The position numbers and the translations under genes were made by a program. The notes beneath the pieces are model-generated. The model was given only the letters and a program-made list of their open reading frames with translations, did not search any database and had not been told where the DNA came from. Positions 1-64,000 of a stretch of DNA of 64,000 bases are shown here, one piece after another; the first letter of the stretch is position 1, and each line of letters starts with the position of its first letter. The stretch comes from an uncultured Alphaproteobacteria bacterium (GTDB lineage Bacteria > Pseudomonadota > Alphaproteobacteria > Sphingomonadales > Sphingomonadaceae). Location: positions 62,001 through 126,000 of the forward strand of contig CAIZNH010000023.1 in assembly GCA_903934325.1 (NCBI GenBank), given 5' to 3'.

Positions 1-185
1 AGCACGAACTGCTCGTCGGTGAGCGTATCGCCCTCGCGCGCGAAAGCCGTCTCGGCCCGTTCCAGCTTGCCACGCAGCGCGGCGCGATCAGGCGGCAGGT
101 TGGTGAACCCCCCGCCGGTCAGCTTGGCCATCTCGTAGAGCGCCTCGAGATCGGAAACACGCGCAGCGCGCAGGCGAAAGGTCAC
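1..185 (-). CDS. astA: Arginine N-succinyltransferase, N-terminal part (runs off the window)
   Basis: Only about 61 N-terminal codons are present. They read [19 protein letters not shown] and continue through KLTGGGFTNLPP, which matches the conserved start of AstA, the enzyme that transfers succinyl from succinyl-CoA to arginine in the first step of the AST arginine catabolic pathway. The start is GTG at 185-183 and overlaps the TGA of the preceding M20 gene by 4 nt (GTGA), so the two are translationally coupled. The catalytic C-terminal part lies outside the window. The family call rests on the N-terminal motif alone, but that motif is distinctive. Confidence 0.8.
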   Translation of the reverse strand, partial: MTFRLRAARVSDLEALYEMAKLTGGGFTNLPPDRAALRGKLERAETAFAREGDTLTDEQFV

Positions 186-1369
186 GATATTGCTCCCTGA
201 GCGAGACGCTCGATGACGCGGGCGGACAGCGCCGCGCGCTCGGCCAGACTGGGCACGATCAGATATTCGTCCGGCGAGTGGATCGCGCCGCCGCGCACGC
301 CCATGGTGTCGACCACGGGGACACCGCAGGCGGCGATGTTGTTGCCGTCGCACACCCCGCCGGTCGATTTCCAGCGGATGTCCTGCCCCAGCTCCGCGCC
401 GCATGCGCGCACCAGATCGAACAGCGCCTGCGCGCGGGCATCGACCTTTTTGGGCGGGCGGGTGACGCCGCCGTGGCGATGTGTGGCGACTTGATGAGTT
501 GCCTCAATATCAATCAGCAAGTGACTGAAGGCATGATCGAATAAAGCCCCGGCCTCGACAGTCCTGGGTCGGATATTGAAGCGCAGCACGGCGTGGTCAG
601 GGACGACGTTATTGGCCGAACCGCCTTCGAGCTTGGCGGGGTTGATGGTGATCTCGGCGTTCTCGAGCGCCTTCAGCCGCAGGATCAGATCGGCCGCCGC
701 GACAATCGCGTTGCGACCCTCTTCCGGGTTGCGGCCTGCATGGGCGGACTTGCCGGTGATGGTGACCGAATAGTTCCCCGTGCCCCCGCGTTCATGCGCC
801 AGCGTGCCGTCGGGCAGGGCGGCGGGCTCGTAGGTAAGGGCGGCAAGCTTGCCCGCAGCCAGTTCCGCGATCAGCGCGGCGCTGGCGAGCGAGCCGGTCT
901 CCTCGTCGGAATTGATCAGCACGTCATAGCCGAGCGCCGAAGCGCTGGCGCTCGCCTCGAAGGCCAGCAGGGCGTAGAGCATCACCGCGATCCCGCCCTT
1001 CATGTCGGCGACGCCCGGGCCGTTCAGCGTCTCGCCGTCGAGCCAGTTCTGGCGCTGGAAGGCGTGATCGGCGGGGAATACCGTGTCCATATGCCCGGTC
1101 AGCAGGATACGGCGGTTGGCCTGCGGTCGCACGCGCACCACCAGATGCTGGCCATGCGGCTTGGCAAAGGCGCTGCCATCGGCGGCAATCGCGGTGACGG
1201 GCGCGGGATCGACCAGTTCGACTGCGCCGGGCAGGGCCGAAAACGTCTCGGCCAGCGCTGCCGCCTGCTGCGCCAGTCCGGCGAGATTCGCGGTGCCGGT
1301 GTTGATCGCGCTCCACGCCTGCACCTGCGCCAGCATCGCGCCGGAGTCGATCATCTGTGTCCCGTCCAT
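182..1369 (-). CDS. M20 family metallohydrolase (ArgE/DapE/CPG2-like) in the ast cluster
   Basis: 395 aa zinc-dependent amidohydrolase of the M20 family. Visible landmarks: GHMDTV (His93, Asp95), the bridging Asp122 in [10 protein letters not shown], the catalytic Glu pair in NSDEETGS (about 156-157), a dimerisation-domain region around [11 protein letters not shown], and a C-terminal His364 in [10 protein letters not shown]. The ATG follows AGGGGAG by 2 nt. Its stop overlaps the astA start. Because AST-pathway genes cluster, it may act on N-succinylated or other acylated amino acids, possibly doing the job of AstE; that role is inferred from position only. No signal peptide is seen, so it is probably cytoplasmic. 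Confidence 0.8.
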
Positions 1370-1504
1370 GGCTCCCCTCTAGCCGTGTGCGCGCAGCAGT
1401 CCAACCCGTTGCAATCGGCCGTCCCCTGCGCCATAGCGCGGGCCGGAATCGCATTCCATGTCCTCCTCCCCAGGACCCGACTTTCGGAGCCCATGAGGAC
1501 ACGC

Positions 1505-3604
1505 ATGACTGAAATGACCACCCGCGCCGGCCTTGCCATCGATTCCCGTCTGGCGAGCTTCCTTGAGCGCGACGTGCTGGCCCCGCTGAGCCGCGATTGT
1601 GAAGCTTTCTGGCAGGGATTTGCGGCGCTGCTGGCCGAGTTTGCGCCGAGGAACCGCGCGCTGCTGGAAAAGCGCGAGAGCCTTCAGGCGCAGATCGACG
1701 CATGGCATATGGAGCGCGCGGGCCAGCCGCATGACGCGGCGGCCTACAAGGCGTTCCTTGAAGAGATCGGCTATCTCGTCCCCGAGCCGGGCGACTTCAC
1801 CATCGGCACCCAGAACGTCGACCCCGAGATCGCGACCATGGCAGGGCCGCAGCTGGTGGTGCCGATCCTCAACGCGCGCTTCCTGCTGAACGCCGCAAAT
1901 GCGCGCTGGGGGAGCCTCTACGATGCCTTCTACGGCACCGATGCGCTCGATGCGGCTCCGGCGCGGCCGGGCGGCTATGACGAAGCGCGCGGGGCAGCGG
2001 TGATCGCACGCGGGCGGCAGTTTCTGGACAGCGCCTTCCCGCTCGCAGGCGGCGCGAGCTGGGTAGACCTTACGGGGCGTGAGGCGATCATGCTAGCAGA
2101 CCCCACCCAGCATGTCGGCATCATCGATAAGGGTGTAATTTTCAAAAACAATGGCTTGCACGTCGAAGTTGTGTTCGATTCGAGTACACCTGTGGGCGCT
2201 ACCGATGCAGCGGGCATTGCGGATATCATGGTCGAGGCCGCGCTCACCACCATCGCCGATTGCGAGGACTCGGTCGCGGCGGTGGATGCCGAGGACAAGC
2301 TGCTGGCCTATACCAACTGGCTCGGCATCATCCGCGGCGATCTGTCGGAAAGCTTTGAAAAGGGCGGCAAGACCCTCACCCGAACGCTCGCGGGCGACAA
2401 GACCTTCACCGCGGCCGACGGCACCACGCAGACCCTCAAGGGTCGCAGCCTGATGTTCGTGCGCAATGTCGGTCACCTGATGACGAACCCGGCGATCCGT
2501 CTCGCGGACGGGAGCGAGATCCCTGAGGGCATCATGGACGCGGTTTTCACCAGCGCGATCAGCGCGCTCGACGTCGAAGGTCATGGGCGTTTTGGCAATT
2601 CGCGCGAAAGCTCGATCTACATCGTGAAGCCCAAGATGCATGGGCCAGAAGAATGTCAATTTACCAATGACCTGTTCAACGCGGTTGAGGATTTGCTCAA
2701 ACTTCCGCGCCACACGATCAAGGTCGGGGTGATGGACGAGGAGCGCCGCACTTCGGCCAACCTCGCTGCCTGCATCCATGCGGTGAAGGACCGCATCGTC
2801 TTCATCAACACCGGCTTCCTCGACCGCACCGGCGACGAGATCCACACCTCGATGCGCGCCGGGCCGATGCTCCGCAAGGGTGCGATGAAGGGCAGCGACT
2901 GGCTCAAGTCCTACGAGGCGCGCAACGTCGCCATCGGCCTTGCCCACGGCCTTTCGGGCAAGGCGCAGATTGGCAAGGGCATGTGGGCCGCGCCCGATCT
3001 GATGGGGCAGATGATGGTCGAGAAGATCGGCCATCTGAAGGCGGGCGCGAACACCGCATGGGTGCCGTCGCCCACCGCCGCGACGCTCCACGCGCTGCAT
3101 TATCACCAGATCGACGTGTTCGACGTGCAGAAGCACCTGCCTGAGCCGATGGGCCTCGACGCGCTGCTCTCCATCCCGCTCGCGCAAGGGGCGAACTGGT
3201 CAGCCGAGGACATCCGCGAGGAACTCGACAACAATTGTCAGGGCCTGCTGGGCTATGTCGTGCGCTGGGTGGATCAGGGTGTGGGTTGCTCCAAGGTGCC
3301 CGACATCAATGATGTGGGCTTGATGGAAGACCGCGCGACCTTGCGCATCTCATCGCAGCACATCGCCAACTGGCTGCTGCACGGCGTGATCACCGAGGCG
3401 CAGGTGATGGATTCGCTCGCTCGCATGGCCGCCAAGGTCGATGCGCAGAACGCGGGCGATCCGCTTTACGTCCCGCTGACGGGTAACGAGAGCGGCGCGG
3501 CCTTCAGCGCGGCGAAGGAGCTGATCTTCAAGGGCGTGGAGCAGCCCAGCGGCTATACCGAGCCGTTGCTGCACGCCTGGCGTCTGAAGAAGAAAGCGGG
3601 TTAG
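1505..3604 (+). CDS. glcB: Malate synthase G
   Basis: 699 aa, close to the usual ~720 aa of malate synthase G. It condenses glyoxylate with acetyl-CoA to malate (glyoxylate bypass). Conserved active-site segments are all present: Arg320 in [10 protein letters not shown], Mg ligands Glu412 in [10 protein letters not shown] and Asp440 in [11 protein letters not shown], and the catalytic base Asp609 in [14 protein letters not shown]. The reading frame is open far upstream (to 593), but ATG 1505 has GAGGA at 5 nt spacing and fits the family N-terminus; ATG 1493 and ATG 1514 are weaker alternatives. It diverges from the M20 gene across 135 nt. Its stop overlaps the ksgA stop on the other strand (TTAG). 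Confidence 0.97.
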
Positions 3605-4422
3605 GACAGCGCCTTTGCCACCGCCACGAACTCCGCGACGCTGACAGTCTCGGCGCGGCGGGTTTCGTCGATACCGAGCACGGCGAGCGCCTCCAACGCA
3701 CCCGGTACGCCCTTGAGGCTCTGGCGCAGCATCTTGCGGCGTTGCCCGAAGGCGGCTTCGGTGAGGCGTTCGAGCATCCGCGCCGAGACCCCTTCCGGCA
3801 TCGCAGCGGGGGTAACATGGACGATCGCGCTCATCACCTTGGGGGGCGGGGTGAAGGCGCTGCGGTGGACCTTCATCGCAAGGCGTGCCTCGGCGCGCCA
3901 TTGGGCGAGGACGGCAAGCCGCCCATAGGCGTCGTCTCCGGCGGCGGCGACGATCCGGTCCGCGACCTCGCGCTGGAACATCAGGGTGAGCGACTGCCAC
4001 ATGGGCGGCCAAGCCTCGCCGCCGAGCCAGCGCACGAACAGCGCGGTGCCGACGTTGTAGGGCAGGTTCGAGAGCACGTGGAAAGGCTCGGCGCCCATCA
4101 GTTCGTTGTGATCGAGCTTGAGCGCATCGCCCTCGATCACCGTAAGTTGGCCGGGGAAGGCCTCGCCCAATTCGGCGAGGGCGGGAAGGCAGCGGCGGTC
4201 CATCTCGATCGCGGTGACCTTCGCGCCGGCGCGCAGCAGCGCGCGCGTCAGCCCGCCCGGGCCGGGGCCGACTTCGAGCACGCGGGCGCTTGCCAGATCG
4301 CCCGGAACGGCGGCGATGCGCGCCAGCAATTGCTCGTCGAGCAGGAAGTTCTGCCCCAGTGCCTTGGACGCCGACAGGCCGTGGCGCTGGATGACATCGC
4401 GGATCGGGGGAAGGTCAGCCAT
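3601..4422 (-). CDS. rsmA (ksgA): 16S rRNA (adenine1518/1519-N6)-dimethyltransferase
   Basis: 273 aa SAM-dependent methylase that dimethylates two adjacent adenines in helix 45 of 16S rRNA during small-subunit maturation. The SAM-binding motif [11 protein letters not shown] is at about 49-59, the acidic loop AIEMD at 71-75, and the catalytic motif NLPYN at 119-123. The N-terminal signature [10 protein letters not shown] is present. The start is the ATG at 4422, giving MADLPPIRD; the upstream in-frame extension is not family-like. It overlaps pdxA by 8 nt and is the last gene of the leftward lptD-surA-pdxA-ksgA operon, a widely conserved order. Confidence 0.97.
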
Positions 4423-5434
4423 GTGCCGCTGCCCGCGCCTTGGCCATGCCGGCTGCCATGGTGATCGCCGCCGCCATCGCGCCGGGATCGGCAAGGCCCT
4501 TGCCTGCGATATCGAAGGCCGTGCCGTGATCGGGCGAGGTGCGGATGATCGGCAGGCCAAGCGTCACGTTGACGCCTTCGTCCACTTCCAGCGCCTTCAG
4601 CGGGATCAGCGCCTGATCGTGATACATGCACAAGGCCGCGTCATAGCCGGTGCGGGCGCGCGGCATGAACAGCGCGTCGCCGGGGACCGGACCGAAAGCG
4701 GCGATCCCCTCGGCCTGCAAGGCGGCGATGGCAGGGGTGATGATGCGCGCTTCCTCGTCACCGAACTGCCCGCCTTCGCCCGCATGGGGATTCAGCGCGG
4801 CAATCGCGAGGCGCGGCGCGGCGATGCCGAAATCGCGGGCCAGACCCGCAGCGACAATCCGCGCCTTGTGAATGATCAGATCGGAGGAAAGCAGCGCCGA
4901 AACCTCGGCCAGCGGTACGTGGACGGTGAGCGGCACGGTGCGCAAGCTTGGCCCTGCCAGCATCATTACCGCATCGCGATAGGGCTTGCCGCAGGCATCG
5001 GCGAGAAACTCGGTCTGTCCGGGATAGTCCCAGCCGATCGTCGCCAGCGCGCCCTTGGCCACTGGTGCGGTCACCAATCCGCTCGCTGCGCCCGCGAGCA
5101 CGCATTTCGCACCCCATTGCAGCGAGGCCAGCGCGAGGCGTGCGCCATCGCTCGAAGGAGCAGCCGGGTGCCACGGGCCGTCGAGCAAGGCCAGCACCGG
5201 CAGACCGACAGCGCTGGCGAAGAGCGCTTCGGATGGCTCGGCAATCGGCACGATCGGGCAATCGATCCCCAGCGCCTCGGCCGCGCTCCGCAGCAACGCC
5301 GGGCCGCCGACCACGAAGGCGGGCGGGGTGCGGCGTTCGGCGCGCAGCCGCGTCCATGCGCCAAGGATCACCTCCGGGCCGATCCCCGCAGGATCGCCCA
5401 GAGAGATGGCAAGAGGCGCTGCTGCTGCGCTCAA
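4415..5434 (-). CDS. pdxA: 4-hydroxythreonine-4-phosphate dehydrogenase
   Basis: 339 aa NAD-dependent, metal-requiring enzyme of the DXP-dependent pyridoxal phosphate pathway. Family motifs: [10 protein letters not shown] near the N-terminus, LNPHAGEGG (His217) and [11 protein letters not shown] (His272). The third metal-ligand position, usually His in PGHTEF, reads PGQTEF (Gln140), which is unusual for the family as I know it. It starts with TTG at 5434-5432, whose last bases form the surA stop TGA (TTGA, 4 nt overlap), so translation is probably coupled. The 3' end overlaps ksgA by 8 nt. Confidence 0.95.
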
Positions 5435-6804
5435 TTGTATTCGATATAGGCGTCGTTACGCAGATCGCGCAGGTAGCGCTGGGCGCGCTTGTTGACGCGT
5501 TCCTGTTCGATCTGGTCCATCACCGCCGCAAAGGACGGTGCGCCCGCATCCTTGGGATCGTCCCGCCCGCACAGCATCAGCACGCGCACGCCTTCCTGCA
5601 CGCCGCCGAACAGCGGGGTGGTCTGGCCGATTTGCAGGTTGAGGATGATCGCTCGCAGCTGTTCGGGAAGGTTGGCGGCCTTGATCTGGTCGTTCGAGAC
5701 GACCTGCGCGCCAATCGCCGCCGCGCCCGCATCGACATCGCCGCAACCGCGCAGGCCCTCGACGAACTTGCCGAACTGTTCGACCTTGGCGCTCGCCGCG
5801 GCTTCCGAGATGCCAGCGGGGAAGTTGACCGAGATCTGCTTGAGGCTCAGCACCGCCTCGTTGGGATCGGCCATCAGCACCTGACGCTTGTTGATCAGGT
5901 AGATGATCGAAAAGCCGCCCGGAATTTCGATCGGGCCGTTGAGCTGGCCCGCCTGCATTTCGCGCGCCACTGCGGCAATCTGCGGGGGAAGCTGGCTCAA
6001 CCGCACCCAGCCCAGATCGCCGCCGACGACCGCCGTGGTCGCCTCGGAGAACTGGCGCGCATAGGCGACGAAGCTGCCGCCCTGTTGCAGCTGCTCGATG
6101 ATCGCCTGCACGTTCTTGAGCACCGCATCGCGGTTTTCGGTGGTGGCCGAAAGGTAGATTTCGCCGAGGCGGTATTCGTCGGTGCCCTTGGCCTCGTTCA
6201 TGCGCTTGAGCACGTCGTTGACCTCTTCGGCCGAGACGTTGACGAAGGGCATGATGTTGCGGCGCAGGAGATTTTCCCACGCCTGTTCGCCTTCGATCTG
6301 ACGCTTGAGCGAGGTGGGCGAGGAACCGATCGACTTGAGGTAATCGTCCATCTTCTTCGGCTCGTTGCCGAAGTTCTGTGCGGCCAGCTGCAGATAGGTC
6401 CTCTCGACCTCGTCAGGGGTGACCTTGAGTTCTGCCGCTTCGGCTGCCTGGATCTTGAGCGTTTCGTCGATCAGGTTGCGCAGCACCTGCACGCGCAGAC
6501 GCAGCAGCTCGTCCTCCGGAACGGCTGCATCCGATGCGGCGGTAACGAGCGCCACGCGCTGGTCGATATCCGTGCCCGTGATGACGAAGCCGTTGACCAC
6601 CGCGGTCGCGGTGCGGCGATCGGGATCGGTCTTGCCGAAGATGGTGATGTCCTCGGGCAGGCCGAAGGGGTTCTCGGCGGTCGGCACGGCAACGGTCTGC
6701 GCGCCCACAGCCATCGGCGCCACGGCGAGGCCGAGCATCCCGGCTGCCGCCAGTGCGGTTCCGGTCTTGGCCAGAAGGCCCTTGGAAAACAGCTTCACAC
6801 TCAC
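5431..6804 (-). CDS. surA: Periplasmic peptidyl-prolyl isomerase / outer-membrane protein chaperone SurA
   Basis: About 457 aa. It has an N-terminal signal peptide (VSVKLFSKGLLAKTG then a hydrophobic stretch ending AVGAQ), a SurA N-domain (about 65-210) and one clear parvulin domain from EYRLGEIYLSA to GGFSIIYLINKRQV. SurA escorts unfolded beta-barrel proteins such as LptD to the BAM complex. The start is uncertain: GTG 6804 and GTG 6798 both precede the signal peptide, with only weak purine-rich sequence upstream, and an in-frame ATG at 6867 lacks a ribosome site. It sits between lptD and pdxA, the classic arrangement, and overlaps pdxA by 4 nt. Confidence 0.92.
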   Translation of the reverse strand: MSVKLFSKGLLAKTGTALAAAGMLGLAVAPMAVGAQTVAVPTAENPFGLPEDITIFGKTDPDRRTATAVVNGFVITGTDIDQRVALVTAASDAAVPEDELLRLRVQVLRNLIDETLKIQAAEAAELKVTPDEVERTYLQLAAQNFGNEPKKMDDYLKSIGSSPTSLKRQIEGEQAWENLLRRNIMPFVNVSAEEVNDVLKRMNEAKGTDEYRLGEIYLSATTENRDAVLKNVQAIIEQLQQGGSFVAYARQFSEATTAVVGGDLGWVRLSQLPPQIAAVAREMQAGQLNGPIEIPGGFSIIYLINKRQVLMADPNEAVLSLKQISVNFPAGISEAAASAKVEQFGKFVEGLRGCGDVDAGAAAIGAQVVSNDQIKAANLPEQLRAIILNLQIGQTTPLFGGVQEGVRVLMLCGRDDPKDAGAPSFAAVMDQIEQERVNKRAQRYLRDLRNDAYIEYN

Positions 6805-6990
6805 TCGTATAATCCCGCTTTGCGGCCCCATGGATGGGCGAAGAATTCTGCGCGACCCCTCACGCATGCCCAGCCGTTGCCATGCAGCGGCTGAATGGAA
6901 GCTTGCTCCCGCCCGATCACCTTGGGCAAGGCCTGCTACCTGTCGGGGTGCCTTTAGACCGGATTCGCCGCCCTGCCAAATAACTTGGTT

Positions 6991-9249
6991 TCACCGGAAG
7001 CCCAGGTTCCGCAATGCAAAGAACAGCTGGAACGTGTTGCCGCGCCGCGCGTCGCCCGCATCGATGAAATCGCGCCGCCAGGTCGCGCCGAATTCGATGC
7101 AGTCGTCCGAATAGGCGATGCCGAGTCGTGTGCGGATCGGTTCGAACCCGTCGGGCTGGAACACCGGATCTTCGGCGGCATCGGTGAGGTTGAACACCCC
7201 CGATCCGAAGGCCGACCAGCGCCGCCCGATGGCCACACGCGCAGCCACGCGGAGTTCCTCGCGGTCGCGCAGGTCTTCCACGGTCTGGATGTCGCGGTTC
7301 AGCCGCAGATAGCCGACCTCGACATAGGTGCGGCGCGAGCCGATGGCCGCGTCGATCTCGTTGCGGCGGATCGCGAGGTTGTCCTTGTCGAGCCGGAAGC
7401 GGTGGGTGACATTGAGGAAGTCGCGGTAACGGATCTGGGTGCGGCCGACAAAGTCGGACACCCGGTCTGACAGGCCTGCGCCGGGCGGAAAGATCTGCTC
7501 TTCGGGCTCGTCGAAGCGATAGGACTGGCCGATCGTGGTCGACACCTTCCAGCCCGGGCGCTGCAATTCCCAGTCCACCCCCCAAGTGACGCGGGTGCCG
7601 TCTTCCACCCGGTCGTAGCCGGGGAAGCGGTTCAGGGCGAAGAGGTTCGAATCCTCCAGATCGATCGCGCGCGCGTCCTCGTTCGGCAGATCGAGATTGC
7701 GCAGCTTGGGGCTGGCGACGAGCTGGACGCGCGGCTTGAACACCTGGGTCCCGCCGAAGATCTCGCCCACAAAGGGCCATTCGATATCGAGCGCCGCAGT
7801 GGCGATGCCGCGTGTCGTCCAGCCTTCGGTGCCGCGATAGCTGGGGGTCGTCGTGGCGAGGATATTGTCGGTATTGTAGATGTCGCCGCGCACCAGTGCG
7901 GTCAGCGTTACCATCTGGCCAAGCCCGGTCAGCCGCCGTAGGTCCCACCGGGCTCCGGCAAAGGCGCGCTGGGTATCCTGCCCGTCATTGCGCAGGAGCG
8001 CGAGGCTGTTGACCTGCAACTCCACCTTGCCGCCCAGCACCGGATCGGCGACCCGCTGGCGGAAATCGAGCGCGGGCAGCGCGAGCGGGATCTGGCCCTG
8101 CTGGGCATTGATCCGCAGCGTCTGCGTGGCCCACCCGGCGAGCGAGAAATAGGAGTTTTCGGTGATCCGCTCGAAATTGATGGTCGAGCGCAAGCGGTCA
8201 TCGCGGCTGAGATCGTAGCGGCGCAGGAATGTGCGGTCGCTGGCGAGGCGGATCGATCCGGTCAGGCTCCATTCCGGCGAGAACTGGAAGCGGCCATTGC
8301 TCTCGATATAGCCGCGCAGCTGGTTCTGGAAGCTCTGGCCGCCAGTGAAGTCGGTCAGGCGGTCGCTGGCAGTGAGATAGCCGGTGATCTGGTAGGCACC
8401 CTTGTCGGTCAGGTGCCGCCAATGCGCGCTCGCCATCGGGGCGACGCTGGAAAAGACATAGGCGCCCAGCGTCAGATCGCGGTTGTCGCCAAGCCGCCAA
8501 TAGTACTCGCCATTGAGCTCCAGCCCGTTGACCTGGCTGATGCGGAAATCGGGGACGAGAAAGCCGCTTTCTGCCTTGCCGTCGGTGCGCAGGGCAAGAC
8601 CGGGGAGCGGCAGAATGCGCGCGCCGAACAGCTCCAGCATCGCGCCGGTGAAGCGCACCCGCTGGGCCTTCTGGTCAAAGGTGACGCGGGTGGCGGTGAT
8701 GCGCCAGCTCGGGTTCTTGGCGCAGCCTTCGTCGTCCGTGACGGCGCAGGCCGAATAGGCAGCATCGGCCAGCACCGCGACGCCGTCCTCGCCCCGTTCG
8801 GCCGAGCGCGCGGCAAGGCGGCCCCCGGCGCGCAGGGCGATCAGCAGCTCGGCCATGGCGCCGGCCTCGAAGGTCTCGGTCAGCTCGACCTGATCGGTGA
8901 ACAGCTGGTTGCCGGCATCGTCGACCAGCCGGATATTGCCGCTGGCGATGATCTTCCCACTCTTGCGGTCCCACACGACCTCGTCGGCGCGCGCCGAGCG
9001 ATCGTCCGAGCGTAGGATGACATTGCCGCGCGCGGTGACGGTTTCGGTCTCGTTGTTGTAGGCGATTTCTTTCGCCTCAAAATCGATCTGGCGCGGCGCG
9101 GGGGTTCCGGCCTGCGTGGGAGCGGCAACCGGCTCCTGCGCGGCAAGCGGCGCGGCGCATCCCGAGAGGGCAAGGGCAAGGACAAAACGTGGGCCAGCGC
9201 CCCGCGTTGGCACGCGCAGGGCGGTATCCGCGGCCTTGCGCGTCTCCAC
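6991..9249 (-). CDS. lptD: LPS-assembly outer-membrane protein LptD
   Basis: About 752 aa. Signal peptide FVLALALSGCAAPLAAQ is followed by an OstA-type periplasmic beta-jellyroll (IDFEAKEIAYNNETE to about residue 150) and a long C-terminal region rich in alternating aromatic/polar strands ending in LGFR, typical of an outer-membrane barrel. LptD with the lipoprotein LptE inserts LPS into the outer leaflet. GTG 9249 is chosen because GGGAGG lies 7 nt upstream; ATG 9267 is the alternative. It is first in the lptD-surA-pdxA-ksgA operon, with about 186 nt separating it from surA. Confidence 0.93.
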   Translation of the reverse strand: METRKAADTALRVPTRGAGPRFVLALALSGCAAPLAAQEPVAAPTQAGTPAPRQIDFEAKEIAYNNETETVTARGNVILRSDDRSARADEVVWDRKSGKIIASGNIRLVDDAGNQLFTDQVELTETFEAGAMAELLIALRAGGRLAARSAERGEDGVAVLADAAYSACAVTDDEGCAKNPSWRITATRVTFDQKAQRVRFTGAMLELFGARILPLPGLALRTDGKAESGFLVPDFRISQVNGLELNGEYYWRLGDNRDLTLGAYVFSSVAPMASAHWRHLTDKGAYQITGYLTASDRLTDFTGGQSFQNQLRGYIESNGRFQFSPEWSLTGSIRLASDRTFLRRYDLSRDDRLRSTINFERITENSYFSLAGWATQTLRINAQQGQIPLALPALDFRQRVADPVLGGKVELQVNSLALLRNDGQDTQRAFAGARWDLRRLTGLGQMVTLTALVRGDIYNTDNILATTTPSYRGTEGWTTRGIATAALDIEWPFVGEIFGGTQVFKPRVQLVASPKLRNLDLPNEDARAIDLEDSNLFALNRFPGYDRVEDGTRVTWGVDWELQRPGWKVSTTIGQSYRFDEPEEQIFPPGAGLSDRVSDFVGRTQIRYRDFLNVTHRFRLDKDNLAIRRNEIDAAIGSRRTYVEVGYLRLNRDIQTVEDLRDREELRVAARVAIGRRWSAFGSGVFNLTDAAEDPVFQPDGFEPIRTRLGIAYSDDCIEFGATWRRDFIDAGDARRGNTFQLFFALRNLGFR

Positions 9250-9390
9250 TGGCGAGCCTCCCGACATGGCCTTGCCTATTGCACCGCTCGCGCCTAATCG
9301 CAATCGCGTTTGCCGCCTTGTGCGCACGGAATGTCGCACCTGCCGGACACCGTGACAGCCACCCGGCCTGATGCTTTTTCGGGAGACCCC

Positions 9391-10851
9391 ATGCAGATCC
9401 TCTTTACCGCCACGCCGCCCGCCGATGTCCGCCTTCAGGCGCGGATCGTGAACCAGGGTGCCAGCCTCACCGGGCTCGATCAGGCGCTGGTCGAAGGGGC
9501 AGCGGCGGCACGCTTTTCAGGGCGCACCGGACAGGTGTTCGAAGGCTTTGCCAGCATCGGCGGCAAGGTGCAGCGCATCGCGCTGGCGGGTGCGGGCGAG
9601 CCCGGTTCGGCCGAGCGCAAGCTCGAACTGGAGCGCGCAGGCGCGGCTCTTACGGCCAAGTATCTCGTCTCGGGCGAGACCGCGATGGTGCTCGATCTGG
9701 CGGGCGCGGGGCTTTCGGCCGATGATGCGGCAGCGATGCTTCTTGGCCTGCGCCTTCGCGCATGGCGCCACGACACCTATCGCACACGGCTTCCCGCCGA
9801 CAAGCGGCCGAGCCTTGCCACGGTCCACGTCATCGGCGAGCCGGACGGCACGGAAGGCGCCTGGGCACGCGAGCTCGCACTGGCCAAGGGCGTCGAGTTC
9901 ACCCGCAAGCTGGTGACCGAGCCTGCCAACATCATCTACCCCGCAACCTTCGTCGCCGCTTGCGAGGAAGCCTTCGCGGGCACCGGCGTTGAAATCACCG
10001 TACTGGGCGAGGCCGAGATGACGGCGCTTGGCATGGGCGCGCTGGTCGGCGTCGGGCAGGGGTCCGAGCGCGAATCGAAGCTGCTGGCGATCCGCTGGAA
10101 CGGCGGTGCCGCCGGAGACAAGCCCACCGTCTTTGTTGGCAAGGGCGTCACCTTTGACACCGGCGGTATCTCCTTGAAGCCGCCGCCGGGCATGGAAGAC
10201 ATGAAGTGGGACATGGGCGGTGCCGGTGCGGTGGCAGGGGCCATGCTGGCGCTTGCCGGTCGCAAGGCCAAGGCCAATGTGATTGGCGTCATGGGCCTCG
10301 TCGAGAACATGCCTGACGGCAAGGCGCAGCGTCCGGGCGATATCGTCACCACCATGAGCGGCCAGACCGTCGAGGTGCTCAACACCGATGCCGAAGGGCG
10401 GCTGGTGCTGTGCGACGCGCTGCATTGGGCGCAGGAGCAGTATGATGCGGCGCGCATCGTCGATCTTGCCACGCTGACCGGCGCGATGATCATCAGCCTC
10501 GGCAATGAATATGGCGGGATGTTCGCCAATGACGATACGCTCGCCGCGCAGCTGAGCGAGGCTGGCCTTGCCAGCGGGGACAAGCTGTGGCGCATGCCGC
10601 TCGGCCCCAATTACGACAAGATGATCGATTCCCCTGTAGCCGACATCAAGAACGTCGGCCCGCGCGAGGCCGGATCGATCACCGCCGCGCAGTTCCTGCA
10701 GCGATTCATCAAGGCCGGCACCCCCTGGGCGCACCTCGATATCGCGGGCATGGTGTGGGCATCCAAGCCCGGCCACAGCTGGGACAAGGGCGCGACCGGC
10801 TATGGCGTGCGCCTGCTCGACCAGTTTGTGCGGGATGTGGTCGAGGGTTGA
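9391..10851 (+). CDS. pepA: Leucyl aminopeptidase (M17)
   Basis: 486 aa cytosolic two-metal aminopeptidase removing N-terminal residues from peptides. The C-terminal catalytic domain has KGVTFDTGGISLKPP (Lys251, Asp256, Lys263), MKWDMGGAGAV (Asp274) and the metal-binding NTDAEGRLVL. ATG 9391 is preceded by GGGAGA four bases upstream; the in-frame upstream extension to 9310 overlaps the lptD promoter side and is not family-like. It diverges from lptD across 141 nt. Confidence 0.96.
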   Translation: MQILFTATPPADVRLQARIVNQGASLTGLDQALVEGAAAARFSGRTGQVFEGFASIGGKVQRIALAGAGEPGSAERKLELERAGAALTAKYLVSGETAMVLDLAGAGLSADDAAAMLLGLRLRAWRHDTYRTRLPADKRPSLATVHVIGEPDGTEGAWARELALAKGVEFTRKLVTEPANIIYPATFVAACEEAFAGTGVEITVLGEAEMTALGMGALVGVGQGSERESKLLAIRWNGGAAGDKPTVFVGKGVTFDTGGISLKPPPGMEDMKWDMGGAGAVAGAMLALAGRKAKANVIGVMGLVENMPDGKAQRPGDIVTTMSGQTVEVLNTDAEGRLVLCDALHWAQEQYDAARIVDLATLTGAMIISLGNEYGGMFANDDTLAAQLSEAGLASGDKLWRMPLGPNYDKMIDSPVADIKNVGPREAGSITAAQFLQRFIKAGTPWAHLDIAGMVWASKPGHSWDKGATGYGVRLLDQFVRDVVEG

Positions 10852-10862
10852 TCCGCATTTCC

Positions 10863-10888
10863 GGCCTCAAGTAGCGCAGCGGTAGGCC
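10863..10888 (+). repeat. Hairpin repeat C, copy 1
   Basis: 26 bp unit with complementary ends GGCCT...AGGCC around the core CAAGTAGCGCAGCGGT. It lies 11 nt after the pepA stop. Two further copies follow at 10894 and 11060. Confidence 0.8.
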
Positions 10889-10893
10889 GGGCT

Positions 10894-10919
10894 GGCCTCA
10901 AGTAGCGAAGCGATAGGCC
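10894..10919 (+). repeat. Hairpin repeat C, copy 2
   Basis: 26 bp unit with ends GGCCT...AGGCC and core CAAGTAGCGAAGCGAT, in direct orientation to copy 1 and only 5 nt from it. It lies just upstream of the DUF2256 start codon. Confidence 0.8.
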
Positions 10920-10926
10920 AACAATC

Positions 10927-11082
10927 ATGCCGAAGATGCGCAAAAAAAGCGACCTGCCGTCCAAGACCTGCCTCGCCTGCGGGCTGCCGTTCTCGTGGCG
11001 CAAGAAGTGGGAGCGGGACTGGGACAATGTGAAGTATTGTTCCGACCGCTGCCGCCGAAGCCCTCAAGTAGCGAAGCGGTAG
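10927..11082 (+). CDS. DUF2256 family small zinc-ribbon-like protein
   Basis: 51 aa, reading [19 protein letters not shown] and then [12 protein letters not shown] and [10 protein letters not shown]. The CxxC (15, 18) and CxxxC (38, 42) pairs around an FSWRKKW segment are the signature of DUF2256, a family of unknown function; a zinc site is likely. No strong ribosome-binding site is seen: the start lies 7 nt after hairpin repeat copy 2. The last five sense codons and the stop are supplied by repeat copy 3, suggesting the repeat inserted into or evolved with the gene's 3' end. In other bacteria I associate DUF2256 with photolyase genes; here the FeS photolyase is 24 kb away. Confidence 0.85.
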
Positions 11083-11085
11083 GGC
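11060..11085 (+). repeat. Hairpin repeat C, copy 3
   Basis: 26 bp unit with ends GCCCT...AGGGC around core CAAGTAGCGAAGCGGT. Compared with copies 1 and 2 both arms have changed together so pairing is kept. It overlaps the end of the DUF2256 gene and precedes holC by 17 nt. Confidence 0.8.
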
Positions 11086-11102
11086 AACAAGGACTCCGCC
11101 GT

Positions 11103-11537
11103 ATGAAAATCGATTTCTGGCAGGTCACCGACGATCCGGTCGAGAAGGTTGTCACGCTGATCGCCCGCCGCGCGCTGGGTGAGGGCGAGCGGGTGCTGGT
11201 CGTCTCGGATAATCTCCAGCAGCGCGAAGCCATTGCGCGCGCGCTGTGGCAGGCGGGACCGGAGAGCTTCCTCGCCAATGGCGAGGCGGGCACACCCGGA
11301 GCCGAAGCCCAGCCGATCCTCCTTTCCGCCGAACCCGTAGCCGCCAATGACGCAAGCCACCTGATCCTTGCCGACGGCCATTTCCGCGACAGCGAAGGAT
11401 TTGCGCGGGTTTTCCTGTTATTCCCTCCCGACGGCGCGCCTGCGGCCCGTCAGGCATGGCGCGCGCTTGACGGGCGCGAGGGTGTGACACGGTCCTACTT
11501 CGCACAGGAAGAAGGGCGCTGGGTGAAGAAGGGCTGA
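11103..11537 (+). CDS. holC: DNA polymerase III chi subunit
   Basis: 144 aa. The start MKIDFWQVTDDPVEKVVTLI and the later VLVVSDNLQQREAIARALW and FARVFLLFPPDG segments match HolC, the clamp-loader accessory subunit that contacts SSB. ATG 11103 has AAGGA about 9 nt upstream. pepA followed by holC is a conserved pair in proteobacteria, here interrupted by the DUF2256 gene and its repeats. Confidence 0.9.
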   Translation: MKIDFWQVTDDPVEKVVTLIARRALGEGERVLVVSDNLQQREAIARALWQAGPESFLANGEAGTPGAEAQPILLSAEPVAANDASHLILADGHFRDSEGFARVFLLFPPDGAPAARQAWRALDGREGVTRSYFAQEEGRWVKKG

Positions 11538-11566
11538 TTTTTCGCAGGCAGGGGAAGGAGCGCAAA

Positions 11567-12085
11567 ATGCGGTTTGCGGCATGGATCATGGCAGGCAGCG
11601 CTGCCGCATTGCTGGCGGCCTGCGGATCGGAAACCTCGGGCGAATTCACCACCCAGACCGGCGAGAGCGCGGAATACACCATCGATGAAAAGAGCGGCGA
11701 GACCCGCATGACGGTTGACGGGCCGGATGGGCCGGCCACGCTGCGATCGGGGGCCGAGGTTCCGCTCAGCCTGCCCAGGGGTTTCAGCCTTTATCCCGGA
11801 GCCAAGGTCGTCACTAACACGGTGGTGAAGAAGCCCGATGGCGAGGGCGTGATGGTGATGTTCGAGACCCCTGATGCCCCTGACAAGGTGATCGCCCATT
11901 ATCGCCGCGAGGCCGATGCGGCGGGCATCGCCATTTCGGTCGCGATGACGACCGAGCGCACGGTCATGATCGGCGGCGAAGATGATGGCGGCCGGCTCAC
12001 CTTCTCGGCCAATGCCAATGCGGGGGCGGGCGATGGCGAGCCGACTTCGGTGCAGCTGATCATCGGCAGGAAGACGGGCGGCTAG
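11567..12085 (+). CDS. Putative lipoprotein of unknown function
   Basis: 172 aa. It has a short lipoprotein signal with lipobox LLAAC (Cys19), so it is probably anchored in the envelope. The mature part has an acidic, Thr-rich segment, then a compact region from LPRGFSLYPGAKVV onward that includes PDKVIAHYRREADAAG, which resembles a small alpha/beta fold, and a C-terminal SVQLIIGRK strand. I recognise no defined family. GGGGAAGGAG gives a strong ribosome site. It lies between holC and ndk in the same direction; nothing indicates its function. Confidence 0.7.
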   Translation: MRFAAWIMAGSAAALLAACGSETSGEFTTQTGESAEYTIDEKSGETRMTVDGPDGPATLRSGAEVPLSLPRGFSLYPGAKVVTNTVVKKPDGEGVMVMFETPDAPDKVIAHYRREADAAGIAISVAMTTERTVMIGGEDDGGRLTFSANANAGAGDGEPTSVQLIIGRKTGG

Positions 12086-12193
12086 GCGGCGTCTTTTGCA
12101 GGGCCACGGGGCGCTTGCCATTTTGCAGCGCAGCATCTAACGCGCGCGGCCAATAACCCCCCTCTTATAAAAGACGTTCACAGGAGCATAGTC

Positions 12194-12616
12194 ATGGCGG
12201 TCACCCGCACCTTTTCGATCATCAAGCCCGATGCCACCCGCCGCAACTTGACCGGTGCGGTCACCAAGATGCTGGAAGAAGCCGGCCTGCGCGTTGTCGC
12301 CTCCAAGCGCATCCACATGACCCGCGAGCAGGCCGAAGGCTTCTACGCTGTCCACTCCGAGCGTCCCTTCTTCGGTGAACTGGTCGAGTTCATGATGAGC
12401 GAGCCGGTGGTGGTGCAGGTGCTCGAAGGCGAAGACGCCGTCACCCGCAACCGCGACATCATGGGCGCGACCAACCCGGCCGACGCTGCGCCGGGCACGA
12501 TCCGCAAGGAACTGGCGCTCTCGATCGGCGAAAACACCGTCCACGGTTCGGACAGCGAAGAAAACGCCGCGATCGAAATCGCGTTCTTCTTCAAGCAGGA
12601 AGAAATCGTCGGCTGA
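12194..12616 (+). CDS. ndk: Nucleoside diphosphate kinase
   Basis: 140 aa, the standard length. It equilibrates NDPs and NTPs via a phosphohistidine. Lys11 in FSIIKPDAT, Arg86 in [12 protein letters not shown] and active-site His117 in [10 protein letters not shown] are all present. CAGGAG precedes the ATG by 7 nt. The 108 nt upstream contain an AT-richer patch around 12168-12178 that may hold the promoter. A strong intrinsic terminator follows immediately. Confidence 0.98.
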
Positions 12617-12640
12617 TTTTCAGCGCTGACACGATGCAAA

Positions 12641-12673
12641 GGGCCGTCCCGCGAGGGGCGGCCCTTTTGTTTT
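12641..12673 (+). terminator. Rho-independent terminator after ndk
   Basis: GGGCCGTCCC / GGGGCGGCCC stem with loop GCGA, followed by TTTTGTTTT. It terminates ndk; the opposing sulfotransferase gene ends 5 nt beyond it. Confidence 0.9.
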
Positions 12674-12677
12674 GGGC

Positions 12678-13886
12678 TCAACCCGCCTGAGAAAATCGCG
12701 CGAGTTGTTCGGCATGGGCGCGGTGGTGGCCTTCTTCGCTTGCCGCCATCACCTTGTGCATCGCGGTGAGCGCCGCATCCGGCAGCGGCAGGCCGAGCGC
12801 GGCATAGCAGCGCGTGATTGCGCCCTGCCAGTCTGCGCCCAGCTCCTCGAAAGTCAGCCGCGCCACCGGCCCCTGCCAGCTTGCCAGCACCTCGGTCATC
12901 CGTTCCTCTCGCAAGGCAATCTTGTGCTGCCAGCGCGCTTCGATCGCGCCGATTTCGCAACTGTCCGACTGCACTGCCATCTGGTTCGCCGCGAGGCTGA
13001 CCGCGCTCTTGAGCACTGCGCTGCGATCACGCTGGGCAATCACCAGTCGCGCGTCGGGGAATTCCGCGAGGAGGGTGTCCAGATCCTCGGCAAAGGCGGG
13101 TACTTTCATCACGCGCGGCTTGTCCGCAAGGCCGCGATGGGTCGCGTCGGTTTTGAGGATGCGGGAGAATTCGCGGTAGACGGGGGCGGGGTCCCGGGCC
13201 TCGCTCCTCGCGGAATAAGACGGGATGTGCCACTGGCTTTCGTAGATTGAGTGGTGGAGCGCGGCGGAGATCCACGCCAGTTCCTCCTCCACCTCGGCCG
13301 GAGCCATGGGGTGGATCGATTGCAGCCACGGATTGAGCAGGCCGAGCATTGTCAGCTCGGTCGCGCTCACCAGCCGGTTCAGCCCGAAGCGCGAGGGAAC
13401 GGGGTGATAGGCGTCGCAATAGCGGGTGTGCGAGAAGGCCCGATCGGCCGCCAGCAGCTTGTGGATACGGGTGGTGCCCGAACGCATGTGGCCGATGACG
13501 ATGATCGGCGGCGCAAGGCGGGTTTCGAGCAATGCGGGCCGGTCGTGCCACAGCTGGCCCAGCGCGAGGCGGTTCTTCACCGCGCGGTGCAATTGCCCGA
13601 AAGCCATGGCGCGGCCCAGCGGGTTGAGATCGGCCTCGGCAATCACACTCGCGCACAGCCGTTCGAACCGCTCGCGGAAATCGGCGACATCCTCGGGGCT
13701 GCGACCGCCATGTTCGGCCGCTTCGGCCTCGGTGCCAAAAGGCTTGGCGGCAAGCGCCCATAGCGCCTCGGCGTCGAGAGCGGGCGGGGGCAGCCAGCCG
13801 CGCTCCCACGCCTTGCCCAGAAAGTCGCTTGCCCGCTGCGCCAGTGGACCGCGTGCCAGAAGGTGATCGCGCACAGGAGGTGCCAT
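12678..13886 (-). CDS. Sulfotransferase family protein
   Basis: 402 aa. The PAPS 5'-phosphosulfate loop reads IIVIGHMRSGTTR at about 128-140. A plausible 3'-phosphate-binding segment is LVIAQRDRSAVLKSAVSLA. Family members transfer sulfate from PAPS to hydroxyl or amino groups; the acceptor cannot be told from sequence. ATG 13886 overlaps the last base of the purN stop (TGATG), so the gene is coupled to purM-purN. Its presence downstream of a purine operon is not obviously functional, though PAPS is itself a purine nucleotide. Confidence 0.85.
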   Translation of the reverse strand: MAPPVRDHLLARGPLAQRASDFLGKAWERGWLPPPALDAEALWALAAKPFGTEAEAAEHGGRSPEDVADFRERFERLCASVIAEADLNPLGRAMAFGQLHRAVKNRLALGQLWHDRPALLETRLAPPIIVIGHMRSGTTRIHKLLAADRAFSHTRYCDAYHPVPSRFGLNRLVSATELTMLGLLNPWLQSIHPMAPAEVEEELAWISAALHHSIYESQWHIPSYSARSEARDPAPVYREFSRILKTDATHRGLADKPRVMKVPAFAEDLDTLLAEFPDARLVIAQRDRSAVLKSAVSLAANQMAVQSDSCEIGAIEARWQHKIALREERMTEVLASWQGPVARLTFEELGADWQGAITRCYAALGLPLPDAALTAMHKVMAASEEGHHRAHAEQLARFSQAG

Positions 13887-14851
13887 CAGAACTCGTCCGC
13901 GATGTCCATCAGGCGGCTGAGGCGCTTGGGCGCCGCGCCCCGCCAGCTGCGCTCCAGCCATGCCGCGACCTCTTCCCAGTCCACGTTCGCGCGGTTGAGG
14001 ATGATCCCGACCCATCCGCTGGCGCCGTAATAGGCGGGCTTGAAATAGACCTCCGGCTGGCTCTCGACGAGGTTCAACAGCTCGTCCATCGAGCCGGTGC
14101 GCACCAGCAGGGCGATGTGGGGGGTGCCATGGTGCTGATCGGCGAAATAGGCGAAATACTTGCCGCTCTTCTCCCCGCCGACGCGAAAGCCCGGGCTGCC
14201 ATGGCTCTCGCGCTCGTCGGTTTCGGGAAGGGCGAGGGCAGCCGCGCGCACTCGCGCCAGCAACGCCGCCGGATCGCGCCAGCGGGCGACATATTCGGAC
14301 ACTGCGCGGGGATAGAGCTGGTGCTCGGCAAAGCGCACGCGCTCGGCGAGGCTCGCGGGGGTGTCACCGGGCGCGATGGCGACTTTGGCTTGCGCCAGCA
14401 CCTCGCCCGCATCGAGCTCAGGGGTCACCAGATGGACGCTCGCCCCGGCATGGCTGTCTCCCGCCGCAATCGCGCGGGCAAAGGTGTCGAGCCCCTTGTA
14501 TTTGGGCAGCAGCGAGGGGTGGATATTGAGCATGCGGCCCCCCCACCGCTCGACGAAGCCGTCCGACAGGATGCGCATGTAGCCTGCAAGGACGATATAG
14601 TCCGCGCCAGCCTCAAGCACAGCGGCTTCCATTGCGGCATCGTGGCCCGCGCGGTCCATGCCCTTGTGCGACAGCGCGAAGACCGGCACGCCTTCGAGCG
14701 CGGCAAGGGCGAGACCGGGTGCCTCGGGATCATTGCTGGCGACCAGCACCACCTCGTAGGCCGCGTCCGCCATCCGGCTGGCATAGAGCAGCGCGGCCAT
14801 ATTGGTGCCCGCGCCGGAAATGAGGATGGCGATGCGGGCCTTATCAGCCAA
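13886..14851 (-). CDS. purN: Phosphoribosylglycinamide formyltransferase fused to a YjbR/MmcQ-like domain
   Basis: 321 aa against about 190-220 for ordinary PurN. Residues 1-190 are Pur[13 protein letters not shown], catalytic Asn109 and His111 in NIHPSLLP, and Asp147 in TPELDAGE; it transfers formyl from 10-formyl-THF to GAR in purine synthesis. Residues about 200-315 ([13 protein letters not shown] through GYMR-independent [15 protein letters not shown] and [13 protein letters not shown]) look like the YjbR/MmcQ DNA-binding-like fold. No stop or frameshift separates them. The start is TTG 14851 inside the end of purM (8 nt overlap). Confidence 0.9.
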
Positions 14852-15941
14852 GATGCGTCGCGCTCCAGTCCGCCTTGGCCGACCAGGTTTCCACGGAGCC
14901 GCGCACGGTGCAGCCCTTTTCGCCCGCTGCGATGTGGCCGACACTGACCACGGTCTCGCCTGCCGCTTCGAGCCGGGCGGTGACCTCGGCGACCTTGTCT
15001 GTTGCAACCGCTAGCACCATGCCGACTCCGCAGTTGAAGGTGCGGGCCATTTCTTCCGGCTCGATCGCGCCCTGCGCCTGAAGGAAGGCCATCAGACGCG
15101 GCTGCGGCCACAGATCGGCATCGACATGGGCGTGTGCACCCTCCGGCAGAATGCGCGGTATATTCTCGAGCAGCCCGCCTCCGGTAATGTGGGCGAGCGC
15201 ATTGATATGGCCTTCGCGGATCAGCGGCAGCAGGCTCGCGACATAGATGCGGGTCGGCGCGATCAGCGCGTCGATCAGCAACTGGTCCTGATCGAACAGG
15301 GCAGGGCGATTGAGCTTCCAGCCCTTGTCGGCCGCCAGACGCCGCACCAGCGAGTAGCCGTTGGAATGGACGCCGGAGGAGGCAAGGCCGATCAGCACGT
15401 CGCCCGGTGCGACCTTGTCGCCGGTGAGCTGCTCGCCGCGCTCGACCGCGCCGACGCAGAAGCCCGCCAGATCATAGTCGCCCGGCGCATACATCCCCGG
15501 CATCTCCGCCGTCTCGCCGCCGATCAGCGCGCATCCGGCGATCTTGCAGCCCTCGGCAATCCCCGCGATCACGCGTTCGGCGACCCCGTTCTCGAGCTTG
15601 CCCGTGGCGAAATAGTCGAGGAAGAACAGCGGCTCTGCGCCCTGCACGATGAGATCGTTGACGCACATGGCGACCAGATCAATGCCGACGTGATCGTGCC
15701 GATCATGCTCGATCGCGAGCTTCAATTTGGTGCCCACGCCATCATTGGCGGCCACCAGCAGAGGGTCGGTATAGCCCGCCGCCTTGGGATCGAAGAACCC
15801 GCCAAAGCCGCCCAGCTCGCTGGTTGCGCCAGGGCGCGCGGTGGCCTTTGCCAGCGGGGCGATGGCTTTGACCAGCGCGTTGCCGGCGGCGATCGAAACA
15901 CCCGCATCGGCATAGGTGTAGGGAGAGTTCTTGATCGTCAT
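14844..15941 (-). CDS. purM: Phosphoribosylformylglycinamidine cyclo-ligase (AIR synthetase)
   Basis: 365 aa. ATP-dependent ring closure of FGAM to AIR in de novo purine synthesis. Typical segments: [16 protein letters not shown] at the N-terminus, [60 protein letters not shown] and [15 protein letters not shown] 15941 is chosen for the family N-terminus [14 protein letters not shown]. It is first in purM-purN-sulfotransferase and diverges from the DUF2066-like gene. Confidence 0.97.
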
Positions 15942-16009
15942 ACACGCCCCATAGCCTTTCGCGCTTGGAATTCCACCCGCCATTGGGCAAAGGGTTTGGC
16001 GTTTCCCCA

Positions 16010-17314
16010 ATGCGCGCCGCTTCCGCCCTGTCCGGCCCTGATGCCGCCCCCGCAGCACCCGCTGCTGCGCGCCGCTGGCTGCGCCCGGTCGCCTCCGCGG
16101 CGCTGGCGATTGCGCTGCTGGGCGGCGGCTATGTCCTGCTGGCGCAGGTGGCAGGGGAACGCGGCATCGCGCCGACGGCAGCAACCTCCGACATCGAGGT
16201 GAAGGGCATCAGCGTCGATGTGACGGCCGGCAGCGCCGAGGAGGCGCGGGCCAAGGGCTGGCGCGAGGCACAGAAGCTCGCCTGGGCCAAAGTCGGCGGA
16301 CCGCAGCTTTCCGAAGGCCAGCTGGATGCGCTGGTCTCGGCCATCGTGATCGAGCGCGAACGGCTCGGGCCCCGGCGCTATATCGCGACGCTCGGCGTGG
16401 TGTTCGATCGCCAGCGCGCAAGCTCCTATCTCGGCGGCGGCCCGCAGGCCTCGCGCTCGGCGCCGATGCTGCTGATCCCGGTCGAGGTCAGCGGCGGAGC
16501 CTACACCACTTACGAACAGCGCAATGCGTGGCAGCGCGCCTGGGCCGAGTTCAATCCCGGTGCCAGCCGCATCAACTATGTGCGGCCAAGCGGGGCCGGA
16601 GGCGATTCGCTGCTGATCAATTTCGGCCAGACCGGGCGGCATAGCCGCGCATGGTGGCGCAGCACATTGGACCAGTATGGCGCGTCGGACGCGCTGATGG
16701 CTTTCGCACGGCTTGATCACCAGTTCCCAGGCGGGCCGGTGAGCGGCACCTTCACGGCGCGCTATGGCCCTGACAGCCGCCCGCTCGAAAGCTTCACGCT
16801 GAAGGCGGACAATCCCGACGCACTCCCCGCTATGCTTGCCCAGGCGGTGGAGCGGATGGACGGGATCTTCACCGCAGCGCTTGCCTCAGGCAAGCTGCGC
16901 CCCGACCCGAGCCTGCGGCTCGGCGGCGGCGGGGTGATCGATCCGGCGATTGCCCGCCTGATCGAGATCGGCCGAGCCGCACGCGAACGTTCTGCCGCCG
17001 AGGCCGCTGCTGCTGCGGCCGGCGTGCCGCGGATCGAGGCTCAGCCGATCACCGGGATCGAACCGGGCGAGGTGATGGTGCGCACCATCGTCGTGCAGTT
17101 CGCCACGCCTGATGCGGGCGCCTTCGACAATGCCATCGGCGCGGTGCGCTCCGCCGGCGGCGTGCGCGGAGTTGGCGTTACCAGCACCGCGATCGGCGGC
17201 ACATCGGTGATGAGCGTGAGCTTTGCCGGATCGCTGGACGAGCTTGCCGCCGCGCTCGAAGCGCGCGGATTTTCCGTGCGGCGGGGGGCAAACGCGCTCG
17301 CCATCAGCCGTTGA
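16010..17314 (+). CDS. Membrane-anchored DUF2066-like protein upstream of hda
   Basis: 434 aa. An N-terminal signal-anchor (about 24-46, [19 protein letters not shown]) puts the rest in the periplasm. The segment [23 protein letters not shown] through WAKVGG resembles the start of DUF2066, a family of unknown function whose genes in gammaproteobacteria also sit between purM and hda; the conserved location supports the call. An Ala-rich coiled segment (around 328-345) precedes a C-terminal domain [19 protein letters not shown] and [11 protein letters not shown] that resembles a ferredoxin-like beta-alpha-beta fold. Function unknown. Confidence 0.7.
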
Positions 17315-17339
17315 TGACGGGCCGCGAGATGCTGCGCGC

Positions 17340-17999
17340 ATGAGCCGCCGTTCCCCCTCCCAGATCGCGCTGCCGCTGAGCGCCGGTGCATCCGCCGAAT
17401 CGCGCCGGATCGTTGTCGGCGCGGCCAATGCCCACGTCATCGAGGCCTTGCAGGAACCGGCACGCTGGCCGTTCCATGTCGCCGTGCTGACCGGCCCGCC
17501 GCGCTCGGGCAAGAGCCTGATTGCGCGCTGGGCGCAGGGTCTCGCGGGGGCGGAGCGGCTCGAGGTGATCGACGATGCCGAGAGCCTTGACGAGACCGCG
17601 CTGTTCCATCGCTGGAATGCGGTGCAGCAGGGCGGAGTGCGCGAAGGCGGGGCCTTGCTGATCATCGTCAACACCGATGAAGAACACGGCGGCTGGCGTA
17701 TCGGGTTGCCCGATCTCGCCTCGCGCATCGGCGGCTCGCTCCAGCTGGAAATCGGCGCGCCCGATGATGCCTTTGCCGCCGATCTGATCCATGCGCTGGC
17801 CGAGCAGCGCGGCCTCAGCCTGCCCGATGGTGCTGCCGAATATTGCGTGCCGCGCACCACCCGCAGCTTTGCCGCAATCGAGGCGCTGGTCGCGACAATC
17901 GACCGCATTTCCCTTGAACGCCAGTCGCCTGCCACCATGTCGGTGTGGCGCGCGGCGCTTGAAGCCCTGCACGGGCCGGAGCAGCAGCGCCTGTTCTAG
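17340..17999 (+). CDS. hda: Hda-like DnaA-family ATPase regulator
   Basis: 219 aa, like Hda and lacking the DnaA N-terminal and DNA-binding domains. Walker A is TGPPRSGKS at 51-59 and the acidic Walker-B-like segment is LEVIDDAES. A short sensor region follows (DLASRIGGSLQLEIGAPDD). Hda with the DNA-loaded clamp stimulates ATP hydrolysis by DnaA and so limits re-initiation (HdaA in Caulobacter). A conventional start ATG lies 25 nt after the preceding stop. Alphaproteobacterial homologues diverge from E. coli Hda, hence slightly reduced certainty about exact role. Confidence 0.88.
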   Translation: MSRRSPSQIALPLSAGASAESRRIVVGAANAHVIEALQEPARWPFHVAVLTGPPRSGKSLIARWAQGLAGAERLEVIDDAESLDETALFHRWNAVQQGGVREGGALLIIVNTDEEHGGWRIGLPDLASRIGGSLQLEIGAPDDAFAADLIHALAEQRGLSLPDGAAEYCVPRTTRSFAAIEALVATIDRISLERQSPATMSVWRAALEALHGPEQQRLF

Positions 18000-18047
18000 G
18001 CGCGCGCGAGTTGCATCGTGCGGCGAATGATGGGAATGTGAGAGGCC

Positions 18048-18779
18048 ATGTTCGAGGATCTGATCAGCTATCTGGACTCGGTTCGCGCGCGCGATCCCGC
18101 GCCGCGATCGCGCTGGGAGATCCTGCTCTATCCCGGAGTATTGGCGCTCGGTTTCCACCGCATTGCGCACTGGCTGTTCGAGGCGCAGCTGTTCTTTGCA
18201 GCGCGCTTCGTGAACCATTTCTCGCGTCTGCTGACCGCGATCGACATTCACCCGGGGGCGACCATCGGGAAGAACTTCTTTATCGACCATGGCTTTACCG
18301 TGATCGGCGAGACGGCGGAGATCGGCGACAATGTCACGATCTACCAATGCGTCACGCTGGGCGGCACCAATCCTGCCAATGGCAAGGGCGGCAAGCGCCA
18401 CCCGACCATTCGCGACAATGTCATCATCGGCTCGGGCGCGCAGATCATCGGGCCGATTGTGGTGGGTGAACGCGCGCGCGTGGGCGCCAATGCAGTGGTC
18501 ACCGAGGATGTGCCCGCAGGCGCGACGATGATCGGATTGAAGGCCCGCTCGACACTGGTTCCGGCCGAGGAATGGCTCCGCGAATTCATTCCCTATGGCA
18601 CGCCCTGCGATGATCCGCCTTGCGATGAACAGGGTCGCTCAAGCCGGGACTGCGTGGAAAAGCTCGAGGGCGAAATTGCGGCCCTGCGCGAGGAAATGGC
18701 AGTGATGAAGGCGCTGCTCGCCGAGCGCGAAACGACACCTGCGCCGGTGCGCGTGCGCAAGAGCGGGACGAAGGACTAG
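18048..18779 (+). CDS. cysE: Serine O-acetyltransferase (EpsC/CysE type)
   Basis: 243 aa. Acetyl-CoA-dependent O-acetylation of serine, the first step of cysteine synthesis. An N-terminal helical domain (to about 60) precedes a left-handed beta-helix with hexapeptide repeats: IDIHPGATIGKNFFIDHG, VIGETAEIGDNVTIYQCVTLGG, IRDNVIIGSGAQIIGPIVVG. His in IDHG and the following His are the catalytic candidates. A charged C-terminal coiled-coil-like tail (EKLEGEIAALREEMAVMK) extends beyond the short EpsC-type core. It lies between hda and DUF2794, all rightward. Confidence 0.93.
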   Translation: MFEDLISYLDSVRARDPAPRSRWEILLYPGVLALGFHRIAHWLFEAQLFFAARFVNHFSRLLTAIDIHPGATIGKNFFIDHGFTVIGETAEIGDNVTIYQCVTLGGTNPANGKGGKRHPTIRDNVIIGSGAQIIGPIVVGERARVGANAVVTEDVPAGATMIGLKARSTLVPAEEWLREFIPYGTPCDDPPCDEQGRSSRDCVEKLEGEIAALREEMAVMKALLAERETTPAPVRVRKSGTKD

Positions 18780-18794
18780 GCTTGAGGTGAGGGA

Positions 18795-19163
18795 TTGAGC
18801 AGTTCTGGGCAGTTGCCGGGTCTTGCCGGACAAGTGGTGGCCTTTCCCGGCCGCGGGGCGCAGCAGGTCGGGTTCGAACGCGCTGAACTGATGCGCATCC
18901 TCGATCTTTACGGACGGATGGTCGCTGCCGGGCAGTGGCGCGACTATGCGATGGATTTCGATCGCAACGCCGCCACCTTCGCTGCTTTCCGCCGCGCCGC
19001 CGAACGCCCGCAGGCGCGAGTGGAAAAGCGCCCGGCCTTGCGCGGCAAGCAGGGCATGTGGACGTTGTTCGGAGAGCATGGCCAGGTGCTCAAACGCGGC
19101 CATGACCTGGCCAATGTCCTCGCGTCGATGGAGCGGCGGCTGCTGAAGGCGGTCGACGACTAG
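18795..19163 (+). CDS. DUF2794 domain protein
   Basis: 122 aa. The core RILDLYGRMVAAGQWRDYAM is the DUF2794 signature; the C-terminal part is basic. The family is typical of alphaproteobacteria and has no known function. Translation starts at TTG 18795 after GAGGTGAGGGA. It lies 15 nt after cysE and is probably cotranscribed. Confidence 0.85.
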   Translation: MSSSGQLPGLAGQVVAFPGRGAQQVGFERAELMRILDLYGRMVAAGQWRDYAMDFDRNAATFAAFRRAAERPQARVEKRPALRGKQGMWTLFGEHGQVLKRGHDLANVLASMERRLLKAVDD

Positions 19164-19187
19164 GCTCGCTCGAAAAGGGGGAAATGC

Positions 19188-19958
19188 GTGAAATCTTGGG
19201 TTCGTCTGGGGCTGCTCGCCGCGCTGGCGGCTGCTGTTCCCGTTATGCCTGCGCTGGCGGGGGCCAAATACACCGCGCAAGGCTTTGCCATCGATGCGCA
19301 GCAGCTCCCGCGCGTGGTTGTGGTGCGGCCGATGATCTTCGTGGGCGTGCTCGATTCGCAGAACCGCCAGATCGGAGACCCGGAGTGGCTCGCCGAGACC
19401 CATATCAATCTGCAGGCCGCACTGAAGCGGAACCCCTCGGCCAAGGCGGTCCAGTGGCGCTTTGCCGACTGGAACGCGCCTGACTCCAAGCCCCTGTCGG
19501 ACGCCGTGTGGCAGCCAGCGCGTTTCATCAACGGCGATCTGATCTTCAAGGTGCCGCAGGGCACCATGCCGGTGAAGCCGGGCGAGGACTGGCAGAAGCG
19601 GCTGAAGCCCATTCCCAAGGGCTACTACGAATATGCCCTGCCGACCGGCGCGGTTGAGGAGTTGCGCGCAAGCGATCCCGAGGCGCAGTTCGCCCTGCTC
19701 ATCAACATGCACGATGCCTACACCACCGACGGCGCCAAGCTCGCGCGCCTGCTCGGCGGGATGGGCAATGTGCTGAGCGAGGGGGTCAACACCATGGCCC
19801 TGCCGCCGCATCACGGCTTTGCGATGCTGATCGACCTCAGCAACGGCAGGATCGTGTGGTTCTATAATGACGGCGCTTTTGGCGGTGATCTGCGCAAACC
19901 CGCATCCGCCGACAAGCGCGTGGCCCAGATGCTGACAGGCTGGCCGCTGCCGCGCTGA
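19188..19958 (+). CDS. Exported protein of unknown function
   Basis: 256 aa. A Sec signal peptide (MKSWVRLGLLAALAAAVPVMPALAG split at ALA) indicates export to the periplasm. The mature protein has several conserved-looking blocks: VVVVRPMIFVGVLDSQNRQ, LAETHINLQAALKRNP, FALLINMHDAYTTDGAKLARLLGG and the C-terminal IDLSNGRIVWFYNDGAFGGDLR. This layout resembles uncharacterised sphingomonad and gammaproteobacterial envelope proteins; I assign no activity. GTG 19188 follows AGGGGG. A bidirectional terminator closes the rightward run of genes. Confidence 0.75.
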   Translation: MKSWVRLGLLAALAAAVPVMPALAGAKYTAQGFAIDAQQLPRVVVVRPMIFVGVLDSQNRQIGDPEWLAETHINLQAALKRNPSAKAVQWRFADWNAPDSKPLSDAVWQPARFINGDLIFKVPQGTMPVKPGEDWQKRLKPIPKGYYEYALPTGAVEELRASDPEAQFALLINMHDAYTTDGAKLARLLGGMGNVLSEGVNTMALPPHHGFAMLIDLSNGRIVWFYNDGAFGGDLRKPASADKRVAQMLTGWPLPR

Positions 19959-19977
19959 ACGGGATACAAAGCAAAAG

Positions 19978-20008
19978 GCCCGCCCCCTTGCAGGGGCGGG
20001 CCTTCGTG
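19978..20008. terminator. Bidirectional intrinsic terminator
   Basis: GGCCCGCCCC / GGGGCGGGCC stem with loop CTTGCA, an A-run on the left and TTCGTGTTT on the right. It separates the rightward exported-protein gene from the leftward SDR. Confidence 0.85.
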
Positions 20009-20030
20009 TTTCGCCTTGCCGCTGGCTGGA

Positions 20031-20960
20031 TCAGCCGCGCGCCGAGCTCGGGCCGGTGCCGGTCACCTTCTGCATGGCGCGCAGGATATTGCCCGACTGC
20101 TCGCTGCCCGACTGCGGGGCGATCAGGTTGGTGAAGGAATTGATCTCTTCCCAGCGTGCAGCGAAGCCTTCGACGGTGCGGTCTTCGTCCTTGAGCCACA
20201 CGGCATCGTTCATGACAGTCCACGAAGAGTGGAAGCCGCCAGCGCCTGCGCCGACGATGGCGTTGGTCGGTGCGTCTTCGCTGACGAGGAACAGCGCGGC
20301 AGGCACGACGTTCTCGGGCGCGAACAGCTTGAAGGCTTCTTCAGGGAAGAGGTCTTCCGTCATGCGGGTGCCCGCGACCGGCGACAGGGTGTTGCAGCGC
20401 ACGTTGTACTTCGCGCCTTCCAGTGCCAGCGTCTTGGTAAGGCCAGCCAGACCCAGCTTGGCCGCGCCGTAGTTGGCCTGGCCGAAATTGCCGAACAGGC
20501 CGGTCGACGAGGCGGTCATGAGGATGCGGCCATAGCCCTGCTCGCGCATCAGTTCCCAGCACGCCTTGGTGGCGAAGGCCGAACCGGTGAGGTGCACCTT
20601 GACGACGAATTCGAAGTCGGCCGGCTCCATCTTGGCGAAGGTCTTGTCGCGCAGCACCCCGGCGTTGTTGATCAGCACATGGACGCCGCCCCACTTCTGC
20701 TTGGCGTCGGCGACCATCTTTTCCATCTGCTCGTATTCGGTGACCGATGCGCCGTTGGCGATCGCCTCGCCGCCCATCGCCTCGATTTCGGCGACCACCT
20801 GTGCGGCCGCATCCGAAGTGCCGGTGCCATCGCGCGAGCCGCCGAGGTCGTTCACCACGACCTTCGCGCCGCGACGCGCGAGTTCGAGCGCATAGGCCTT
20901 GCCGAGGCCGCCGCCGGCGCCGGTGACGATGGCGACCTTGTCCTTGAAGCTGATGCTCAT
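20031..20960 (-). CDS. Short-chain dehydrogenase, (3R)-hydroxyacyl-CoA dehydrogenase type
   Basis: 309 aa SDR. NAD(P)-binding TGAGGGLG at about 13-20, NNAG in [13 protein letters not shown], catalytic Ser and YxxxK in [20 protein letters not shown]. The insert [20 protein letters not shown] and the ~310 aa length match the dehydrogenase domain of peroxisomal multifunctional enzyme type 2 and its bacterial relatives, which act on 3-hydroxyacyl-CoA. AGGAGAGAA precedes the ATG. A perfect 6-4-6 palindrome lies 44 nt upstream and could be its operator. Confidence 0.88.
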
Positions 20961-21003
20961 GTTCGTTCTCTCCTGTCTTGCGGGAGGGCGGAGCGCTGTG
21001 CGC

Positions 21004-21019
21004 TTTACGCCCGCGTAAA
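21004..21019. promoter_or_regulatory. Palindromic operator candidate upstream of the SDR gene
   Basis: TTTACGCCCGCGTAAA is a perfect inverted repeat (TTTACG-4-CGTAAA) in the 136 nt between the SDR start and the gph stop. The form resembles TetR-family operators. No TetR gene is adjacent. Confidence 0.5.
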
Positions 21020-21096
21020 CCGATTTGCGGGGCGCTGCGTGGCACTTTCATGAGCGCCTTGCAACTGCCGAACTGACAGGGCTGCTTGCCGTAGGG

Positions 21097-21792
21097 TCAG
21101 AGAGCGAAAGAAAGCCGGCCAAGCGCGGGAATCAGCGCGTCAAACGAATCGATCACGCCGTCCGCGCCAAGCTCGTGCGGGGGGCGGTCGCAATAGCCAT
21201 AGGCTGCCGCGATCACCGGAACCCCGGCTGCCTTGGCCGCGCGCACATCGTAGGTCGAATCGCCGATGAAGGCGAAGCGGCCGCCTCCGGTCACTTCGCG
21301 TGCCTTGAGGACGGGGGCAGGGTGGGGCTTGGCGAGGAATTGTCCGTCCTCGCCCTTGCCCATGGAATCGCCGCCGATCACGGTTTCGAAGGCATCGATC
21401 AGATCGAGCTGGGTGAGCACGTTGCGGGCGAAGGCCTCGAACTTGTTGGTCACCACCACCATGCGGATCTGGCGCGCGGCTAGCTCGGCGATGGCCTCGC
21501 GCACGCCGGGGTAGGGCACGGTGTGGACGGCGTTGTGCTCCTCGTAATAGCCGAGCATCGCCTTGTAGAGCCGCTTGAACTCGTCTTCGGGCAATCCCCC
21601 CTGTGCCTCGACTGCGCGGGCCAGCATGATCTTGGCGCCGCCGCCGATCAGGTCCTTCGAGCTTTCCACCGACACCTCGGCAAAACCGCCCAGCACCAGC
21701 GCATGGTTCACCGCCGCGCCCAGATCGCGAAAGGTATCGAGCAGGGTGCCATCGAGATCGAAACCGATCGCGTCAAAGGGGATATCCGTCAT
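21097..21792 (-). CDS. gph: Phosphoglycolate phosphatase (HAD family)
   Basis: 231 aa HAD hydrolase. Motif I FDLDGTLLDT (nucleophile Asp11 and Asp13), motif II VVVTNK, motif III Lys in AKPHPAPVL, motif IV FIGDSTYDVRAAKAAG. Dephosphorylates 2-phosphoglycolate formed during repair of oxidatively damaged DNA ends. The start MTDIPFDAIGFDLDG at 21792 is chosen because upstream in-frame sequence overlaps glmU. It diverges from glmU across 76 nt. Confidence 0.9.
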   Translation of the reverse strand: MTDIPFDAIGFDLDGTLLDTFRDLGAAVNHALVLGGFAEVSVESSKDLIGGGAKIMLARAVEAQGGLPEDEFKRLYKAMLGYYEEHNAVHTVPYPGVREAIAELAARQIRMVVVTNKFEAFARNVLTQLDLIDAFETVIGGDSMGKGEDGQFLAKPHPAPVLKAREVTGGGRFAFIGDSTYDVRAAKAAGVPVIAAAYGYCDRPPHELGADGVIDSFDALIPALGRLSFAL

Positions 21793-21868
21793 GCGCCTCG
21801 CGGTGGCGGATGGATCATCAAACCGCAAGCATTTGCTGGCAGGCGCGGGTTTGCTTACAGGGACTCGC

Positions 21869-23242
21869 ATGACTGATACGACCACGCCGTTCGCCGCCAT
21901 TATCCTTGCCGCGGGCAAGGGCACCCGCATGAAGAGCGACAAGCACAAGGTGCTGCACCCGATTGCGGGCAAGCCCATGATTGCGCATCTGCTCGATAGC
22001 TTCGCGACCCTGTCGCTGGCGCGCACGGTGGTGGTGGCGGGCGACCGGCGCGAACAGCTTGAAGCGGCGTTGCAGGGCCGGGGCGTTACCATCGCCTTGC
22101 AGGAACCGCAGCTTGGCACGGCCCATGCCGCGCTGATGGCGAAGGCGGCGCTCGCTGATTTCGACGGCGATGTGCTGGTGTGCTTCGGCGATTGCCCGAT
22201 GGTGCGCGCCGAAACAGTGCAGGCGATGTTTGATCGTCTCCACGGCGCGGACAGCCCGGCGACGGTGGTGCTCGGCTTCGAGCCGGAGGATCCGCTGCAT
22301 TATGGCCGGGTGATCGCGGACGACGATGGCCGCATCCTCAAGATGGTCGAATACAAGGATGCCGACGAAGGCGAGCGCGCCTGCCACCTGTGCAATTCGG
22401 GGCTGGTCGCGGCCCGCGCTGCCGATCTGTTCGCGCTGCTCGAACGGGTCGGCAACGACAATGTCCAGAGCGAATATTACCTCCCTGATATCGTCAACAT
22501 CGCGATTGCCGACGGGCGCGCCTGTGCGGTGATCGTGGCGCAGAGTGCCGACGAGGTGGCGGGCATCAACAGCCGCGCCGAACTCGCAGCCGCAGAAGCC
22601 CGCTGGCAGGCCGCCCGCCGCCTTCGGGCGATGGACGAGGGCGCAACCCTGATCGCGCCCGAGACGGTGTTCTTCGCCCATGACACGGTGTTGGGCCGCG
22701 ATGTCACGATCGAGCCCAACGTCTTCTTCGGCCCCGGCGTGCGCGTCGCCGACAATGTGCTGATCCGCGCCAACAGCCACATCGAGGGCGCTTCGCTCGC
22801 CAGCGGGGTCAAGGTCGGGCCGTTTGCGCGCCTGCGCCCCGGGACGGTGCTGGAGGAAGGCAGCTTCATCGGCAATTTCGTCGAGGTGAAGAACGCGGTG
22901 ATGCACGCTGGAGCCAAGGCGAGCCACCTCACCTATCTGGGCGATGCAACCATCGGCGCGGGCGCGAATATCGGCGCGGGCACCATCACCTGCAATTATG
23001 ACGGCTACTTCAAGTACAAGACCGTAATCGGCCCGGGAGCCTTCATCGGCTCGAACTCCGCGCTGGTCGCTCCCGTCACCATCGGGGCGGACGCGATTGT
23101 TGCGGCAGGCTCCACTGTCAGCCGCGATGTGGCCGCAGGCGAGCTCAGGATGGTGCGCGCCGAGCAGCTGGTGAAGGACGGCTGGGCGGATCGCTTCCAC
23201 GATACCATGAAGAAGAAAAAGGCGGCGGAGAAGAAGGGGTGA
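21869..23242 (+). CDS. glmU: Bifunctional UDP-N-acetylglucosamine pyrophosphorylase / glucosamine-1-phosphate N-acetyltransferase
   Basis: 457 aa, the usual length. The N-terminal uridyltransferase domain has ILAAGKGTRMKSDKHK at 12-27; the C-terminal acetyltransferase beta-helix has repeats such as VTIEPNVFFGPGVRVADNV and the active segment GAKASHLTYLGDATIGAG. It makes UDP-GlcNAc for peptidoglycan and lipid A. The start MTDTTTPFAA at 21869 follows ACAGGGA. A small HNH-like gene overlaps its stop by 4 nt. Confidence 0.97.
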   Translation: MTDTTTPFAAIILAAGKGTRMKSDKHKVLHPIAGKPMIAHLLDSFATLSLARTVVVAGDRREQLEAALQGRGVTIALQEPQLGTAHAALMAKAALADFDGDVLVCFGDCPMVRAETVQAMFDRLHGADSPATVVLGFEPEDPLHYGRVIADDDGRILKMVEYKDADEGERACHLCNSGLVAARAADLFALLERVGNDNVQSEYYLPDIVNIAIADGRACAVIVAQSADEVAGINSRAELAAAEARWQAARRLRAMDEGATLIAPETVFFAHDTVLGRDVTIEPNVFFGPGVRVADNVLIRANSHIEGASLASGVKVGPFARLRPGTVLEEGSFIGNFVEVKNAVMHAGAKASHLTYLGDATIGAGANIGAGTITCNYDGYFKYKTVIGPGAFIGSNSALVAPVTIGADAIVAAGSTVSRDVAAGELRMVRAEQLVKDGWADRFHDTMKKKKAAEKKG

Positions 23243-23511
23243 GCGAGGGTAGCAATCTCACCTGCTGGCTCTGCGACCGCCCCTTGGGCGATATCGAGCA
23301 GTGGCATCATCCTGTCCCCAAGGCCAAGAAGGGCAAGGTGAAGGTGCCAGTCCACCCGATTTGCCACAAGACCATCCACGCGAACTACACCAATAACGAG
23401 CTGGCGCGGATCGGCGAGGATGCGGAGAAGATCCGCGAGAACCCCGCGATCGCCAAGTTTGTCGCATGGATCGCGAACAAGCCCGCCGATTTCGACGCGC
23501 CGACGCGTTGA
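23239..23511 (+). CDS. Small HNH-like zinc protein
   Basis: 90 aa. CWLCDRPLG (Cys9, Cys12), EQWHHPVPKAKKG, and PICHKTIHANYTNNEL give a Cys2 plus His-rich pattern of the HNH/treble-clef kind, so a metal site and nucleic-acid cleavage or binding are plausible; catalysis is unproven. It starts at GTG inside the glmU stop (GTGA), so is translationally coupled to glmU. Immediately after it comes a hairpin repeat of the AAGTGGGAACCGGTTTTC type. Confidence 0.75.
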   Translation: MSEGSNLTCWLCDRPLGDIEQWHHPVPKAKKGKVKVPVHPICHKTIHANYTNNELARIGEDAEKIRENPAIAKFVAWIANKPADFDAPTR

Positions 23512-23514
23512 CAA

Positions 23515-23560
23515 GCATCGCGCTGAAAAGTGGGAACCGGTTTTCAGCTCCCAGCGATGC
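23515..23560. repeat. Imperfect palindrome containing GTGGGAACCGG
   Basis: Outer arms GCATCGC / GCGATGC, inner arms GAAAA / TTTTC, and a centre GTGGGAACCGG. It begins 4 nt after the HNH-like gene. I recognise this as a dispersed intergenic repeat seen in several alphaproteobacteria. GCATCGCG occurs once more at 23572. Confidence 0.7.
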
Positions 23561-23594
23561 GACAACAAGCTGCATCGCGCCGACGCGCTAAACC

Positions 23595-23834
23595 TCAGGC
23601 GTCCTGCATCCGGGCAGCGTCCCCGCCGCTCGCGATGTAATCGGCTTCCCACTGCTCGAATTCGCTGCGGCTCAGCAGGTAGCGCTGGCGCGCTTCGTGG
23701 AAGCTGATCGCCTGATCGCGCACTGCGCGCACGACGTCATCCTTGCGCGCCTTGGACCAGTGCACGCGGTGATTGCGCGGCAGGCCGTAGCGCTTGATCG
23801 CCTCGGCGATGGAAACATCTCGGGGGTAGGCCAT
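23595..23834 (-). CDS. sciP: CtrA inhibitor SciP (DUF1153)
   Basis: 79 aa. The core YGLPRNHRVHWSKARKDDVV followed by FHEARQRYLLSRSEFEQWE is the DUF1153/SciP signature, a small helix-turn-helix protein that binds CtrA and blocks its transcription activation in Caulobacter. ATG 23834 has AAGGAG 7 nt upstream; the open frame further upstream is not family-like. A CtrA half-site-like TTAACCAT lies about 82 nt upstream of the start, consistent with the known control of sciP by CtrA. Confidence 0.9.
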   Translation of the reverse strand: MAYPRDVSIAEAIKRYGLPRNHRVHWSKARKDDVVRAVRDQAISFHEARQRYLLSRSEFEQWEADYIASGGDAARMQDA

Positions 23835-23915
23835 GGGTCTGCTCCTTGCGTATCCTTGCGTTGTCGCCCCATGGCGCCAATGTTGACGGGCAGGCTTAAC
23901 GAGACCCTGTCGAAG

Positions 23916-23923
23916 ATGGTTAA
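23916..23923 (-). promoter_or_regulatory. CtrA half-site-like sequence upstream of sciP
   Basis: On the minus strand this reads TTAACCAT, matching a CtrA half-site. A second TTAA lies at 23897-23900, 15 nt further, so this is not a full TTAA-N7-TTAA box. Confidence 0.4.
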
Positions 23924-24024
23924 GCAGGCGTTGAGCGCCCCTTGCGTGCTGCGCTTGCGATGAGCCGAGGCAAAACTGTCGGGTCGCTTTACAACCCATT
24001 CGGCAGAGCCACTTTTGCGGGCGC

Positions 24025-24056
24025 AAAAAAGGGCGACTCCATTGCTGGAGCCGCCC
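24025..24056 (-). terminator. Intrinsic terminator of the prolyl oligopeptidase gene
   Basis: On the minus strand: GGGCGGCTCCA / TGGAGTCGCCC stem with a GCAA loop, then TTTTTT. It lies 27 nt after the peptidase stop. Confidence 0.85.
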
Positions 24057-24082
24057 CTGTTTTCGAGCCTTGAAGGGCGTGC

Positions 24083-26227
24083 TTACTCGCCGCTGCGCGC
24101 GTCCATCAGGCGCTGCATCAGGTAAATGAACTGGAGCGCCTGCAGCTTGGCGCGCTGGTCATTATCGACCCCGCCCGAGTGGCCGCCGGTGGTGTCCTCG
24201 AAGTAGTAGTAGGGCTGACCCAGTTCCTTCAGCCGCGCGGCACCCTTGCGGGCGTGTGCGGGGTGGGTGCGGTCATCTGCGGTCGAGGCCCAGAGGAAGG
24301 GCGAGGGGTAATCCACCCCGGCCACGATCTTCTGGTAGGGCGAATAGCCCTCGATCCACTTGCGCTGTTCGGGGATGCGCGGATCGCCATATTCGCCGAT
24401 CCACGAGGCCCCGCGCCCGATCAGGTGATAGCGCAGCATGTCGAACAGCGGGATCTGAACGATCGCCCCGCCGAACAGATCGGGCCGCTGAGTGAAGGCC
24501 GTGCCGACCAGCAGGCCGCCTTGCGAGCCGCCCTGGATGCCGAGGTGCTGGGGCTTGGTGAAGCCGCGCTGCACCAGATCCTCGGCCACCGCGATGAAAT
24601 CGTCCCAGGTCCGCTGCTTGTTCTCGCGGATCGCGGTCTGGTGCCAGCCGGGGCCGAACTCGCCGCCGCCGCGCATGTTGGCGAGCACATAGGCGCCGCC
24701 CTTCTCGACCCACAGCTTGCCTGTGCTGCCAAGGTAGCTGGGCAGGCGCGGCACCTGGAACCCGCCGTAGCCGGTCAGCAGCGTTGCGGTGGAGCCATCG
24801 GCCTTCATGCCCTTGGGCTTGACGATGAAGTAGGGGATCTTGGTCCCGTCCTTGCTGGTTGCCTCGTGCTGCTCGACGTCCATTCCCGCCGGATCGAAGA
24901 AGCTCGGCGAGGTCTTGATCTTGGCGGGCGGCGCGGTGCCGTCCGAATAGTAGAGCGTGGTCGGATTGAGGAAGCCGCTGACCATGTACATGATCTGGTC
25001 GGTTTCGTCCGAAGAGGAGGCGATGCCCAGCGTCGCATTATCGGGCAGGGCAACCTGCTTGCTCATCCACTGGCCGTTCTCGAAATTGAACTGGAGCACC
25101 TTGCCCACGACATTATCGAGCAGCGTCACGAACAGCGAGGAGCCGGTGATCGAACCGCCCTGCTTGGTCTGGCGCGGCCCCGGCGCCCAGACGAGCGTCT
25201 TTTTCGCGCTGTTGGGATTGGCCTTCCATTCCTCCAGATCCATCGCGATCAGGCTGTCGGCCGCGAAGGTCTGGCCATCGACGCTCCAGTCCTCGTCGAT
25301 CGAATAGAGCAGGTGCCCATCGACGATCCCGTAGAGCGAGGCCTTCTTGGGCATGTCGAGCTGCAGCCACGCGCCGTCCTTCCAGACGTAGTAGAGGCTT
25401 TCGTGGAAGCTGATGCCGCGGAAGGCGGTGCGGGCATGGATCGTGCCCTTGTTGTCGCGCAGCAGGTTTGCGCCGGCCCACACGTCGCTGGCCTCACCGC
25501 GGAAGATTTCCTCGGCCGCTGCAATGTCGGTGCCGCGCTTCCACACGCGGGTGGTGAAGGGATATTCGCTCTCGGTGACCGTGCCTTCGCCGAACTTGCG
25601 GCCCACCAGCAGCGTATCCTCGTCGATCCAGCTGATGCCGCCCTGGCTCTTCTGATCGAGCACGAAGCCGCCCGGGACGAACTGCTTCGTCACCATGTCG
25701 AATTCGCGCATGATGGTGGCATCCTCGCCGCCATCGGACAGCGCGATCATGCACTTGTTGAGCGCCGGCGGCAGGCAGGTCGATCCCTGATAGACCCATT
25801 CCTTGCCATCGGCCTTGGCGAGAGCATCGACGTCGAGCACGATCTCCCACTGCGGCTTGTCGGTGCGATAGCTTTCGAGCGTGGTGCGGCGCAGAATGCC
25901 CTTGGGGTTCGCCTTGTCCTGCCAGAAATTGTAGAGCCCGTCGGGACGGAAGCTGACCATCGGGATGCGGTCATTATTGTCGAAGATCGCCAGCGCCTCG
26001 GCCTTCGCTTGCGCATAGCGCGGATCGGCCTCGAAGGCGGCGAGAGTGCGCTCGTTCTCCTTGGCGACCCAGTCGAGCGCTTCGGGCGAGCGGGCTTCCT
26101 CAAGCCAGATGTAGGGATCCTGCTGCGGGCCGGGCACGCCGTCCACGGGGGTTTCTTGCGCGGCCGCGCCGGTCGTGGAGGCGACTGTCATTGCGAGAGC
26201 CAGTGCGAAAGTGGAGACAAGTTTCAA
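24083..26227 (-). CDS. Exported prolyl oligopeptidase (S9A)
   Basis: About 714 aa. Signal peptide KLVSTFALALAMTVASTTGAAAQ (split at AAAQ) precedes DPYIWLEE, a seven-bladed propeller region, and a C-terminal alpha/beta-hydrolase domain. The triad is visible: Ser568 in GGSQGG, Asp in STADDRTHP (651-652), His683 in TGGHSGG. The family cleaves short peptides after proline. The start is taken as TTG 26227 because AGGAGAGGA lies 3 nt upstream and gives a clean signal peptide; the frame opens at 26281 without one. It is a single gene with its own terminator. Confidence 0.92.
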   Translation of the reverse strand: MKLVSTFALALAMTVASTTGAAAQETPVDGVPGPQQDPYIWLEEARSPEALDWVAKENERTLAAFEADPRYAQAKAEALAIFDNNDRIPMVSFRPDGLYNFWQDKANPKGILRRTTLESYRTDKPQWEIVLDVDALAKADGKEWVYQGSTCLPPALNKCMIALSDGGEDATIMREFDMVTKQFVPGGFVLDQKSQGGISWIDEDTLLVGRKFGEGTVTESEYPFTTRVWKRGTDIAAAEEIFRGEASDVWAGANLLRDNKGTIHARTAFRGISFHESLYYVWKDGAWLQLDMPKKASLYGIVDGHLLYSIDEDWSVDGQTFAADSLIAMDLEEWKANPNSAKKTLVWAPGPRQTKQGGSITGSSLFVTLLDNVVGKVLQFNFENGQWMSKQVALPDNATLGIASSSDETDQIMYMVSGFLNPTTLYYSDGTAPPAKIKTSPSFFDPAGMDVEQHEATSKDGTKIPYFIVKPKGMKADGSTATLLTGYGGFQVPRLPSYLGSTGKLWVEKGGAYVLANMRGGGEFGPGWHQTAIRENKQRTWDDFIAVAEDLVQRGFTKPQHLGIQGGSQGGLLVGTAFTQRPDLFGGAIVQIPLFDMLRYHLIGRGASWIGEYGDPRIPEQRKWIEGYSPYQKIVAGVDYPSPFLWASTADDRTHPAHARKGAARLKELGQPYYYFEDTTGGHSGGVDNDQRAKLQALQFIYLMQRLMDARSGE

Positions 26228-26296
26228 GCGTCCTCTCCTCAGGGAATTGCTGGGGGATATTGTGCCGAGGCAAGGGCGCAAAGGGAAGGGGATACA

Positions 26297-26325
26297 AACA
26301 AAAAGGGCGAGCCATTGGCCCGCCC
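26297..26325 (-). terminator. Intrinsic terminator of the atp operon
   Basis: On the minus strand: GGGCGGGCCAATGGCTCGCCC forms a near-perfect stem and is followed by TTTTTGTTT. It lies 32 nt after the atpC stop. Confidence 0.85.
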
Positions 26326-26356
26326 TCGTTCGTCGTTCGTCGATTGGCCGGAGGGC

Positions 26357-26614
26357 TTATCCCTCGACGTGCTCGGCAAGGACGGTCAGGCCCTTTTCGT
26401 TCACTTCAGCAAAGCCGCCGCGCACCTGGATGATCTCCGGCGCGGCATTGGCGCTGGCATAGACCTGCACCGCGCCGTCGCGGATGGTGCTCATGAAGGG
26501 CGCATGGCCTTCAAGCACGCCGAATTCGCCCTCGGTGCCGGGGACGACCACCATGTGGACGTCCTCGGAACGGACGAGCTTGGCCGGGGTGACGAGTTCG
26601 AAGTGGAGGGGCAT
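26357..26614 (-). CDS. atpC: F1 ATP synthase epsilon subunit
   Basis: 85 aa. [20 protein letters not shown] and [13 protein letters not shown] are the conserved beta-sandwich domain of epsilon. At 85 aa it lacks the C-terminal helical hairpin of longer (about 130 aa) epsilon subunits, which is common in alphaproteobacteria and bears on ATPase inhibition. It is the last gene of atpHAGDC, 6 nt from atpD, and is followed by a terminator. Confidence 0.95.
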
Positions 26615-26620
26615 GATGCC

Positions 26621-29001
<2,381 letters not shown>

Positions 29002-29013
29002 TGCCGGGTGTCC

Positions 29014-31109
<2,096 letters not shown>

Positions 31110-31271
31110 GCGCTTGCAATCCTCTCGGAAGCCAAAATGGGTAATGCTTGGGCCTTGGGGACAGGGCACGCACAAAGGGCGCCCGCCAAAGCTGGCGCGC
31201 GCCTAGCAATTGATTCCCGCTCGTGCAAGCCAAGAGGGGCGGGAATTGTGCAGGTGCGAAGAAATGCGGCG

Positions 31272-32858
31272 CTAGGGCTGTGCCAATTCGCGCCCGCCGC
31301 CGGTCTTCGGCCCGCAGGCATAGACCAGCCGCTCGTTCGGAGTCTCGGGCAGCAGGGCGGTGATGGCCGATTGCTGTTCGCCCAGCTTGCGCGCTGCCTC
31401 GCTCACGCCGCAGGCGGGCGGGGCATATTGGCCGCGCGCGTCCAGCACCTTGTCCATTGCCTCCTTGGAAAGAAGGTAGCGGTCAGACCGGAAGCTGCGG
31501 CTCGCCGGATCATAGCGGTTGACCGCGACCGCGGCCTCGTCCTCCAGCACCAGCACCCGGCTCCATTCGCCGCCTGCGGCTTGCCCGTACTGGGTGCGGG
31601 TGTTGACGCAGCCGTCCGCCGCCCAGTCGAAGGCGACATCATCGGTGCGCGCGGTGGTGACCCGGCTGCGCTCGGGCACGAGGGTGCAGATCAATGCGCC
31701 GTCGGCCGCCTCGCTGTCTGCTGCGGGCGCGTCACCGCCCGCTTCGCCCGTGCTCATTGCCGCTGCGACCCGCTCCTCGATGGCCGCCAGCCCGGGGCGG
31801 GTGACCCACAGCAGCACTGCCGCTGCAAAGAACAGGGCGGCCATCCCCGCCATGATCGCAGCGCGGTGGCGGGTTTCTGGGATGCGCCGCCACGACGCCG
31901 CCGCATAGCCGCAGCCGACCGCCGCCATCAGCGCCAGCAGGGCCAGCGCCATGGCATTTTCGCGCTCGGCCAGAACGTCCATCTGCGCCTTGAGCATGGC
32001 GGCCTCGCGGGCCTGGGTGTCCTTTGCTGCGCGCTCGGCCAACCGTTCGCGGGCGGCGGCCTGTTCGGCTTCGAGCCGCTGGCGCTCCTCGGCATTGAGG
32101 TCTGCGAGCGAGCGGCAGGGCAGGGCGTTCACCACCGGCTCCACCTTGTTCTCGCGCAGAAAAGGCAGCAATTCGGCAAGGCTGACGGCGAAGTAGAACT
32201 CGGCATCCCCGCTCGCCGAATCCGCGCTGAAGCTGTTGACGCCCAGCACCCGTCCGCAAGGATCGAGCAGCGGCCCGCCCGAATTGCCGCGCGCAATCGG
32301 CGCAGTGTGGAGCAGGGTGTCGAACTGGCGCGAGGGGCGCTTGCCGGACAGGAACCCGCGCGATTTCACTGGCGGTTGTGCGCAGAAAATGTCTGTGATT
32401 GCAAGGCCTTGGGCAAGATCGACATTCATCGGATAGCCCACCGCCGAGACCTCGCCCAGATCCGCGCCACCGCCACCCGCCAACGTCAGCGGCGGCAGGC
32501 GCAGGCTGCCCTTGGTGATTTCGAGAAGGGCGAGATCATTGCGCGGCGAGACGGCGATGATGCGGGCAAAGGTGCCGCGCTCGCCCTCTGACGGGACCAC
32601 GCCGATGCGCAGCGTATCGTCCTGCGCGGCCTCGCTTACCACATCGGCGTTGGTGACGATAATGGTGGGCGAGACCGCAAAGCCGCTGCCGTGGCTGACG
32701 GGGGCATATTCCCCGCCCCGCTCGCCTATCAGCACCACCCGCACCACTCCGCGCGCGGCAGCATCGATATCGGCGGGATCGGCCAGCGCAGGGGCGGCAA
32801 GGGCCGCAAGCAGCAGCGCAGCCCAGAGGCGAAGCAGGCGTGTCATGAACGGACCCAT
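31272..32858 (-). CDS. Membrane-anchored trypsin-like (HtrA-type) protease-fold protein with altered catalytic His
   Basis: 528 aa. Signal peptide 1-26, trypsin-like domain about 30-245, a charged Glu/Arg/Ala coiled-coil stretch about 255-300, two membrane helices (about 303-322 and 333-353), then a C-terminal extracytoplasmic domain with several Cys. The nucleophile Ser193 (ARGNSGGPLL) and Asp108 (SPRNDLALLEI) are in place, but the catalytic-His site reads TNADVV instead of TNAHVV (Asp72, codon GAT). It may be an inactive sensor or scaffold. ATG 32858 has GAAGG 5 nt upstream. Confidence 0.8.
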   Translation of the reverse strand: MGPFMTRLLRLWAALLLAALAAPALADPADIDAAARGVVRVVLIGERGGEYAPVSHGSGFAVSPTIIVTNADVVSEAAQDDTLRIGVVPSEGERGTFARIIAVSPRNDLALLEITKGSLRLPPLTLAGGGGADLGEVSAVGYPMNVDLAQGLAITDIFCAQPPVKSRGFLSGKRPSRQFDTLLHTAPIARGNSGGPLLDPCGRVLGVNSFSADSASGDAEFYFAVSLAELLPFLRENKVEPVVNALPCRSLADLNAEERQRLEAEQAAARERLAERAAKDTQAREAAMLKAQMDVLAERENAMALALLALMAAVGCGYAAASWRRIPETRHRAAIMAGMAALFFAAAVLLWVTRPGLAAIEERVAAAMSTGEAGGDAPAADSEAADGALICTLVPERSRVTTARTDDVAFDWAADGCVNTRTQYGQAAGGEWSRVLVLEDEAAVAVNRYDPASRSFRSDRYLLSKEAMDKVLDARGQYAPPACGVSEAARKLGEQQSAITALLPETPNERLVYACGPKTGGGRELAQP

Positions 32859-32929
32859 AACCGCCTTCTTCCTGAACGCGACATTGCGCGCAAGAGTTGG
32901 GGGTGCATGGGGCCATCCCTTATGCCAGA

Positions 32930-33973
32930 ATGTTTCACGTGAAACATTTTGAGAACATTTCGGACGAGGAGCGCTGGCAGGCGGTGCTGGCGAAGGACCG
33001 CCGCTTCGACGGGGCCTTCCTAACCGGCGTCCATTCGACCGGCATCTATTGTCGCCCCTCCTGCCCGGCGCGGGCGCCCTTGCGCAGGAATGTGCGCTTC
33101 TACATGACCTCGAAAGAGGCTGAGGATGCTGGATTAAGGGCTTGTAAACGCTGCTCGCCAAACACGCAGAGCGCGGAGGAAGCCTGCGTGCTGGCCGCGA
33201 TTGCCGCGATCCGCGAGGACGGCGCGATGACGCTGGAGGCGCTGTCCAAGCTCACCGGATATGCCCCCACACACTTCCAGAGATTGTTCAAACGCAGCGT
33301 CGGATTGTCCCCCGCAGCCTTCGCCAGAGCCTGCCGCGAGGAGTGCGTGCGTGAGGCTCTGGCGCAAGGGCAAGGGGTAGCCAAAGCCCTGTCATCGGCG
33401 GGTTATGGCGGGGTCAAACAATTCTACGCAGAAACGAAAGGCAGGCTGGGAATGAGCCCGAGCGACTGGAGCAAGGGCGGCGCGGGCCGCCTGATACATT
33501 GGGCGGTGCTGGCGACCTCGCTGGGGCCGATGCTGATCGCCGCGACCGACAAGGGCGTGTGCTGCCTTGCCTTCGGTGAGGGCGAGGCGGAATTGCAAGC
33601 GCGCTTTCCCAAAGCGCAGCTGGTGCCCGCGGGCGAGGACTTCCGCGAGTTGTTCGCACAAGTGGTCGAGGCGGTCGAACAGCCGGGGCCGGGCAATGCC
33701 GCGATCCCGCTCGACGTCCACGGCACCGCCTTCCAGCAGCGCGTCTGGGACGAACTGCGCCGCATCCCCCATGGCGAGACGCGGAGCTATGGCGAACTGG
33801 CGGCGGCTTTGGGCAATCCCAAGGCCAGCCGCGCGGTCGGCGGGGCGAACGGGGCAAACCACGTCGCGGTGCTGATCCCCTGCCACAGGGTGATTGCGGC
33901 CGATGGGACGCTCGGAGGCTACGCCTATGGGCTCGCAATCAAGGCGGAGTTGTTGCGGCGCGAGGGGGCGTGA
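32930..33973 (+). CDS. ada: Bifunctional Ada: DNA methyltransferase and AraC-type transcriptional activator
   Basis: 347 aa. N-terminal zinc/methylphosphotriester domain with four Cys (41 and 45 in IYCRPSCPA, 72 and 75 in ACKRC), an AraC helix-turn-helix domain (about 100-180), and a C-terminal O6-methylguanine methyltransferase with acceptor Cys318 in IPCHRV. It repairs alkylated DNA and activates the adaptive response. The start is not certain: ATG 32930 lies within a parS-containing stretch and has no ribosome site; TTG 32897 and GTG 32903 are alternatives. The Ada core begins about residue 11. Confidence 0.93.
   Translation: MFHVKHFENISDEERWQAVLAKDRRFDGAFLTGVHSTGIYCRPSCPARAPLRRNVRFYMTSKEAEDAGLRACKRCSPNTQSAEEACVLAAIAAIREDGAMTLEALSKLTGYAPTHFQRLFKRSVGLSPAAFARACREECVREALAQGQGVAKALSSAGYGGVKQFYAETKGRLGMSPSDWSKGGAGRLIHWAVLATSLGPMLIAATDKGVCCLAFGEGEAELQARFPKAQLVPAGEDFRELFAQVVEAVEQPGPGNAAIPLDVHGTAFQQRVWDELRRIPHGETRSYGELAAALGNPKASRAVGGANGANHVAVLIPCHRVIAADGTLGGYAYGLAIKAELLRREGA
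32931..32946. promoter_or_regulatory. parS: Perfect parS (ParB-binding) site
   Basis: TGTTTCACGTGAAACA, a perfect 16 bp palindrome identical to the canonical chromosomal parS consensus. It overlaps the first codons of ada. ParB loading at parS near the origin drives chromosome segregation. Confidence 0.9.
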
Positions 33974-33978
33974 GGCAG

Positions 33979-34007
33979 CGGGGCCCCGGATCACGTCCGG
34001 GGTGACG
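33979..34007 (+). repeat. REP-like palindrome B, copy 1
   Basis: Stem CCCCGGA / TCCGGGG around TCACG, with GTGACG after it. It follows the ada stop by 5 nt and is inverted relative to copy 2. Confidence 0.8.
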
Positions 34008-34033
34008 GAATTTGCGGTAAATCCCACCCCCCT

Positions 34034-34063
34034 CGTCGCCCCGGGCTTGACCCGGGGTCCCGC
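34034..34063 (-). repeat. REP-like palindrome B, copy 2
   Basis: CGTCGCCCCGGGCTTGACCC then GGGGTCCCGC. In inverted orientation to copies 1 and 3, it lies 18 nt upstream of the GIY-YIG start. Confidence 0.8.
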
Positions 34064-34081
34064 TTTCTTTTCAATCACCTG

Positions 34082-34384
34082 ATGGATCGCGAAACGCAGG
34101 GGGGCTGGGTCTACATCATGGCGGATCGCTATCGCGGGACGATGTATGTGGGCGTCACCTCGGACATCGCTGCGCGGGTGAACCAGCATCGTGCGGGCAC
34201 CGGCTCGGACTTCTGCGCGCGCTATGGGCTGACGCGGCTGGTATGGGCCGAACATTGCGATTCCATCGACGCCGCCATTGCGCACGAGAAGCGCGTCAAA
34301 CGATGGCGGCGGGAATGGAAATTTGCGCTGATCGAGAAGGGCAATCCTGATTGGCATGACCTTTTCGATCAGCTGCTGGCCTGA
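34082..34384 (+). CDS. GIY-YIG nuclease domain protein
   Basis: 100 aa single-domain GIY-YIG family protein. GWVYIMADRYRGTMYVGVTS carries the paired VYI/YVG motif, Arg in DIAARVNQHRAG is the usual catalytic Arg position, and Glu in AHEKRVKRWRR is the likely metal ligand. Such small proteins are common and mostly uncharacterised; some are DNA endonucleases. It is flanked by inverted REP-like palindromes (34034-34063 and 34389-34418) with 27 of 30 matching positions, which suggests a mobile or repeat-borne cassette. Confidence 0.88.
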   Translation: MDRETQGGWVYIMADRYRGTMYVGVTSDIAARVNQHRAGTGSDFCARYGLTRLVWAEHCDSIDAAIAHEKRVKRWRREWKFALIEKGNPDWHDLFDQLLA

Positions 34385-34388
34385 AGGA

Positions 34389-34418
34389 GCGGGACCCCGG
34401 ATCAAGTCCGGGGCGACG
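34389..34418 (+). repeat. REP-like palindrome B, copy 3
   Basis: GCGGGACCCCGGATCAAGTC then CGGGGCGACG, 4 nt after the GIY-YIG stop and the inverse of copy 2. Confidence 0.8.
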
Positions 34419-34434
34419 GGCTGGTGGTTTGCCC

Positions 34435-35070
34435 TTAATCCAGCTTCGGCGGCATCCCCGGCTCGCACTTCGCCATCGCACGCTGGTAGGCTTCGCGCTC
34501 GCCGATGCGCTTCAGGTACGCTTGCAGGTTCGGCAGGTGGTCAATCGCCATACCGCTCATCGCGCGGCTGGTGGTGAGCTGGAAGCCCATCATGATGTCC
34601 GCCGTGGTCAGCTGGCTGCCGCCGAAATAGTCCGCCTCACCCAGCCGCTTCTCGACGATCGCCCAGCCTTTCGCGAAGCGATCCGCCACAAACGGCGGCA
34701 TCTCGGTGGCGCCCATGAACTGCGCCACCAGCGCCATCATGCCATTGGTCATGAAGGTCGCGTTGGCCCAGTGATAGTAGAACAGGTGGTCGGCAAAATC
34801 GGGGTGGTCCGCGCCCGGCACCAACGCCGTATCCGGCGCATATTTCGCGACGATATAGTCCATGATCGCGCCGCTCTCGCCCAGCACCAGATCGCCATCG
34901 GTGATGACCGGCGCGATGCCCATCGGGTGCAGCGCCTTATAGTCATCGGGAGCGAGGCGGTTGTCGGTGCGGCGGGTGTAGAGCTTGAGATCATATTCGA
35001 TCCCCAGCTCCTCGGCGAGCCACACGATACGTTCGGATTGCGACAGGCGCAGGTGGTGGATGGTCAGCAT
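34435..35070 (-). CDS. Glutathione S-transferase family protein
   Basis: 211 aa. The N-terminal thioredoxin-like domain has LRLSQSERIVWLAEELG (Ser at the usual catalytic position), HPMGIAPVITDGDLVLGESGAI with the cis-Pro and ESGAI glutathione contact, then an all-helical C-terminal domain. Glutathione conjugation or peroxidase activity is likely; substrate unknown. ATG 35070 gives MLTIHHLRLS; the frame extends upstream without support. It lies 14 nt after the photolyase gene, same strand, and may be cotranscribed. Confidence 0.88.
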   Translation of the reverse strand: MLTIHHLRLSQSERIVWLAEELGIEYDLKLYTRRTDNRLAPDDYKALHPMGIAPVITDGDLVLGESGAIMDYIVAKYAPDTALVPGADHPDFADHLFYYHWANATFMTNGMMALVAQFMGATEMPPFVADRFAKGWAIVEKRLGEADYFGGSQLTTADIMMGFQLTTSRAMSGMAIDHLPNLQAYLKRIGEREAYQRAMAKCEPGMPPKLD

Positions 35071-35084
35071 GATCGGCCCTCTCC

Positions 35085-36656
35085 CTAATTGCTTCGCGCC
35101 CATCCTTCACGCGCAGGCTCGAGAGAGTCGAGAAATTTTTCGGCCGTTTCCAGATATTCGCGCTGCTTGGCCGCGCCCATCCGGTCCCAGGTGGCATAGA
35201 TGCGCCCGATGCGGTGATTGCTTTCGAGGCGAGCGCGGTTCGCGTCCATGAAGTGCCAGTAGAGCGGGTTGAACGGGCAGGCGTTCGGGCCGGTCTTCTG
35301 GGCGACCTTGTAGCGGCAGCCCGAGCAGTAGTTGGACATCTTGTTGATGTAGTTGCCGGAGGCGGCATAGGGCTTGGTCGCGAGGCGGCCGCCATCGGCG
35401 TAGAGCACCATGCCCGCCACGTTGGGCAGCTCGACCCATTCGAAAGCATCGGCATAGACCGCGAGGTACCAGTCGGCGACCTCTTGCGGATCTATGCCTG
35501 CGATCAGGCAGAAATTGCCGAGCACCATCAGCCGCTGGATGTGATGCGCATGGGCATCCTCGCGGGTGGTGCGGATGCAGTCCGACAGGCAGCGCATGTC
35601 GGTTTTGCCGGTCCAGAAGAACTCGGGCAGCGGGCGGTGCGCGGCGAGTGCGTTGGCCTCGGCCAGCCCCGGCATCTGGTGCCAGTAGAACCCGCGCACA
35701 TATTCGCGCCAGCCGATGATCTGGCGGATGAACCCCTCGACCGAATTCAATGGCGCGCGGCCTGCGCGGTATTCGTCCTCGGCGCGGCGGCACAGTTCGA
35801 GCGGGTCCAGCAGCCCGATATTGAGGCTGGTCGAGAGCATCGAATGGTAGAGATCGTCCGATCCATGCACCATCGCGTCCTGATAGGGGCCGAACAGGGT
35901 GAGGCGGCGGGCGAAGAAGGCCTCGGCGGCCTCCAGCGCCTCAGCCCGGGTGACTGGCCAGCCGAAAGGTTCGAGATCGCCGAAGTGATCGGCAAAGCGC
36001 GCGCCAACCAGCGCGATGACCTCTTGCGTGATCGCATCGGGGGCGAACTTGGGGGTGGGCGGGGCGCGCAGGCCTGCGCTTGAGTCCTTGGGGGGCGGCT
36101 CGCGGTTTTCGCTGTCGAGGTTCCACACGCCGCTGACGGGCTTTTCGCCGTCCATCAGCAGCCCCGTCTTGCGGCGCATCTCGCGGTAGAAATACTCCAT
36201 GGTGAGGTGCTTGCGCCCCTCGGCAAACCTGCGGAAATCCGCGTGACTGGCGATGAAGCGCGTGTCGGGCAGGATGGAGACGGGGCAGGGGAAGCGGCCC
36301 TCCCAGTCGAGCATCGCATTGTGCACCCGCCACTCGCCGCTTTCCGTGACGCGCACTTCGGACGGGGCGTGGCGCGCAATCGCGCGGGCGACTTCGCCGG
36401 TGAAGCTGCCGGTGTTGTGCGCGTCGTCGAGCCGCACGTAATCGACCTGAAAGCCCTCGCTGCGAAGCTCTTCGGCAAAGTGGCGCATGGCGGAGAAGAT
36501 CAGCACGATCTTCTGCTTGTGGTGCTTCACGTAAGTCGCCTCGTCCCACACCTCCATCATAAGAATTGTCGCTTCGGACGGGCTAAGTCCTGCAAGGCTG
36601 CTCAGATTGCGCGACAGCTGGTCGCCGAGGATCGGCACGAGAACGGGACGGGTCAT
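35085..36656 (-). CDS. phrB: FeS-type bacterial cryptochrome/(6-4) photolyase
   Basis: 523 aa. MTRPVLVPILGDQLSRN opens the Rossmann antenna domain, and the C-terminal FAD-binding domain carries four Cys at 356, 444, 447 and 460. Their spacing (88, 3, 13) is exactly that of the [4Fe-4S] ligands of Agrobacterium PhrB, the founding FeS-BCP (6-4) photolyase. It should repair (6-4) photoproducts or act as a light sensor. The histidines HAHHIQRL near 369-375 lie in the catalytic region. It precedes the GST gene. Confidence 0.93.
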   Translation of the reverse strand: MTRPVLVPILGDQLSRNLSSLAGLSPSEATILMMEVWDEATYVKHHKQKIVLIFSAMRHFAEELRSEGFQVDYVRLDDAHNTGSFTGEVARAIARHAPSEVRVTESGEWRVHNAMLDWEGRFPCPVSILPDTRFIASHADFRRFAEGRKHLTMEYFYREMRRKTGLLMDGEKPVSGVWNLDSENREPPPKDSSAGLRAPPTPKFAPDAITQEVIALVGARFADHFGDLEPFGWPVTRAEALEAAEAFFARRLTLFGPYQDAMVHGSDDLYHSMLSTSLNIGLLDPLELCRRAEDEYRAGRAPLNSVEGFIRQIIGWREYVRGFYWHQMPGLAEANALAAHRPLPEFFWTGKTDMRCLSDCIRTTREDAHAHHIQRLMVLGNFCLIAGIDPQEVADWYLAVYADAFEWVELPNVAGMVLYADGGRLATKPYAASGNYINKMSNYCSGCRYKVAQKTGPNACPFNPLYWHFMDANRARLESNHRIGRIYATWDRMGAAKQREYLETAEKFLDSLEPAREGWARSN

Positions 36657-36692
36657 GCGCAGGGATACGCGTGGGCCTCGGGTTTGGTTGCG

Positions 36693-38861
36693 TCAGACGA
36701 AGGAATAGGGGTCCACATCCACGCCCACCCGCACGCCGGGGGCGAAGCTGACCGCGCCGATCCAGTCGCGCAGCACGGCTTGCAGGTTCGCGCTGCGTTT
36801 CGCGTTGACGAGGAAGCGGTAGCGATAGCGTCCGCGCAGCAGCGCCAGCGGGGCAGGGGCCGGGCCGAGGATCTGCACATCGGCCAGCCGCGGACGCGCA
36901 TCGCCCAGCCGGTGTGCTGCCTCGCGCGCTTCCTTCTCGTCTTCCGAGGAGAGGATGATCGCGGCCCAGCGCCCGAAAGGCGGCGCACCGGCATCGCGGC
37001 GGGCGGCGGTCTCGGCGGCGTAGAAGGCGTCGCGGTCCCCGTCGGCCAGCGCGGCGATCACGGGCGCATCAGGGTGGCGGGTCTGGATCAGCACCTCGCC
37101 GGGCTTCGAGCCGCGCCCCGCACGCCCCGCGACCTGCGCGACCTGGGCATAGGTGCGCTCGGCCGCGCGCAGATCGCCGCCTTCAAGGCCAAGGTCGGCA
37201 TCGACCACGCCCACCAGCGTCAGATCGGGGAAGTGGAAGCCCTTGGTGACGAGCTGCGTGCCGATGATGATGTCGATCGCTCCGCCTTCGGCCATGGCGA
37301 TGAATTCCGCCGCGCGCTCGGGGGTGTTCAATGTGTCCGAGGTGGCAAGCGCGATGCGTGCCTGCGGGAAGAGCTCGCGCACCTCGTCGGCAATGCGCTC
37401 CACCCCCGGCCCGCAGGCGACGAGGCAGTCGCTCTCCCCGCATTCCGGGCAGGCCTCGGGCACCCGCGTCTCGAAGCCGCAATGGTGGCAGGCGAGCCGT
37501 GATGACAGGCGGTGTTCGACCAGCCATGCACTGCAAGAGGGGCATTTGAAGCGATGCCCGCAATTCCTGCACAAGGTGAGCGGGGCATAGCCGCGGCGGT
37601 TCAAAAACAGCAGCGATTGCTCGCCGCGTTCCAGCCGCGCGCGCAGCGCCTCGACCAGCGGCCCGGCGAGCCAGCGTTGGCTCCCCGGTTTCTCTTCGGT
37701 GAGGTTGATCAGCCGCACGCTCGGCAGGCTCGCCCCGCCGAAGCGGCTGGGCAGATCGAGCTTGGTGTAGATGCCTTGGGCGGCCATGTGCAGGCTTTCG
37801 AGCGCGGGCGTGGCGCTGGCGAGCACCACCGGCACGCCTTCAAAGCGCGCGCGCATCACCGAGACATCGCGGGCGTTGTAGCGCACCCCGTCATCCTGCT
37901 TGAAGCTCACCTCGTGGGCCTCGTCGACCACGATCAGGCCGAGGTTTGCATAGGGCAGGAACAGCGCCGATCGCGCGCCGACCACGACCTGCGCGGTTCC
38001 ATCGGCAATCGCCCGCCAAGCACGGCGGCGCTCGGTCGATTTCAACGAGGAGTGCCACAGCACCGGCGCGGCACCGAAACGCGCGGCAAAGCGGGCGAGG
38101 AAGTTCTCGGTCAGCGCGATTTCGGGCAGCAGGACCAGCACCTGACGGCCCATTCGCAGCGCCTCGGCGACGGGTTCGAAATAGGTCTCGGTCTTGCCGG
38201 AGCCGGTCACCCCGTCGATCAGGAAGGGGGCAAAGGCGCGCGCTCGGGTCGCCGCGACCAGTTTGTCCGCCACTTCGGCCTGTTCGCGCGAGAGTGCGGG
38301 CGGGGCGTGGTCGGGATCGGCGGGGGGGTAGGGCCGGTCGATCGTGACGGTCACGGGTTCGAGCAGCCCTGCGCCCGCCATCCCGCGCAGCACGCCTTCC
38401 GAGACTCCGGCTTGTGCCGCAAGCTCGCGCATCGTCCCCTGCTCGCCTGCCAGCGCTTCCAGCGCGGCCTTGCGCTGGGCGGTGAGGCGGCCGGAAATCT
38501 CCGCGCCCGAGAGGCGATATTCGGTCATTGTCGCAGGCCCGCCCAATGCCCCGCCGCTCGACAATGCCATGCGCGCGACGCTGGCGAGCGGTGCGCAGTA
38601 ATAATCCGCGGTCCATTCTATCAGGCGGCGCAGCGGCTCGGGCAGTGGCGGCACGGGCAGCACTTCGAGAATCGGGCGCAGGCGCTCGAAGGCGATGTCC
38701 TCGCCCGGCAGGCGGCCCTCGTCCCACACGATGCCGGTCACCTTGCGCGGCCCCAAGGGCGCCACCACCACGCTCCCCGCAGGCGCGGCGACGCCTTCGG
38801 GCAGCCGATAGTCGAGCGGGCCGAGGGCAGCGTTGAGGACAAGCAGGCGGATCCGGTTCAT
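36693..38861 (-). CDS. priA: Primosomal replication protein N' (PriA helicase)
   Basis: 722 aa. DEAH-type helicase that restarts stalled replication forks. N-terminal 3'-binding domain (MNRIRLLVLNAALGPLDY), Walker A GVTGSGKT at 217-224, DEAH at 313-316, and a zinc-binding module with CRNCGHRFKCPSCSAW and CHHCGFETRVPEACPECG. ATG 38861 is chosen by homology; the longer frame opens beyond it only because DUF4197 is antisense there. priA diverges from the DUF4197 gene across 55 nt. Confidence 0.96.
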   Translation of the reverse strand: MNRIRLLVLNAALGPLDYRLPEGVAAPAGSVVVAPLGPRKVTGIVWDEGRLPGEDIAFERLRPILEVLPVPPLPEPLRRLIEWTADYYCAPLASVARMALSSGGALGGPATMTEYRLSGAEISGRLTAQRKAALEALAGEQGTMRELAAQAGVSEGVLRGMAGAGLLEPVTVTIDRPYPPADPDHAPPALSREQAEVADKLVAATRARAFAPFLIDGVTGSGKTETYFEPVAEALRMGRQVLVLLPEIALTENFLARFAARFGAAPVLWHSSLKSTERRRAWRAIADGTAQVVVGARSALFLPYANLGLIVVDEAHEVSFKQDDGVRYNARDVSVMRARFEGVPVVLASATPALESLHMAAQGIYTKLDLPSRFGGASLPSVRLINLTEEKPGSQRWLAGPLVEALRARLERGEQSLLFLNRRGYAPLTLCRNCGHRFKCPSCSAWLVEHRLSSRLACHHCGFETRVPEACPECGESDCLVACGPGVERIADEVRELFPQARIALATSDTLNTPERAAEFIAMAEGGAIDIIIGTQLVTKGFHFPDLTLVGVVDADLGLEGGDLRAAERTYAQVAQVAGRAGRGSKPGEVLIQTRHPDAPVIAALADGDRDAFYAAETAARRDAGAPPFGRWAAIILSSEDEKEAREAAHRLGDARPRLADVQILGPAPAPLALLRGRYRYRFLVNAKRSANLQAVLRDWIGAVSFAPGVRVGVDVDPYSFV

Positions 38862-38916
38862 CTGGCAGTTATATGGCGACCGGCATAGGGTGCGGGCAAG
38901 CATGGAGAGACGTGAA

Positions 38917-39615
38917 ATGACCGGGATTGTCGAAGCTGCCCCCACCCGCCGCGCATTGCTGGCCGGAGCCGCGAGCGCGGGGGCGCTGCTGCTGCTGCCC
39001 GCCTGTGCCAGCACCGGGCCTGCCTTCACCATGGAAGAGGTGGTGCGCCGCCTGCTGCTGGCCGCTGCGGATAATGCCTTTGCGCGGCTCACCGCCCCCG
39101 GCGGCTTCTGGGACGAGCAGGTGGCGACCATCGGCCTCGACCGCTTTTTGGGAACGCGCGGCAACACCCTGTCGCGCATCCTGACTTCGCAATTGTTCAA
39201 GGACCGGCTGGAGGAACGCTTCGCCACTTTCGCCATTGATGCGAGCTTCCGCGCCGCGCCGCTGGTGACCGATGCGGTCGAGGTGATCGGCTTTGCCAAT
39301 GCGCTGGAACTGGTGCGCGGCGGACCGACGGCCGCGAGCGACTTCCTGCGGCTGGAGCTGGGCTCGGCGCTGATCGACGGGATCGTGCCGGAACTGGGCG
39401 AGGCGATCCGGCTCGCCAATGATCCGCTGCTGGGCGAGGCGCTGGGCGCGCTCACCGGCGTGCGGGTGGGTGAGGTTGCGGGGCGCATCGGGCGCGCAGT
39501 CGATGATGCGATCTGGGGCGAGATCGGGCGCGAGGAAGCCGCGATCCGCGCCGATCCGGCCAGCACCCGCGATCCGGTGCTGATCGGGGTGTTCGGGCTC
39601 GGCAGCCGGGTTTAG
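38917..39615 (+). CDS. DUF4197 protein, predicted Tat or lipoprotein export
   Basis: 232 aa. N-terminal TRRALLAGAASAGALLLLPAC combines a twin-arginine-like pair and a lipobox (LPAC), so it is likely exported and lipidated. The remainder (EEVVRRLLLAAADNAFARLT, FGLGSRV end) fits DUF4197, a family of unknown function. ATG 38917 has GGAGAG 7 nt upstream; ATG 38902 is the alternative. Its TAG overlaps the TAA of the convergent DUF2490 gene by 4 nt (TTAG). Confidence 0.82.
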   Translation: MTGIVEAAPTRRALLAGAASAGALLLLPACASTGPAFTMEEVVRRLLLAAADNAFARLTAPGGFWDEQVATIGLDRFLGTRGNTLSRILTSQLFKDRLEERFATFAIDASFRAAPLVTDAVEVIGFANALELVRGGPTAASDFLRLELGSALIDGIVPELGEAIRLANDPLLGEALGALTGVRVGEVAGRIGRAVDDAIWGEIGREEAAIRADPASTRDPVLIGVFGLGSRV

Positions 39616-40268
39616 AACCGATAGGTCAGCACAGTCTGCAGCACGTGGCTGATGCGTCCGGGCCGGTCGCCGCGCGGGAAAGCCAGCAGCCAGTAATTGG
39701 CGCCCACCTCCAGCTTGTCGCTGATCTGGTAGACGATTCCTGCCTGCGCGCGCCATTGCTCGGTCGAGGCACCTTGCCCGGCATTGCGGCCCTGCAGTAG
39801 CCCGAGCCATTCGCCTCCCACATTCGCGCGCCAGCCTTTGCCGAGCGGCTGGCTATACTGGATGCGCTGGCGCAGGCGCAGTTCGACCCGATCTGCGTCG
39901 TCGAAGAAGCGTTGCTCCAGCCGGGTACGGAATTCGAACTTCCCTGCGACGAAAATCACCTGCTGGTGCGGGCGGATTTCGGTGTTGCCGCCTGCGTCGA
40001 ACACTGCCGCGCCGCCGCCGATTCGCACATCCTTCGCCACGGTCTGCTCGATGGTGAAGCGAATGGATTGCTGTTCGTCGCCGCGCGCCTGTTCGCGCCA
40101 GCGCTGGCTCGCATCAACGGTAAGGCGGGTTCCATCGGCAATATCGCCCGTGGCATTGACGATTTGCCACAATTGCACGTCTTCATCGGCAGCCATTGCT
40201 TTCGATGGTTGCCAAGCCGCGAGTCCGGCGGCAAGCAGCAGCGCGAAACGCATCGGCATCCGTGTCAT
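39612..40268 (-). CDS. DUF2490 outer-membrane beta-barrel protein
   Basis: 218 aa. Signal peptide to AMAA, then repeated beta-strand-like segments ([47 protein letters not shown]) and a C-terminal aromatic LTYRF end typical of barrels. DUF2490 proteins are uncharacterised. ATG 40268 is preceded by a weak GGGGCGAGC-like sequence. It is transcribed toward DUF4197. Confidence 0.8.
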
Positions 40269-40328
40269 GCTCGCCCCCTAGGCCGCATATCCCGATGCTG
40301 GCTACCTGAAAAATGCTGGAGTGAACCC

Positions 40329-40982
40329 ATGAAATTCTTCGTCGACACCGCCGAGATCGAGGCGATCCGCGAACTTGCGGCCACCGGCCTGCTCGACGGG
40401 GTGACGACCAATCCCTCGCTGATCGCCAAGTCGGGGCGGGATTTCATGGAAGTGACCGCGGAGATCTGCGGCATCGTCGACGGCCCGGTCAGCGCCGAAG
40501 TCGTCGCGCTGGATCACGCGACGATGATGAAGGAGGCCGAAGTCCTCCGCAAGATCGCGGACAATGTCTGCATCAAGGTGCCGCTGACCGTCGATGGCCT
40601 CAAGACCTGCAAGGCGCTGTCCTCGGAAGGCACGATGGTCAATGTCACCCTGTGCTTCTCGGCCAATCAGGCGCTGCTCGCGGCCAAGGCCGGGGCGACC
40701 TTCATCTCGCCCTTCGTCGGTCGGCATGACGATAACGGCTTTGACGGGATGGACCTGATCGAGGACATCCGCCTGATCTACGACAATTATGCTTTCGAGA
40801 CCGAAATCCTAGTCGCGAGCGTGCGTCACACCACCCACGTCTTGCAGGCTGCCAAGATCGGCGCCGACGTGATGACCGCGCCGCCGGCTGTGATTCACGC
40901 TCTCTTCAAGCACGTGCTGACCGACAAGGGCATCGAAGGCTTCATGGCCGACTGGGCGAAGACGGGCCAGAGCATCCTTTAA
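40329..40982 (+). CDS. fsa: Small transaldolase / fructose-6-phosphate aldolase family (TalC/Fsa)
   Basis: 217 aa class I aldolase. [13 protein letters not shown] at the N-terminus, [11 protein letters not shown], the Schiff-base Lys in CIKVPLT, and the family HHT(T)HV segment. SPFVGRHDD carries Phe at the position where true Fsa enzymes have Tyr and transaldolases have Phe, so transaldolase activity (pentose phosphate pathway) is favoured. It is a single gene 5 nt upstream of cobT. Confidence 0.9.
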
Positions 40983-40987
40983 CCCAC

Positions 40988-42823
40988 ATGGCTGACCAGT
41001 CCCCGCTCGATCTGTTCAAGCAGGCGCTGACCGGCGCGAGCCGTGCGATTGCGCGCGACGCGGAGGTCGAGGTTGCATGGAGCGCCGATGTGCCGGGCGC
41101 GGCGGGCAACCGCTTCCGCGTGCCGCTGCCGGGGCGCGATCTGCCGGCCGATCAGGTGACCGAAGCGCGCGGCTTCGCCGATAGTTTTGCGCTGAAGCTG
41201 CGTCACCATGATGCCGCCCTCCACGCCAAGTCCGCGCCGCCCGAGCCGATTGCGCGGGCCTGTTATGATGCGATCGAGCAGGTGCGTTACGAGGCTTTGG
41301 GCGCCAACCGTTTTGGCGGGATCAAGGCGAACCTCGATGCGGCGACCGAGATGCGCACCGCATCCGACAAGATCGTGCGCGCGCAGAATTCTGCCGAGGT
41401 TCCGCTGCAAACCGCGCTGGCCCTGCTGGTGCGCGAGGCGCTGACCGGCGAGGCGGTGCCCGCGAAGGCGGCTGGCGGGATCGAGCTGGTGCGCGACTTC
41501 CTCGAAGAGAAGGTCGGTGGGGATTTTGCCGGTCTGGCCGAAAAGATTGGCGATCAGGAAGCCTTCCAGAAGCTCGCGCTCGACATGCTGCGCGAGCTTG
41601 ATCTCACCCGCCCGACCGACGCGCCCGACGAGAGCGACAGCGACGAGCCCGATGACGAGGACGCCCCCGACGACAGCGAGGGCGAGGACGAGAACCAGGG
41701 CGAGGGCGATCCGCAAAGCGCGGAAATGGCTGGCGACATGGCCGAAGGCGAGGGCGAGGGCGAGCAGTCCTCCGACACCCAGACCGACAGCGAGATGTCG
41801 GACGGCGATCCTTCCGATGACGGCGACGGCGCCGAAGCTCCGGTGCGCCCCAATCGCCCGCAGGCCGAAGTGCCCGCGAGCGTCGATTACAAGGCCTTCA
41901 CCACCCGCTTCGACGAGGAAGTCGCCGCGCCTGACCTGTGCGACGCGGAAGAACTTGATCGCCTGCGCGCCTATCTCGACAGCCAGCTGACCGGATTGCA
42001 GGGCGTGGTGACGCGGCTTGCCAACCGGCTCCAGCGCCGCCTGATGGCGCAGCAGAACCGCAGCTGGGATTTCGATCAGGAAGAAGGCGTGCTCGATGCC
42101 GCGCGCCTCGCCCGCGTGATCATCTCGCCCGGCACGGCCTTGAGCTACAAGGTTGAACGCGATGTCGAGTTCAAGGACACCATCGTTACCCTGTTGATCG
42201 ACAATTCGGGCTCGATGCGCGGGCGGCCGATCAGCATCGCGGCGATCAGCGCCGACATTCTGGCGCGCACCCTCGAGCGCTGCGGGGTGAAGACCGAAAT
42301 CCTCGGCTTCACCACCCGCGCGTGGAAGGGCGGGCAAAGCCGCGAGGCGTGGCTCGCCGATGGCAAGCCGCAGAACCCCGGCCGCCTCAACGATCTCAGG
42401 CACATCATCTACAAGCAGGCCGACGAGCCGTGGCGCCGCGCGCGCCGCAATCTCGGGCTGATGATGCGCGAGGGGTTGCTGAAGGAAAATATCGACGGCG
42501 AGGCGCTGATCTGGGCGCATAGCCGCCTGCTCTACCGCCCCGAAGAACGCCGCATCCTGATGGTGATCTCCGACGGCGCGCCGGTGGACGATTCGACGCT
42601 GTCGGTGAACTCCGCAGGCTATCTCGAGGCGCACCTGCGCGGCGTGATCGAGTGGATCGAGAAGGTCTCGCCCGTCCAGCTGGTCGCGATCGGGATCGGC
42701 CACGATGTGACGCGCTATTATCGCCGCGCGGTGACGATCATGGACGTCGAGCAACTCGGCGGCACAATCATGGAGCAGCTCGCGGAGCTGTTCGAGGATG
42801 AGAAGGGTGTGAAGGGGCGGTGA
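40988..42823 (+). CDS. cobT: Aerobic cobaltochelatase subunit CobT
   Basis: 611 aa. Three parts: an N-terminal helical domain to about 200, a long acidic linker (about 210-290, runs of Asp/Glu/Ser), and a C-terminal VWA domain with the MIDAS motif DNSGSMRG and a later [10 protein letters not shown]. With CobS (AAA+) and CobN it inserts Co(II) into the corrin ring. cobS is not in this window. ATG 40988 lies 5 nt after fsa. The next gene overlaps its stop by 4 nt (GTGA). Confidence 0.96.
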
Positions 42824-43278
42824 GCCTGCGCGAGGAAAGTGTGGAGTATATCCACCTGCCTGCGGGCTCGGCGCTACCGCCGCTTGAGCCTGCCCTCAGG
42901 CGCGTGATCGTGATCGTCGAACAGGATGTAACCAGCCAGTGGCAGGATGAGGTCAGCGAATGGATCGTGGACAGCGGCTGCCTCTACATGATGGCGTGGG
43001 GTTGCAACTGCTCATCGTGGGACGACAGCGTCGACTGGGCAAACCTCAAGCGCATCGGTGGTGCCGAGCTGACTGACGACAATCACGTCATGACCACGTG
43101 GCACGCTGATGAGCCTTTGTCCGAGGTCTTCTTCCATTGTCTGATGTGTGCTTTTCACCCGACGCTCGACCTTCATCTCGTGACGATCCTCGATGTGAAC
43201 GAGCAGGAACGGTCGTCCGAGATTGTCTCGGCTTACAATCAACAGCACAAATCTCTGGAATTGGGGAACTCTGAATGA
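42820..43278 (+). CDS. Hypothetical protein downstream of cobT
   Basis: 152 aa, no family recognised. It starts with GTG inside the cobT stop and ends overlapping the nitroreductase start (ATGA), so all three are coupled. Features: [21 protein letters not shown], then [20 protein letters not shown] with clustered Cys/Trp, and two further Cys in [10 protein letters not shown]. No signal or membrane segment. The Cys-rich patches might hold metal. A role in cobalt or flavin metabolism would be guesswork. Confidence 0.7.
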
Positions 43279-43934
43279 ACGTCACCGAAGCTGTCACCAC
43301 CCGCCGCTCGATCCGGGCCTTTCTCGACACGCCGGTCGATCTCGCCACGCTTACCCGCGTGATGGACAAGGCGCGCTGGGCGGCCTCGGGCTGCAATTAC
43401 CAGCCGTGGGAAGCCAGCATCGTCACCGGCCAGGCCTTGAAGGACTTGCAGGCGAAGATCATCGCCAACGGCCCCGGCGCCGCCGAATATGACTGGGCCG
43501 CACCGGGGCAGGAAGAAGCCTACAAGGCGCGGCTTGACGGTGTTTCGGCTGGCATGTTCGGCGCGATGGGGATTGCGCGTGATGATGGCGCGGGGCGCAT
43601 GGCCGCAATGGCCAAGAACACCACCAGCTTCGATGCGCCCGCCGTCCTATTCGTCTATTTCCCGCGCCTGATGAAGGAGCCGCAGTGGTCCGACGTCGGC
43701 ATGTGGCTGCAAACCGTAGCGCTGTTGCTGCGCGAGGAGGGGCTCGATTCCTGCTTCCAGGAATTCATGGCGCTCTATGCAAACACCATCCGCGACTTCC
43801 TCGGCCTCGATCACGAGCGCTACATGTTCTTCTGTGGCATGGCGATCGGCTACCGCGATCCGGACGCGCCGGTGAACAATTTCGAGCGCGAGCGCGTACC
43901 GCTGGGTGAGCAGGTCAAGTTCATCGGGTTCTGA
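43275..43934 (+). CDS. Nitroreductase family FMN oxidoreductase
   Basis: 219 aa. TTRRSIRAFLDTPVD is the FMN-phosphate Arg motif, SGCNYQPWE the flavin-contact loop (NxQPW), and MWLQTVALLLREEGLDSCF the dimer helix. FMN-dependent reduction of quinones, nitroaromatics or other acceptors; in vivo substrate unknown. It lies at the end of the cobT group; BluB, which is related, uses FMN for cobalamin's lower ligand, but this protein is not clearly BluB. A REP-type repeat follows. Confidence 0.9.
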   Translation: MNVTEAVTTRRSIRAFLDTPVDLATLTRVMDKARWAASGCNYQPWEASIVTGQALKDLQAKIIANGPGAAEYDWAAPGQEEAYKARLDGVSAGMFGAMGIARDDGAGRMAAMAKNTTSFDAPAVLFVYFPRLMKEPQWSDVGMWLQTVALLLREEGLDSCFQEFMALYANTIRDFLGLDHERYMFFCGMAIGYRDPDAPVNNFERERVPLGEQVKFIGF

Positions 43935-43940
43935 CCCACC

Positions 43941-44045
43941 TCGTCATTGCGAGCCGCAGGCGAAGCAATCCATGGCCAGAGTTGTCCGAGGGCGCGCCGT
44001 TCATCCATGGATTGCCGCGTCGCCTGCGGCTCCCCGCAATGACGA
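43941..44045. repeat. Long inverted repeat A, copy 1
   Basis: 105 bp. Left arm TCGTCATTGCGAGCCGCAGG then CGAAGCAATCCATG; right arm CATGGATTGCCGCGTCGCCT then GCGGCTCCCCGCAATGACGA, giving nearly 35 bp complementary arms around a GC-rich centre. A second copy lies at 52425. Confidence 0.85.
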
Positions 44046-44087
44046 GATAATTGACGGCGCGCGCTCTGCTGGCCAAAGCACGCCCCC

Positions 44088-45560
44088 ATGACCGACGTGC
44101 CTCTGAAATTGTTCAACTCGCTCACCCGTTCGCTCGAGGTGTTCGAGCCCGTCCATCCGGGCGAGGCGCGCGTCTATACCTGCGGGCCGACGGTCTATAA
44201 CTACCCGCATATCGGCAATATGCGCGCCTATGTGTTTGCCGATGTGCTGGGGCGCACGCTAAGCTGGAAGGGGCTGAAGCTCACCCACGTGATCAACATC
44301 ACTGATGTCGGTCACCTCACCGATGATGCTGACGCGGGCGAGGACAAGATGGAGAAGATGGCTGCCGAACGCGCGCAGTCGATCTGGGACATCGCCGAGC
44401 ATTACAAGCAGGCCTACTGGGCCGATGTGCGCGCATTGAATATTCGCCAGCCGGCGCAGTGGACGGTCGCGACCGACTACGTCCCGCAGATGATCGAGTT
44501 TGCGAAGGGCATTGCCGAGAAGCACTGCTACGAGCTCGACAGCGGCCTCTATTTCGACGTTTCGACCGTGGCGGACTACGGCCGGCTGGCGCGCGCGAAC
44601 ACCGAGGAAGGCGAGGGCCGGATCGAGGCGGTCGAGGGTAAGCGCAACGCGGCCGACTTCGCGATCTGGCGCAAGACTCCGGCAGGCGAGAGCCGCCAGA
44701 TGGAATGGGATTCGCCTTGGGGCAGGGGCGCGCCTGGTTGGCACCTCGAATGCTCTGTCATGTCGGGCGAAGTGCTCGGCTTCCCGTTCGACATCCACAC
44801 CGGCGGGATCGACCACCGCGAAATCCACCACCCCAACGAGATCGCACAGAACCAGGCGCATTGCTGCACGAACGGGCTCGACGATCCGCGCAATTCCGGC
44901 GCGCGCATCTGGATGCACAACAACTTCCTCGTCGAACGATCGGGGAAGATGTCGAAGTCCTCGGGCGAGTTCCTGCGTCTGCAATTGCTGATCGACAAGG
45001 GCTGCCATCCGCTGGCCTATCGCCTGATGTGCTTGCAGGCGCATTATCGCTCTGAGCTGGAGTTCTCGTGGGAAGGCTTGGGCGCTGCACTGACGCGTTT
45101 GAAGCGGATGGTGATGGGGATCGCCAAGTGGCGTGACCAGCTTCGTCTGCCCGAACGGGAAGTGCCCGGCGATAGCTGGGAGCGCGAGCGCGTGACCCGC
45201 GATCTGGTTGCGCGTTTCGATGCGGCCATCGCCAATGACCTCAACACTGCCGAGGCGCTGACAGTGCTTGAGGAAATGCTCGGGCTGAAGAAGGTCGCGT
45301 CCGAATGCATTGTCACAGCGGCGAGCAAGATGGACTCGGTGCTGGGGTTGAACCTGTTCAGCCTAACCCGCGCCGACCTGCGCATCCGGCCCAAGGCCGC
45401 GACCATCACCGAGGGCGAAATCACCGCCGCGCTCGCCCGCCGCAAGGAGGCCCGCGCAGCCAAGGACTTCGCCGCCTCCGATGCGATCCGCGACGAGCTT
45501 GGCGCCCTGGGCGTCGAAGTGATGGACGGCGATCCGCTCGGGTGGGAGTGGAAGCTCTAG
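44088..45560 (+). CDS. cysS: Cysteinyl-tRNA synthetase
   Basis: 490 aa class I synthetase. HIGH-type motif YPHIGNMRAYV, zinc ligands including Cys in YTCGPTVY and the LECSVM/HHPNE region, KMSKS in SGKMSKSSG, and an all-helical anticodon domain to the end. It charges tRNA-Cys. ATG 44088 has an A/G-rich leader without a strong ribosome site; a repeat precedes it and REP copy B4 follows at 45589. Confidence 0.97.
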   Translation: MTDVPLKLFNSLTRSLEVFEPVHPGEARVYTCGPTVYNYPHIGNMRAYVFADVLGRTLSWKGLKLTHVINITDVGHLTDDADAGEDKMEKMAAERAQSIWDIAEHYKQAYWADVRALNIRQPAQWTVATDYVPQMIEFAKGIAEKHCYELDSGLYFDVSTVADYGRLARANTEEGEGRIEAVEGKRNAADFAIWRKTPAGESRQMEWDSPWGRGAPGWHLECSVMSGEVLGFPFDIHTGGIDHREIHHPNEIAQNQAHCCTNGLDDPRNSGARIWMHNNFLVERSGKMSKSSGEFLRLQLLIDKGCHPLAYRLMCLQAHYRSELEFSWEGLGAALTRLKRMVMGIAKWRDQLRLPEREVPGDSWERERVTRDLVARFDAAIANDLNTAEALTVLEEMLGLKKVASECIVTAASKMDSVLGLNLFSLTRADLRIRPKAATITEGEITAALARRKEARAAKDFAASDAIRDELGALGVEVMDGDPLGWEWKL

Positions 45561-45588
45561 ATCGGTTCGAGGCGAGCGGAACACATCC

Positions 45589-45620
45589 TCGCCCGCCCGG
45601 GCTTGATCCGGGGCGACGGG
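45589..45620. repeat. REP-like palindrome B, copy 4
   Basis: CGCCCGCCCGGGCTTGATCC then GGGGCGACGGG: GCCCGGG and CCGGGGC arms. Between cysS and the small membrane-protein gene. Confidence 0.7.
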
Positions 45621-45664
45621 TAGATTGAGCTTGCGTCCAACGGTCCCGAAGTTAAACCAGTTGC

Positions 45665-46021
45665 ATGATGCAACCGATTCTCTGGCTCCTCCTCGCTGCG
45701 ATCCACGCCATGCCCGCGCTCGCGCTTTTCCGGCCGGCGACGCTGACGACGCTCTATCGCCTCCAGCCGGACAATCCGCTGTTCCTGTTGATGCACCACC
45801 GCGCGGGCCTGTTCTTTGCGGTGTTCGTGGCCTGCATCTTCGCCGCTTTCGTTCCGGAGGGACGGCGGCTGGCGGTGCTGGTGGTGGGCATCAGCATGGT
45901 AAGCTTCCTGCTGCTCTACTGGCAGGCCGGATCGCCCGCGCCCTTGCGCAAGATCGCCCAGGTTGATCTTGCCGGACTGCCGGTTCTGGCAGGGGTGGCG
46001 TGGCTCGCTTTCCGGCAGTAA
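45665..46021 (+). CDS. Small four-helix membrane protein, unknown function
   Basis: 118 aa, strongly hydrophobic. About four membrane segments: 5-23, 41-61, 68-88 and 100-118, with short polar loops. No recognisable domain. ATG 45665 and ATG 45668 are adjacent options; no strong ribosome site, so expression level is uncertain. It precedes the 2-hydroxyacid dehydrogenase by 10 nt. Confidence 0.6.
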   Translation: MMQPILWLLLAAIHAMPALALFRPATLTTLYRLQPDNPLFLLMHHRAGLFFAVFVACIFAAFVPEGRRLAVLVVGISMVSFLLLYWQAGSPAPLRKIAQVDLAGLPVLAGVAWLAFRQ

Positions 46022-46031
46022 CGCTGTCGCC

Positions 46032-46970
46032 ATGACCATTCTCGCCATCTCCGGGCTGATCCGCCCGATGCTCGAACCGCATCTGCCGGCCAATCTCGAT
46101 GTGCGCTGGTTCATGACCCACGAGGAGGCGATGGACGCGGTTGCCGAGGCCGAAATCGGCTGGTTCGACATGAACGATCAGGCCGCGATGGCCGAAACCC
46201 TTCGCGCGGCCAAAAAGCTCAAGTGGCTCAATTCGATCTATGCCGGCCTCGATTTCCTGCCGATGGATGTGCTGATCGAGCGCGGCATCACCGTCACCAA
46301 CGGGGCCGGGATCAATGCCATCACCATCGCCGAATATGTGCTGATGGGGATGCTCAACATCGCCAAGGGCTACCGCGATGTGGTGCGTGCGCAGGACCGG
46401 CACGAATGGCTGCTCGATTCGCCGGGCAAGCGCGAACTCGCCGGATCGAAGGCGCTACTGCTGGGATATGGCGCGATTGGCAGGCTGATCGAGCCGCGCC
46501 TCAAGGCCTTCGACGTCGATGTTACAGTCGTCCGCCGCAGTGCGGGGGAGAACACGCTCGGCCCGGATGAATGGCGCGCTCGCTTAAGCGAATTCGACTG
46601 GGTGATCCTCGCCGTGCCCTCTACCCCCGAGACCGAAGGGATGATCGGAGCGGCAGAATTGGCCGCGATGAACCGCGAATGTGTCATCGTCAACATCGCG
46701 CGCGGCTCTGTGATCGACCAGCCGGCGCTGATCCAAGCGCTTGAAAGCAAAGCCATTGCTGGGGCCTTCCTTGATGTGACCACGCCCGAGCCGCTGCCCG
46801 CCGATCATCCGCTGTGGAGCCTCGATAATGCGCATGTCTCGATGCACCTGTCGGGCCGCGCGCAGAGCAAGATGTTCATCCGCTCGGGCGAGCGCTTCCT
46901 CGATAATCTCGGTAAATATCTGCGCGGCGAGCCGGTCGCGCCGGTGTTCGACCCAAGGCTCGGCTACTGA
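46032..46970 (+). CDS. D-isomer-specific 2-hydroxyacid dehydrogenase family protein
   Basis: 312 aa. NAD-binding LLGYGAIGRLIEPRLKAFD (GxGxxG), NIARGSVIDQ with the conserved Arg, PE in TTPEPLP, and His853-like catalytic His in VSMHLSGRA. The usual 'ExxH' ordering fits. It should reduce a 2-keto acid or the reverse; substrate unknown. It is followed, after 165 nt, by the acetolactate synthase-like gene, which could supply or use a related keto acid. Confidence 0.88.
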   Translation: MTILAISGLIRPMLEPHLPANLDVRWFMTHEEAMDAVAEAEIGWFDMNDQAAMAETLRAAKKLKWLNSIYAGLDFLPMDVLIERGITVTNGAGINAITIAEYVLMGMLNIAKGYRDVVRAQDRHEWLLDSPGKRELAGSKALLLGYGAIGRLIEPRLKAFDVDVTVVRRSAGENTLGPDEWRARLSEFDWVILAVPSTPETEGMIGAAELAAMNRECVIVNIARGSVIDQPALIQALESKAIAGAFLDVTTPEPLPADHPLWSLDNAHVSMHLSGRAQSKMFIRSGERFLDNLGKYLRGEPVAPVFDPRLGY

Positions 46971-47135
46971 ATCTCTCCAGCGCATTGCGCCTTGGCGCTT
47001 TTCTGCAATACTTGTTGCATCGGCTGCGTCATCACGGCGCCGTCATGATGCCGGGCTATCCGCATGGGGGCGGGTAGCGCAAGGCCGGCACAGGCGCGCA
47101 TGGCGCCGCATATGCAGTTGGGGGGAATTGCAGCA

Positions 47136-48794
47136 ATGAGCGATACCAAGAAAGCCTCGGACGTCTTTGTCGAGTGCCTCGAAGCCGAGGGCTGCGAGTA
47201 TATTTTCGGCGTTCCGGGGGAAGAAAACCTCGATTTTCTCGATTCGCTCAGCCGGTCGAAACAGATCAAGCTGATCCTCACCCGCCATGAACAGGGCGCC
47301 GGCTTCATGGCGGCGACCTATGGCCGCCACACCGGCAAGACCGGCGTGTGCGTCGCGACGCTCGGCCCGGGGGCGACCAACTTCGTGACCTCGGCGGCCT
47401 ATGCGCAATTGGGCGGCATGCCGGTGCTGATGATCACCGGCCAGAAGCCGATAAAGAAGTCGAAGCAGGGCCGCTTCCAGATCGTCGACATCGTCGCGCT
47501 GATGAAACCGATCACCAAATATGCGATCCAGATTGCCGCGGGCGATAACATCCCAAGCCGCGTGCGCGAAGCCTATCGCCTCGCCGAGGAGGAAAAGCCC
47601 GGCGCCACGCTGATCGAGCTGCCCGAGGATATCGCTGAAGAGCCGACCACCGACTGGAAGCCGCTGCCCAAGAGCATCGCGCGCCGTCCCAGCGCCGAGC
47701 CCAAGGCCGTGCGCGCCGCTGTGCAGGCGATCGAGAGCGCCAAGAATCCGGTGCTCGTGATCGGCGCGGGCGCCAACCGCAAGCTGTGCGGACGGATGCT
47801 CGAACAATTCGTCGAGAAGACCGGCATCCCCTTCCTCACCACCCAGATGGGCAAGGGTGTGATCGACGAGCGCCACCCCAAGTTCCTGGGCTGCGCGGCG
47901 CTGTCCGCCGGAGATTTCGTCCACCGCGCGGTGGAGGATTCCGACTGCATCATCAATGTCGGCCATGACGTGATCGAAAAGCCGCCCTTCTTCATGAAGG
48001 ACAATGGCGTCACCGTGATCCACGTCTCGACCCGCACCGCCGAGGTCGATCCGGTCTATTTTCCGCAGATCGAGGTGATCGGCGATATCGCCAACGCGAT
48101 CTGGCAGATGAAGGAAGACATCAGCCCCAATCGCAGCTGGGATTTCGCCCACATGCTGGCCTATCACAAGGCCGAGGTCGATCACACCAGCGCGCTTGCC
48201 GCCGATACCCGCTTCCCGATCTTCCCGCCGCACCTCGTCCAGCAGGTGCGTGACGCGATGCCGCATGACGGGATCATCTGTCTCGACAACGGGGTCTACA
48301 AGATCTGGTTCGCGCGCGGATATACCGCTTACCTGCCCAACACCGTGCTGCTCGACAATGCGCTGGCGACGATGGGGGCGGGGCTGCCGAGCGCGATGAT
48401 GAGCGCGATGCTTTATCCGACACGCAAGGTGATGGCGATCTGCGGCGATGGCGGCTTCATGATGAACAGCCAGGAGATGGAGACCGCGGTGCGCCTTGGC
48501 CTCAATCTCACCGTGCTGATCCTGCGCGATGATGCCTACGGGATGATCCGCTGGAAGCAGGCCAACATGGGCTTTGTCGATTTCGGCCTGACCTATGGCA
48601 ATCCGGACTATGTGAAATATGCCGAGAGCTATGGCGCACACGGCCACCGGGTGACCTCGTCGGAGCACCTGCGCGAATTGCTCGCCCATTGCCGCGATAC
48701 GCCGGGCGTGCACCTGATCGATTGTCCGGTCGATTACACCGAGAACGACCAGATCCTGAACAAGGACATCAAGCGGCTTTCGAAGGAGCTGTGA
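47136..48794 (+). CDS. Acetolactate synthase large subunit, catabolic (AlsS) type
   Basis: 552 aa ThDP-dependent enzyme. Catalytic Glu in HEQGAGFMA, central domain about 185-340, ThDP/Mg motif GDGGFMMNSQEMETAVRLG. The ending LIDCPVDYTENDQIL (compare PVDYSDN) favours the catabolic, FAD-independent AlsS type over IlvB; no IlvN-type small subunit lies nearby. ATG 47136 has GGGGGAATTGCAGCA upstream. Usually AlsS pairs with acetolactate decarboxylase AlsD; here the next gene is an aldehyde dehydrogenase. The exact reaction (acetolactate or another 2-keto acid ligation) is inferred. Confidence 0.85.
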   Translation: MSDTKKASDVFVECLEAEGCEYIFGVPGEENLDFLDSLSRSKQIKLILTRHEQGAGFMAATYGRHTGKTGVCVATLGPGATNFVTSAAYAQLGGMPVLMITGQKPIKKSKQGRFQIVDIVALMKPITKYAIQIAAGDNIPSRVREAYRLAEEEKPGATLIELPEDIAEEPTTDWKPLPKSIARRPSAEPKAVRAAVQAIESAKNPVLVIGAGANRKLCGRMLEQFVEKTGIPFLTTQMGKGVIDERHPKFLGCAALSAGDFVHRAVEDSDCIINVGHDVIEKPPFFMKDNGVTVIHVSTRTAEVDPVYFPQIEVIGDIANAIWQMKEDISPNRSWDFAHMLAYHKAEVDHTSALAADTRFPIFPPHLVQQVRDAMPHDGIICLDNGVYKIWFARGYTAYLPNTVLLDNALATMGAGLPSAMMSAMLYPTRKVMAICGDGGFMMNSQEMETAVRLGLNLTVLILRDDAYGMIRWKQANMGFVDFGLTYGNPDYVKYAESYGAHGHRVTSSEHLRELLAHCRDTPGVHLIDCPVDYTENDQILNKDIKRLSKEL

Positions 48795-48821
48795 TCACCG
48801 GTCAGGGTAAGGACATCTGCC

Positions 48822-50198
48822 ATGCATGAAGTGGTCAATCCCTTCGACCTGTCGGTGATCGGCTCTGTGCCAACGCATGACTGGGCAGCGGTGGACGCGG
48901 CGCTCGCCCGCGCCCACCGGCTGGCCCGCGACCGCAGCCAGTGGAAGAAGCCGCACCAGCGCGCGGCGATCCTCCACCGGGCCTGCGAGATCATGCGCGA
49001 ACGGCGCGATCATCTCGCCTTCCAGATCGCGAACGAGGGAGGCAAGCCGCTGATCGATGCGCGGGTGGAGGTGGACCGCGCGATCAACGGGATCGAACTG
49101 TGCATCCACGAGATCGGCTCTCTGCGCGGCACCGAGATCCCGATGGGGCTGACGGCGGCGAGTGATGGCCGCCTCGCATGGACCACGCGTGAGCCGATTG
49201 GCGTGGTGGTGGCGGTTTCGGCCTTCAACCACCCGCTCAATCTGATCGTCCATCAGGTCGCGCCCGCCGTGGCGGTGGGCTGTCCGGTGATCGTCAAGCC
49301 CGCGGCCGACACCCCGCTGTCGTGCTTCGAATTCATTTCGATCCTGCACGAGGCGGGGCTGGAGCCGGACTGGGCACAGGCGGTCCAGCCGCCGCGCGAT
49401 GTGTCGGAACGGATGGTCAGCGATCCCCGCGTCGCCTTCTTCAGCTTCATCGGCTCGGCAGGTGTGGGCTGGTCGCTGCGGACCAAGCTTGCGCCCGGCA
49501 CGCGCTGCGCGCTGGAGCATGGCGGGGTGGCGCCGGTGATCGTCGATCCCAGCGCCAATCTCGATCTGGCGGTGCCGAGCATTGCCAAGGGCGGGTTCTA
49601 CCATTCGGGGCAGGTCTGCGTTTCGGTGCAGCGGGTCTTTGCCCATGCGAGCATCGTCGGCGAGCTGGCCGAGCGGCTGGCAACAGCGGCAAGCGCCTTG
49701 AAGGTCGGTAACGCGATCCACGCGGACACCGAATGCGGGCCGCTGATCCGGCCCAAGGAAGTCGAGCGCGTCGGCAAATGGATCGACGAGGCCCGCGCAG
49801 GCGGGGCGCAGATCCTGTGCGGGGGCGAGAAGCTCTCGGACACCACCTATGCGCCGACCGTGCTGCTGAACCCGCCGGTGGATGCCACGATCTCGCGCAA
49901 TGAAGTCTTCGGCCCGGCGGTCTGCGTCTATGGCTATGAGGACGTCGACGCTGCGATTGCCCAGGCCAATTCCTTGGACGTGGCGTTTCAGGCGGCGGTC
50001 TTCACCAATGATCTGGCGGCTGCGCTCTACACCTATCGCAACATCGATGCCTCAGCCGTGATGGTGAATGATCACACCGCTTTCCGCACCGACTGGATGC
50101 CTTTTGCGGGCTTGCGGACATCGGGCCACGGGGTGGGGGGGATCCGCTATACCTGCCACGAGATGACCATCGAGAAGATGATCGTCTTCAGGGGTTAG
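48822..50198 (+). CDS. Aldehyde dehydrogenase family protein
   Basis: 458 aa, somewhat shorter than the usual 480-500. NAD-binding/active elements: VSAFNHPLNLIVHQ, FIGSAGVGW, catalytic Glu in CALEHGGVAP (family usually LELGG), and catalytic Cys in YHSGQVCVSVQR. C-terminal FGPAVCVYGYED is standard. It most resembles lactaldehyde/sulfolactaldehyde-type members. AAGGA lies upstream of ATG 48822, 27 nt after the acetolactate-synthase gene, so the pair is probably one operon. Confidence 0.88.
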   Translation: MHEVVNPFDLSVIGSVPTHDWAAVDAALARAHRLARDRSQWKKPHQRAAILHRACEIMRERRDHLAFQIANEGGKPLIDARVEVDRAINGIELCIHEIGSLRGTEIPMGLTAASDGRLAWTTREPIGVVVAVSAFNHPLNLIVHQVAPAVAVGCPVIVKPAADTPLSCFEFISILHEAGLEPDWAQAVQPPRDVSERMVSDPRVAFFSFIGSAGVGWSLRTKLAPGTRCALEHGGVAPVIVDPSANLDLAVPSIAKGGFYHSGQVCVSVQRVFAHASIVGELAERLATAASALKVGNAIHADTECGPLIRPKEVERVGKWIDEARAGGAQILCGGEKLSDTTYAPTVLLNPPVDATISRNEVFGPAVCVYGYEDVDAAIAQANSLDVAFQAAVFTNDLAAALYTYRNIDASAVMVNDHTAFRTDWMPFAGLRTSGHGVGGIRYTCHEMTIEKMIVFRG

Positions 50199-50210
50199 GG
50201 TGTTTGTGTT

Positions 50211-50234
50211 ACGCTCGCCCATCCGGGCGAGCGT
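50211..50234 (+). terminator. Hairpin after the aldehyde dehydrogenase gene
   Basis: Perfect ACGCTCGCCC / GGGCGAGCGT stem with an ATCC loop, 12 nt after the stop, no T-run. Between here and 50333 other GC palindromes follow; nothing else is recognisable there. Confidence 0.55.
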
Positions 50235-50332
50235 CCTCGCTTGACGCGCAGCAAAGCTGCGCCCGCTGCGGGCGGGCGGTCGCCCTTGCGGGCCTGTGGC
50301 CCGATGGCGCCTCCCCTCACGGTCAGGCTCTT

Positions 50333-50743
50333 TCACCCCTCCTCCAGCAGCAGCAGGACGCAGGTCACTTCCAGCCGTTCCATCGCGCCGAAGCGGTGGT
50401 CGACCATGGCGATGGTGGCATCGGCGACCAGCTGGCCGGGGATCGCGAATTCGTGATCGGGCAGGCGCTCGATCAGGTCCTCGCCGCAGGCCACCGCATC
50501 GATACCGCAGAATTCCATCACTACGCAGTGGCGGGTACCGGAAAAGGTGATCGAGGCCCATGCGGTCTCGTCATGGCTGAGCAGGGTGCCCTTGCCCCCG
50601 GCGAGGCCGGCGAGCGCGGCGCGCACCCGGTCTGCCGTGGTGCGGCGCGGGCGGAAGGCGGCGGCGAGCGATTTGACCTCGAAATCATCGAGATCGGCAA
50701 AGGCGTGGGCGAAGGGATCGCGGTGGCTCTCGGTCAGCATCAT
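50333..50743 (-). CDS. Hypothetical protein of the S24-repressor locus
   Basis: 136 aa, no family recognised. MMLTESHRDPFAHAFADLDD opens it; middle AWASITFSGTRHCVVMEFCG; end AMERLEVTCVLLLLEEG. Arg/Ala-rich central helix (RRTTADRVRAALAGLAGG). ATG 50743 overlaps the upstream small gene's stop (ATGATG around TGA), with AAGGAG before it, so it is coupled to the HTH-like gene. No signal peptide or membrane helix. It could be a target or partner of the small DNA-binding-like protein. Confidence 0.7.
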   Translation of the reverse strand: MMLTESHRDPFAHAFADLDDFEVKSLAAAFRPRRTTADRVRAALAGLAGGKGTLLSHDETAWASITFSGTRHCVVMEFCGIDAVACGEDLIERLPDHEFAIPGQLVADATIAMVDHRFGAMERLEVTCVLLLLEEG

Positions 50744-50943
50744 ACCATCTCCTTCATCTGGGCATTGGCGCGGTCGGAATAGCCCTGCATCCATGCGCGG
50801 GTGCGCAGCTCGGTGTCGCGGCGGGGCGAGCGGCCCATGCGCAGATCGAGCACGAAGCGCGGATCATGGGCAGCGAGCCGCCCGAATTTGGTGGCGGGCA
50901 TGTCGTGTGTCCGCAGGAACGACTCGATGGTCCGAAGCAGCAT
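50740..50943 (-). CDS. Small helix-turn-helix-like protein
   Basis: 67 aa. SFLRTHDMPATKFGRLAAHD and FVLDLRMGRSPRRDTELRTR form a predicted HTH followed by a basic helix, similar to small XRE-like proteins of sphingomonads and plasmids; DNA binding is inferred. GGGAGG lies 7 nt upstream of ATG 50943. It diverges from the S24 repressor gene and shares the 123 nt intergenic region with its operators. Confidence 0.7.
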   Translation of the reverse strand: MLLRTIESFLRTHDMPATKFGRLAAHDPRFVLDLRMGRSPRRDTELRTRAWMQGYSDRANAQMKEMV

Positions 50944-51001
50944 GGTTTGACCTCCCTCTTGCGTGCTGACGGCGGGGCCGACACCGAACGAATCGCCCGA
51001 T

Positions 51002-51059
51002 GTTCCTGAAATGTTTCACTACATTTCCTACTTGTCTAGGAAAAATCCTACGTGTAGGA
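51002..51059. promoter_or_regulatory. Operator cluster between the small-gene pair and the S24 repressor
   Basis: Three elements: GTTC-N7-GTTT at 51002-51016 (close to the alphaproteobacterial LexA box GTTC-N7-GTTC, one mismatch); TCCTACTTGTCTAGGA at 51026-51041; and TCCTACGTGTAGGA at 51046-51059, a perfect palindrome. The two TCCTA...TAGGA sites are centred 19 bp apart and sit 7 nt before the repressor start. Confidence 0.7.
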
Positions 51060-51066
51060 TGTTTTC

Positions 51067-51744
51067 ATGCTTAATGACCCGCAAAACCCCGTCCAGAGCC
51101 TCGCCGGACCGCGCGCCAGACTGCTTGCCCTGTCGCAGGAGCGGGGGGTGAGTCTCGCCTCCCTGTCCGAGTTGCTGGGGCGCAATCCGACCTATCTCCA
51201 GCAATTCATTCGCAAAGGCTCGCCGCGCAAGCTGGAGGAGCAGGACCGCGCGACGCTCGCCCGCTTCCTTGGGGTGACGGAGGCAGAGCTGCGCGAGGCG
51301 CAGGATAATTCCTATGTAAAGGCCCCTAGGCGCGAAACCGGGGTATGGGTCGATGTGCCGCGGCTCGATCTTGGCGCGTCAGCCGGACCGGGAGCAGTGC
51401 CAGGGGGCGAGGGCGCCTTCGACACCTTCCGCTTCTCGCGCCGCTGGCTCGCCGAACAGGGGCTCGAAAGCGCGCAGCTTTCCGCGATCCGCGTGGAAGG
51501 AGATTCGATGGAGCCGCTCCTCAACGACGGCGACGAAATCCTCGTTGACCGATCCCCGCGGGCCTTCCGCGACGGCACCCACGTGGTGCGCCTCGGCGAC
51601 ACGTTGATGGTCAAGCGCGTCGCCAGCGCGGGGGCAGGGCGGATCGCGCTGCTCTCGCAGAACCTCGCCTACCCGCCGGTCGAGGTCTCGGCAGACGAGG
51701 TGGCGATCATCGGGCGGGTTGTGTGGAAGGGGGGGAGGATTTAA
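51067..51744 (+). CDS. XRE/S24-peptidase repressor (LexA/CI-like)
   Basis: 225 aa. N-terminal HTH (about 15-75, SLASLSELLGRNPTYLQQFI), then a C-terminal S24 peptidase with Ser147 in VEGDSMEPLL and Lys183 in LMVKRV, spaced 36 as in LexA (37). A possible Ala-Gly cleavage site is at 106-107 (GASAGPG). Such proteins self-cleave with RecA help and relieve repression. Palindromic operators lie just upstream of its own start, so autoregulation and joint control of the divergent small genes is likely. It is not the cell's typical LexA, which is usually encoded elsewhere. Confidence 0.88.
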   Translation: MLNDPQNPVQSLAGPRARLLALSQERGVSLASLSELLGRNPTYLQQFIRKGSPRKLEEQDRATLARFLGVTEAELREAQDNSYVKAPRRETGVWVDVPRLDLGASAGPGAVPGGEGAFDTFRFSRRWLAEQGLESAQLSAIRVEGDSMEPLLNDGDEILVDRSPRAFRDGTHVVRLGDTLMVKRVASAGAGRIALLSQNLAYPPVEVSADEVAIIGRVVWKGGRI

Positions 51745-51754
51745 GCCCGCTCTC

Positions 51755-52420
51755 ATGACGGACCAAACGACACTCCCCATGCGCGCCGCGATCATTCCGG
51801 TGACACCGCTGCAGCAGAACTGCTCGCTGATCTGGTGCACCAAGACCATGCGCGGCGCGCTGGTCGATCCCGGCGGGGATCTCGACAAGCTGAAAGAGGC
51901 TGTCGCCAAGGCGGGCGTGACGCTCGAGAAGCTGCTCGTCACCCACGGGCATCTCGACCATTGCGGGCAGACCGGGATGCTGGCCGACGAACTCGGCCTC
52001 CCCATCGAAGGCCCGCACGAGGATGACCGCTTCTGGATCGACCAATTGGACGATGACGGCCCGCGCTGGGGGATGGTCGCCAAGAGCTTCACGCCGACCC
52101 GTTGGCTCAAGCACGGCGACACGGTGACGGTGGGCGAACTCACCTTGGATGTGATCCACTGCCCCGGCCACACCCCCGGCCACGTGGTGTTCTACCACGC
52201 GCCCAGCCGCTTCGCGATTGTCGGCGACGTGCTGTTCCAGGGCTCGATCGGCCGCACCGACTTTCCGCGCGGCAATCATCAGGACCTGATCGATTCGATC
52301 ACCCAGCGCCTCTGGCCGCTTGGCGAGGACGTGATGTTCATCCCCGGCCACGGCCCCACCAGCACCTTCGGCCGCGAGCGCAAGACGAACGCTTTCGTCT
52401 CGGATTATGCCTTGTCCTGA
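51755..52420 (+). CDS. Metallo-beta-lactamase fold hydrolase (glyoxalase II-like)
   Basis: 221 aa. Zinc motif THGHLDHCGQ, CPGHTPGHVVF, GDVLFQGSIGRTDFPRGN and PGHGPTS are all present. Related to hydroxyacylglutathione hydrolase/persulfide dioxygenase folds; the exact thioester or sulfur substrate is unclear. ATG 51755 (MTDQTTLPMRAAIIP) is taken; ATG 51779 (MRAAIIP) is an alternative start. It lies 10 nt after the repressor, possibly only by proximity. Confidence 0.88.
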   Translation: MTDQTTLPMRAAIIPVTPLQQNCSLIWCTKTMRGALVDPGGDLDKLKEAVAKAGVTLEKLLVTHGHLDHCGQTGMLADELGLPIEGPHEDDRFWIDQLDDDGPRWGMVAKSFTPTRWLKHGDTVTVGELTLDVIHCPGHTPGHVVFYHAPSRFAIVGDVLFQGSIGRTDFPRGNHQDLIDSITQRLWPLGEDVMFIPGHGPTSTFGRERKTNAFVSDYALS

Positions 52421-52424
52421 ATAA

Positions 52425-52531
52425 TCGTCATTGCGAGCCGCAGGCGAAGCAATCCATCAACCAGCATGGCTATTGGGTGCCAAGGTCCGGTTATGGATTG
52501 CCGCGTCGCCTCCGGCTCCTCGCAATGACGA
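52425..52531. repeat. Long inverted repeat A, copy 2
   Basis: 107 bp. TCGTCATTGCGAGCCGCAGG then CGAAGCAATCCAT... and ...ATGGATTGCCGCGTCGCCTC then CGGCTCCTCGCAATGACGA. Matches copy 1 (43941) in the arms while the centre differs. Confidence 0.85.
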
Positions 52532-52539
52532 GGGTGAGC

Positions 52540-52935
52540 TTACATCACCCCCGCGGCCGTCAGCGTCGCCACCACCGCGAGGCCGAGCTGAATCAGCATC
52601 GTCGCCAGCGTGCCGATCATCCGGCCGACCTTCAGCTTGCCGCCGTCCATGCCGAAGCCGTGCAGCACACGACCGATGAAATAGGCCGCTGCCACGTAAG
52701 CCAGCCACCAGCTGCCGACGCCGGCGAGTTCGATGGCCGCAATCAGCACCAGTACGAAGGCGGTGTTCTCGACATAGTTCAACTGCGCGCGCATCCGGCG
52801 CTGCAGGCTTTCGTGTCCGCCATCGCCGATGCTCACCTGCAGCGCGGTGCGCAGGGCGCCGATGCGGATCCCCAGCCAGATGTTGAGCACGGCGGCAGCC
52901 GCCGCGGCGGCGAGCGTTACAGGAAGCACGGTCAT
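52540..52935 (-). CDS. MAPEG-family membrane protein
   Basis: 131 aa, four hydrophobic segments. RRMRAQLNYVENTAFVLVL and LHGFGMDGG are typical of MAPEG (membrane-associated eicosanoid/glutathione metabolism) proteins. ATG 52935. In bacteria these may be glutathione transferase/peroxidase-like; function is not established here. It opens 235 nt before rpmF in the opposite direction. Confidence 0.85.
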   Translation of the reverse strand: MTVLPVTLAAAAAAAVLNIWLGIRIGALRTALQVSIGDGGHESLQRRMRAQLNYVENTAFVLVLIAAIELAGVGSWWLAYVAAAYFIGRVLHGFGMDGGKLKVGRMIGTLATMLIQLGLAVVATLTAAGVM

Positions 52936-53170
52936 GATGGAGATCCCCTCGTTTGTGTGACGCCCTTGCTAGGGTGAGCCCGAGCGGGTTGCAACGCGCG
53001 AATTTTACGCTATAGCGCGCGCCTTCCCGCCATTGCTGGCCAAGGAAAGCGCGCTCGGCTTGTGCTTGTGCGTGCGCCAACCTTGCCGTAAGGGCGGCCT
53101 TCGAGAATCACAGGCGCCAAAGTCCTAGGGTGGTGGTGCCACGTCAGTTATTTGAGGAAATGGTGCCACC

Positions 53171-53347
53171 ATGGCTGTCCCCAAGAGAAAAGTATCGCCT
53201 TCCCGTCGCGGCATGCGTCGTTCGCACGATGCCCTGAAGGTCGAGGCATTCCACGAATGCTCGAACTGCGGTGAGCTGAAGCGTCCGCACAACATCTGCG
53301 GCCACTGCGGCCACTACAACGGGCGTCAGGTTGTTGCCGTCGGCTGA
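53171..53347 (+). CDS. rpmF: 50S ribosomal protein L32
   Basis: 58 aa. [20 protein letters not shown] and the zinc-like [18 protein letters not shown] segment are classic. GAGGAAAT provides the ribosome site. It is followed by plsX and fabH, the conserved rpmF-plsX-fabH lipid/ribosome cluster. A 9 bp direct repeat TGGTGCCAC flanks its ribosome site (53134 and 53161). Confidence 0.97.
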
Positions 53348-53385
53348 TCGCCGCTGGCATTGACATTAGACCGGAGAGAAGCACG

Positions 53386-54480
53386 ATGAGCCTGCCGCGT
53401 ATCGCTGTCGATGCGATGGGCGGGGACGAAGGCGTGCGCGTGATGGTCGAAGGCGCGGCGCTGGCCCGCCGCCGTCACGAGGACTTCAAGTTCCTGCTGG
53501 TCGGAGACGGCCCGCGTATTGAAGCTGCGCTCGAAAACCACCCCAATCTGCGCGCGGCCTCGGAAATCCTGCATTGCGATGACGTGGTCGGCGGAGACGA
53601 ACTGCCGAGCAAGGCGATCCGCCGCGCCAAGACCACCAGCATGGGCCTTGCCGTCAATGCGGTGAAGACCGGCGAGGCGGGCGCTGCTGTCAGCGCGGGT
53701 AACACCGGCGCGCTGATGGCAATGAGCAAGCTTGCCTTGCGCACCATGCCGGGGATCGATCGTCCGGCCCTCGCCGCGATCATGCCGACCTTGCAGGCCC
53801 ATGACGTGGTGATGCTTGACCTCGGCGCCAACACCGAAGCGGACGCGCGCAACCTCGTGCAATATGCGGTGATGGGCGCGGCCTACTCGCGCATCGTCAA
53901 CGGCTTCGACAAGCCGGTGGTGCGCCTGCTCAACATCGGCACCGAAGAGATCAAGGGCACCGAGGCACTGCGCGATGCCGCCGCCATGCTCACCGCCGCC
54001 GCGCGCGAGGATGGCAAGCTGGCGCTGGTGTTCGACGGCTTCGTCGAGAGCGACAAGATCAATCGCGGTGAGACCCATGTCGTCGTCACCGATGGCTTCT
54101 CGGGCAATATCGCGCTGAAGGCGATCGAGGGCTCGGCCCGCTTCGTCACCGATCTGCTGCGGCAGGCCTTCACTTCCTCGCTGCGCTCCAAGATCGGCTT
54201 CCTGGTCTCGCGCCCCGCGACCGAGCTGCTGAAGCACCATCTCGATCCCAATAATCACAACGGCGCGGTGTTCCTCGGCCTCAATGGTGTGGTGGTGAAG
54301 AGCCACGGCAGCGCCAATGCCAAGGGTGTCGCCAATGCCGTCGCGGTGGCCGCGCGCCTGCTCGAAAACAAGCTGACCGAGCGGATCGCGCAGGACCTCT
54401 CGCAACTCGGCGAGGACGCGCTGCGCAAGAGCGCACGTGGCACTTCGGCCAAGAACAACAACGACGGGAACCCCGCATGA
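53386..54480 (+). CDS. plsX: Phosphate acyltransferase PlsX
   Basis: 364 aa. It converts acyl-ACP and phosphate to acyl-phosphate for PlsY. Conserved N-terminus [12 protein letters not shown] and [20 protein letters not shown], and [13 protein letters not shown] are visible. GGAGAGAAG precedes ATG 53386. It overlaps fabH by 4 nt (ATGA). Confidence 0.97.
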
Positions 54481-55454
54481 GCGGCTCGCGCATCCTCGGC
54501 ACCGGATCGGCTCTGCCAGCCCGGATTGTGACCAATGCCGAGCTGGCCGAGACGGTCGAAACCTCGGACGAGTGGATCGTCGAGCGCACTGGCATCCGCC
54601 AGCGCCACGTCGCCGGCGAGGGCGAGACCACCGCGACCCTCGCCACCGCTGCCGCGCGCGCAGCGCTCGCCGATGCCGGGGTGGATGCGTCGAGCATCGG
54701 GCTGATCGTGCTGGCCACCGCCACCCCCGACAACACCTTCCCCGCCTCCGCCACGAAGGTGCAGGACGCGCTGGGCTGCAATGGCGGGATCGCGTTCGAT
54801 GTCGCGGCCGTGTGCTCGGGCTTTCTCTATGCGCTGAGCATCGCCGATTCGATGCTGCGCACCGGCATGGCAAAACGCGCGCTGGTGATCGGCGCGGAAA
54901 CCTTCAGCCGCATTCTCGATTGGGAAGACCGCACTACCTGTGTGCTGTTCGGCGATGGCGCGGGGGCGGTGGTGCTCGAAGCGCCGACCGCCGAAGCGAG
55001 CGCCAGCAAGGACGCGCCCGGCATTCTCGCCACGCGGCTCCATGCCGACGGGGCGCAGCACGATCTGCTCTATGTCGACGGCGGCCCCTCTACCACGCAA
55101 ACAGTCGGTCATGTCCGCATGCGAGGGCAGGAAGTGTTCCGCCACGCGGTGGTGAACCTTGCCGATGTTTTGAAGGAAGTGCTTGAAGGTACGGATGTTT
55201 CGGTTGACCAGATCGACTGGGTCGTGCCGCATCAGGCGAACAAGCGGATCCTCGATGCCACCGCCCGCAAGCTTGGCATTTCGCCTGACAAGGTGGTGGT
55301 TACCGTCAACCAGCACGCCAACACCTCGGCTGCATCCGTGCCGCTGGCGCTCGATGTGGCGCGCAAGGACGGGCGGATCAAAGCGGGCGATCTGGTGATG
55401 CTGGAAGCGATGGGCGGCGGCTTTACCTGGGGCGCGAGCCTGATCCGGATGTAG
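54477..55454 (+). CDS. fabH: Beta-ketoacyl-ACP synthase III
   Basis: 325 aa. It condenses acetyl-CoA with malonyl-ACP to start fatty-acid synthesis. Catalytic Cys113 in [13 protein letters not shown], His in VPHQANKRI, and Asn in [10 protein letters not shown]. It is translationally coupled to plsX. A GC hairpin follows at 55455-55482. Confidence 0.97.
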
Positions 55455-55482
55455 CGCGCGCAGGGGCCTTGGCCCCGCGTGC
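55455..55482 (+). terminator. GC hairpin after fabH
   Basis: GGGGCC-TT-GGCCCC core within GCGCGCA...GCGTGC. No T-run, so a pausing or partial terminator is as likely as a full one before ihfA. Confidence 0.5.
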
Positions 55483-55595
55483 CTAACACAAATGCTGAAA
55501 ACGTGGGCAACCACGCGGCATCGCGTTGCAAAATCGGTGAAAAATTGTAAACCTCGAGTCTCTCGGATGGGTCGCGCCAACGAGGGAGAAAACGC

Positions 55596-55895
55596 ATGAT
55601 GCGTTCGGTAGGCACCCTGACCCGCGCAGATCTCGCGGAAACGATCAATCGCAAGATGGGCTTCAGCCGCGCGGAATCGCTCGACATGGTCGAAGCGATC
55701 CTCGGCAAGATGAGCGACGCACTCGCCAAGGGCGAGAACGTCAAGATTTCCGGTTTCGGCAGCTTCGTGCTGCGCGACAAGAACGAGCGGATTGGCCGCA
55801 ACCCCAAGACCGGGGTGGAAGTTCCGATCACCCCGCGCCGGGTGATGACCTTCCGGGCGAGCCAGCTGCTCAAGGAACGGATCGCCAAGGGCTGA
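55596..55895 (+). CDS. ihfA: Integration host factor alpha subunit
   Basis: 99 aa HU/IHF-family DNA-bending protein. [19 protein letters not shown], then [20 protein letters not shown] and [20 protein letters not shown] contain the IHF/HU signature with the proline arm. GAGGGAGAA gives a strong ribosome site; ATG 55599 is an alternative. It is followed by merR, as in ihfA-merR pairs of other proteobacteria. Confidence 0.96.
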
Positions 55896-55928
55896 CCGGC
55901 CTGCAAGCGAAGCACAAGGTGAGGGCTG

Positions 55929-56363
55929 ATGGCCGGGTTCGATGACGGAAAAGACGACGGCGCGCTGCGCACCATCGGCGAAGTCAGCGAGGCGCTCGGC
56001 ATCAAGCCCCACGTGCTGCGTTATTGGGAAGCGCAATTCCCGCTTTTGAAACCGCTGAAGCGCAGCGGCGGTCGCCGCTATTACCGCGCCAGCGATGTGG
56101 CGCTGGTCGAAACGATCGACCGGCTGGTCAACCGCGAGGGCTATACCCTGAAAGGTGCCGAAGCCGTGCTGCGCGCCTCGGCCAAGTCGGGGCTTGATCG
56201 TCGCAGCGAGGATCGCCGTGCCGGTGCAGACCGCCGCGCCGCAGCCGAACCTGCCGATACCCCCGGCGTGCGCCTGCTGGTGAGCGAAGGGCCGGACATG
56301 GCCGAAGTGATCGCCGGGCTTAAGGCCGTCCGCGCAAGGCTGGCGGCGGCGCTGGAGGCCTAG
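55929..56363 (+). CDS. MerR family transcriptional regulator
   Basis: 144 aa. HTH and adjacent wing: IGEVSEALGIKPHVLRYWEAQ and GGRRYYRASDVALVETIDRL. The C-terminal effector part is short and Arg/Ala-rich (RRSEDRRAGADRRAAAEP), with no clear metal-binding Cys. It is the conserved neighbour of ihfA. The stop TAG is the first base of a 168 bp inverted-repeat element. Confidence 0.9.
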   Translation: MAGFDDGKDDGALRTIGEVSEALGIKPHVLRYWEAQFPLLKPLKRSGGRRYYRASDVALVETIDRLVNREGYTLKGAEAVLRASAKSGLDRRSEDRRAGADRRAAAEPADTPGVRLLVSEGPDMAEVIAGLKAVRARLAAALEA

Positions 56364-56530
56364 AGCACTTTCCGGCCATTCCGACCCGCCCCTTGCGGGG
56401 TCGCGTCAGGAAGCCCGCTGGCTTCGTCGTGACGCTTGCCCGGGGGCCGAGAGGCCCGCGCTGCGCGCCACTCCTGTCCAGCGGGCTTCCTGACGCGATC
56501 AGGGTGGATCGGAATGGCCGGAAAGTGCTC
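56363..56530. repeat. 168 bp inverted-repeat element (D)
   Basis: Perfect 22 bp terminal arms, left GAGCACTTTCCGGCCATTCC followed by GA and its exact complement on the right. Inside, GCGTCAGGAAGCCCGCTGG recurs inverted as CCAGCGGGCTTCCTGACGC. It fills the gap between the convergent merR and smc genes and can fold into a large stem. Likely a MITE-like element or a bidirectional terminator. Confidence 0.85.
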
Positions 56531-56535
56531 AAAGC

Positions 56536-59500
56536 CTACTCGGCGGCCATCAGCGCCGCTTCTCCCAGATCGACGCTGACGAGGCGCGAGACGCCTTTTT
56601 CCGCCATTGTCACCCCGAACAAGCGGTGCATCCGGCTCATCGTCACCGCATTGTGGGTGACGATCAGGTAGCGCGTGGTGGTGGTGGCGACCATCGATTC
56701 CAAGAGGTCGCAGAAGCGCTCGACGTTCGCGTCATCAAGCGGCGCGTCGACTTCGTCGAGCACACAGATCGGTGCGGGGTTGGTGAGGAACAGCGCAAAG
56801 ATCAGCGCGGTCGCCGTCAGCGCCTGTTCGCCGCCCGACAGCAGCGAGAGCGACTGCAACCGCTTGCCCGGCGGCTGGGCGTAGATTTCGAGGCCCGCCT
56901 CCAGCGGATCGTCGCTGTCCACCAGCGCAAGGTGCGCCTGTCCGCCCTCGAACAGCCGGGTGAAGAGCACGCGGAAATGGGCATCCACTTCCTCGAAAGC
57001 GGCGCGCAGCCGCTCGCGGCCCTCGCGGTTGAGGCTGCCGATCGAACCGCGCAACCGGGCGATGGCTTCGGCCAGTTCTGCCTGCTCGCCGGCATTGCTG
57101 CCATGCTCGGCCTCGATCCGCGCCAACTCGTCGGCGGCGACAAGGTTGACCGGGCCGATCCGCTCGCGCGCGGCAGTGAGGCGTTCGAGTTCCTCGGATT
57201 CGCTGCTGGCGGGCGCGATGTCGTCCTCGCCGAAGCCGAAGCGTTCGCCCAGCAGCGGGGGCGGGCACTGGAAGCGCTCGCCGGAAATGCGGGCGAGTTC
57301 GGTGCGGCGCGATTCCTCGTTTTCTGCGCGGGCGGCAAGGCTGGCGCGGCCTTCGCGGGCCTGGGCCAAGGCTTCGGTGCGCGCGGCAAGGTCAGCATCG
57401 GCGGCGCGGGCACGGGTTTCGGCCTCGCGCATCGCGGCCTCGGCAGCGGCAAGTTCTGCCGCGAGGCGGTTGCGGGTGGCCTCGCCCGCTTCGATTTCGG
57501 CGGTGAGCGCGGCGGGCTTGGCAGCGTGGACTGCGCGCTCCTCGGCGATTTCGTCGAGGCGGCGGGCGGCTTCGGCCATGCGGCGTTCGGCATCGCTGGA
57601 GCGTGCCTTCCAGCCCGATTGCTCGGCGGTCTGCGCGGCGAGCCGCTCGCGCGCGACGGCCAGCGCCTGATCCTGCGCGGCGAGCTCTGCCAGCGCAGCC
57701 TGCACGGCGGAGCGCGCGGCCTCGTTCTTCGCCTGCGCTGCCTCAAGCGCGGCGCGCCCGAGATCGCGCGCGGGCAGCCGTTCGCGTGCGGCGAGGACGG
57801 CGGCGCATTCCTCCTTGGCGGCCGCGATCTGGGCCTCGGTCTCGCTCTGGCTGGTCGCGAGTTCGGCGAGGCGGGCGGCGATGCGCTCCTTGGCGGCCTC
57901 GGCCTGATCGAGCCGCCGCAGCGCCTGGCGCTCGGCCTCGATCGCGCCGGCAATGCTGCGCTCCTGTGCGACCAGCGCGGTCTGGAGCTGGCCGAGTTCC
58001 TCGCGCACAGCGGCATCCTCGGCCTCGGCGGCAGCAAGGGCTTGGCGCAAGGGCGGCAGCGCGGCTTCGAGCTCGGCGAAGCGGTTGGCGGCTTCCAATT
58101 GCGCGGCTTCGGCGGCCCCTTCGCCGCGCGCCACGAAGCCGTCCCAGCGGCGCAGGTGCCCGGCGCGGGTCACCAGCCATTCGCCCGGGGCGAGCGCGCG
58201 CCCGTCATCGGCATCGACGCAATGCACCAGCGCAAGGCGGGCTTCGAGTTCGGGCGGGCAGTCCTTGAGGTGCGCGAGCAGGCTGTCGGCCACCCGTTTG
58301 GGCGCAGCAGCGCCGGTCCAGAAGCGTCCGTCCTGCGGGCTGGCGGGCGCGCCCAGTGGCGACTTGCCGTCACGCCCCAGCACCGCGGCGAGCGCGCGTT
58401 CATATCCGGGGGCAACGCGTACCTTGTCGAGCGCGGCGGCAAGGCCCTGCCGTCCGGCCTCGCGCTTGGCGCGGGCCTCGCGGTCGCGGGCGAGGGCAGT
58501 GTATTCGCGCTCCACCCCGGCAAGTTCGGCGCGGGCAGTGGCGAGCCGAGCCGAGGCTTCGTCGCGCGCGCTCTGCAAGTCGCCTTTGCGCGCCTGATCG
58601 GCAGCGAGCTTTTCGCGCAAGGCGGTGAGTGCTTGGGCGGCATCTTCGGAAGACTTGCGCGCCGCGACCACCTCGGCTTCCGCATCGCCGCTCTGGGCCA
58701 ACTCTGCGCGGGTGCGTTCGAGCCGCGCCAGATCCGCCTCGATCCGCGCCAGTCGTCCCTGCGCCTGTTCCACCGCCGCTTCGGCGACGCGCCATTCAGC
58801 CTCGACCCCGGCGTGATCCGCCGTCGCCTTGGCGAGCGCGAGTTCCGCCGCGCGGCTGGCGCGTTCGCTATCCTCGGCGCGGTTGGCAAGCGCGGGGCGG
58901 GCGGTCTCGGCAGCGGCGAGCGCGGTGCGGCTGGTGGCAATTTCGGTTTCGAGCCGCGCCAGCGCCTCGACCGCGCTGCTGGTCAGCCGGTCGGCATCCG
59001 CGCGGTCTTCCTCGAGACGCGTCTGCTGGCGGGTGAGATCGGCGAGGCGGGTTTCGGCGGCTTCGAGCTTTTCGGCGAGCGCGGCCATGCGGTGGCCGTG
59101 GGCACTGGCATCATCGCGCCGGTCTGCGAGTTCTTCGCGCGCATCGGCGAGCAGTTTGGCGGCTTCGGCCTGTTCGGCCTGTGCCGTGGCGACGCGGGCC
59201 TGCGCTTCGGCGACGGCGGCATTGGCGCTTTCGGCGGCGGCGCGGGCTTCCTTCGCCGCGAAAGCGGCCTCGCGCCAGCGGGCGAACAGCAGGCGGGCCT
59301 CGGCGCTCTGGATCTTGTGGGTCAGCTCGGTGTAGCGCTCGGCCTGCTTGGCCTGCCGTTTCAGCGAGGAAATCTGCGCGTCGAGCCCCGCCATCAGGTC
59401 TTCGATCCGCGCCAGATTGGCCTCGGCCCCGCGCAGTTTGCTCTCGGCATCCTTGCGCCGGACGTGCAGCCCCGCGATCCCTGCCGCCTCTTCCAGCATC

Positions 59501-59958
59501 GCGCGGCGCTCGGCCGGGCGGGCGGCGATTACCGCGGCGATCTTGCCCTGGCTGACGAGTGCGGGGCTGTGCGCGCCGGTGGCGGCATCGGCGAAGGTGA
59601 GGGCAACGTCCTTGGCCCGCACATCGCGGCCGTTGACGCGGTAGGCGCTGCCGGCCCCGCGTTCGATCCGGCGGGTGACGACCAGCTCCTCGCCGCCGTC
59701 ATCTGCGGCGTGGAGCACCACTTCTGCAAAGTCACGCGGGGGCCGGGTGGAGGTGCCCGCGAAGATCACATCCTCCATCCCGCCCGAGCGCAGCGACTTG
59801 GCCGAGGTTTCGCCCATGACCCAGCGGATTGCTTCGAGCAGGTTGGACTTGCCGCAGCCGTTGGGGCCGACGACCCCGGTCAGCCCGGGTTCGATGCGCA
59901 GTTCCGCCGGCTCGACGAAGCTCTTGAATCCGCTGAGCTTGAGCCGGTGGATCTGCAT
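56536..59958 (-). CDS. smc: Chromosome segregation protein SMC
   Basis: 1140 aa. N-terminal Walker A GPNGCGKSN at about 32-40, long coiled coils rich in Ala/Glu/Arg, a central hinge region around 510-620, and C-terminal signature LSGGEQALTA and Walker B ICVLDEVDAPLDD. SMC with ScpA/ScpB compacts and segregates the chromosome. It starts 9 nt downstream of the dsbA-like gene on the same strand. The antisense strand is open over 4 kb, but this reflects GC bias. Confidence 0.96.
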   Translation of the reverse strand: MQIHRLKLSGFKSFVEPAELRIEPGLTGVVGPNGCGKSNLLEAIRWVMGETSAKSLRSGGMEDVIFAGTSTRPPRDFAEVVLHAADDGGEELVVTRRIERGAGSAYRVNGRDVRAKDVALTFADAATGAHSPALVSQGKIAAVIAARPAERRAMLEEAAGIAGLHVRRKDAESKLRGAEANLARIEDLMAGLDAQISSLKRQAKQAERYTELTHKIQSAEARLLFARWREAAFAAKEARAAAESANAAVAEAQARVATAQAEQAEAAKLLADAREELADRRDDASAHGHRMAALAEKLEAAETRLADLTRQQTRLEEDRADADRLTSSAVEALARLETEIATSRTALAAAETARPALANRAEDSERASRAAELALAKATADHAGVEAEWRVAEAAVEQAQGRLARIEADLARLERTRAELAQSGDAEAEVVAARKSSEDAAQALTALREKLAADQARKGDLQSARDEASARLATARAELAGVEREYTALARDREARAKREAGRQGLAAALDKVRVAPGYERALAAVLGRDGKSPLGAPASPQDGRFWTGAAAPKRVADSLLAHLKDCPPELEARLALVHCVDADDGRALAPGEWLVTRAGHLRRWDGFVARGEGAAEAAQLEAANRFAELEAALPPLRQALAAAEAEDAAVREELGQLQTALVAQERSIAGAIEAERQALRRLDQAEAAKERIAARLAELATSQSETEAQIAAAKEECAAVLAARERLPARDLGRAALEAAQAKNEAARSAVQAALAELAAQDQALAVARERLAAQTAEQSGWKARSSDAERRMAEAARRLDEIAEERAVHAAKPAALTAEIEAGEATRNRLAAELAAAEAAMREAETRARAADADLAARTEALAQAREGRASLAARAENEESRRTELARISGERFQCPPPLLGERFGFGEDDIAPASSESEELERLTAARERIGPVNLVAADELARIEAEHGSNAGEQAELAEAIARLRGSIGSLNREGRERLRAAFEEVDAHFRVLFTRLFEGGQAHLALVDSDDPLEAGLEIYAQPPGKRLQSLSLLSGGEQALTATALIFALFLTNPAPICVLDEVDAPLDDANVERFCDLLESMVATTTTRYLIVTHNAVTMSRMHRLFGVTMAEKGVSRLVSVDLGEAALMAAE

Positions 59959-59967
59959 CGGGCAGGA

Positions 59968-60717
59968 TCAGCGCGCGCCGGCGCGCTGAAGCTGGGGTTC
60001 GAGCTGCGACCACATGCCGGCGTCGAGCTTCTGGCCGTTGAGCAGGAAGGTCGGCGTCGAGTTGATCTTGTCGTCGTTGGCATAGCCTTCCGACAGCTTG
60101 GCGAGCTTTTCCAGCGTGGCGAAGTCAGCCATGCAGGTGCGCGCCTGATCTTCGCTGATGCCGCGTGCGGCGAAGAATTCATAGAGGCCGGTCAATTCGC
60201 CGAACTTCACGAAACGCTGGTTTTCCGGCAGGCCGTTGGTGGTGGCGAGCGCCTCCTGATTGGCATAGGCGCGGTCCTGGATCGGGCCGAGATTGGCCCA
60301 GACCTGATCGGCCAGCGGCAGGGCGGCTTCGGGCGTCGAGCAGCCGATCAGTCGCGTCAGCGCCAGATCGAGTGGGCCATGGATCAGGAAGCTGCGGAAT
60401 TCGAAGCTGACGCGGCCCGAATTGACATATTTGCTCATCAGCGGCTCGATGCCGTCGGCGGCAAAGTTGGCGCAGGCCGGACAGGTGAGCGAGCCATATT
60501 CGACGAGCTTGAGCGGTGCATCGGGATTGCCGACCAGATAGCCGCCTTCCTCGGTGGTGACGACCTTCTGCGACCATGTCGTGCCGGCCGGCGGGGCCAC
60601 CATCGGCAGGGCCTCTCCCGATGCCGCCTCACCCGGGGCGGCGCTTTCACCGCAACCGGCCAGCGCCAGCGGGGCAGCGGCGAGAAGGCTGAGCGCGAAC
60701 AGACGCGAGAATTTCAT
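59968..60717 (-). CDS. DsbA-family thiol-disulfide lipoprotein
   Basis: 249 aa. Signal peptide with lipobox LAGC, then a thioredoxin-like DsbA domain with active site CPAC in GSLTCPACANF. Cis-Pro in INSTPTFLLNG is present. It probably oxidises or isomerises envelope disulfides. It is the second of two tandem DsbA-like genes upstream of smc. ATG 60717. Confidence 0.88.
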   Translation of the reverse strand: MKFSRLFALSLLAAAPLALAGCGESAAPGEAASGEALPMVAPPAGTTWSQKVVTTEEGGYLVGNPDAPLKLVEYGSLTCPACANFAADGIEPLMSKYVNSGRVSFEFRSFLIHGPLDLALTRLIGCSTPEAALPLADQVWANLGPIQDRAYANQEALATTNGLPENQRFVKFGELTGLYEFFAARGISEDQARTCMADFATLEKLAKLSEGYANDDKINSTPTFLLNGQKLDAGMWSQLEPQLQRAGAR

Positions 60718-60811
60718 GGCAGGCAGGTCCTTGGACAATTGAAGGGAGGAGAATAGCGTCCCCGCGGCCCGTGCAGCAAGAGGAGCGCGAGGGGATTGTG
60801 AACAACTCGCC

Positions 60812-61579
60812 TCAGGGCGTGGGCGCCGCGCCGCTCCCGTTTGCGGCAAAGCGCGCCGACAGTACCGGATAGAGTGCGCGCCAGTCGTGCACCTCGTTCA
60901 GGAGCTTGCCGTCGAGCGCAAAGCTGGGGGTGCCGGGGATGGCGAACTCGCCGCGGTCTTCTGCGCCGGCGGTCATGATCTTGTTCACCGCGGCATCGTT
61001 CATCACGCAGGCATTGACCTCGGCCAGCGACTGGCCGCGCTGTACCAGCATGTCGGCCAGACCCAGCGCGCTGGCGGCGTTCATGCGGTCGGCCTTGTTG
61101 CCGCGCGCCCAGATCTCCTGCTGGCTCCTCGGAGCGCTCATGAACTTTGCCAGCCACTGGGACTGGCTGTACATGAAGGCGCGGTGGCGATCCTTGAAGC
61201 CGGCCGGATCGCCGCATTGCACCAGCATGGTGACGGTGAGATCGAGCACGTTGCGGATCACCGGTCGCACTTCGACCGACATCTTGCCCGGCCCGAGCAG
61301 CGTGAGATCGATTGCCGGATCACCCTCCATCGCAAAGGTGGCGCAGTGCGGGCAGGTGTAGCTGATGAATTCGATCAGCTTGGCCTCGGCCTTGGGATTG
61401 CCGATCAGATGGCCGCGTTCGGTGCGGGTGACGGTCGCGCTCCAGTTGCCCTGGGGATTGTTGCCGGCAAACTTGCTCTGCGGATCGGCAAGGCTCTGCT
61501 GGGCAGCGCCGGGCGCAGCAAAGGCGATGAGGGCCGCGCCGAAAAGGGCGGCAGTGCGGGCGGAGTTGCGCAGGGTCAT
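60812..61579 (-). CDS. DsbA-family thiol-disulfide oxidoreductase
   Basis: 255 aa. Signal peptide FGAALIAFAAPGAAQ, active site CPHC in ISYTCPHCATF, cis-Pro in IPGTPSFALDG. No lipobox, so probably soluble periplasmic. Its ATG at 61579 overlaps the DUF721 stop by 4 nt (ATGA). The presence of two paralogues differing in active site (CPHC vs CPAC) suggests different substrates. Confidence 0.9.
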   Translation of the reverse strand: MTLRNSARTAALFGAALIAFAAPGAAQQSLADPQSKFAGNNPQGNWSATVTRTERGHLIGNPKAEAKLIEFISYTCPHCATFAMEGDPAIDLTLLGPGKMSVEVRPVIRNVLDLTVTMLVQCGDPAGFKDRHRAFMYSQSQWLAKFMSAPRSQQEIWARGNKADRMNAASALGLADMLVQRGQSLAEVNACVMNDAAVNKIMTAGAEDRGEFAIPGTPSFALDGKLLNEVHDWRALYPVLSARFAANGSGAAPTP

Positions 61580-62127
61580 GAAGGGTCCTGTTCGGAGTTG
61601 GGGGAAGGCTGTTCGCCGAGCGAGCGGGCGAGCGATTCAAGCACGGTGCGAAGTTCGGGATCGCCGATGTCGCGCAAGCTGTCGCCGAGTTCAAGCGGGA
61701 TCGGTTTGAGGGAGGGCGGGGCCTTGGCGGGCTTGTCCGCCTGCGCCGGCGTGACCGCGCCCTGCCGCAGCTTGACGCGGGCGACGGCCTTGTAACCGAA
61801 GAAGCGGTTCACCCGTTCGATGATTTCCGGGATGACCTGCTGGATCAGCGGGGCATGGGCGGGCACCACCACCAGTTGCAGGATGCCCTCGGCCTTTTCC
61901 CCGGGAGGAAAGCGGATCGCCTCGGGACTGCACACGCGGGCATGCTTGGGGCCGGCGATTTCGGGCCAGCGGGTGACGACCGAGCTTTGCACGAAGCCGA
62001 AGCGGCGAAAGGCGGTGCGGCCGATTTCCGGCATCAGATCGCCGATCGGACGCACACCCTGTCCGCGCGGACGGGTGTAGGGCTTGATCTTGCCCTTCGT
62101 GTCGGAGGTTTTCTTGTCGCTTCCCAT
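61576..62127 (-). CDS. DUF721 (DciA-like) protein
   Basis: 183 aa. The core ELGRRFGF-like segment RTAFRRFGFVQSSVVTRW and LQLVVVPAHAPLIQQVIPEI fit DUF721, which includes DciA, the ancestral loader partner of replicative helicase DnaB. The N- and C-terminal tails are charged and variable. ATG 62127 (MGSDKKTSD) is taken; ATG 62142 is possible. It is divergent from mutY and first of the leftward DUF721-DsbA-DsbA-smc run. Confidence 0.82.
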   Translation of the reverse strand: MGSDKKTSDTKGKIKPYTRPRGQGVRPIGDLMPEIGRTAFRRFGFVQSSVVTRWPEIAGPKHARVCSPEAIRFPPGEKAEGILQLVVVPAHAPLIQQVIPEIIERVNRFFGYKAVARVKLRQGAVTPAQADKPAKAPPSLKPIPLELGDSLRDIGDPELRTVLESLARSLGEQPSPNSEQDPS

Positions 62128-62156
62128 GCTTGCGCCCGCCATGCCATAGGCAGCGC

Positions 62157-63194
62157 GTGACCGCCAGTATCTCCGACACGCTGCTCCAATGGTATGATGC
62201 CCATGCGCGCGATCTGCCGTGGCGCTTGCCGCCCGGACATGCGCTGCCGGATGATCCCGCATGGCCCTATCGCGTGTGGCTGTCCGAAGTGATGCTCCAG
62301 CAGACCACCGTGGCAGCCGTGAAGCCCTACTTTGCCAAGTTCACGCAGACCTGGCCCAGTGTCGCAGCGCTGGCAGCGGCCCCTGAGGACGAGGTGATGG
62401 CTGCATGGGCCGGGCTCGGCTATTATTCGCGTGCCCGCAATCTGGTGAAATGCGCGCGCGCCGTGGCCGCGCGGGGCGGCTTTCCTGCCACCGAGGTCGA
62501 GCTGCGCGCGCTGGCCGGGCTGGGCGATTACACCGCCGCCGCCATTGCCGCGATTGCCTTCGGGCAGCGGGCCGTGGTGGTGGATGCCAATATCGAGCGG
62601 GTGACAGCGCGGCTCTTTGCGATTGCCGAACCGTTGCCGGGCGCGAAAAAGCCGATCCGCGCTGCGGCCGATGCCATTACGCCGGAGCGCCGCGCGGGCG
62701 ATTTCGCGCAAGCCATGATGGACCTCGGCGCGCAGATCTGCACCCCCAAAGGCCCGCGCTGCCTGATTTGCCCCTTGCGCGGGGCTTGCCGCGCACAGGC
62801 GCTGGGCGAGCCGGAAGGCCTGCCGGTCAAGCCGCCCAAGAAAGCCGTGCCCGAACGGCGCGGCACCGCCTTCTGGATCACGCGGGGTGAGGGGCGCGAG
62901 GTGTGGCTCGTCACCCGTCCCGCAACAGGCATGCTCGGCGGGATGCGCGCGCTGCCGGACGACGGCTGGAGCGCGCGGGCCGATGGATCGGGCGAGGTGC
63001 CGATGGAGGGAGCGTGGCGGGTGCTGGGCGCGGTGCGCCACGGATTTACCCATGCGAGCCTGACGCTCGAAGTGCGCGCACTCGAGGTTGCCGATACGCC
63101 GCCGGGGGAAGGGCAGTGGTGGCCGGTCGAGAGGATCGGCGAGGCGGGCCTTGCGACCCTCTTCGCCAAGGCCGCGAGCCTCGCGCTGGCCTAG
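62157..63194 (+). CDS. mutY: A/G-specific adenine glycosylase
   Basis: 345 aa. Removes adenine paired with 8-oxoguanine. Catalytic Glu44 in SEVMLQQT and Asp143 in VVDANIERV, helix-hairpin-helix GLGDYTAAAI, and [4Fe-4S] Cys at 195, 202, 205 and 211 (spacing 6-2-5). The C-terminal NUDIX-like part recognises oxoG. GTG 62157 is the start; AGG lies upstream. Its TAG overlaps the stop of the small membrane-protein gene on the other strand (CTAG). Confidence 0.96.
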   Translation: MTASISDTLLQWYDAHARDLPWRLPPGHALPDDPAWPYRVWLSEVMLQQTTVAAVKPYFAKFTQTWPSVAALAAAPEDEVMAAWAGLGYYSRARNLVKCARAVAARGGFPATEVELRALAGLGDYTAAAIAAIAFGQRAVVVDANIERVTARLFAIAEPLPGAKKPIRAAADAITPERRAGDFAQAMMDLGAQICTPKGPRCLICPLRGACRAQALGEPEGLPVKPPKKAVPERRGTAFWITRGEGREVWLVTRPATGMLGGMRALPDDGWSARADGSGEVPMEGAWRVLGAVRHGFTHASLTLEVRALEVADTPPGEGQWWPVERIGEAGLATLFAKAASLALA

Positions 63195-63412
63195 ATCAGC
63201 CCGCCGCCAAGGCTCAGCCGCACCGCTGCGATCAGCAGCACGATCAGGCAGAAATTGCGCCCACCATCCTTTGACGACAGCGCGCCGAGGATGATGCCGA
63301 TGACGATCAGCGGCAGGGCGAGGCAGTTGGCCCATCCCAGCAGGGGAATCTGCGCCGGAATGACAATGACAAGGCTGACAAGGCCGACGAGATAGGCGAG
63401 CACGTTGAGCAT
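63191..63412 (-). CDS. Small membrane protein, unknown function
   Basis: 73 aa, two to three hydrophobic helices: LNVLAYLVGLVSLVIVIPAQ, LALPLIVIGIILGAL and FCLIVLLIAAVRLSL. A Lys/Asp-containing loop (SSKDGG) separates the last two. ATG 63412 is the likely start, ATG 63427 possible; no strong ribosome site is seen. No family is recognised. Confidence 0.65.
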   Translation of the reverse strand: MLNVLAYLVGLVSLVIVIPAQIPLLGWANCLALPLIVIGIILGALSSKDGGRNFCLIVLLIAAVRLSLGGGLI

Positions 63413-63529
63413 GTGTCTTATATGCATAGGACACCCGAAAAATGCAAGGCCGTCGCCTCCGCCCCCGATTGACCACGCCGCCGCCCTGCCGCAGACACTG
63501 CCGCCAAAGCTTTCGGAGATTCTGCCGCC

Positions 63530-64000
63530 ATGACCATCCGTGCCCCTGAACACCCTGCACTGCCCTCGCTGTCCCGCCGCACGCTGTTTCGCCAATCGGC
63601 CCTTTTGGCCGGGGGGATGGCGCTGTCCGGTCTGCCGTTCGGGCGGTCTGTGTGGGCGCATGATGTGGCCGAAAGCTGGCCCAATGTGGCGGCGCTGGCG
63701 GACAAGTATGTCTCGCAGCGCAAAGTCGCGAACATGTTCCTGACCTTCGGCTGGGGCCGCCAGCCGCACGCCCACACCGTCGGCGGCGGCACGCTGTCGC
63801 TCGCCAAGCCTGCGCCGGTCGACGACAATTCGCTCTACCGCATCTATTCGATGTCGAAGCCGATCACCGGCATGGCGACCATGATCCTGATCGACGAGGG
63901 CAAGCTCGGGTTCGATCAGCCGGTGCACGAGATCCTGCCCGCCTTCCGCGATATGCGCGTGCTGGTTGATCCCGAAGGCCCGCTGGAAAACACCGTCCCT
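63530..64000 (+). CDS. Serine hydrolase / class C beta-lactamase family protein, N-terminal part
   Basis: 157 codons before the window ends. A twin-arginine-like signal (LSRRTLFRQSALLAGGMALS) suggests Tat or Sec export, and the catalytic SxxK is SMSK at 107-110 (YRIYSMSKPITG), followed by MATMILIDEGKLGFDQPVHEILP. This is the beta-lactamase/D-Ala-D-Ala carboxypeptidase (AmpC/esterase EstB) fold; which activity cannot be told. Upstream 63413-63529 has no clear promoter. Confidence 0.88.
   Translation, partial: MTIRAPEHPALPSLSRRTLFRQSALLAGGMALSGLPFGRSVWAHDVAESWPNVAALADKYVSQRKVANMFLTFGWGRQPHAHTVGGGTLSLAKPAPVDDNSLYRIYSMSKPITGMATMILIDEGKLGFDQPVHEILPAFRDMRVLVDPEGPLENTVP

Follow-up and report, generated by a model that had tools for sequence, protein, structure and literature searches.

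A repressor gene of the S24 family and two small genes facing it, here called H and P3, form a core chromosomal locus found throughout the Sphingomonadaceae, and all three genes evolve under purifying selection. The reading that we favour, with modest confidence, is that this S24/H-P3 locus is a host-domesticated, phage-derived damage switch that is doubly locked and whose product is an exapted tail-terminator protein. The locus was found in the window, a stretch of 64,000 nt from an uncultured alphaproteobacterium of this family, and was then compared with its counterparts in related genomes.

Layout and spread of the locus

The three genes occupy positions 50333-51744 of the window. S24 (51067-51744, forward strand) encodes a repressor of 225 aa with the LexA/CI fold, while H (50740-50943, reverse strand; 67 aa) is the first gene of a divergent operon in which its stop overlaps P3 (50333-50743, reverse strand; 136 aa) by 4 nt (ATGA); a gap of 123 nt separates S24 from H-P3. 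The coordinates and features given in a first-pass annotation of this DNA, namely the three genes, the overlap, the palindromes and the LexA-type box discussed below, were all recovered correctly. No Rfam match was found in 50200-51800.

S24 matches Peptidase_S24 (PF00717; E = 1.5e-19; 70.2 bits against a cut-off of 23.3) and the phrog_4 transcriptional repressor family (1.6e-35), and its HTH is matched weakly (HTH_31, E = 0.005). The Ser-Lys dyad, Ser147 and Lys183, is conserved in 131/131 family sequences, and Ala106 and Gly107 of the cleavage motif are each present in 130 of the 131. Judged by domain, dyad and Ala-Gly motif, S24 has the make-up of a self-cleaving S24 repressor. It is not a LexA equivalog (TIGR00498, 25.9 bits vs a cut-off of 110.95); the genome's own LexA is a separate protein encoded on another contig (171.4). 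The closest phage matches of S24 are c repressors of the DMS3/MP22 type, at 36-37% identity, and in PADLOC its HTH region matches capH only (E = 0.0018).

In a family-level search, S24 was found in 221 of 237 good Sphingomonadaceae genomes. The P3 profile matches 205 of the same 237, an upper figure as the weakest matches might be other DUF3168 proteins, and it matches in 85/96 genera when all 250 genomes are counted; matches to P3 in public genomes place the organism with Erythrobacter/Porphyrobacter. Within the window's genus, S24, H and P3 are adjacent in nearly all of 60 genomes, and among 120 loci inspected directly, including those with S24 at 45-50% identity, the opposite-strand order is kept almost throughout. 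The dN/dS values are 0.18 for S24, about 0.18 for H and about 0.25 for P3. Rather than being absent or scattered in relatives, the small genes are syntenic with S24 across the family, which favours the locus and lends no support to a mobile or phage-style cassette.

Two genus genomes carry deletion scars at the locus: C-terminal S24 remnants are left in both (L105 and L128, in G044 and G045), together with a P3 remnant in G044. These genomes have lost much of the locus, which is therefore dispensable and not essential. Several genus genomes also hold, elsewhere, a paralogous S24+H pair lacking P3 (L101-L104, L130), with a LexA box and a TAGGA-N4-TCCTA-type site of its own.

The shared control region

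When 111 unique intergenic regions were aligned, the stretch TCCTACTTGTCTAGGAAAAATCCT was found to be close to invariant. It holds palindrome 1 (TCCTA-N6-TAGGA, 51026-51041), which as TCCTACTTGTCTAGG is nearly invariant in the 111 loci, plus an inverted TAGGA-N4-TCCTA repeat centred between this palindrome and palindrome 2 (TCCTA-N4-TAGGA, 51046-51059), the latter being conserved less. The half-sites are thus TCCTA at 51026-51030, TAGGA at 51037-51041, TCCTA at 51046-51050 and TAGGA at 51055-51059, and the most conserved element takes in the central TAGGA-AAAA-TCCTA (51037-51050). The two palindromes previously described are present; however, this central element, which we regard as the core operator, had been divided between them. 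The control DNA stays near-invariant even where S24 identity falls to about 47%, and the operator core occurs in none of the shuffled intergenic regions.

The 10-base TAGGA-N4-TCCTA motif has a single perfect copy in the 2.83-Mb genome, at S24/H-P3, so that the locus appears to be a dedicated local switch. Across the genus, most occurrences of the motif fall at S24/H-P3 or at the S24+H paralog, a few being elsewhere, and S24 relatives in other families have it in their upstream DNA as well (TAGGAATATTCCTA). Its conservation backs the earlier proposal of an S24 repressor with putative operators of its own. Within the S24 coding sequence there is a one-mismatch operator, CAGGATAATTCCTA (51301-51314), which may be an auxiliary site or a chance occurrence. 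Insertions of the IS1595 family (PF12762, PF12760) lie between H and S24 in three loci (L053, L055 and L092, in G039, G031 and G038); they carry different passenger ORFs, share the target ATTTCCTA within palindrome 1 and separate H-P3 from the S24 operator.

One reading of the fixed DNA is a pair of back-to-back promoters with overlapping -35 elements (TTGTCT and TAGACA) and 17-nt spacing in each. The putative S24 promoter, TTGTCT-17-TAGGAT (51032-51060, forward strand), would start near the ATG and give a possibly leaderless transcript; the putative H-P3 promoter is TAGACA-17-AACATT (51010-51038, reverse strand). Both are read from conservation, and a consensus promoter scanner calls neither. 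Palindrome 1 overlaps both putative -35 regions; the putative S24 promoter has the core operator within its spacer and palindrome 2 overlapping its -10.

Over the putative -10 of H-P3 lies a LexA-type box, GTTC-N7-GTTT (51002-51016, forward strand), with one mismatch to GTTC-N7-GTTC. In 124 unique intergenic regions the box is perfect in 63 and has one mismatch in 22 (85/124 at 0-1 mismatch), and perfect boxes are observed in 25-60% across three divergence classes vs 0-1% of shuffles on average; its spacing from the operator is fixed. The near-consensus box that had been reported in the shared promoter region is hence a conserved feature, far above shuffles. At S24 identities of 52-66%, 15/32 loci have no box within one mismatch, and below 52% 14 of 20 have none, so that LexA control is not universal in the Sphingomonadaceae. 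At least four distant genera have a different S24-type palindrome at about the position of the box.

Bare GTTC-N7-GTTC counts are not enriched in the window's genome (55 vs 63 in a reversed control), and the box is thus credible through its place and conservation, not through its count. The same box stands upstream of recA, uvrA, a radical-SAM repair gene (rSAM_link_UDG), an ImuA-like gene and lexA of this genome, which makes a damage-inducible module the best reading of the conserved putative box; a toxin, which had been proposed along with it, gained no support.

Downstream of the putative H-P3 start lies a GANTC site, the CcrM methylation motif (50990-50994), which the first-pass annotation had missed. 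GANTC is found in 122/124 intergenic regions vs 38-51% in shuffles, and its middle base is free (A47 T36 C19 G6).

P3 and H

P3 had been left as a protein of unknown family. Residues ~34-136 are predicted to adopt the tail-terminator (DUF3168-like) fold of phages and gene transfer agents (GTAs). The AlphaFold model (pLDDT 87.9) has as its best PDB match the RcGTA tail terminator Rcc01690 (6tba_4A; Z 10.8, 2.9 Å over 100 residues), with other tail and neck proteins ranking close behind; T5 p142 matches at Z 8.9, and among predicted viral structures the top matches are tail completion/DUF3168 proteins. By hhalign, the P3 profile matches outgroup DUF3168 (PF11367) proteins with a probability of 95.5% and an E-value of 1.5e-8, and in the order's other families the equivalent place beside S24 is taken by the genes for these proteins. 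P3 itself matches nothing in Pfam PF11367 at E<=1, its profile has no match among PDB sequences, and no DUF3168/PF11367 protein was found in the window's own genome. Profile comparison and predicted fold together indicate that P3 is homologous to DUF3168 tail terminators, and they support its reading as an exapted protein with that fold. Its origin can thus be traced to phage/GTA tail terminators, and the claim that the locus stands "without any other phage gene" does not hold, since P3 has such a fold.

In other families of the order (L106-L125), S24 and the DUF3168 gene are separated by an unrecognised minus-strand gene, upstream of S24, that is marked by a KGW..xQL..ALRIF-like motif; membrane-protein and EAL-domain-like genes are its neighbours. 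Its assignment as a GafY/DUF6456-like gene was dropped, as Pfam gave no support.

The N-terminal ~52 aa of H are nearly invariant, and its predicted structure has four helices (pLDDT 81). H has no Pfam match at cut-off, and against PDB folds the best Foldseek E-value was 3.5 and a second comparison gave nothing above Z 3.9; its description as an HTH protein is accordingly unconfirmed. No phage relatives of H were found, and two distant plasmid matches were. H probably acts as a small regulator within the switch; its likeness to Cro is one of position only.

A proposed switch, its alternatives and known systems

Taking the locus as a host-domesticated switch, S24 would repress both itself and H-P3 through TAGGA-N4-TCCTA and the flanking half-sites, which cover the overlapping back-to-back promoters; we infer this binding because the control DNA is near-invariant and the operator single-copy. 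LexA would bind the second box, over the H-P3 promoter, and H-P3 would then be locked by two LexA-fold repressors. Against this second lock stands the mismatch in the window's own box. The residues expected for RecA-stimulated self-cleavage are intact in S24, and both locks should therefore be released by DNA damage; the GANTC site would probably add a replication or cell-cycle input through CcrM. P3 might attach to tail or neck components of phage particles that arise in the same damage response, acting as a decoy or regulator; the fold points to this as its most likely role, a view that we hold weakly. Gene order, conservation, the single genomic copy of the operator and the homology and predicted fold of P3 are observations, whereas the attachment of both repressors, their release on damage, the effect of methylation and what H and P3 do are inferred. 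The fullest version of the mechanism, a core SOS switch locked by LexA and S24 and read by CcrM, in which exapted P3 blocks or edits the tail assembly of damage-induced prophages, is a tentative and rather unlikely one.

An alternative that we consider unlikely is that S24 is the sphingomonad counterpart of RogA and that GTA production is under the control of the locus or draws on it, P3 then being a spare tail terminator. RogA of Caulobacter crescentus is an HTH+S24, LexA-like repressor of the GTA activators gafYZ, lacks key catalytic residues and has GGAA-N4-TTCC repeats at its target promoters (PMC9632790); the top fold match of P3, moreover, is the tail terminator of RcGTA. By plan, RogA is the closest described regulator, compared here by description and not by sequence: both proteins are alphaproteobacterial, of 213 (RogA) and 225 aa (S24), and S24 would share with RogA an HTH joined to an S24 domain, short inverted-repeat operators and very few genomic targets, its HTH being matched weakly. 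However, S24 has its dyad and its cleavage motif intact, stands opposite H-P3, and has GGA-N4-TCC, not GGAA-N4-TTCC, as its putative operator. The GTA marker PF09343 is present in 23/60 genus genomes and absent from the window's own; P3 occurs with it in 22 genus genomes and without it in 31 of the 53 that bear P3, an association that is not significant (Fisher p 0.23). GTA-positive genus genomes have their own g8 (22/23), and in five of them (G024, G026, G027, G050 and G059) no perfect operator lies away from S24 loci. GTA_TIM (PF13547) is absent from 100/100 relatives. With PF13547 absent and PF09343 patchy and unassociated with P3, dependence on GTAs was rejected as far as these markers reach.

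Less probable still is a plain autoregulated S24 regulator with a divergent operon, in which both GANTC and the LexA box would be incidental. Loss or replacement of the box in part of the family would agree with it; the fixed spacing between box and operator, and the frequencies of box and GANTC far above shuffles, speak against it. More doubtful again is the proposal of the first-pass annotation that H and P3 are effectors under SOS control, a toxin pair or an abortive-infection pair: double repression and a damage-type box would suit a harmful product, but no toxin or defence family, PADLOC included, matches H or P3, P3 appears to be a domesticated tail-terminator-fold protein, and a core, slowly evolving distribution is unlike that of defence genes. 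A recent prophage remnant, to which the likeness of S24 to DMS3/MP22-type repressors and the tail fold of P3 might point, is highly improbable, as is a recent mobile cassette, given family-wide synteny, purifying selection and ordinary chromosomal flanks.

For the domesticated damage switch, we found no description in the literature searched. A tail-assembly protein long kept outside particle gene clusters, under near-invariant control DNA, suggests a virion part with a cellular use. If the double lock is true, damage sensing in a whole family has, beside LexA, a second layer that is tied to DNA methylation; the locus is testable in ordinary sphingomonads.

Among known systems, Rcc01690 (g8 of RcGTA, of the DUF3168/PF11367 kind; PMC7296036) shares the predicted fold with P3, and other families of the order have a DUF3168 gene adjoining S24; P3 differs in lying outside GTA and phage clusters and under a putative S24 operator, in escaping the PF11367 search and in occurring beside a distinct g8 where a genome is GTA-positive. 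With the lambda-type CI/Cro and DMS3-type c switches the locus has in common a repressor divergent from a small gene and tandem operators and, for the latter type, the moderate identity of S24 to the c repressors; unlike them, it has no surrounding phage, its H has no detectable phage relative, and it carries an extra LexA box and GANTC. Finally, the locus resembles the alphaproteobacterial LexA/SOS regulon in its GTTC-N7-GTTC-type box, as at recA, uvrA and lexA here, but would extend it by a phage-derived product and by a second LexA-fold repressor that acts locally.
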